Positions 1 through 27,885 of a stretch of 27,885 nucleotides of DNA are shown here, piece after piece. Made by a program: the position numbers and the translations under genes. Position 1 is the stretch's first letter. Each line of letters begins with the position of its first letter. The stretch is from a virus. The DNA lies in the IMG/VR virus record IMGVR_UViG_3300046529_000375, positions 1 to 27,885 of that record; one strand, 5' to 3'. Below the pieces are notes generated by a model that was given only the letters and a program-made list of their open reading frames with translations, was not told the origin of the DNA and ran no database searches.

Positions 1-185
1 ATTCGCTTGGCGACCTGAATGCCTCCGAGGCCGGATGGAATAAAGAGGTGAGCGCCTCGGCGGGGACCCAGACGGTTGAGGATATGTGGGTGATGGCGGA
101 GTATACTCCTGGCGTGACGGCTGGGGTCGGGGCTCAGATTGGCGACGTGATGTATGCTCCGAAATGGCGCAGAGGATGGAACTGA
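1..185 (+). CDS. 3' end of an unrecognised phage protein (partial)
   Basis: Codons beginning at position 3 are open to a TGA at 183-185, giving about 60 C-terminal residues that end in WRRGWN. The segment contains EDMWVMAEYTPG and GVTAGVGAQIGDV, which read as ordinary protein with no repeats. The start lies outside the window. The stop is one base before the ATG of the next gene (TGA-G-ATG), the junction style used throughout this tail operon, which supports a genuine coding end. I do not recognise the family; its place upstream of adhesin-like genes suggests a virion component, but that is inference only. Confidence 0.6.
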   Translation, partial: SLGDLNASEAGWNKEVSASAGTQTVEDMWVMAEYTPGVTAGVGAQIGDVMYAPKWRRGWN

Positions 186-186
186 G

Positions 187-492
187 ATGTACGGGCTTAG
201 CTCGGTAGCCGGGATTGTCGACTGCGAGGGCAACGTCCGCACGGTCGTCACCGAGCTCTGGCGCTTCCGCTTTCACGTTCACAAGGGCGAGCGCATTTTC
301 GTCGTTCCCGGCCTTTTGGTGCGCGAGCCAGTCGAGTGGGAATTAATACCGTTCGTCATTGCGAGTGCGGAGCAGGCGGTCGCCGATGGCGTCTGGCCAG
401 CGAAGAGCAAGCGGAGCATCGGCCTAAGGGAATCGCGGCGATTGCTCGGTCGCGGTAGAATCGTGGCAAAAGAGCTTTCGCGCGCCGCTTAG
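187..492 (+). CDS. Hypothetical protein, 101 aa
   Basis: Starts at ATG 187, preceded by a purine-rich AGAGGATGGA and directly after the TGA of the upstream gene. An upstream in-frame ATG at 154 would overlap that gene and is less likely. The protein opens MYGLSSVAGIVDCEGNVRT and has an alternating hydrophobic middle (RFRFHVHKGERIFVVPGLLV) followed by a basic tail rich in Arg and Lys (residues about 80-101). No signal peptide, membrane helix or known motif is visible. It sits between the partial gene and the glycine-rich adhesin gene, so a small structural or assembly role is possible. Family not recognised. Confidence 0.6.
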   Translation: MYGLSSVAGIVDCEGNVRTVVTELWRFRFHVHKGERIFVVPGLLVREPVEWELIPFVIASAEQAVADGVWPAKSKRSIGLRESRRLLGRGRIVAKELSRAA

Positions 493-505
493 AGCGGGGA
501 GGCGA

Positions 506-1591
506 ATGGCTCAGGTCTTTCTCACATCTGCGAGCGGAACGTCGTGGACGAAGCCGGGTGACTTCAACGCGACCGGGCATACGATTGATATGCTCGGCTG
601 CGGCGGTCTCGCTTCAGTCTCGGTCGTAGGCTCTGTGTCTGGTCGCGGCGGAATCGGCGGCGGCGCGGGGGCTTTCATGCACGGCGTCTATTCGTCGGGC
701 ACGGTCGGCGCGACCGTCAACTTTGCCGTCAAGTCTAATAATAACGCTGCTAATACTGCGAACGACACGGTCTGGGAAAACACGACGCGCGTCACGGGGA
801 GCTATGTCGCGGCCTCGGGTTGGGTCGGGCCTGCAGCGGGCGGAACGGTCGGCGGACTCGGCGGCAAGGGCAACGCCTCGGGTGTGCTCGGAGCGCCCAC
901 CATTGTCTACACGGTTAGCGGCACGGTCGATGGTGGCAACGGGGGCTCTAATGGGGCCGCCATCCTTGGCGGCGGAGGCGGAGGCGGAGCGGGCGGCCCG
1001 GGAGGCCCGGGGAAGGCGGGCGGCGGCAGCATAACGAATGCGGGTTCCGGAGGCGGTGGCGGTGGCGGATGCAACGGCGGCCTAGCTACAGCGGGTAGTA
1101 CTGTAAGCGGGACGCAGGGGGGCGCGGGCGGCAATGGCTGGCAGGGCACAGGCGGCGGTGCGGTCGGCGGCGGTGTGACGGGGAATATCGGACAATTCGG
1201 TGGCGGCGGCGCAGGCAGCGACGGCAGCACCGGAGTCGTCACGGGCATAACCTTCCATGGCGGCGATGGCGGCGATGACGGCTGGTATAATGGCGGTGGC
1301 GGCCCGCCGCTCGGTGTCAGTCCTAGCGCAATAGGCAACGGTGGTGGCGGAGGCGGAACCGGAGGAACAAGCAACAACTCTAACCCCACGGCAACGCTGG
1401 GCGGCAACGGTGCGAGTTTTGGCGGCGGCGGCGGGGCTTGCGGAGGAGCGCGAGGCACACCGACGACGAACACTCCCGGCACTGGCGCGAGCGGCCTAAT
1501 TGTTATCACTTATGCTGGCGTCGAGGACGGGGGAAGCGGAATAGAGCGGTTCTACTTAGGCCGCGCCAACAGCCAGAACCGGTTCTACTGA
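506..1591 (+). CDS. Glycine-rich tail adhesin-like protein
   Basis: 361 aa, with a strong ribosome site (GGGGAGG) just before ATG 506. The N-terminus (MAQVFLTSASGTSWTKPGDFN, then IDMLGCGG) matches the start of phage glycine-rich domains, where a short beta segment with a Trp-x-x-Pro element leads into GGGG tracts. Residues about 110-330 are dominated by runs such as GGGGGGGAGG and GGGGGTGG. The tail is GASGLIVITYAG, the usual closing strand of this domain class. Known relatives include the receptor-binding tip of phage S16 gp38, whose glycine-rich stretches form packed polyglycine-II helices. By analogy this is a host-recognition tip or a tail-fibre adhesin. The antisense proline-rich reading frame here is only a shadow of the GGC codons. 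Confidence 0.75.
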   Translation: MAQVFLTSASGTSWTKPGDFNATGHTIDMLGCGGLASVSVVGSVSGRGGIGGGAGAFMHGVYSSGTVGATVNFAVKSNNNAANTANDTVWENTTRVTGSYVAASGWVGPAAGGTVGGLGGKGNASGVLGAPTIVYTVSGTVDGGNGGSNGAAILGGGGGGGAGGPGGPGKAGGGSITNAGSGGGGGGGCNGGLATAGSTVSGTQGGAGGNGWQGTGGGAVGGGVTGNIGQFGGGGAGSDGSTGVVTGITFHGGDGGDDGWYNGGGGPPLGVSPSAIGNGGGGGGTGGTSNNSNPTATLGGNGASFGGGGGACGGARGTPTTNTPGTGASGLIVITYAGVEDGGSGIERFYLGRANSQNRFY

Positions 1592-1592
1592 G

Positions 1593-4250
1593 ATGGCGAC
1601 AAATAACATTTTCGTCGTCACTTATGAGCTGACGCCGTATCGGCACCTGCCATTATTGCGGCAGACGCCGGTCGACAGTTCGACTACCCAGATCGCTACA
1701 AGCGCGAACATTCGCGTTATCATCCATGACGTGCCGGTTCCCTCGCGGGCGCTAGCGAGCCGGAATCTCTATCAGGCTGCCGCCCAGGACGTTCCGGCCG
1801 TCGTCGTCGTCCAAGCGGAAACGAATACTAATTTCCTCGGCCGGTTTAGGGCTCCGGTCCACGCGCGATTTGTGCCGGTAACGCTCTGGCATACCGACAC
1901 GGGCGTCCCGCAGGGCGAGACAAATACAAATTTCTTGGGACGGTTTACGCCCACGGCGTACCCGTCGAGGGCCATTGCGGTCGGGCTCTATTGCTCAGGC
2001 GAAGCCGTAGAGGCCCCAGTCGTCATTCAGGCCGAGACGAATGTCGGCACGCTCGGCCGTTTCAAAGCGCCTGCCTACGCCCGCTTTAGCTTTAATACTT
2101 GGGATGCCGCCGTCCCGGCGGTGGAGACCAACACCAGCTTCATCGGCAAGTTCCGCGCGCAAACCTATACGGCGCTCGCGACACATCGCCAGAACGTCCC
2201 ATTTGATCAGAACGAGACGAACACAAATTTCCTCGGCCGCTTCTCCCCGACACCCTATCCATCGCCCGCTATCCGTAGCGCGCTTTATCTATTCACCGAG
2301 GCTGAGGACCCGCCCGTCGTCGCCGCTCAGGCTGAAGCGCCGCCGCACTTCCTCGGGACTTTTGAGGGCTACACATACTCCTTACTCGGACTATTGCGGC
2401 AAGGCACGACAGACGCTGACGTGGCTGAAACGAACGTCAGCTTCATCGGCCGCTATACGCCGACTGGCTACAAGCTCCTCCCCGCGCTACGGCAGAACTC
2501 CGACGCGGTCTCCCCTCCCCAGGCGGTTGCGGCGGAGACGCAGCCGCACTTCTTGGGGCGCTTCAAGGGGCCTGTTCACGCCCGCTTCGCCTATGGCTCG
2601 CTCGACACTGGGGTCCCGCAGACCGAAACGAACATCAGCTTCATAGGACGCTTCAACGCGATCACGCACCGGATCGTGCTCGGGCTCCGGCAGACTATCC
2701 CGTTCGACCAGACCGAGACGCAGCCGCACTTCCTCGGCCGTTACTCTGCCCAACGGTACGCCCTGCTCGCGCCGCTCCGGCAGAATTCGGACAGTATCGC
2801 GCCCAATGCATTCGCTGCTGAGACCAACACGCACTTCCTAGGCCGCTTTACTCCGGCGGCTTATCCTCCGAATGCGCTACGGAGTACGCTGTATCTCACG
2901 ACAGAGTCCGAAGACGTTCCGGTCATTACGCAGGCCGAAACGAACACGAACACTCTCGGCCGCTTCAAGGCTCCGGTCCACGCTCGTTTCCTGTTCAATA
3001 CTTGGGATACCGCGGTCCCTGCGGCAGAAACGAACGTCGGCTTCATCGGCAAGTTTGCCGCACGTACGCATACGGTTCTCGGCGGGTTGCGCCAGAACGT
3101 CCCGTTCGACCAGAACGAGACAAACATTAGCTTCCTTGGGCGCTTCACTGCGCCGAAGCACGTTATTCAGCCAGCGCTCCGGCAAGATACGGCCCTTGAT
3201 GAGCAACAGGAGCTAAACAGTCCTCACTGGGTCGGGCGCTTCCGGGCGCAGGTCCACGCCATCCAGGCGGCGCTCCGGCAAAATCCTGCGGGTGACTTCG
3301 TCACGACAGTCCAGGCGGAGACAAACCCGCATTTTATCGGCCGCTTCCGTCCTACAGCCTTTGCACGCTTCAGCTACAACACGCTCGATACTGGCGTTCC
3401 TGTTACAGATATCGCCAATCCGCCATTTCTCGGCAAGTTCGCGCCACGGACTCATTCGCTACTTTCCACGCTCCGGCAGAACGTCCCAGCTGATACGCAA
3501 CAACGAGAATTAAACGTTGCGAGCGTCATAGGACGTTTCGTGCCGTACCAGCACCGCATCCTGGCGGCTGTCCGGCAGAATGAGGCGAAGGATGTTCAGG
3601 TAGTCGTTCAGGATGAGACTAATACCAACTTCCTCGGCCGTTATACCCCGGCGGCTTATCGCGTTACGGTCTCGCTCCGGCAGAACGTTCCGGCCGACAC
3701 GCAACGCTTTGAGACGAACCCGCACTTCATTGGGCGTTATACGGCAGGCACGTACCGGATCGCCGTCTGGCTGCGGCAGAACCCAGCGGTTGCGGATCAG
3801 CCGGAAACTCAGCCGCACTTCCTCGGGAAATTCAAGGGCGGCCCGCATAAGACGCTCGCGCTGCTGCGGCAGAACGTCGACACCACGAGCCGCCAAGCCT
3901 TTACCGCGGAGGCGCAGCCGCATTTTATCGGCCGTTACGTCAGGGGTCAGCACATACTTCTTCCTGGCTTCCGCCAGACCGTCCCGAACGACATCCAGAT
4001 CGGCTACGGCAATGAGCCGCACTTCCTCGGGCGCTTCACGGCTACGCGCTACGAGATTCTGCCTTGGCTGCGGCAGAACCCCGACGTTCGGGTCTTCGTG
4101 CCCACGAGTCCAGCGTGGGTATTCCCGCAGGCCGAGGCGATCTATGCCGCCAAGGTGCAGATCTCGACGGCCTATGAGGGAATGCCGTCAGTTGTCGAGG
4201 CGTGGGACGTGCTATCCTCGCACAGCCCGAATCCGATAGAGCGGGACTGA
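1593..4250 (+). CDS. Large tandem-repeat virion protein (ETN-x-FLGRF repeats)
   Basis: 885 aa, starting at ATG 1593 one base after the previous stop. From residue 76 the protein is almost wholly about 23 imperfect repeats of 30-40 residues. Each begins E-T-N/Q-x-x-F-L/I-G-R/K-F/Y, continues with a stretch having Y/H plus hydrophobics, and often ends L-R-Q-N-V-P before an acidic or Gln-rich linker. The first 75 residues hold a degenerate copy (YRHLPLLRQTP). The last about 55 residues are not repeated. There are few Cys and no membrane segment or signal peptide. I do not recognise a named family. The position between adhesin-like genes, and the recurrence of the repeat at the end of the DUF2612 baseplate gene at 17071, argue for a fibrous or baseplate-attached structural protein. 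Function is inferred, not shown. Confidence 0.75.
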   Translation: MATNNIFVVTYELTPYRHLPLLRQTPVDSSTTQIATSANIRVIIHDVPVPSRALASRNLYQAAAQDVPAVVVVQAETNTNFLGRFRAPVHARFVPVTLWHTDTGVPQGETNTNFLGRFTPTAYPSRAIAVGLYCSGEAVEAPVVIQAETNVGTLGRFKAPAYARFSFNTWDAAVPAVETNTSFIGKFRAQTYTALATHRQNVPFDQNETNTNFLGRFSPTPYPSPAIRSALYLFTEAEDPPVVAAQAEAPPHFLGTFEGYTYSLLGLLRQGTTDADVAETNVSFIGRYTPTGYKLLPALRQNSDAVSPPQAVAAETQPHFLGRFKGPVHARFAYGSLDTGVPQTETNISFIGRFNAITHRIVLGLRQTIPFDQTETQPHFLGRYSAQRYALLAPLRQNSDSIAPNAFAAETNTHFLGRFTPAAYPPNALRSTLYLTTESEDVPVITQAETNTNTLGRFKAPVHARFLFNTWDTAVPAAETNVGFIGKFAARTHTVLGGLRQNVPFDQNETNISFLGRFTAPKHVIQPALRQDTALDEQQELNSPHWVGRFRAQVHAIQAALRQNPAGDFVTTVQAETNPHFIGRFRPTAFARFSYNTLDTGVPVTDIANPPFLGKFAPRTHSLLSTLRQNVPADTQQRELNVASVIGRFVPYQHRILAAVRQNEAKDVQVVVQDETNTNFLGRYTPAAYRVTVSLRQNVPADTQRFETNPHFIGRYTAGTYRIAVWLRQNPAVADQPETQPHFLGKFKGGPHKTLALLRQNVDTTSRQAFTAEAQPHFIGRYVRGQHILLPGFRQTVPNDIQIGYGNEPHFLGRFTATRYEILPWLRQNPDVRVFVPTSPAWVFPQAEAIYAAKVQISTAYEGMPSVVEAWDVLSSHSPNPIERD
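1917..2213 (+). repeat. Higher-order duplication, copy A (297 bases)
   Basis: A block of three repeat units (99 codons) running from ETNTNFLGRFTPTAYPS to RQNVPFDQN. It matches, unit for unit and in identical length, the block at 2820-3116. Shared signatures are a PS/PP-x-A-L/I-LY segment, GRFKAP-x-x-ARF-x-FNTWD-x-AVPA, and RQNVPFDQNETN at the junction. This points to an ancestral segmental duplication. Confidence 0.75.
2820..3116 (+). repeat. Higher-order duplication, copy B (297 bases)
   Basis: Second copy of the three-unit block, from ETNTHFLGRFTPAAYPP to RQNVPFDQN, 99 codons. It pairs with 1917-2213; the order of the three unit types and the spacing between them are the same, while individual residues have drifted. 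Confidence 0.75.
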
Positions 4251-4251
4251 A

Positions 4252-4578
4252 ATGCACGGAACTATAAACGTCAATCCGGTCGACGCGGGCTCTTTCCCGT
4301 TGCAGACGACGTTGCTTCTGCAGGGAAGTTTCATCGTCACCGAAACGGGGCAGCTCGCCGACCCGACCACGGTGACGCTCTACCTCACCGCGCCGAACCA
4401 GCCGCAGCAAGTTATCATTGGCGGCAGCATCGTTCGCGCCAGCCTCGGCGTGTACACCTACACGCTCACGCCGACCGATTCGGGCGTCTGGCAGGGGACG
4501 TGGCAGGGAACGGGTGCGGTTACGGCAACGCGGGACTTTTCGTTCTCGATACTGCCGTCGTCGAATATTCCGGGATAG
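4252..4578 (+). CDS. Small beta-rich phage virion protein
   Basis: 108 aa, ATG 4252 one base after the stop of the repeat gene. The sequence alternates short strands: LLLQGSFIV, TVTLYLTAP, GVYTYTLTPTDSGVWQGTWQGT and RDFSFSIL. This resembles the immunoglobulin-like or BppU-like small proteins seen between phage tail-fibre genes, where a line such as GVYTYTL-x-P-x-x-x-G-x-W marks the fold. No catalytic motif is visible. It probably decorates the virion or helps assemble a fibre. The family call rests on pattern only. Confidence 0.6.
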   Translation: MHGTINVNPVDAGSFPLQTTLLLQGSFIVTETGQLADPTTVTLYLTAPNQPQQVIIGGSIVRASLGVYTYTLTPTDSGVWQGTWQGTGAVTATRDFSFSILPSSNIPG

Positions 4579-4583
4579 AGACG

Positions 4584-5450
4584 ATGACGACCCGCAGACC
4601 CAACAAACCCTACTCATGGAGGTCTGTATCTACGCAAGCAGCGAGCGGCGGTAAAACGTCGCCTGCGCCGCCTTTTGTAGGACCGGGGGACATCGTGTCG
4701 GGCGCTACGGTCTGGGTCGGGTTGCGCGGGTATAGCAACGCGGCTTCCACGGGGACAACAAAAGCCGTTAAGCTACGCCGCGATAGCGATAACACGACCT
4801 CGGACTTTTTTATTTTGAACAATGGGTCGCTGGATGTCGCCTCTGTCGCATTGTTCGCTGGCGCGGCGATTCTATTTGTCGATACGCTCTACGATCAGAC
4901 TGGCAACGGGAACCATCTAGTTCAAGCGACTCTGGCAAAGCAGCCGAACCTAGTGCTTGGAGGTCTTGGCACGCTGCCGTGCATGACCTTTAATGGAACG
5001 CAGTGGATGCAAAATACCACAGCCGCGCTACTCGATGGATTTTCAGCTTCGGCGGTTACTGAGCGAGAGATAGCCGGTCGAGGAGCGCAAAACATTATCT
5101 TCAGCTTCGACATTTCCGCAATAATGGGCTTTCAGGCTTCTAATGACACAATCTTTATTGGCAATGAAGAGGTTTTCGGGACCGGGGCTGATGGCGTATG
5201 GCACGCGATCCAATCAGTGAATACCGCCCCGGGTGGGGCGGACATGACGCTTAATATTGACGGTGTAGTGACGCATGGGCCGCATGGCTTCGGCACCAAC
5301 ATAACCGGATTTAGCGTCGGAATTTATGTAGATTTTTTCAGCGGCCCGCTCAATGGGAAATTAGCTGAATTGGGCACATGGCAGACGGAGTTCTCATCTA
5401 GCGACCAGAATAGCATCCGCGCCAATCAAGCTGCTTATTGGGGAATTTAA
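4584..5450 (+). CDS. GH54-like / LamG-like carbohydrate-binding tail protein
   Basis: 288 aa from ATG 4584, six bases after the previous stop; an in-frame ATG at 4500 would overlap the upstream gene by 79 bases. Residues about 45-116 match the opening of alpha-L-arabinofuranosidase B (GH54): GLRGYSNAAS, then KAVKLRRDSDNTTSDF, then LYDQTGNGNHLVQAT at 102-116. The later half (residues about 165-288) reads as a concanavalin/LamG-type sandwich, with FDISAIMG, DGVWHAIQSV, LNIDGVV and GKLAELGTW. The protein is much shorter than GH54 enzymes (usually near 500 aa), so the active site may be incomplete and sugar binding is more likely than cleavage. It probably contributes to host-surface recognition. 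Confidence 0.7.
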   Translation: MTTRRPNKPYSWRSVSTQAASGGKTSPAPPFVGPGDIVSGATVWVGLRGYSNAASTGTTKAVKLRRDSDNTTSDFFILNNGSLDVASVALFAGAAILFVDTLYDQTGNGNHLVQATLAKQPNLVLGGLGTLPCMTFNGTQWMQNTTAALLDGFSASAVTEREIAGRGAQNIIFSFDISAIMGFQASNDTIFIGNEEVFGTGADGVWHAIQSVNTAPGGADMTLNIDGVVTHGPHGFGTNITGFSVGIYVDFFSGPLNGKLAELGTWQTEFSSSDQNSIRANQAAYWGI

Positions 5451-5457
5451 AGGAGGT
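5449..5457 (+). promoter_or_regulatory. Strong ribosome binding site
   Basis: AAAGGAGGT lies four bases before ATG 5462, overlapping the TAA stop of the upstream gene. It selects 5462 over the in-frame ATG at 5438, which would overlap the previous coding end. Confidence 0.8.
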
Positions 5458-5461
5458 CACA

Positions 5462-5773
5462 ATGGAAGGACGCGGCTACATCTCTCTCGGCTACAACCAG
5501 CTCACGGTCGGCGGCACGATTGGCGGCCTCTCCGGCTCGGCGGGGCAATTCGTCGTCCCGGCGCAAGCAAACCGCATCCTCATAAGCGCAGAGACGGTCA
5601 ACCTCCGTTGGCGGGATGATGGCGGGACGATTACCTCAGCTATCGGTTTTCTCTTGCCTACCGGGCTCGCGCCGTTCGAGTACAGCGGGAATCTCGCGGC
5701 CTTGAAGTTCTTATCTACGGGAGCGCCCGGCATCTTGAACGTCGGTTACTATTTTGACCCGGGGAGAAACTAG
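5462..5773 (+). CDS. Small phage structural protein, 103 aa
   Basis: Starts at ATG 5462 behind a near-perfect Shine-Dalgarno. It opens MEGRGYISLGYNQLTVGG and continues with strand-like segments FVVPAQANRILISAETVNLRWRDDGG and GILNVGYYFDPGR. The pattern 'v-x-A-x-R-ILIsaEtvnvRWRDDG' is one I associate with small virion proteins in phages of Alphaproteobacteria, often next to tail-fibre genes and possibly cupin-like or beta-sandwich. No catalytic motif is visible. The stop is directly followed by the GTG of the tail-spike gene. Confidence 0.6.
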   Translation: MEGRGYISLGYNQLTVGGTIGGLSGSAGQFVVPAQANRILISAETVNLRWRDDGGTITSAIGFLLPTGLAPFEYSGNLAALKFLSTGAPGILNVGYYFDPGRN

Positions 5774-7006
5774 GTGGTCGTCACCAGAACGTTTTCGCAG
5801 ATTCCGCAGCAATCCCCGCCGCCCGCGCTGAGCGACACGCTTGTAGGTGTAAAGGCTGGAATAGATGCCCGCTGGGCACTCAGCGCGGTCGGGCAGACGA
5901 CGAATCCCGGCGTCCAAATCGCATCGATTAAAAATGACGGCGTTACCGATGACCAGCCCGTCATCCAGGCGGCCCTTAATGCGCTCCCCAATACCGGAGG
6001 TACCGTTCTTATCGTTCCCCCGACGGGCAGTCCGGGACCGTGCCTTATCAAAAATACTATCAACCTGGGCAATGGGAGTACCGGGTTTGCCTCGACGAAA
6101 AGCGGGATGAAGCTGTGCGGCGTGGGAATACCCGACGCGAGGACTTTCCCCGGCTATATCTTCAGCGGCATTGTCTTGTCATGGGGAGGCGCTGCTGGCG
6201 GGACGATGATCGCGGTGAAGGGTCCATTAGGTGCGTGGGGTATCGAGAACATATCTGCGGAGTGCAATATCAGCGCGGCCATCGGCCTGCTCGTGACGTC
6301 CGGGCATGACGGGAGCGTCGTCAACTTCACTACGGACCAATATACCGCTGCGGGCATCAAAACAAACTGTGTCGAACCGTTCGGGGCTTTGTTCAATACC
6401 GACGCGAACCATAATTATTTTCTGAACATCCGGACGATTGGAGGCGCGGCGGGATCGGACGGCATTTTTCTGGACGGCTGCCCGTCTGGCGCGGCGAACT
6501 CGGATTTCAACGTTTTCGTCAATGTGTTTGCCAACCAGCCATCTACCGGGTCGGCTATCCACTTGAAGACCTGCGACAGCAACACGTTCATCGGTTGCCA
6601 GTTTTTGACTCAAGGACCACCGGCCCCAGCTCTCTTGTTCGATTATACGGGGCCTGGAGGCATCTTCCCGGTCTCCAACGCCTTCTTCGCCTGCACGGTC
6701 GGCAATCCCGCCGCGCCGATAGCCGCAAATCTTGGGTCCCCTGGGGCCCCTTACGGCTACTACAACCGCTTGTTCATGACGAACGCGAACGGCGAACCAT
6801 TCGTCAACCTTCCCGGCCTCAGCAACGGATTTATGGCTACTGTAACCGTTGCAAACCTGCCTCCTGTTCCATTTGAGGGACTGGAATTGGTTATAAGCAA
6901 TAGCAATACGAATACTCCCGGGGCGACGGTCTCTGGTACGGGCGCGTTTAAGGTCTTAGCCGCCTACAGCGGCGTGAGCTGGCGAGTCGTTGTGGATTTA
7001 AGCTGA
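5774..7006 (+). CDS. Pectate-lyase-fold tail spike candidate
   Basis: 410 aa from a GTG start immediately after the TAG of the previous gene, with GGGGAG upstream. Residues 18-38 (LSDTLVGVKAGIDARWAL) look like the short N-terminal linker used by phage fibres for virion attachment. Residues about 52-85 carry the Pectate_lyase_3 signature: IKNDGVTDDQPVIQAALNA, then GGTVLIVPP. The following 250 residues have the short Asn/Gly-turned strands of a right-handed beta helix, for example NHNYFLNIRTIGG, SDFNVFVNVF and SNTFIGCQF. The last about 70 residues form a separate beta domain. Such proteins are tail spikes, many with depolymerase activity against capsule or O-antigen. No catalytic residues can be assigned from sequence alone. 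Confidence 0.75.
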   Translation: MVVTRTFSQIPQQSPPPALSDTLVGVKAGIDARWALSAVGQTTNPGVQIASIKNDGVTDDQPVIQAALNALPNTGGTVLIVPPTGSPGPCLIKNTINLGNGSTGFASTKSGMKLCGVGIPDARTFPGYIFSGIVLSWGGAAGGTMIAVKGPLGAWGIENISAECNISAAIGLLVTSGHDGSVVNFTTDQYTAAGIKTNCVEPFGALFNTDANHNYFLNIRTIGGAAGSDGIFLDGCPSGAANSDFNVFVNVFANQPSTGSAIHLKTCDSNTFIGCQFLTQGPPAPALLFDYTGPGGIFPVSNAFFACTVGNPAAPIAANLGSPGAPYGYYNRLFMTNANGEPFVNLPGLSNGFMATVTVANLPPVPFEGLELVISNSNTNTPGATVSGTGAFKVLAAYSGVSWRVVVDLS

Positions 7007-7007
7007 A

Positions 7008-7733
7008 ATGCCCATCGTCCCGACGCAATCTAACGCACAGGCGATGCTCAAGAGTTTCCTTGCGAGCATCCTTCCGAGTGATGTTGCCATCGTAACCGCA
7101 CAGCAGAACCGCGTCGCCGAGCCTCAATCACCGAGTTTCGTAGTGATGACGCCGATCCGCTTCACGCGGCTGCGGACGAACATCGCGACCTACGCGGACG
7201 CCCGCTTCACCGGCTCAATCTCCGGCTCCACACTTTCGATATCTGACCTCACGTCAGGGACAATCGGCGTCGGCTCGACAATCTTCGGCAGCGGCGTTTT
7301 TGCCAATACGCGAATCACCGGAATCGGCTCGCTCCCGGACACATGGGTCATATCGCCGATCCAGAACGTTTCCTCGCGCGTACTCGCGGCCGGAACTAAA
7401 ACGTGGGAGCAGGGAACGGAATTAGCCGTTCAGTTAGACTTTCACAGCGCCGATACGTCGCTCGCGGGAGACTACGCGCAGACGGTCACGACCATGTTCC
7501 GCAGCTCCTATGCGGTGGAGCAGTTCGCGAGCCAGACCCCAGCGTATGACATCACGCCGCTCTACGCGGACGACGCCAGGATGGTCCCCTTCATCAACGA
7601 GAGCCAGCAGTGGGAGTGGCGCTGGGTTGTCGAGGCTCGTGTTCAGGTGAACGACGTGGTAACAATTCCTCTCCAGTTCGCCGATTCTCTGGAGGTGGAC
7701 GTTGTAAGCGTCGAAGCCTCCTACCCGCCGTAA
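7008..7733 (+). CDS. Tail terminator (neck) protein, LIC_12616-like, with inserted domain
   Basis: 241 aa, ATG 7008 one base after the previous stop. The N-terminus (residues 8-60) contains SFLASILPSDVAIVTAQQNRVAEP and FVVMTPIRFTRLRTN, matching the phage neck terminator family often annotated as LIC_12616 or gp12-like. The C-terminal half (QLDFHSADTSLAGDYAQTVTTMFRS, then TPLYADDARMVPFINESQQWEWRW) is also typical. Between them, residues about 67-129 form an inserted module, TGSISGSTLSISDLTSG, not needed for the family core and repeated in two other tail genes here. It should cap the tail tube and join it to the head. Its place directly before the sheath gene fits. Confidence 0.75.
   Translation: MPIVPTQSNAQAMLKSFLASILPSDVAIVTAQQNRVAEPQSPSFVVMTPIRFTRLRTNIATYADARFTGSISGSTLSISDLTSGTIGVGSTIFGSGVFANTRITGIGSLPDTWVISPIQNVSSRVLAAGTKTWEQGTELAVQLDFHSADTSLAGDYAQTVTTMFRSSYAVEQFASQTPAYDITPLYADDARMVPFINESQQWEWRWVVEARVQVNDVVTIPLQFADSLEVDVVSVEASYPP
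7206..7394 (+). repeat. TGSIxGTTL module, copy 1 (in tail terminator)
   Basis: Codes for about 63 residues with FTGSISGSTLSISDLTSG, GVGSTIFGSGVFANTRITGIG and WVISPIQNV. It is the most divergent of three copies; the others are at 8209-8421 and 16133-16352. Confidence 0.7.
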
Positions 7734-7743
7734 GGGGAAAGCG

Positions 7744-9480
7744 ATGACGACGATTCCCGCGAATGAGCTAGTTTCCGTCGTTCCGAGCGTCCTGGCGGCT
7801 GGAGGCGAGGCCCTTGATGTTATCGGGCTGTTCCTGACGACAAACACGCGGGCCCCGGTAGGCGCTGTCCCGAGCTTCCCCAACGCGAGCGCGGTATCGA
7901 GTTATTTCGGCCCGACCTCAAACGAGGCGGCATTGGCCGCGATCTACTTCGCTGGCTACAACGGGGCGACCAAGCTCCCAGCCGCATTGCTCTTCGCGCA
8001 GTTTCCGGTCTCCTCGGTCAGTGCCTATCTCCGTGGCGGCAATGTTTCCGGTGTCTCGCTCGTAACATTGCAGGGCTATAACGGCGTTCTGGCGTTGAGC
8101 ATCGATGGCTCGCTGAAGTCTGCAAATATAAACCTAGCGACGGCGACGAGCTTCTCGAACGCGGCCTCAATTATCGGCAGCGCGCTTGGTATCCGGGGGG
8201 CCCAGACTGCTTCAGTGACAGGGAGCATCGGCGGGACGACGCTTAACGTCACGAGCCTTATCAGCGGCAACCCGCTAGCGGCTGGGCAGATTGTCTCCGG
8301 CACGGGGGTCACGGCGGGAACGTATATTGTCCAGCAGCTTACCGGCACCACTGGGGGTGTCGGGACCTATCAGGTCTCGCCATCGCAGACGGCTGGGCTG
8401 CAAACCTTAACGATTTACGCCGCAGGCGCGAGTTATGACAGCCAATCGGGCGGCTTTATCATTGTTTCGCCGACGTCCGGGGCTAGCTCAACAATCACCT
8501 ATGGATCTGGCGCGCTTGCGACGAGCCTATCCCTCACGCTTGCGGGCGGAGCGGTTACCTCTCAGGGCGCGATAGCGCAAACAGTCACCAGCATCGCTGC
8601 CTTTATGAATGCGGTCACTAACGTCACTACGAATTGGGTGACGTTCATGGCCATCTTTGACCCGGACGTCTCGCTTGCAACATCGAGCAATACGGCGAAG
8701 CAGGCGTTCGCAGCGTGGAAGGACTTGCAGAACGACCGCTACGCTTACATCGTTAGCGATCCAGACGCCTCGCCGACGACGACTGTGCCGGCTACGGCCA
8801 GCCTCGGGCAGGTCCTCGCGGGCAACGGCGACTCGGGGTCGTTCTTGGTCTATGAGCCGACGGGCGTGAATATCGCAGCATTTGTCTGCGGTGCAGCGGC
8901 GGCTATCAACTTCGATGAGACGAACGGCCGGATCACCTTCGCCTACAAATGGCAAGACGGCCTTACGGCAGCAGTCTCCGACGCAACGACGGCGCAGAAT
9001 CTCCTAGACAACGGCTATAATTTCGGCGGCGCATATGGAGCGGCAAACCAAAACTTCGTCTGGCTGCAGAACGGCCAGGTCACCGGAGATTTTGAGTGGC
9101 TGGACTCTTACATAAATCAAATCTGGCTTAACAACGCGCTCCAACTCGCGCTGCTTGACCTTCTCCAAAATGCTCCGGCGATTCCCTATGACCCGGCTGG
9201 GCAGACGCTCATCGAGCAGGCGCTATCGGACCCGATCAACGCCGGGCTCAACTTCGGTGCGTTCGCACCCGGCTCCGTATCGAACTCGCAGGCGGCGCAG
9301 ATCAACGGCGCGGCTGGAGCGCAGGTTAGTGACAGCCTTCAGGCGCAGGGCTACTACTTACAAGTCCTCCCAGCCTCGGCTACTGTCCGGGCGGCGCGCG
9401 GGAGCCCACCGATAAATTTCTGGTATCTTGACCGTGGCTCGATCCAGCAGATCACGATGGCCTCGATAGCGGTCCAATAG
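7744..9480 (+). CDS. Tail sheath protein (DUF3383 family)
   Basis: 578 aa with GGGGAAA before ATG 7744. The start, VSVVPSVLAAGGEALDVIGLFLT, then FPNASAVSSYFG, YFAGYNGATKLPAALLFAQF, is the DUF3383 signature. This family provides the contractile sheath in Bcep781- and Pam3-like myophages. The C-terminal part has SDPINAGLNFGAF and GYYLQVLPASATVRAARGSPPINFWYLDRGSIQQITM, the conserved closing region. Residues about 156-226 are a TGSIGGTTL module of the kind also in the terminator and J-like proteins. The tail tube gene follows after 11 bases. It forms the contractile outer cylinder of the tail. Confidence 0.88.
   Translation: MTTIPANELVSVVPSVLAAGGEALDVIGLFLTTNTRAPVGAVPSFPNASAVSSYFGPTSNEAALAAIYFAGYNGATKLPAALLFAQFPVSSVSAYLRGGNVSGVSLVTLQGYNGVLALSIDGSLKSANINLATATSFSNAASIIGSALGIRGAQTASVTGSIGGTTLNVTSLISGNPLAAGQIVSGTGVTAGTYIVQQLTGTTGGVGTYQVSPSQTAGLQTLTIYAAGASYDSQSGGFIIVSPTSGASSTITYGSGALATSLSLTLAGGAVTSQGAIAQTVTSIAAFMNAVTNVTTNWVTFMAIFDPDVSLATSSNTAKQAFAAWKDLQNDRYAYIVSDPDASPTTTVPATASLGQVLAGNGDSGSFLVYEPTGVNIAAFVCGAAAAINFDETNGRITFAYKWQDGLTAAVSDATTAQNLLDNGYNFGGAYGAANQNFVWLQNGQVTGDFEWLDSYINQIWLNNALQLALLDLLQNAPAIPYDPAGQTLIEQALSDPINAGLNFGAFAPGSVSNSQAAQINGAAGAQVSDSLQAQGYYLQVLPASATVRAARGSPPINFWYLDRGSIQQITMASIAVQ
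8209..8421 (+). repeat. TGSIxGTTL module, copy 2 (in sheath)
   Basis: About 71 residues: [54 protein letters not shown]. It closely resembles copy 3 at 16133-16352 and interrupts the DUF3383 sheath sequence. Confidence 0.75.
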
Positions 9481-9491
9481 GAGGTTGCCCG

Positions 9492-9923
9492 ATGGGTGAC
9501 ATCACTGCGGCCAATGCGGTCCTAACGCTTTCCGTCCCGCCGCTATTCCCTACTCCGGTCAGGCTACAAGGCTTCGCGGCCGATGACATCTTCGACGTTC
9601 CGGCGGTTCAGAGCGTCGAGACGATGATGGGCGTCGACGGCTTGCTCTCTGGCGGCTTTGTCTTTCGTGAGGTCGAGCAGACGATCCGTCTGCAAGCGGA
9701 TTCGCCGTCGGTTCGTATTTTCGATATCTGGTACCTGCAACAGATCGCGACGCTCGCGACCTACACGGCGAGCGCGCTGATCCGGCTTCCGTCGATCTCG
9801 ACCAAGTTTGCCATGACAACCGGCTTCCTGACGCTGTATAAGCCTATCGCGTCGGCGCGGCGCGTCTTGCAGCCGCGCGAGTTCCGCATAACGTGGAGCC
9901 GCGTCGCGCCTTCTCCGACGTAA
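9492..9923 (+). CDS. Tail tube protein
   Basis: 143 aa with AGGAGGTT before ATG 9492. It lies directly after the sheath gene and before the assembly chaperones, the fixed position of the tube gene in myophages. The sequence is beta-rich: NAVLTLSVPPLFPTPVRLQGFAADDIFDV, then GGFVFREVEQTIRLQADSPSV and RVLQPREFRITWSRV. The block 'D-d-x-F-d-v-p-x-v-x-x-x-e-t-x-M-G-V-D-G-x-L-S-G-G' is the one I associate with tail tube proteins that accompany DUF3383 sheaths. Mature tubes are hexameric rings forming the DNA channel. Confidence 0.78.
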   Translation: MGDITAANAVLTLSVPPLFPTPVRLQGFAADDIFDVPAVQSVETMMGVDGLLSGGFVFREVEQTIRLQADSPSVRIFDIWYLQQIATLATYTASALIRLPSISTKFAMTTGFLTLYKPIASARRVLQPREFRITWSRVAPSPT

Positions 9924-9939
9924 TTTCCTAGGAGACCAG

Positions 9940-10443
9940 ATGCCGCGAAAGACGCTCGCCGTCACGGTCCCGCGCTTTGACGGTACGGACAACCGCGACG
10001 AGGGCAAGACCTTCCTTATCACCGAGTGGCCTGCGGCAGCCGCGGAGAAGTGGGGCATCCGCATGATGCTCGCTTATAACCGCTCCGGCGGTGACATCCC
10101 GCTCGATCTCCGCGGCATCGGTATGGAGGGGATTGCCATCATCGGCCTCAATACTTTCCTGCGCGGTAACGTGCAGAGCGACGAGGTTATCCCGCTCCTC
10201 GACCAGCTTCTTGAATGCGTCACGGTTATTCGCGACCCGCACTTCCCGGATGTGGCGACCGCGTTCCATGATGATGATACGGAAGAGGTAGCGACGCGCT
10301 TGTGGCTGAGGGGGGAGGTCCTCAGCTTGCACATAAATTTTTCCGTGAAAGACGCGCTGACCTCCCTGATCCGGACGATAATGACGAAGGTCCCGGCGGA
10401 CTCCTCCGCTACCCCAACGTCCCCGCCCGAATCGGGGCCGTGA
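9940..10443 (+). CDS. Tail assembly chaperone, zero-frame product
   Basis: 167 aa from ATG 9940 with AGGAGA upstream. It sits between tube and tape measure genes, where myo- and siphophages place the chaperone pair equivalent to lambda gpG. The sequence has VTVPRFDGTDNRDEGKTFLITEWPA, which reads like the N-terminus of such chaperones, then a helical LDQLLECVTVIRDP. The last about 35 residues (after the slippery site at 10335) are low-complexity and end PTSPPESGP, as expected when the functional extension is in the other frame. It should wrap the tape measure during tail assembly and be absent from mature virions. Confidence 0.8.
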   Translation: MPRKTLAVTVPRFDGTDNRDEGKTFLITEWPAAAAEKWGIRMMLAYNRSGGDIPLDLRGIGMEGIAIIGLNTFLRGNVQSDEVIPLLDQLLECVTVIRDPHFPDVATAFHDDDTEEVATRLWLRGEVLSLHINFSVKDALTSLIRTIMTKVPADSSATPTSPPESGP

Positions 10444-10592
10444 TATCGAGCGACAAGCGGCTGGCGACGCTGCACGAGCTGAGCACGGTCTACTCTCTGG
10501 AGGACCTCTATGACATGCTGGAGGTCATCCTCATCGATTCTCACAACGAGCGGCTCGTGCGGAAGTGGCTCGACAAGCAGGGACGTAAGTAA
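10302..10592 (+). CDS. Tail assembly chaperone, -1 frame extension (frameshift product)
   Basis: This frame is -1 relative to the upstream chaperone and is open from about 10302 to the stop at 10592; the useful part begins at the slippery heptamer 10335-10341. Slippage there would give a fused protein of 217 residues: 134 from the first frame and 83 from this one, reading FFRERRADLPDPDDNDEG and later YSLEDLYDMLEVILIDSHNE, typical of the T domain of G-T proteins. Independent initiation at GTG 10302 is possible but lacks a well-placed ribosome site. The stop overlaps the ATG of the tape measure gene (TAATG). By analogy with lambda gpGT, the extension recruits tail tube subunits to the tape measure. 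Confidence 0.78.
   Translation: MAEGGGPQLAHKFFRERRADLPDPDDNDEGPGGLLRYPNVPARIGAVISSDKRLATLHELSTVYSLEDLYDMLEVILIDSHNERLVRKWLDKQGRK
10335..10341 (+). promoter_or_regulatory. Programmed -1 frameshift slippery site A AAT TTT
   Basis: In the zero frame the codons read ATA AAT TTT TCC, so A AAT TTT fits X XXY YYZ exactly. After a -1 slip the tRNAs re-pair on AAA and TTT and translation continues TTC CGT GAA in the second chaperone frame. A Shine-Dalgarno-like GGGGGGAGGT (10310-10319) lies 15 bases upstream and might stimulate slippage as in dnaX. I see no obvious hairpin at the usual 5-9 base distance downstream. Confidence 0.75.
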
Positions 10593-11929
10593 TGGCGACG
10601 GTAATAGACAGCCTCGTCCTTGAGCTGGGAATGGACACGCGCAAGTTTAAGGAGGGCGAGCGGGCCACGTTGGTCGGGCTCGATGAGTTCAAGAAACGCC
10701 TAGCGGAGACGGGGGAGGCAGCGCAGGAAGGCGTCGGCAAGGTCTCGAATCTGTTTATGGCGTTGCGCGGCGGGATCTTCGGTGTCGTCGCCGCTCTTGG
10801 CCTCGGGGCGATAGGTTCTTTTATCGAAAGGGTCACGCACTTGGACGCGGCGACAAGCCGTCTCGCCCGCTCTCTCGGCGTTAGCACGCGCGAGCTTTCA
10901 GTCTGGCAGGGCGTCCTTAAGCAGGTAGGCGGCTCGGCGGAGCAGGCAAACACGCTATTCGAGACGCTCGGCGATAGGCTGGCCGCGATCCGCATGAATC
11001 TCAGCGTGCCGTCCGGGCCGTTCGCGTTCGTCATGACCCGGATGGGCATGGACATGCGCCGGGCGTCTCCGGGGCAGGTAATGGAGCGCATCCCGTCGTT
11101 CGTCCAAGAGCAGCGGCAGCAGGGGGTGCCGGACGCAAACATCCGCGTCATGCTTCAGGAGCTAGGGTTGCAAGGCGCGGCGTTGTTTGCAGCGATGGCG
11201 GGCGATTTTGCCACGATGCGGAGAACTACTGAGGCGACCGGGCCGTTGACGGAGGAGCGGGGAAAGGCGGCGGAGGAACTCGTCAAAAAACAGGCTACCG
11301 TTGAAACGGCATTCGACCGACTGGCGAGTAAGACGCTTCCCGCCCTGGACACGGCCGTGAACGGCCTCGTAGCCGTCGTCGAAAAGCTCATGAACATGCT
11401 GGGTATAACGACGCCCTCCCCTGGAACAACGCCTGCGCCCACAAAGGCCCCGGGAGCCTCTGGGGGCACTCCCTGGCTTGGGGGGCCGCTTTTTGGGGAC
11501 ATTACCGGGCGGGGCGGGCAACGCGCACCAGGGAGCTCCGCTGAGGCAGCGGGGAACAATCCTGGGAAGGTCCCCCATGGGAGGTTCGCAATAGAACACG
11601 GAGCGACTGGGCGCGACCATTTCGGGCGTGCCATCTTCCCGACTATCGAAATGGGGAGGGCGGCGGCGACGGCTTTTGAGGAGCTCCATGGCGGTAAAGC
11701 CCCGCCTTTCCACGGTAGTGACCCACAAGAGACGTTCAAGAACCGATGGCCCGTCCCCGGCCCTGGCGCGTCGCTCGGCGGCCGCGGAGGCGGCGGGACA
11801 ACGGTCAACGTCGCTGCCATCAATGTGACCAGCAATAAGGCAGATCCGCGCGCGGTCGCAGCGGAGATACCGGGCGCGCTGGAGCGGCGGGTAGCGATGG
11901 TGGCGACCTTTGAATCGGGGCTGGGGTAA
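10592..11929 (+). CDS. Tape measure protein (short)
   Basis: 445 aa, ATG overlapping the upstream stop in TAATG. The start, VIDSLVLELGMDTRKFKEGERATLVGLDEFKKRLAET, is the typical opening of tape measures (a strand, then long amphipathic helices). Residues about 54-78 form a hydrophobic segment, and 83-120 carry the DAATSRLARSLGVSTRELSVWQGV element common in tape measures. Residues about 275-360 are Pro/Gly-rich, and the C-terminus is VNVAAINVTSNKADPRAVAAEI. It sets tail length. If about 1.5 angstrom per residue holds, the tail would be near 65 nm, so rather short. It lies between chaperones and Dit-like protein, as expected. Confidence 0.85.
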   Translation: MATVIDSLVLELGMDTRKFKEGERATLVGLDEFKKRLAETGEAAQEGVGKVSNLFMALRGGIFGVVAALGLGAIGSFIERVTHLDAATSRLARSLGVSTRELSVWQGVLKQVGGSAEQANTLFETLGDRLAAIRMNLSVPSGPFAFVMTRMGMDMRRASPGQVMERIPSFVQEQRQQGVPDANIRVMLQELGLQGAALFAAMAGDFATMRRTTEATGPLTEERGKAAEELVKKQATVETAFDRLASKTLPALDTAVNGLVAVVEKLMNMLGITTPSPGTTPAPTKAPGASGGTPWLGGPLFGDITGRGGQRAPGSSAEAAGNNPGKVPHGRFAIEHGATGRDHFGRAIFPTIEMGRAAATAFEELHGGKAPPFHGSDPQETFKNRWPVPGPGASLGGRGGGGTTVNVAAINVTSNKADPRAVAAEIPGALERRVAMVATFESGLG

Positions 11930-11933
11930 GGCC

Positions 11934-12581
11934 ATGCCGTTCATCCCCAACGTACCCGGCGTTCCTCCCTTGTCGAGCTATGCGCCGTCGACCGCAGACG
12001 TTTTCACAATCCTGGCCTCGGACGTCATCGCGGCGGTCGCGAGCTTTCTATTCGGGCCGGTGTATGGAATTTTTCTCGACCACCTTCCGATTCCGGTCAT
12101 CATCTCGGATAACTACGTCCGCTTTGAGCACAAGGAGGATTATGAGATTTCGACCTACCCGGTCGAGGGGAACAGTCTGACGGGCCTCCTGGGTGGGACC
12201 ACGGGTGTGGCAAGTTTCCAGAGCTATAACAAGGTTAAGCTCCCGGCCGAGATCAAGGTTCGGGTATCGACGGGCGGAACGATCTTTAACCGGCAGGTGC
12301 TTCTCAACACTATCGACTTGGCGATGAACACGACTGGCCTCTACGACGTGGTCACGCCGGAGAAAGTTTACCTCGGATATAACTTCATCCGCCGTGACAT
12401 GGTTCGCGAGGCGACTTCTGGCGCCGGTCTCATCGCGGTCGACATCACCCTCATGGAGGTTTTGCAGACGGCAATGGCGCTATTCCAGAGCACACAGGAC
12501 CCGAGCGTTGCCGGAGCGGTTTCCAGCTCAGGCGTACAGCCGCAAACCTTCGCGGCCGGATCAGATTTCAGGTTCAGTTAA
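11934..12581 (+). CDS. Dit-like baseplate protein
   Basis: 215 aa from ATG 11934, four bases after the tape measure stop; the in-frame ATG at 11910 would overlap that gene. The N-terminal third is hydrophobic (SDVIAAVASFLFGPVYGIF, residues about 29-47). The middle holds FEHKEDYEISTYPVEGNSLTG and NKVKLPAEIKVRVSTGGT, followed by LLNTIDLAMNTTGLYDVVTPE. This arrangement (DYP-V-x-G, then N-x-V-x-L-P-x-x-I) is the Dit-like family found directly after tape measures in E217- and Bcep-type phages. It should belong to the ring joining tail tube and baseplate. Confidence 0.75.
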   Translation: MPFIPNVPGVPPLSSYAPSTADVFTILASDVIAAVASFLFGPVYGIFLDHLPIPVIISDNYVRFEHKEDYEISTYPVEGNSLTGLLGGTTGVASFQSYNKVKLPAEIKVRVSTGGTIFNRQVLLNTIDLAMNTTGLYDVVTPEKVYLGYNFIRRDMVREATSGAGLIAVDITLMEVLQTAMALFQSTQDPSVAGAVSSSGVQPQTFAAGSDFRFS

Positions 12582-12582
12582 G

Positions 12583-12966
12583 ATGCAAACGGTCCCCATC
12601 CAGGCAGTCCCGAACCAGAACCTGCAGGTCCAACTCGGCAGTCAGGCGTGTACGCTTGAGATTTATCAGTACGCTTACGGGCTCTTCATAAACGTATACG
12701 TTTCCGGGGTGCTCATCATCGGCGGCGTGATCTGTGAGAATCTCAACCGCATCGTGCGCGACGCCTACCTCGGTTTTGTTGGCGACTTCGTCTGGTTTGA
12801 TACGCAGGGCAAGAGCGATCCGGTCTACACAGGCCTCGGCTCGCGCTTCTTGCTCGTTTATCTAGAACAAGCCGATATTGGCCAAGAGACTGCTGCCGCC
12901 ACCGGCATCCCGACGCCCGCGCCCGCGCCTCCGCCCGAGGAGCCGATCTTCTACATCGCGGAATGA
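12583..12966 (+). CDS. Baseplate plug protein, Pam3 gp18-like
   Basis: 127 aa from ATG 12583, one base after the upstream TAA. An earlier in-frame start would overlap the Dit-like gene. The sequence VQLGSQACTLEIYQYAYGLFINVYVSGVLIIGGVICENLNRIVRDAYLGFVGDFVWFDTQG shows the plug family pattern: a beta-rich core with an L-Y/F-x-D/N-v-y-v-x-g-x-x-i-x-x-g line followed by N-R and a D-T-Q-G loop. The C-terminus is Pro/Ala-rich (PTPAPAPPPEEP). It should occupy the inner baseplate near the hub. Lys-free linkers and the length (about 110-130) match the family. Confidence 0.72.
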   Translation: MQTVPIQAVPNQNLQVQLGSQACTLEIYQYAYGLFINVYVSGVLIIGGVICENLNRIVRDAYLGFVGDFVWFDTQGKSDPVYTGLGSRFLLVYLEQADIGQETAAATGIPTPAPAPPPEEPIFYIAE

Positions 12967-12969
12967 CCG

Positions 12970-13947
12970 ATGGCCCCCTTACTCGAAATCTCGAAGCCGC
13001 TCCCGTCGATCATCGGCGGCGGTCAGCGGAGCTTCGTTCAGCGCCTCATCAACGTGCAGGTCACGCTAGATTCGCCGACCTCGCCCAACCAGCCCCTAAA
13101 CTTCGCTGGAGGCAGTGGCTCCAACGTCGTCACGCTTTCCGGACACCGGACGTCGGTGCGGGTCAACATGGTTGGTCCGACGAACAGCGCCACAATCGTG
13201 ATCTTTGGCTTGAGCCAATCGCTCATGAACGACCTTTCGCAGCTCGGCATCATCTACAATCAAGTTCGGTTTAACACGATCATCGTGTCGGCAGGCGACG
13301 CCGAGTCCGGCATGACCCCGGTCTATGGCGGCAACATCTTCATGGCTTACGCCGACTACAACCAAGCCCCGGAAGTCCCGATGATGTTCTCGTGCAACGG
13401 CACGCTGCTGGAAAAGACGCTCAACCGCGCTCCCACCACGTTCTCTGGAACGACCGATGTAGCGACACTCATGGAGGGATGGGCGAACCTCATGAATATC
13501 CCAAACTTTGAAAACAATGGCGTTACCGCCAAACTCAAGAATCCTTATTACGGCGGCAACGTCTGGACGCAGGTACAGGCTGCGGCATTAGACGCCGGAA
13601 TCACCGCGCAGGTTGTCGATGGTGGACAGAGACTAGCGATCTGGCCGCTGGGAAAATCCCGCACTTCCTTGACTACTGTGCCGCTAATCTCTCCCAAAAC
13701 CGGCATGATTGGGTATCCGGCCTATTCTCCCGGCGGCTTTGCCATCATCCGCCACCTCTTCAACCCGGCGGTAAAGGTCGGCGGTACGATTGAGGTTGAG
13801 AGCAGCATCCCGATTGCGAACCGGCGATGGGATGTATGCTGGCTCGATTACGCCCTTGACTCGCTCATGCCTCACGGCGAGTGGATGGGTGTCGCCCATT
13901 GCTATCCGCACGGCTTCCCCGCACCGTTCCCCGCAGCCGTGAGGTAA
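12970..13947 (+). CDS. Baseplate hub protein (E217 gp41-like)
   Basis: 325 aa, ATG 12970 three bases after the previous stop. Features include FVQRLINVQVTLD near residue 20, SGHRTSVRVNM at about 56, ATIVIFGLSQSLMNDLSQLG at about 73, and DAESGMTPVYGGNIFMAYADYNQAPEVPMMFSC. These are the baseplate hub signatures: a bulky beta-barrel opening followed by the V-x-i-x-G-x-i-x-x-A motif. The later part has GTIEVESSIPIANRRWDV. The gene lies between plug and spike, matching its role as the trimeric hub that carries the spike. A gp27-like or gpD-like fold is expected. Confidence 0.78.
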   Translation: MAPLLEISKPLPSIIGGGQRSFVQRLINVQVTLDSPTSPNQPLNFAGGSGSNVVTLSGHRTSVRVNMVGPTNSATIVIFGLSQSLMNDLSQLGIIYNQVRFNTIIVSAGDAESGMTPVYGGNIFMAYADYNQAPEVPMMFSCNGTLLEKTLNRAPTTFSGTTDVATLMEGWANLMNIPNFENNGVTAKLKNPYYGGNVWTQVQAAALDAGITAQVVDGGQRLAIWPLGKSRTSLTTVPLISPKTGMIGYPAYSPGGFAIIRHLFNPAVKVGGTIEVESSIPIANRRWDVCWLDYALDSLMPHGEWMGVAHCYPHGFPAPFPAAVR

Positions 13948-13951
13948 TTGT

Positions 13952-14620
13952 ATGAGCGACGTCGGGACTTTCGGCTATGGCCAACTAAGGACCGAGGACT
14001 TCGGCTCGGACGCGAATGCTGTTGCTTTCGTCGCCCGGCAACTCATCGGGCAGATTGCCACTGCCAAGATTGTGAAGGTCATTGCGGTCCATGCCGGGAG
14101 CGGGGCGGAGGCGGGAACGGTAGATGTCCAGCCGCTCGTAAAGCAGACTGATGGCAATGGCTATGCCGTGTCGCACGGTACCGTTTTCGGCCTACCATAT
14201 TTCCGGCTCCAGGCCGGGCCGTGGGCCATTATCGCTGAACCCGCGGCAGGTGACACCGGCCTCATTATCTGTGCCGACCGGGATTCGTCGAGCGTGGTGC
14301 GTTCCGGCGGGGAGGCTACCCCGCCCTCGCGCCGCCGCTACAACATCGCAGACGGCATCTACTTCGGCGGCATTGGGCTATTTAATACTGCTCCGCAGGC
14401 ATCCTTCCAATTCAATTCCGATGGAACCTTCACGCTCAGCGACCAGAACGGCAATGTGCTAAAGACGACGTCGAGCGGATTCGAGCTTACCGGCAATTTG
14501 GCGGTAACGGGGGACGTAACGGCAACCGGCGCCGTCGCTGCCGGTCAAGGCGGAGCCCCGGTAGGTCTCCAGACGCATACGCATCCGAGCAACGACTCGC
14601 CTCCAACTCCGGGGACATGA
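13952..14620 (+). CDS. Baseplate spike / cell-puncturing protein (gp138-like, gpV-type)
   Basis: 222 aa from ATG 13952. Residues about 40-125 contain KVIAVHAGSGAEAGTVDVQPLV, then FGLPYFRLQAGPWAIIAEPAAGDTGLIICADRDSS, the OB-fold of the Gp138 N-terminal domain. Residues about 150-200 (FQFNSDGTFTLSDQNGNV, then ELTGNLAVTGDVTATGAV) form the repetitive strands of a trimeric needle. The tip is [15 protein letters not shown], with His209 and His211 in the H-x-H arrangement that binds an iron ion at the apex of P2 gpV-type spikes. It punctures the outer membrane when the sheath contracts, implying a Gram-negative host. The stop overlaps the next ATG. Confidence 0.85.
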   Translation: MSDVGTFGYGQLRTEDFGSDANAVAFVARQLIGQIATAKIVKVIAVHAGSGAEAGTVDVQPLVKQTDGNGYAVSHGTVFGLPYFRLQAGPWAIIAEPAAGDTGLIICADRDSSSVVRSGGEATPPSRRRYNIADGIYFGGIGLFNTAPQASFQFNSDGTFTLSDQNGNVLKTTSSGFELTGNLAVTGDVTATGAVAAGQGGAPVGLQTHTHPSNDSPPTPGT

Positions 14621-14997
14621 TGCATACACTCCTCCTTGACGTGCAGGCATGGGACCTCGTGCTTGACGCGAACAACAATATTGCGGTTGCGTCGGAGCCG
14701 TACTCGCTCGCGCAGGACGCAGCCTCCGCAATCAAGACCTTCCTCGGGGAGTGCTACTGGGACACGACGGTCGGCGTGCCATGGATGCAATCGCTTCTGG
14801 CGAAGAGGCCATCGCTGCCGCTCCTGAAGGCGCAACTCGTTGCCGCGGCGCTAACGGTTCCGGACGTCGCCTCCGCTATCGCCTTTATCTCCGCCTTCAC
14901 GAATCGCACTATTTCTGGTCAGATTCAGGTCGTCAGCGCCACGACGCGGCAGACCTCCGTGGCGAATTTCTCCGTTATTAACCCGCAGGCATTCTGA
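14617..14997 (+). CDS. Baseplate wedge protein, gp25-like (gpW)
   Basis: 126 aa; ATG at 14617 (ATGA overlap with the spike stop) or 14620. The core reads [67 protein letters not shown], which is the gp25/gpW lysozyme-related family: L-D-x-x-x-N-x-x-x-a, then a D/Q-D-a-x-x-a-l-x-t-f-x-G-e-x-x-y-d-x-x-x-G-v-P. It belongs to the conserved core of all contractile injection systems and joins sheath to wedge. The gene order spike, W, J is as in P2-like phages. Confidence 0.85.
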
Positions 14998-14998
14998 G

Positions 14999-16432
14999 AT
15001 GGCAGACACAAACGTCCCGTCCGTCTCGTTTAACACCGGCCTGGGCTTCATCGCGCCGACTGGGCCCGCCATCCTCGCGGGCATTGAGGCGGACATCAAC
15101 GCCGCATTCGGCTCGAATCTCGACTTCAATTTGAACACGCCGCAGGGTCAACTCGCCTCCTCGTGGGGCGCAATAATCGCTAACGCCGACCAGATTTTCG
15201 TCTACTACAGCAATCAGGTGGACCCGGCTTTCGCCTCTGGAAGGTTTCAGGACGCTATCGGCCGCATCTACGCCATGACACGGCTTCCGGCGATTGCGAC
15301 GTCGCTTAACGTGACGTGCCTCGGCCTTACGGGTGCAGTCATCCCGCTCGGCTCGCTCGTCCAAGACCCTGCCGGGAACGTTTACTCGTCGAGCGGGAGC
15401 GCGACGATAGGCGCGAGTGGCACGGTCGGCGTGACCTTCATTTGCACCGTAGCTGGCCCCATAGGCATCCCGTCCTCGGTCTCGATTTTCCAAGCTGTGG
15501 CGGGCTGGGACTCGGCGCTCGTCATCTCTGGCGTTGTCGGCCAGGACGTAGAGAACCGCACGCAATTCGAGCAGAGGCGGCTCGCTTCGGTTGCGGGAAA
15601 CTCATTCGGTGCCGTCGGCTCGATCATCGGGGCGGTCGCTGCAGTCCCAGGGGTTGTCGACTACTACGGGCAAGACAACGCGACCGGAGCGAATCTGGTC
15701 ATCGGCGACATCACTATCCCGCCCGGTAGTTTCTACATTGCCGTCGCGGGTGGCGACCCCACCGCCGTAGCTGAGGCCATCTTCTCAAAGAAAGCGCCCG
15801 GTGCGGGGATGGTCGGCAATACGACGGTGACGGTCTATGATACCAACCCCCTCCTTTCTGTTCCCGTCCCGTATCAAATTACCTACGAGATTCCCGCCGA
15901 CTTGCAGATCATGTTCGCGATACAGATCGCAAACAGCGCGCAAGTCCCGCCGGACGCCGGGACGCTGATACAAAACGCCGTTATCGCGGCCTTTGCTGGT
16001 GAGGACGGCGGGCCGCGCGCGCGTATTGGTTCAACGCTCTATGCCACGCGCTACGTCGCACCAATCAATGCGCTCGGGGCATGGGGGCAAGTTACTAGCA
16101 TCCAGATTGGTTCGCCGAACACGCCCGGTGCAGTCATTACCGGCTCTATCGGCGGCACGACGCTGACCGTCTCGTCTATCATTTCCGGTACTATCGGGCT
16201 TGGCGACCATCTCTTCGGTACGGCGGGCGGGACGGGAGCCATCCTCGACGGGACACGCATCGTTAGCTTCATTACCGGGACCGGAGGAACCGGGACATAT
16301 CTCGTTAACGAGACGCAGACCGCGCCAACCCAGCAGATAATAACTGCGCAAGCGAGCCAGACGAAGGTAAACGTGGGGATTGACCAAGAGCCCACGGTAT
16401 CTGCCGCTGACATAGCTGTGTCCACGACATGA
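14999..16432 (+). CDS. Baseplate J-like wedge protein with inserted module
   Basis: 477 aa, ATG 14999 one base after the previous stop. The N-terminus ([28 protein letters not shown], then [52 protein letters not shown]) is diagnostic of the baseplate J/gp47 family. Middle elements include [19 protein letters not shown] and [15 protein letters not shown]. Residues about 379-451 form a TGSIGGTTL module near the C-terminus, just before the family's closing strand ([21 protein letters not shown]). It forms the wedge core with gp25-like and DUF2612 proteins. The stop overlaps the next ATG (ATGA). Confidence 0.9.
16133..16352 (+). repeat. TGSIxGTTL module, copy 3 (in J-like protein)
   Basis: About 73 residues: [57 protein letters not shown]. 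Close to copy 2 in the sheath gene at 8209-8421. Confidence 0.78.
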
Positions 16433-17325
16433 CCGGGCCTCCTTATCCGCCACCCGCGAACCCGGCTTCGCCGTTTGATCCGTGGACGACGGTCATCTCG
16501 CAGTATGCGAACTCGCCGACGCTCGACGCGCTGATTTTGTCGTTCAACGCCGCCGTCGACCAGACGGAGAATATTGATAATTTCTACGACATGATCTGGA
16601 ATATCCAGACCGCAGAAGGCTTCGGCCTCGACGTTTGGGGCCGCATCGTCGGCGTGTCGAGGACGGTCCAGCTTCCCCTCATCGGGACTTCATACTTCGG
16701 CTTTAACGAGGCGGGTAGCTGGCAGAGCTTCACGGGAAGCGTCGGCGGCATAGGCGGCACGTTCTTTAGCGGCGGCATTCTGTCTCAGAGCGTCAGCCTC
16801 GGCGATACGCAGTACCGGCAGCTTATTCTAGCGAAGGCAGCGGCTAACATTTCCGATGGGTCAATCGAATCCATCAACGAAATACTCCTGACCTTGTTTG
16901 CTGGCCGGGGGGACGCCTACGTCATCGACGGGCTTAACATGACGATGACGTACCGTTTTCTGTTCACACTTACGCCTATCGAGACAGCGATTGTCGCCCA
17001 GACCGGGATTCTGCCGCAGCCCGTCGGCGTTGCTATCAATATTCAAATGGGACCGGTTGTCATCGCAGTAGAAACGCAACCGCACTTCATCGGGCGCTTC
17101 AAGCGGACGGAGCACCGCATCCCGGGCAGGCTGCGGATGACCGACTATCGCGCTGACGTGGTAGTGGAGACAAATCCAACGATGCCGCTGAGGTCTAGAG
17201 GAGCGGGCTGGATTCAGCTGCCTCGCCCGAGGTACCTATACACTGTTGGCGGGAGCGCTACCGATTCCTCTGGCAGCGCCTCTGGCAGCTTTATCATCCC
17301 AGGATGGAAGTCGGTGAAACCATGA
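16429..17325 (+). CDS. DUF2612 baseplate protein with C-terminal ETQ repeat
   Basis: 298 aa, ATGA overlap with the J-like gene. Residues about 22-80 ([57 protein letters not shown]) are the DUF2612 signature, a baseplate protein corresponding to the gp48/gpI-like wedge end. Residues 83-125 include [15 protein letters not shown]. The family normally ends near residue 200-210 ([11 protein letters not shown]). Here residue 215 begins [18 protein letters not shown], a copy of the repeat that fills the protein at 1593-4250, and a second partial copy (VETNPTMPL) follows. The last about 50 residues are Gly/Ser-rich. The added tail may link the baseplate to the repeat protein. Confidence 0.82.
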
Positions 17326-18635
17326 GAAAATATATCATTGCTGCTTTCCTCACGCTGCTCTGGCCAGCACTCGCCGGGGCGATGAGCCAGTCGGACATCC
17401 CGTCGAAGTTCCCAATCCCGTGGGCAAACGGGGCCGGAGCGCCTTACGTCCGCGTCATCCCGCAGGCGTCACAGATTGGCTCGCAGAACTGCGCGGCCTC
17501 GCTTACGGACGGCTTCCCGCCGCTGACGTTCCTCCCCGCCCCGAACGGCGGCTGCCCCCCGTTTGGTCAGGATTTCAACGGCATCTTCAAGCAGCTTTCG
17601 CAGTGGGCGCGGTGGCAGGGCGCGGGCGGGCTTGTCCCCTATGATAGCTCGTTTTCATCGTCGATAGGCGGTTATCCGAACGGCGCTGCGCTACAGAATG
17701 CTTCAATCCTGTCCTGCGCATGGATATCGACGGTCGATAACAATGCCAGTGATCCTGATACGGGGGGCGCAAACTGGATTGCAGCATGTCCTGGCGGCGG
17801 CAACGGCGGGGTCTCTACGGGTAGCGCGAACTCGCAGACGATAACGGCAACGCCGTTCGTTGTCGCGACCGGAGCGACCTTCAGCTACATTGCTGGCTTC
17901 ACGAACACATCGTCGCTGAGCGTGACGGTCAACGGCGTCGGCCCCACTCAGGTTTACCGGCGGACGCAACTCGGGACATCGCTCACGGTCGGTGGTGAGG
18001 TCATTGCAAACCAGCAAGTCCGTCTGATGTGGGACGGTACGCGCTGGCAATGTCTTTCCTGCGAAATTGCGATGGTCGGGGCAATCCGCGACTTCGCCGG
18101 GACGTCCGCACCGACCGGCTGGCTATTCATCGACGGGAGCTGTCAAGCGCAGGCGACTTACGCTGACCTTTTCTCAGTCGTCTCCACGAGTTACGGCTCG
18201 TGCTCTGCCGGGCAGTTTGCGCTGCCGGATGGGCGCGGGACGGTCCTCGCGGGCCTCGACAACATGGGCTCGAACGGCGCGGCGAACCGGCTCACAAGCG
18301 GTGGCTCATCCTGTGCCGGAACGACTATCGGCACTGTATGCGGTGCGCAAAACCAGACCATTGCACAAGCCAATCTTCCGGCAGTGACACTCTCAACGGC
18401 AATCGCTGGCGGGCAGGGTTCGCATTCGCATAACTTGGTGAACGGCGCGGGTAGCGTTATCAGCTCCGCGAACGGTACAGGTAGCGTCAATCCTGCGGGC
18501 ACCAACAACAACCCCACGACTATCGCGGCGGCCACGCTTCCGGCGATGACGGGGACGACTCCTCTCGGCGGTTCAGGGACGGCGCTGACGACCGTGCAGC
18601 CGCTCCAAGTTGTAACCAAGATCATCAAGTTTTAA
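17322..18635 (+). CDS. Tail-collar fibre protein with signal-peptide-like N-terminus
   Basis: 437 aa from ATG 17322, overlapping the previous stop (ATGA). The N-terminus [22 protein letters not shown] has a basic start, a hydrophobic stretch and an A-x-A-like end, the layout of a Sec signal peptide. Then comes SDIPSKFPIPWANGAGAPYVRVIPQASQIG, LTDGFPPLTFLP and PPFGQDFNGIFKQLSQW, seen at the start of many fibres from phages of Alphaproteobacteria. Residues about 250-330 are a tail collar domain: GAIRDFAGTSAPTGWLFIDG, then FALPDGRGTVLAGLDNMG. A histidine-containing GSHSHNLV follows. The C-terminus VTKIIKF matches the family end. It is a receptor-contact fibre; the signal-like segment is unusual for a virion protein. 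Confidence 0.82.
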   Translation: MRKYIIAAFLTLLWPALAGAMSQSDIPSKFPIPWANGAGAPYVRVIPQASQIGSQNCAASLTDGFPPLTFLPAPNGGCPPFGQDFNGIFKQLSQWARWQGAGGLVPYDSSFSSSIGGYPNGAALQNASILSCAWISTVDNNASDPDTGGANWIAACPGGGNGGVSTGSANSQTITATPFVVATGATFSYIAGFTNTSSLSVTVNGVGPTQVYRRTQLGTSLTVGGEVIANQQVRLMWDGTRWQCLSCEIAMVGAIRDFAGTSAPTGWLFIDGSCQAQATYADLFSVVSTSYGSCSAGQFALPDGRGTVLAGLDNMGSNGAANRLTSGGSSCAGTTIGTVCGAQNQTIAQANLPAVTLSTAIAGGQGSHSHNLVNGAGSVISSANGTGSVNPAGTNNNPTTIAAATLPAMTGTTPLGGSGTALTTVQPLQVVTKIIKF

Positions 18636-18645
18636 GGAGGGTCTA

Positions 18646-19287
18646 ATGCTGCCTGTATCCCTGACGCTCGCAAACATGCAGCGCATGTGGAAACATGGGG
18701 ACCAGCACGTTCCCGGATTGATCGAGGGCATCGCGAGGAGCGCGCCCGCTGTCCTTGAGAGGTACGGTATTCCTACCGAGCTGACGGTCGCGCACATGAT
18801 GGGGCAGTTCAGCCACGAGTGCGGGGCGGGGCTGGAGATGGAGGAAAACCTCAGCTATTCGGCGCAGCGCCTCCTTCAGGTCTGGCCGCACCACTTCACG
18901 CCGGGTATGGCGCAGAAGTATGCACACAACCCGCGCATGATTGCCGACATCGCCTACGGCGGGAGGATGGGGAATGCGGCTCCGCCCTCTGATGATGGTT
19001 GGAACTACCGCGGGCGCGGGCTCTCACAGACGACCGGCAGAGAGAACTATCACCGACTTGCTACGGTTTCCGGCCTCGACGTTGTCACTCATCCAGAGCT
19101 ACTGAGCGACCCGGACTTCGCGTTCGAGCTTGGCGTTGCCGATTTCGTAAAGCTCTGCAACTGTGTTCCGGCGGCGCGGAGGGATGATGTAGTAGGCGTC
19201 ACGAGGCTATTGAATGGCGGGCTTAACGGTCTTGCCGAACGGCGCATGTGGACTGCGGCGTGGAAGCGTGAGCTGGGCGTCGCCTAA
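18646..19287 (+). CDS. Endolysin, GH19 chitinase-like muramidase
   Basis: 213 aa, preceded by AAGGAGGG eight bases upstream of ATG 18646. The core HMMGQFSHECGAGLEMEENLSY has the GH19 catalytic arrangement: Glu58 in S-H-E as the general acid and Glu66/67 as a second acidic position. It continues RLLQVWPHHF, then NIAYGGRMGN-type sequence (IADIAYGGRMGN) and GWNYRGRGLSQTTGRENYHRL, the substrate-groove motif of this family. Length (about 200) is normal for single-domain GH19 endolysins. There is no signal peptide, so release to the periplasm needs a holin. It degrades peptidoglycan at lysis. Neighbouring genes add a membrane peptide and a holin candidate. Confidence 0.9.
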   Translation: MLPVSLTLANMQRMWKHGDQHVPGLIEGIARSAPAVLERYGIPTELTVAHMMGQFSHECGAGLEMEENLSYSAQRLLQVWPHHFTPGMAQKYAHNPRMIADIAYGGRMGNAAPPSDDGWNYRGRGLSQTTGRENYHRLATVSGLDVVTHPELLSDPDFAFELGVADFVKLCNCVPAARRDDVVGVTRLLNGGLNGLAERRMWTAAWKRELGVA

Positions 19288-19290
19288 AAC

Positions 19291-19371
19291 ATGCTACAAG
19301 GGCGAATCATGCCCGACGAAACAGCTCCGGCGGACGAAACCGTGACCAGCAAGCCGAGCCGGACCAAGTGA
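19291..19371 (+). CDS. Possible 26-aa peptide in the 19288-19423 gap
   Basis: Reading from ATG 19291 gives a 26-residue peptide ending TSKPSRTK; a second ATG at 19309, behind AAGGG, would give 20 residues rich in Asp, Glu and Lys. The rest of this gap holds a short hairpin (CGCGAA and TTCGCG at 19375-19391) and a GGAGG ribosome site for the next gene. No homology is recognised; translation is doubtful. Confidence 0.25.
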   Translation: MLQGRIMPDETAPADETVTSKPSRTK

Positions 19372-19423
19372 AATCGCGAATGTCCTTCGCGCAATCCTTA
19401 TACGGGCAACGGAGGCGCTTGTC

Positions 19424-19747
19424 ATGCGCAGAAAACAGGTTCCAATGACCGGCGTGAACCGCGAGATTCCGCCCAAACTTGTCTATTTCGGTGGACCCTA
19501 TCAGGCGGCAGCTCAGGGGGTTGCCCCCCCCCGGTATGAGCAACAAGTGCCGTTCCCAATCGCGGATCCGGTTGTCTATATCCGTGAGCGGCTCGCCGAG
19601 GGTTGTTCCTACGTGATCTTGCCGAACGAGCTGGCCGCGCGCGTCATCGCGCGGGAAACCGAACTTGAGCTTGACGCTGAAATGCTGCGGGCTGAGATCG
19701 AGGCGCTCCAGCGGATGCGGCATGCGGCACTGAAGGAACGGAAATGA
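19424..19747 (+). CDS. Hypothetical protein, 107 aa
   Basis: Starts at ATG 19424 with GGAGG upstream. It opens MRRKQVPMTGVNREIPPKLVYFGGPY and contains DPVVYIRERLAEGCSYVILPNELAARVIA, then an extended helix (ETELELDAEMLRAEIEALQRMRHAALKERK, residues about 78-107) that is probably a coiled coil. No signal peptide or catalytic motif. A run of nine C (19524-19532) falls inside the gene, encoding Ala-Pro-Pro-Arg. The stop overlaps the ATG of a membrane peptide gene. Family not recognised; the location within the lysis region suggests an accessory role only by association. Confidence 0.6.
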   Translation: MRRKQVPMTGVNREIPPKLVYFGGPYQAAAQGVAPPRYEQQVPFPIADPVVYIRERLAEGCSYVILPNELAARVIARETELELDAEMLRAEIEALQRMRHAALKERK

Positions 19748-19851
19748 ATGACGCCATCAGGTTCGGCCTTGCTGTTCTTGTCGCCATGGTGACGCTGGCG
19801 GCTATAGTTTTCGGGATGGTGGCGGTTTTCGCGCTACTCGAATGGAAGTGA
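19744..19851 (+). CDS. 35-aa single-pass membrane peptide
   Basis: ATG 19744 overlaps the previous stop (ATGA). The product MNDAIRFGLAVLVAMVTLAA continues with IVFGMVAVFALLEWK: one membrane helix of about 27 residues, with an Asn-Asp-Arg start and an Glu-Trp-Lys end. Coupled placement in the lysis block supports translation. It could be a small pinholin-like or holin-regulating peptide, or an unrelated membrane microprotein. It is too short for family assignment. Confidence 0.55.
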   Translation: MNDAIRFGLAVLVAMVTLAAIVFGMVAVFALLEWK

Positions 19852-19855
19852 AAAT

Positions 19856-20425
19856 ATGCCTAGGCCAGTCGTCATTCGCGTCATGTCCGGCATGTGGGGG
19901 CCAGTCACCGACCCCGGCGCATACTCGTTCACAGAGGAAATAAGGAAGGCCGTCCCCGGCGTCGAGCTCGGCCGCTCGCCATACCGCGACTTCGAGGTCC
20001 AAGAAGTCGCGAACGATTTGATCCGAGCGCCGAAGGACGCAGTTCGCCTGCTCGTCGGCACATCGCTAGGCGCATGCAACTGCCCCGTCGCGGCGACGTA
20101 TGCTTTCCAGTCAAATCCAAAAGTACTCATCCACGGAATGTTCGGTTTTCAGGCGAGCGCGCATGGTGCCGACTGGCCGATCCCGTCGAACGTGCTTTTT
20201 GCCCACGAGTTCTACGCGCCATCCGGATGGTGGAATGGATACATGGGCACGATAATTACGGGCGGTCTCGGGACGTTGGCATGGCACAAGGCAGCGGGCA
20301 ACAAACGCACGACGCTGATCCTGACGTCTCAATATGTTCCCCACCCTGGAGAGACGCAGAAGGCCCGGGCCGCATTTCTCGCCGAGATCAAGCGGATTGT
20401 CGCCCAACCCGGCGACGAGGTGTGA
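19856..20425 (+). CDS. Alpha/beta-hydrolase-like protein in the lysis block
   Basis: 189 aa from ATG 19856, four bases after the membrane peptide. The sequence has the serine-hydrolase nucleophile elbow G-T-S-L-G (Ser70, within LLVGTSLGACNCPVAA), following a strand of the kind V-R-L-L-V. A strand and HGMFGFQ follow (VLIHGMFGF, residues 90-98), and a histidine near the C-terminus in QYVPHPGETQ (His163) could complete a triad. A candidate acid is not clear; Asp106 or Glu118 are possible. The protein is compact for this fold. Related hydrolases in phages include LysB-type esterases and lipases, but the substrate here is unknown. The opening VIRVMSGMWGPVTDPG is loosely like a lipase oxyanion loop. 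Confidence 0.55.
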   Translation: MPRPVVIRVMSGMWGPVTDPGAYSFTEEIRKAVPGVELGRSPYRDFEVQEVANDLIRAPKDAVRLLVGTSLGACNCPVAATYAFQSNPKVLIHGMFGFQASAHGADWPIPSNVLFAHEFYAPSGWWNGYMGTIITGGLGTLAWHKAAGNKRTTLILTSQYVPHPGETQKARAAFLAEIKRIVAQPGDEV

Positions 20426-20444
20426 TCCATAAGGAGATGTAAAG

Positions 20445-20663
20445 ATGCCGGAGCCAATGGATAAGCCAGCAATGTCCGCGGCCGCGATGCCCCCGACGGA
20501 GTTCGCCGTAGTCTCACACAAGCAGTTTTTGATGATACACGACGACTTCGTTATCGGAAGGTATCCGACGAGACCAGAGGCCGAATTGGCGAAGAGGAAA
20601 ATGGAGAATCTAGGCCGGTGGGGGGTGACGTACAGCGTGGAAGAGCGAGTCAAGGGTGGGTGA
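20445..20663 (+). CDS. Hypothetical protein, 72 aa
   Basis: ATG 20445 follows AAGGAGATG at good spacing. The first 17 residues are Met/Pro/Ala-rich and may be disordered. The rest is a compact alpha/beta pattern, FAVVSHKQFLMIHDDFVIGRYPTRPEAELAKRKMENLGRWGVTYSV, resembling small phage proteins with a 'f-v-x-g-x-y-x-x-r-x-e-A-e' line. No catalytic residues or membrane segments. Function unknown. It is followed after one base by the next small gene. Confidence 0.6.
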   Translation: MPEPMDKPAMSAAAMPPTEFAVVSHKQFLMIHDDFVIGRYPTRPEAELAKRKMENLGRWGVTYSVEERVKGG

Positions 20664-20664
20664 T

Positions 20665-20856
20665 ATGGTGCCCGGGAAACGCTTCTGCGTTTATAGAGGA
20701 AATCGCGGGGGATGGTGGGCGCATATCGAGGGACACGCCTCTCCGTTCGGGGCATGGCGCATGGATCGCGGCCCCTATCCGTTTCGATGGATGGCTAAGC
20801 TTGAATTCCCGATTGAACGACTCATGAAGGACGGCCCACGCCAATGGACGAAGTGA
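20665..20856 (+). CDS. Hypothetical protein, 63 aa, Trp-rich
   Basis: Start taken as ATG 20665, one base after the upstream stop, with AAGGG about nine bases before it; a GTG at 20656 is an alternative. The product MVPGKRFCVYRGNRGGWWAHIEG continues with GAWRMDRGPYPFRWMAKLEFPIERL. Five Trp and many Arg in so few residues are notable. There is no membrane segment. The end overlaps the start of the holin candidate by 13 bases. Family not recognised. Confidence 0.55.
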   Translation: MVPGKRFCVYRGNRGGWWAHIEGHASPFGAWRMDRGPYPFRWMAKLEFPIERLMKDGPRQWTK

Positions 20857-21293
20857 AAAAGACTTGGACATCGACGCAGCAGATCATCGCATTTGCGTTG
20901 GTCGGCGCGTTTATCCTCGTCATATTTGGCTGGATGTTCTTCCCGCCCAAGAGCCTGGATCAGGCAGCGCTGTCGATTGTCAATATGCTGATCGGCGCGT
21001 TGGTGGCGAAGATGACGACAGTCGTGGATTTCTTTCTCGGTTCGAGCGAGGGGTCTAAGGCGAAGGACGAGGCGCAGAATAGGACTATCGAGCGCCTGAC
21101 TGGCACCGGCAGTGGAATCGCTATGGCCGCCGCCAGGGAGGTCGCGCCCGCCGCGGCGAAGGAAGCCGCACCCGCTGCCGCACAGGCAGCAGCACCACCC
21201 GCTGCCGACGTGGCAGCCCCGCCAGCCGCCGAGATTGCCGTCGAGCACGCGCTCGCGGAACGCGAAGCCAACAAAGAAGGAAAATCACCATGA
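20844..21293 (+). CDS. Holin candidate with two membrane segments
   Basis: 149 aa from ATG 20844, overlapping the previous gene. Residues about 13-33 (QIIAFALVGAFILVIFGWMFF) are a strong membrane helix. A second hydrophobic stretch at about 41-64 (AALSIVNMLIGALVAKMTTVVDFFLG) leads to GSSEGSKAKDEA. This arrangement, a short N-terminus, two helices and a phage 'D-F-F-x-G-S-S-x-G-S' turn, recurs in phage holin-type proteins. Residues about 95-140 are unusually Ala/Pro/Glu-rich, suggesting an extended cytoplasmic or periplasmic tail. It would form the hole through which the endolysin passes. The ATGA junction couples it to the next gene. Confidence 0.62.
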   Translation: MDEVKKTWTSTQQIIAFALVGAFILVIFGWMFFPPKSLDQAALSIVNMLIGALVAKMTTVVDFFLGSSEGSKAKDEAQNRTIERLTGTGSGIAMAAAREVAPAAAKEAAPAAAQAAAPPAADVAAPPAAEIAVEHALAEREANKEGKSP

Positions 21294-21721
21294 TGAGCAT
21301 TATGGCTATCGTATCGTTAGTCTCCGGTCTGATCCCGATCGCGACGCAGATCGGGCAGCTCTGGCAGAGCAGCGCAGGCTTCGGCGCCATCGCGACCGCG
21401 ATCTTGAAGTCGCCCGCGCTCAAGTCGTTGGAGGAGTTCGGGGCGTCGTTGTTCCCCTCTGCGGATAAGAAAATCCAAGCCGTGCTCGCTGCGATCCATC
21501 TCGGCTATCCAGAGTCGACCAAGTGGGCGCAGACGGCGCTAAACACCATTCAAACGACCGGCTACATCGCATTTGGAGCTCCGCTCGTGGTCGATGGGAT
21601 GTTCGGGCCTAAGACGTTCGCGGCCGTCGTGGTCCTGCAAGCGAAAGCGGGCCTGCCTGTCACTGGCGCGATTGCGGAGGCTGAGTACGCGGTGATCAAC
21701 AAGCTGATCGGCGCAGCGTAA
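21290..21721 (+). CDS. Peptidoglycan-binding-domain protein
   Basis: 143 aa, ATGA overlap with the holin candidate. The N-terminus (MMSIMAIVSLVSGLIPIATQIG) is hydrophobic, perhaps a membrane anchor. Residues about 79-143 match the PG_binding_1 repeat: WAQTALNTIQTTGYIAFGAPLVVDGMFGPKTFAAVVVLQAKAGLPVTGAI, with the D-G-x-x-G-P-x-T and Q-x-x-x-G-L-x-x-x-G hallmarks. No hydrolase domain is fused, so it may tether a partner to the wall or act in lysis alongside the endolysin. Confidence 0.68.
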   Translation: MMSIMAIVSLVSGLIPIATQIGQLWQSSAGFGAIATAILKSPALKSLEEFGASLFPSADKKIQAVLAAIHLGYPESTKWAQTALNTIQTTGYIAFGAPLVVDGMFGPKTFAAVVVLQAKAGLPVTGAIAEAEYAVINKLIGAA

Positions 21722-21723
21722 AG

Positions 21724-22035
21724 GTGGATTTCCACTGGGCCATGGACCGCTTGCGCGAGAACAAACGCGTGCGACGAGCTTGCTGGGTCGTCGAGACCAT
21801 CGTCGCCGACTTCCCAAAGACCCGCACGCGCACCTGGCACCTGTTCATGATCAAGGAGTTTCTTGAGTTCAAAAACGTGAACTGGTGGACCGGGGGACGG
21901 ATCAACGGGTGGGGCGGACAAGTCGGCGGCGGAGCGGCCGATGATGAATTACCCCACGATGGAATGATCTATTGCCCGACGAAGGACGACGTCGCAGCGA
22001 CGGACTGGCAGCTCTACGAGGGAGAAATGGTATGA
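21724..22035 (+). CDS. DUF2829-like protein, possible Thoeris anti-defence Tad2
   Basis: 103 aa from GTG 21724. That start is preferred over ATG 21742 because the opening F-x-x-A-M-D-R-L-R-E-N-K-R-V-R-R-A-C-W fits the DUF2829 pattern (F-x-x-A-x-x-x-L-x-x-G-k-x-v-x-R-x-x-W). The C-terminus CPTKDDVAATDWQLYE fits the closing P-s-x-x-D-x-x-A-x-D-W-x-v. Between them are WHLFMIKEF and several Trp/Gly residues. Tad2 proteins of this family sequester the cyclic ADP-ribose signal of Thoeris defence. The middle is longer and more divergent than in typical members, so binding is not assured. Confidence 0.5.
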   Translation: MDFHWAMDRLRENKRVRRACWVVETIVADFPKTRTRTWHLFMIKEFLEFKNVNWWTGGRINGWGGQVGGGAADDELPHDGMIYCPTKDDVAATDWQLYEGEMV

Positions 22036-22322
22036 CGAATGCGGAGATCGACGCAGGCGCGGCCGCCCTTGAGGCTTACGCCGAGGGGCAGAGCTGGAAA
22101 GCCCGCCTAGCGCCTGCAGGCACATGGCACGAGGGCTCGATCACGATTATCAAGGCTGCGGATGGTGCTACGGACCAATCGCCAGCCGGGAAAGTTCTCG
22201 CCGGAATCAACGGCCTGCACGCCGCCATGAAGTCGGTTGGCCACGAGAACGAAATGAGCGCCCAACAGTACCACGACGCAGCGGCCGTGGTGCTGGCGGC
22301 GGTGCATAAGGTGCGCGGATAA
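22032..22322 (+). CDS. Hypothetical protein, 96 aa
   Basis: Start ATG 22032 overlaps the stop of the previous gene (ATGA); an in-frame upstream ATG at 21972 would lie inside that gene. The sequence MTNAEIDAGAAALEAYAEGQSW is helical and acidic, followed by WHEGSITIIKAADGATDQSPAGKVLAGINGLHAAMKSVGHEN and AAVVLAAVHKVRG. No membrane segment or motif that I can name. Function unknown. Confidence 0.6.
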   Translation: MTNAEIDAGAAALEAYAEGQSWKARLAPAGTWHEGSITIIKAADGATDQSPAGKVLAGINGLHAAMKSVGHENEMSAQQYHDAAAVVLAAVHKVRG

Positions 22323-22329
22323 AAATGAA

Positions 22330-22914
22330 ATGGCTACCGAGGATAATGGTCTTGAGGACCTGAGAAGAAACGTCAAGGAGCTTCGGGCCGCCATTGATCT
22401 GGTGAGAGATAAAGGCGGCCACTGGCGGATGCCCGAGCCGGTTGTCTCCTTGCCGTCAGAGGCTAGCAGTTGGAATTTTACGACATTTGAAAAATACATC
22501 AGCCAGCGGTTTGGCGATCTATCGCTGCAACTCCGCGAGCGTTATGAGGCGCAGCAAACCGGGGTTACGGCGGCACTAGCCGCAGCCGAGAAGGCAGTTA
22601 ATGCCGCGCTGATTGCTGCTGAGAAAGCGGTTGATAAGGCGGAAGGAGCGCAGCAGCTTCGCAACGAAGCACAGAACGAGTTTCGTAAGTCTTTGTCCGA
22701 TCTATCAGGCCTCATGTGGACAACCAAAGAAGGGCAGGCAGCCCTCGACGCGTTTCGCCGGGAATATCTTTCCGGCCATTCCAGTGCGGTAGATCGCCTT
22801 AATAAACTTGAAACATCTTACGCCAACCTTCAGGGTAGGATTTGGGCCGTCGGCGCGGTGTGGGCAGTTCTCGTTCTGTTTGTAATGATAGCCGTCAGAT
22901 TTATCGGGCATTAA
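22330..22914 (+). CDS. Coiled-coil protein with C-terminal membrane anchor
   Basis: 194 aa from ATG 22330. Residues about 55-105 contain FEKYISQRFGDLSLQLRERYEAQQTGVTAALAAAEKAVNAALIAAEKAVDKAE, with alanine-rich heptads (AAEKAV repeated). The block NEAQNEFRKSLSDLSGLMWTTKEGQAAL resembles the N-E-F-R-x-x-L-s-D region of a widespread phage protein family of unknown function, usually near lysis genes. Residues about 170-194 (VGAVWAVLVLFVMIAVRFIGH) form a membrane helix. The topology, long coiled coil then one helix, could suit a spanin- or tether-like role, which is conjecture. It is the last plus-strand gene before the convergent terminase operon. Confidence 0.65.
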   Translation: MATEDNGLEDLRRNVKELRAAIDLVRDKGGHWRMPEPVVSLPSEASSWNFTTFEKYISQRFGDLSLQLRERYEAQQTGVTAALAAAEKAVNAALIAAEKAVDKAEGAQQLRNEAQNEFRKSLSDLSGLMWTTKEGQAALDAFRREYLSGHSSAVDRLNKLETSYANLQGRIWAVGAVWAVLVLFVMIAVRFIGH

Positions 22915-22963
22915 ATTCGGCGGCTAGTCCGCTCCTTGGGCGTTTCCTCCCTAACCATTCGCG

Positions 22964-24238
22964 TTAACGCCACAAGCCCTGCCGCTGATTGATTGGCCCC
23001 ATCCGGCGGAGCCGCTGGAGAACTTCCTTCGGGATTTTCATCTGCGCCGGGATGAGGCTTGAACACATGACGGCCAGCGATAGCGCCATCACGCAATCAT
23101 CATAGCCCCCTTCAGCCGCTGTATAGCGGACACCAGTGCGCGTCACCTCATATTCAAAGCTCAGTAGCTCTTGGGCGAGAACGCCGTCCGGGTAGCTTAC
23201 GTTATGGCTCTGGATAGCCACAGCGAGCCCCTCCATTAGCTTCTGCTTACTCCCTTGGCTGAACTGATACCCCTCAAAGTTCTGGCCGCCCTGCTGTTGA
23301 AGCCGCTCAACGATGGGGTCGCCCACGCCAGTCGAGTCCACGAGCGCAGGCGTACGTCCGACCATGGAGATCATCCGGTTTATCGTCACCTCCCACGCAA
23401 TCCCCTGCCACCGCTCGAACCGGCAAAGCCGATGTGATTTATCCAGGGCACAGCCAACCGTGTAGTTTTGTGATTTAGCCAAGTCCCAGCCCCACCATGC
23501 TGGCGGTTCTGGAGATAGCCCCGCGACGATACATCCACGAATATGCTGCTCGCCAAAAGGATTCCCCCCCTCATCCGATGGCTCTGCGAGATACAGCTCC
23601 CGCCATGCAGATTCCGGCATCTGTGTCCTGGCGTCAGCGACCTCCTTCTCATCAAGCACCCCCGCGGCGACCGCATCGGCGGCTATGATCTTATGGTACG
23701 CCATCTCCGGGTCGCCCCGCTCCGCTTGGCGAGCAAGATTAAAGAACCAGTTTTTGCGGCCCCGGACGTTGCCTATAATGCGAATGGGACCGCGCGTGTA
23801 GGTAAGCGTCGACCGCAGAGCAATCCACGCCTGCTCCTTCGTGCGGCTAGCCTCGTCCACTACCGCGGCGTAGACATCCTCGCCGTAAAGTGAATCTGGT
23901 TTATCCCCCGATTTGAACCAGACAGTCGTTCCGTTTAGGAGCCGGATGTGCTGCGGATGCGAGAGGCTCGCTATATACATCTCACGGGGGACCGAGGAGC
24001 ACATGCGGCGGAAGGCAATCGCCGCCTGTTCGGAAACCGGCGCAACCCACCACAAATTCCAGCCAGAATGGCCGAAGAGCGCCTGCTCGACGAGCCACGC
24101 GATAGCTCCGGATGTTTTGCCGCTCTTGGTACTGGCCTCGATGACGCTGATACGCTTCGGATCGAAGATCGCGGCGCGCTGCTTTTCATAGAACCTCGGG
24201 CGGTGATAGTGGAGCTTGTACTCGTCGATGGTAATCAC
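22964..24238 (-). CDS. terL: Terminase large subunit
   Basis: 424 aa, GTG start overlapping the small-subunit stop (GTGA at 24235-24238). The ATPase domain has a Walker A variant ASTKSGKT (35-42) and Walker B YAAVVDEASR with Asp128 and Glu129. The nuclease domain has WGWDLAKSQNYT (Asp252), VDSTGVGDPIVE (Asp301) and YDDCVMALSLA (Asp380/381), the three acidic clusters of the RNase H-like terminase nuclease. Length is normal. It packages genomic DNA into procapsids and cuts concatemers. It is on the minus strand, convergent with the lysis block; its stop lies in a perfect palindrome GCGTTAACGC (22961-22970). Confidence 0.92.
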   Translation of the reverse strand: MITIDEYKLHYHRPRFYEKQRAAIFDPKRISVIEASTKSGKTSGAIAWLVEQALFGHSGWNLWWVAPVSEQAAIAFRRMCSSVPREMYIASLSHPQHIRLLNGTTVWFKSGDKPDSLYGEDVYAAVVDEASRTKEQAWIALRSTLTYTRGPIRIIGNVRGRKNWFFNLARQAERGDPEMAYHKIIAADAVAAGVLDEKEVADARTQMPESAWRELYLAEPSDEGGNPFGEQHIRGCIVAGLSPEPPAWWGWDLAKSQNYTVGCALDKSHRLCRFERWQGIAWEVTINRMISMVGRTPALVDSTGVGDPIVERLQQQGGQNFEGYQFSQGSKQKLMEGLAVAIQSHNVSYPDGVLAQELLSFEYEVTRTGVRYTAAEGGYDDCVMALSLAVMCSSLIPAQMKIPKEVLQRLRRMGPINQRQGLWR

Positions 24239-24732
24239 GCCGCGCCATTCCCGCTCTTGGGCGGCTCCGGCGGAGGCAGCGCCCTCCCGCCCTCAAAGAC
24301 CGTAAGGGTGAATACCTTCTTCCGCTCACCTTCCTCCACCTGCGGCGTAGGCGCGATGGCAATAGCCCGGAACTTGGGAGACTGGAACTCGGCTAGCATC
24401 TTTGCCGTGTCGCGAGCTTCCGCTAACCACTCGCGGAACAAACCTAGGAGGTGCTCTGCCTTTGCTCCCATCCCGGTCTTGTCATCAATCACCTTGATGG
24501 AAACTATCTCTTCTTCGCTGGGCTTCAGAAGCGCCGCCGCCCCCTCAAAAAGCTTCTGATATCGCTCTAGCGCTTCAACGCCTAACTCGCGGCCCTGCTC
24601 GTGCGCCCGCGACATCTGCCGTTTAGCGATGTCCGCCGCGAGGAGCTCGCGTTCAATCGTAGCTTTATTCTTCGAGCCCTTGGCGCGACCGGCATATCGC
24701 GGGTGACCGGGCTGTGCTCCACGCTTTGGCAT
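24235..24732 (-). CDS. Terminase small subunit candidate
   Basis: 165 aa. Start taken as the ATG at 24732, with AGGG five bases upstream; a GTG at 24738 is in frame. The opening MPKRGAQPGHPRYAGRAKGSKNKATIERELLAADIAKRQMSRA shows the Gly-Arg-x-x-G-x-x-x-x-x-K beginning common to phage small terminases and packaging DNA-binding proteins. Residues 85-115 are helical (KAEHLLGLFREWLAEARDTAKMLAEF). The C-terminus is Pro/Glu-rich. The overlap with terL by four bases supports the role: recognising viral DNA for packaging. No experimentally defined HTH is visible by eye. Confidence 0.65.
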   Translation of the reverse strand: MPKRGAQPGHPRYAGRAKGSKNKATIERELLAADIAKRQMSRAHEQGRELGVEALERYQKLFEGAAALLKPSEEEIVSIKVIDDKTGMGAKAEHLLGLFREWLAEARDTAKMLAEFQSPKFRAIAIAPTPQVEEGERKKVFTLTVFEGGRALPPPEPPKSGNGAA

Positions 24733-24739
24733 AAACACC

Positions 24740-24907
24740 CTATACCATGCGAGCCGCCTTCATGCGACGGCGTGAGCGTGCTGCATTCCGGGAGGCGGCT
24801 GACCATCGCGGCATAAGGCATCGCTGGCACATCGTCCAGCGGCCATAGCGCTGCCGCTTAGCGCACTTGGCGCAGCGCAATGTTTGCTGTGAGGTTTTGG
24901 AAGTCAT
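24740..24907 (-). CDS. Small zinc-ribbon protein, 55 aa, leading the terminase operon
   Basis: Read on the minus strand from ATG 24907, preceded by GAGGG six bases before it, to TAG 24740. The sequence has MTSKTSQQTLRCAKCAKRQR, then WTMCQRCLMPRW, giving Cys12-x2-Cys15 and Cys27-x2-Cys30, the ligands of a zinc ribbon or knuckle. The last about 20 residues are strongly basic (RNAARSRRRMKAARMV), suiting nucleic-acid binding. The stop is a few bases before the small terminase start. Such CxxC-CxxC microproteins often sit next to terminase or HNH genes, but an HNH endonuclease motif (H-N-H) is absent. A packaging or transcription cofactor is inferred. Confidence 0.72.
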   Translation of the reverse strand: MTSKTSQQTLRCAKCAKRQRYGRWTMCQRCLMPRWSAASRNAARSRRRMKAARMV

Positions 24908-24927
24908 TGCGCGCCCTCAAAGAAAGT

Positions 24928-24996
24928 GCCGCCCGGCCTCGGCTGGTGAAGGACGCTCAAGGGGGGCGAATCCGAGGAGCCCGAGGACCGGGCGGC
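24928..24996. repeat. Long inverted repeat in the divergent 24908-25105 intergenic region
   Basis: Arms GCCGCCCGGCCTCGG (24928-24942) and CCGAGGACCGGGCGGC (24981-24996) pair with one bulged base around a 38-base loop containing GGGGGG. The region lies between the minus-strand terminase operon and the plus-strand gene at 25106, so promoters for both should be here. I see no clean -35/-10 pair. A terminase recognition (pac or cos) element or an RNA structure is possible. No U tract follows. Confidence 0.55.
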
Positions 24997-25105
24997 ATCT
25001 CCCGCGTACCAGAGGCCGCCTCCGACTTCAAGCTAGACTTGCCCGCCATCCAGAGCCTAGAATCTTTAGGGGGCTAATTTTCACCGAGCAAAAGGGACGC
25101 TGTTT

Positions 25106-25468
25106 ATGAAAGATGACCCATCGGACGCAATGTGCATCGCCCTAGTCCAACATCTCGACGGTCAGGGCATTCTCTGGCCTGTGCCGACGAGCAGTCGTGA
25201 TCCTATCGAACGCGAGCGTTTATCGCAGCGGCGCTGCACAATGAACGCCTTGCTGGCTCGCGGTCTGATCCGCTACGACCGGCGCAATATCCGTGGTCAT
25301 CTGACATACATCACCGATGCTGGCCGGGGTGAGCTGGCAAGGGTTCTCGGCAAATGGGCAGATATCGGAATGGCCGCTTATATCGCGGCAATAGACGCCG
25401 GGGCCGACGATCTGGCTGCGGTCCTTCGCCGCTCTCCAGCTAGACCGGAGGCCGAACAAGCGGCCTAG
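25106..25468 (+). CDS. Winged-helix-like protein, 120 aa
   Basis: ATG 25106 with AAGGGAC about nine bases upstream. The sequence has MCIALVQHLDGQGILWPVPTSS, then RLSQRRCTMNALLARGLIRYDRRNIRGHLTYITDAGRGELARVLGKWAD. The element 'L-x-x-R-G-L-I-x-y-x-x-x-x-x-x-g-x-x-x-Y-x-I-T-d-a-G-R-x-x-L' is the recognition helix and beta wing seen in MarR-like and many phage winged-helix proteins. It is divergent from the terminase operon and convergent with the 7-deazaguanine genes, so it may regulate one of them. DNA binding is inferred. Confidence 0.65.
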   Translation: MKDDPSDAMCIALVQHLDGQGILWPVPTSSRDPIERERLSQRRCTMNALLARGLIRYDRRNIRGHLTYITDAGRGELARVLGKWADIGMAAYIAAIDAGADDLAAVLRRSPARPEAEQAA

Positions 25469-25469
25469 T

Positions 25470-25515
25470 GGGGGAATGGTGGCCGGGCAAAGATTTTCCA
25501 CCCGGCCGCTCCCCC
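25470..25515. terminator. Convergent hairpin between 25468 and 25558
   Basis: GGGGG (25470-25474) and GGCCGGG (25481-25487) pair with CCCGGCC (25501-25507) and CCCCC (25511-25515), giving a GC-rich stem with an internal mismatch and a 13-base loop CAAAGATTTTCCA. It lies just beyond the stop of the plus gene and before the stop of the minus gene, so it may terminate both. There is no downstream T tract in either direction. Confidence 0.5.
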
Positions 25516-25557
25516 TCCGTTCTACAGCCGAGATTTTGGCCGCGCTCCGAGTTGCGA

Positions 25558-25812
25558 TCATGGCGCGATGCAAGTCACTCTGACCCCAGAATGGACACCA
25601 ACGCTCATCACCTCGGCTCCGAGCGTCACGGCGCAGAGTTGCGTTAGCGCTTCTTGAAACTGTTGTTTTTGTCCAGCGTGAGTGGCGAAGAAAGCGACAA
25701 TCTTTTCGACCTCGATGATGCCCTCACTTTCGATAGTGAAGGCATAAAGGTCAGTATCGCCAGGATTGACCGGGCACCGAGCTCTTACTTGAATTTCGTA
25801 GACGTTCCTCAT
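25558..25812 (-). CDS. Small T-fold-like protein next to queE
   Basis: 84 aa, ATGA overlap with the queE stop. The sequence ARCPVNPGDTDLYAFTIESEGIIEVEKIVAFFATHAGQKQQFQEALTQLCAVTLGAEVMSVGVHSGVRVTCIAP recalls tunnelling-fold enzymes (FolE, QueD and QueF): C-P-V near the N-terminus, the V-E pair (about 35-36), the Q-E pair (about 53-54) and a G-x-H-S-G-V strand near the end. It is shorter than QueD (near 120) and lacks the His triad of the zinc site, so it is either a minimal relative, a regulatory half or unrelated. The operon position supports a role in 7-deazaguanine chemistry. Confidence 0.5.
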   Translation of the reverse strand: MRNVYEIQVRARCPVNPGDTDLYAFTIESEGIIEVEKIVAFFATHAGQKQQFQEALTQLCAVTLGAEVMSVGVHSGVRVTCIAP

Positions 25813-26417
25813 GGGAGTCCGATAATTTTATGCATTTGCAAACTGAGCCTCCACCAAGGATGATCCATGATGTAGGCAATAGCCGCTTCGGTGTTGCTCT
25901 TGCGCTTCGGACCGTCCATCGGCTGCAAAGCGTAATGATCAGCAGCAACGCGCATTTTGACCACTTCAGGATCGTGCCCAATTTGGGGGTAGACCAGCTT
26001 AACTTCGTCGGCGTAAACCTGCATTAGCTGAGCTCCTTGTTTCGGACTCACGCAAAGCCAATCGACGCCAGACGGGGATATCAGCGTACCGTTAGTCTCG
26101 ACGTGCACTCTCAACCCGCGACGATGCACTGCATCAATCAAATTCGCGTCGAGTTGCAACACCGGCTCGCCACCAGTAAACACCACAAATTCACAGCCAT
26201 CGCCCACGCTCTCAATTGCATCAGCCAGCTCTACACAGGCATACCCGCGGCCGCCAATAAACTCGGTATCGCAGAATTTACAGACAGCTGCAGCCCGGTC
26301 CTGCTCGCGGCCGCTCCACAAATTGCACCCGGTGAAGCGGCAAAACACTGCCGCCCGTCCAGCATGAATGCCCTCGCCCTGCAAGGTTCTAAAGATTTCT
26401 TTAACCATGTAGGTCAT
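25809..26417 (-). CDS. queE: 7-carboxy-7-deazaguanine synthase, radical SAM
   Basis: 202 aa. It opens VKEIFRTLQGEGIHAGRAAVFCRFTGCNLW and has Cys31-x14-Cys46-x2-Cys49, the CX14CX2C cluster-binding motif described for Burkholderia multivorans QueE rather than the usual CX3CX2C. Then CDTEF, the FTGGEP motif (80-85) for SAM binding, and VETNG (106-110). Near the end SNTEAAIAYIMDHPWWRLSLQMHKIIGLP fits the family close. QueE makes 7-carboxy-7-deazaguanine from carboxytetrahydropterin, the third step to preQ0. Neighbours are a dpdA-like gene upstream (25-base gap) and a T-fold-like gene downstream. Confidence 0.9.
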   Translation of the reverse strand: MTYMVKEIFRTLQGEGIHAGRAAVFCRFTGCNLWSGREQDRAAAVCKFCDTEFIGGRGYACVELADAIESVGDGCEFVVFTGGEPVLQLDANLIDAVHRRGLRVHVETNGTLISPSGVDWLCVSPKQGAQLMQVYADEVKLVYPQIGHDPEVVKMRVAADHYALQPMDGPKRKSNTEAAIAYIMDHPWWRLSLQMHKIIGLP

Positions 26418-26442
26418 GCGGCAATGCCACCCGAAAGCGTGA

Positions 26443-27051
26443 TCAGGGTTCCCACTTGAATCCTATCTGCTGGCGCGCATTCTCAAGTCTTGGCAATGTT
26501 ACTGCATAGCGCGACACGCTTGATCCGTCGAAACTATCGACACCCGCAGCCTCGCACATGTGAATGCGGCGCACACTGTTGACCCGGCCGACATGCAGGA
26601 CGATGCGCTTTTGTCTCGCCACCTTCCCCCATATCGCCATCGTTGCCTCTTTCCACTCAGTTGTCCCGCCGATAAAAATTCCGTCAATGCCATTGATAGG
26701 TTCAATGTCGGCCTCGATCATTCCGTCTTGCACCGCAAGATAATTCGGGCAATCGCCAAGACGCGGCAACCAACTCAGACTGTATTCCAATGAACCGAGA
26801 CCACCGGCAACAATATCCGGCAGTACCACGAAGTCCGAACCCTTCCCCAGCTTGCGATAGGCAGCCAAAAAGGCCGTCGTGTCGAATGAACACTGACGCT
26901 GGAACGCGTGCCAAGCTCCATTGTCCAGCGCATATTTGAACCCCTCCGGGCAGTGAAGGTCTTTAGGCGATACCATAATCCGCCAATCCGCGCGTCGCAA
27001 AACAGCTAGATTGCGCCTGTTTCCAGTTCGACTCGCATAGGCGATCATCAT
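26443..27051 (-). CDS. dpdA: DpdA-like DNA guanine transglycosylase (TGT-related)
   Basis: 202 aa, start ATG 27051 (a second ATG at 27048) with AAGGAG seven bases upstream. Motifs: KYALDNGAWHAF with Asp43, SDFVVLPDIVAGG with Asp79, YLAVQDGM with Gln108, GIFIGGTTEWK (GG at 128-129), LHVGRVNS and AGVDSFDGSSVSRYA with Asp172/Asp175. The G-x-D-x-F-D line corresponds to the catalytic Asp region of tRNA-guanine transglycosylases, while the compact length and 'HVGRVNS' line fit phage DpdA-type enzymes that exchange guanine in DNA for a 7-deazaguanine. It precedes queE in one operon, consistent with DNA modification against restriction. Activity on tRNA cannot be excluded. Confidence 0.78.
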   Translation of the reverse strand: MMIAYASRTGNRRNLAVLRRADWRIMVSPKDLHCPEGFKYALDNGAWHAFQRQCSFDTTAFLAAYRKLGKGSDFVVLPDIVAGGLGSLEYSLSWLPRLGDCPNYLAVQDGMIEADIEPINGIDGIFIGGTTEWKEATMAIWGKVARQKRIVLHVGRVNSVRRIHMCEAAGVDSFDGSSVSRYAVTLPRLENARQQIGFKWEP

Positions 27052-27118
27052 CGCGGCGCTCCTTCTATTGCCTTATTCAGATGTTGCGTAGCAATGCTAA
27101 CCGCGCGCCACAACCCCG

Positions 27119-27151
27119 CCGCCCCGGCCGGTACTTCTCCGGCCGGGGCGG
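27119..27151. terminator. Perfect 13-bp GC hairpin after the DUF932 gene
   Basis: CCGCCCCGGCCGG (27119-27131) and CCGGCCGGGGCGG (27139-27151) are exact inverted repeats with a 7-base loop TACTTCT. It starts 11 bases past the minus-strand stop of the DUF932 gene and lies 67 bases before the dpdA start. There is no T run, so it may act as a terminator, attenuator or mRNA end-protecting structure. Confidence 0.6.
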
Positions 27152-27162
27152 AAAGCCGTGGC

Positions 27163-27885
27163 TCAAGCAGCCGCGAGAACTTCCTTCCACTGGTTCTTCG
27201 GCAGGTCGAGGAGCATCCCGCCCATCGCCTCAATCTCGACGGCGCGGTCGTAGTCGCGGGCGCTATGAGCCTGCGCAGTGACGGCGTTGAGCATCCCCCA
27301 TGCGGAGAGGTCGCCACCTTCGATTAACGCCCGCAGGATGCCGCCGGTCTCGGTCTCGGTCGCGCCGACCTTCTGAGCGAGGACCTCGACGGCCTTTGCT
27401 GGGTTGCCGGTAACGATGCCCTCGGTGAGCCCCTGCATCTTAAGCAGGTTCGCCCGGAAGCGGGTCTCGTCGACGACGGCGCGGACCATGTCGCGGACCT
27501 TGAGGAGGACCGCCTTGTCGTCGGCTTTGCGCGTATCGTCAGCCCAATCCATCTCGCCAGTTTCCTCGGCCTGCCGTCCGACGTGGTTGCGCCGGAAGGC
27601 GTCCGCGGTCTTCATGCCGTTGAGGCAGATCAACCGCCAGAGGAGGCCATGGACCGCTACTGCGCCGAGCCCGACCTCGCTGTTCGAGATGATGCCGCCC
27701 GCCTGCACGATGTCGCCTTTCTTCACCTCACCCTCGATGGTCGGGATAACGAAGTGGATATAGAGCCGCCGGTCGGTGATCTCGCAGGACGGAATCTGTA
27801 CGCCGGGAAGCTCAGCGAGGACGGGGAGGGTTGCGTTGGCAATCTCCTCGTTCTCAATGCGTTGGTAGCGGTCGGAAAGGAGCGC
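27163..27885 (-). CDS. DUF932 phage/plasmid-like protein (5' end outside the window)
   Basis: The minus-strand frame is open from the last base of the window to the stop at 27163, about 240 residues; an internal GTG at 27726 is not a convincing start. The segment ALLSDRYQRIENEEIANATLP, then RRLYIHFVIPT and GDIVQAGGIISNSEVGLGAVAVHGLLWRLICLNGM, is the DUF932 (TIGR03299-like) core: L-x-D-x-Y-x-x-i-x-n-e-e, and 'S-e-v-G-x-g-a-x-x-v'. The C-terminal half is helical (AKAVEVLAQKVGATETETGGILRALIEGGDLSAWGMLNAVTAQAHSARDYDRAVEIE). The family is common on phages and plasmids; its function is not established. It heads the minus-strand operon with dpdA and queE. Confidence 0.82.
   Translation of the reverse strand, partial: ALLSDRYQRIENEEIANATLPVLAELPGVQIPSCEITDRRLYIHFVIPTIEGEVKKGDIVQAGGIISNSEVGLGAVAVHGLLWRLICLNGMKTADAFRRNHVGRQAEETGEMDWADDTRKADDKAVLLKVRDMVRAVVDETRFRANLLKMQGLTEGIVTGNPAKAVEVLAQKVGATETETGGILRALIEGGDLSAWGMLNAVTAQAHSARDYDRAVEIEAMGGMLLDLPKNQWKEVLAAA

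Follow-up and report, generated by a model that had tools for sequence, protein, structure and literature searches.

An undescribed ETN-repeat family in a putative surface protein of uncultured tailed phages

We describe a phage protein of 885 residues, REP, that consists for most of its length of an array of short units, here called ETN units, which on sequence comparison appear to form an undescribed repeat family. REP is encoded in the window, by which we mean the whole stretch of DNA analysed (27,885 nucleotides, positions 1 to 27,885 of IMG/VR record IMGVR_UViG_3300046529_000375). With moderate confidence we propose that these uncultured tailed phages carry REP on the virion surface as an accessory protein, and that it most likely forms a flexible fibre of the head or neck. 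Phages whose head and tail modules differ carry the family and a gene cassette linked to it, and neither turned up in the collections of cultured phages and prokaryote genomes that were searched. Features are compiled in Table 1, where L numbers designate the records and contigs used for comparison.

Table 1. Features of the window and of the phage records compared with it
Feature	Position	Strand	Remarks
Small gene	154..492	+	Relative in same L076 slot, 42% over 62 aa, E 4.5e-12
Gly-rich protein	506..1591	+	Abuts REP, its stop a single base from the REP start codon
Repeat protein REP, 885 aa	1593..4250	+	ATG start
REP N-terminal 75 residues	1593..1817	+	Two degenerate half-units, 3.8 and 1.1 bits
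REP array of 23 ETN units, residues 76-838	1818..4106	+
REP C-terminal tail, residues 839-885	4107..4247	+	No repeats
Small protein directly behind REP	4252..4578	+	Conserved in L020 (57%); relatives in L057, L058
LamG-like virion protein	4500..5450	+	Best library match phrog_10356, virion structural protein
Pectate-lyase-like protein	5774..7006	+	Weak matches only
Start of tail module: phrog_1876 gene and DUF3383 sheath	7008..9480	+	Syntenic with L020, L022 downstream of their repeat genes
DUF2612 protein, baseplate wedge, with C-terminal extension	16429..17325	+
DUF2612 C-terminal extension, about residues 206-298 (~92 residues)	17044..17322	+
Single ETN unit within the extension	17071..17169	+	42 bits
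Unrelated-repeat protein, slot downstream of MPF	L076:8597-11476
Unrelated-repeat protein, slot downstream of MPF	L067:8453-10558
Unrelated-repeat protein, slot downstream of MPF	L075:10159-10959
Further records with ETN arrays			L017, L019, L020, L021, L022, L023, L024, L025, L036, L037, L039, L042, L048, L049, L053

A previous sequence-only reading had described REP as about 23 ETN/ETQ-x-FLGRF repeats of 30 to 40 residues, and both figures hold. We counted 23 clear units with the pattern ETN/Q-x-x-F-L/I-G-R/K-F/Y, starting at residues 76, 109, 148, 178, 208, 248, 279, 315, 345, 375, 410, 449, 479, 509, 541, 576, 607, 640, 675, 707, 738, 773, and 806 and spaced 30 to 40 residues apart (roughly 33), besides two weak half-units, both degenerate, at about residues 11-33 and 59-72. 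The consensus of 122 units from ten proteins is ETNPHFIGRFTPTRHAILALLRQNAAADSVPVVV, with most of the information in positions 1-10 and 15. A core of 10 residues, E-T-N/Q-x-H-F-I/L-G-R/K-F/Y, is followed at a distance of about ten residues by L-R-Q-N; hydrophobic residues lie at regular spacing (F6, F10, Y/H15, and L21), and the linker after position 24 is variable in length and sequence and often proline-rich.

The array is not a product of chance, since a profile built from other viruses' units alone, with none from this record, scored REP at 572 bits in 25 domains, whereas the best of 500 residue shuffles of REP reached 7.9 bits with the same profile. Tandem Repeats Finder reported no DNA-level repeat in the gene, the mean pairwise identity of the units is 38%, and in their 10-residue core synonymous sites are saturated (pS 0.73) while the protein is constrained (dN 0.38, dS 2.7). 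These properties mark the array as old and maintained by selection rather than a recent DNA repeat. Units 2-3-4 match units 11-12-13 at 56, 77, and 70% identity, a pairing that we interpret as the trace of a block duplication.

Apart from one artefact, no named repeat or domain family matched the array significantly in Pfam, PHROGs, or NCBIfam, and none of the remaining weak matches in these libraries contained a stretch that passes alone. The artefact concerns the NUDIX-like family PF09296, the sole Pfam match of REP above threshold (24.5 bits versus a cut-off of 22). Here, too, no stretch passes alone, and the best one spans profile positions 28-54 only, while the family domain is contiguous and about 96 residues long, so that the score is a sum of weak repeat matches. 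The ETN unit had no significant profile match in the PDB; its matches to TniQ and to the spike protein PAAR, at E 0.33-0.43, are no better than chance. Searches of the INPHARED phages, tblastn among them, returned no match to REP, to four other arrays or array parts, or to MPF and CxxC, the two genes that accompany the arrays (see below). A set of 84,980 prokaryote genomes, scanned twice, yielded no relative of the ETN unit. A collagen-like fibre was considered and rejected, as glycine makes up 6.3% of the array and the Gly-X-Y triplet pattern was not seen. The earlier remark that no named phage repeat family is known with this signature agrees with every library tested, and the unit-profile search proposed along with it matched no characterised family. 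Of its description of REP as a candidate for an undescribed structural module, the first part stands on the same libraries; the structural role is a reading from gene position.

What shape the units adopt was approached by modelling the last four of them with AlphaFold2. Prediction of consecutive units had been recommended before; it was carried out for these four and gave no usable fold (pLDDT 59.5, pTM 0.16), the low-confidence model showing no strand or helix of note and no helix of four or more residues, and a single-chain run on so shallow an alignment (24 aligned stretches) fits a disordered chain and an intertwined oligomer or trimer equally. A compact repeat fold would probably have shown up. 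Phage fibres are commonly trimeric, and the units might form a rigid, homotrimeric shaft of beta structure, similar to a triple beta-spiral or the T4 fibre, which folds only as an oligomer. The regular spacing of F6, F10, Y/H15, and L21 is consistent with such a shaft, as is the modelling outcome, given that single-chain prediction of these shafts can fail. However, unit lengths of 30 to 40 residues with linkers often rich in proline, the lack of a recognisable 15-residue shaft consensus in the units, and the lack of a PDB profile match make this rather unlikely.

We favour instead a flexible fibre, in which REP would be a long extended chain of ~33-residue units, each with a conserved core and a variable linker, with a folded domain at its N-terminal end that is Gly-rich, LamG-like, SPRY-like, or a beta sandwich. 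Each unit would be one copy of a repeated association motif, and together the units would give many weak contacts with the host surface, other chains, or another virion protein. Several architectures among the relatives are of this kind. N-terminal to the array lie a LamG-like domain in L019 and an SPRY-like domain in L025, names that rest on our reading of domains that Pfam did not report. A beta-rich domain is located inside the array in L025 and L039 and at the N-terminus in L021-L023, L036, and L037, and a Gly-rich domain is fused N-terminally to the array in L048 and L049. The Gly-rich fusion, together with the absence of predicted regular structure in the four modelled units, argues for a surface appendage. 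In the window the folded end domain would be supplied by the separate, abutting Gly-rich gene. The N-terminal 40 residues of its product resemble L048 (z 8.1, reached by 0/2000 shuffles) and L076 (z 16.6), and BLASTP with composition adjustment found no match to either. The window's LamG-like and pectate-lyase-like genes complete the adhesin-like setting that had been noticed around REP.

ETN arrays were detected by pattern and profile scans of IMG/VR in 15 further records of uncultured phages. The independent count is probably nearer 12, since L048/L049, L036/L037, and L025/L039 look like near relatives. Arrays range from 5 to about 28 units, the array gene being single in each record that was searched whole, and they occur in contractile-tailed phages as well as in others whose head modules differ. 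Synteny with the window extends through the tail module in L020 and L022, with identities of matched genes of about 35-70% and 24-58%, respectively; the head and tail genes of all other array records differ from those of the window.

The gene neighbourhood is conserved beyond these close relatives. Eleven records were found through the ETN unit itself and have upstream sequence, and in 10 of them MPF, a jelly-roll-like protein gene, and CxxC immediately precede REP; L021 is the exception. The window starts only 1.6 kb upstream of REP, and the pair, if any, would lie beyond its edge; two window genes upstream of REP have counterparts in L076, in the interval that separates CxxC from another kind of repeat protein. 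The cassette is usually situated among portal, major-head, and connector genes. L036 and L037 share the order terminase, large gene, portal, small gene, MPF, CxxC, REP, small gene, probable scaffold, and major head protein, and in L036 PHROGs confirm the portal (phrog_12082) before REP and the major head protein (phrog_9953) after it. REP directly precedes the major head protein in L025/L030 (phrog_3437 in L030), an order also found in L039, lies one gene ahead of the head-tail adaptor in L017, and is placed between the head protein (phrog_1912) and sheath genes in L022. The head-module positions in L036, L030, L017, and L022 and the linkage to MPF and CxxC point to a head or neck fibre. The earlier suggestion of a decoration protein or a long flexible fibre is a reasonable reading, in keeping with these positions and with the lack of a predicted fold; a baseplate skirt, suggested alongside, is less likely because most relatives adjoin portal, capsid, or connector genes, the single unit on the DUF2612 protein (see below) being the one point for it.

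MPF comprises 161 residues and is predicted to be a jelly roll (pLDDT 73, pTM 0.69). Its top structural matches (Z 8-10) include small jelly-roll coats of viruses and subunits of spore appendages, together with a trimeric cement protein of a phage at Z 8.4 and the turret of a tailed virus at Z 7.9. These likenesses may reflect a common arrangement only; those to cement protein and turret speak for the head or neck reading. The MPF and CxxC genes are adjacent in most of 38 MPF loci (L043-L079). MPF had no match in INPHARED, NCBIfam, Pfam, or PHROGs, and CxxC none in INPHARED, NCBIfam, or PHROGs, and we regard the two as an apparently undescribed, mostly linked gene pair. REP could also be a tape or cement chain running along the particle, each unit sitting on one lattice subunit of the capsid, the MPF decoration, or the tail. 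A conserved repeated motif with variable linkers, the location in the head module, the cement- and turret-like MPF prediction, and the unstructured capsid linker chain of Agrobacterium phage 7-7-1 (PMC12796354) are all compatible with this. Yet unit number differs about fivefold between phages, arrays carry adhesin-like domains, and an isolated unit occurs on the baseplate wedge, which renders a tape distinctly unlikely. It is tempting to speculate that ETN arrays, MPF, and CxxC constitute a modular flexible-head-fibre system, with a jelly-roll base or decoration, a CxxC accessory, a motif chain with exchangeable adhesin domains, single motifs on the baseplate, and a partner common to head fibre and baseplate; as a whole, this tentative scheme is rather unlikely to be right.

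In L076, L067, and L075, which lack ETN arrays, the slot downstream of MPF is filled by other long proteins, whose short repeats are unrelated (Table 1). One locus (L047:7018-7542) encodes a single ETN-like unit, after which come units of a different repeat, the ATQVGFE type. The slot proteins in L053, L024, L017, and L076 seemed by eye to share an N-terminal cap, but this was discarded, as leave-one-out searches gave E 0.08 to 0.24 or did not find it.

A further ETN unit, overlooked in the sequence-only reading, is located far from REP in the C-terminal extension of a DUF2612 protein (Pfam E 1.7e-53; PDB 7kh1 E 7.8e-13). By these matches it is a baseplate wedge protein and belongs with 7kh1 gp17, Pam3 gp23, and GP075 of phage K8. 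In contrast to the window's protein, every complete relative examined ends right after the domain and lacks the extension; long DUF2612 ORFs in L089, L100, and L120 turned out to be artefacts of stop-to-stop reading, with the domain ending as usual. GP075 is present in the K8 virion, where the tail fibre may be its binding partner; when altered at a position four residues before the C-terminal end, it gains binding to LPS core and loses the fibre interaction (PMC9887876). By analogy to this one phage, the grafted unit would be placed at a site where attachment is tuned. The unit on DUF2612, the solved wedge relatives, and the effect of the K8 C-terminus on fibre association and receptor binding lead us to infer a role of the units in attachment, and through the single unit the baseplate would share the binding or docking specificity of REP.

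These observations also bear on the window's own REP, which is perhaps tail-borne, as its gene adjoins tail genes in this lineage and one unit is found on the baseplate. REP might be a side fibre of the tail that docks on the baseplate, its units pairing with the one on DUF2612. This unit is present in a REP phage; the relatives examined lack it and are not known to carry REP, and the K8 data fit. However, REP is found in the head module of most relatives, and the link comes from a single phage, the DUF2612 genes of L020 and L022 lying beyond the ends of their contigs; we consider such a docked tail fibre highly doubtful. It is very improbable that REP is a non-virion protein, produced inside the infected cell or released from it, since several unrelated phages have it within their structural genes and it is fused to adhesin-type domains. 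REP is most likely head- or neck-borne in most phages, judging from gene order, and additionally tied to the baseplate in the window phage.

Accessory head fibres made of repeats have a precedent in phi29 gp8.5 (cited in PMC12796354), a head fibre of supercoiled helix-turn-helix repeats. Both proteins are repetitive, but phi29 gp8.5 is helical, in contrast to the low-confidence REP model. Collagen-like and LamG-like accessory proteins of related myoviruses (L081 and L082) occupy the same slot ahead of the tail module as REP, although their repeat sequence is unrelated to ETN. The head fibres of Caulobacter phage phiCbK and Agrobacterium phage 7-7-1 are long flexible head appendages, as proposed for REP; a likeness in sequence was not apparent, as phage 7-7-1 lacks the ETN unit and INPHARED gave no match. 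The protein forming the flexible capsid fibres of 7-7-1 was reported as unknown (PMC12796354). If REP forms head fibres, it would be a candidate protein for this kind of appendage, and the ETN unit would offer a short motif for the study of weak multivalent phage attachment.

Three further observations concern the window's other genes. Similar Ig-like stretches (GSIGGTTL...GTY.VS..Q) occur in the phrog_1876 gene, the sheath, and the baseplate J protein (7203-7391, 8209-8427, and 16130-16348), and the baseplate J copy matches the sheath copy of L020 (BLASTP, 40% over 62 aa). A second contig, L080, encodes a phrog_1876 protein 100% identical to the window's and begins right of the repeat gene. 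Near the right end, a radical SAM protein (PF04055) and its neighbour are encoded on the minus strand (25809-26417 and 26443-27051); we take the former to resemble QueE and the latter DpdA, which would suggest 7-deazaguanine DNA modification.
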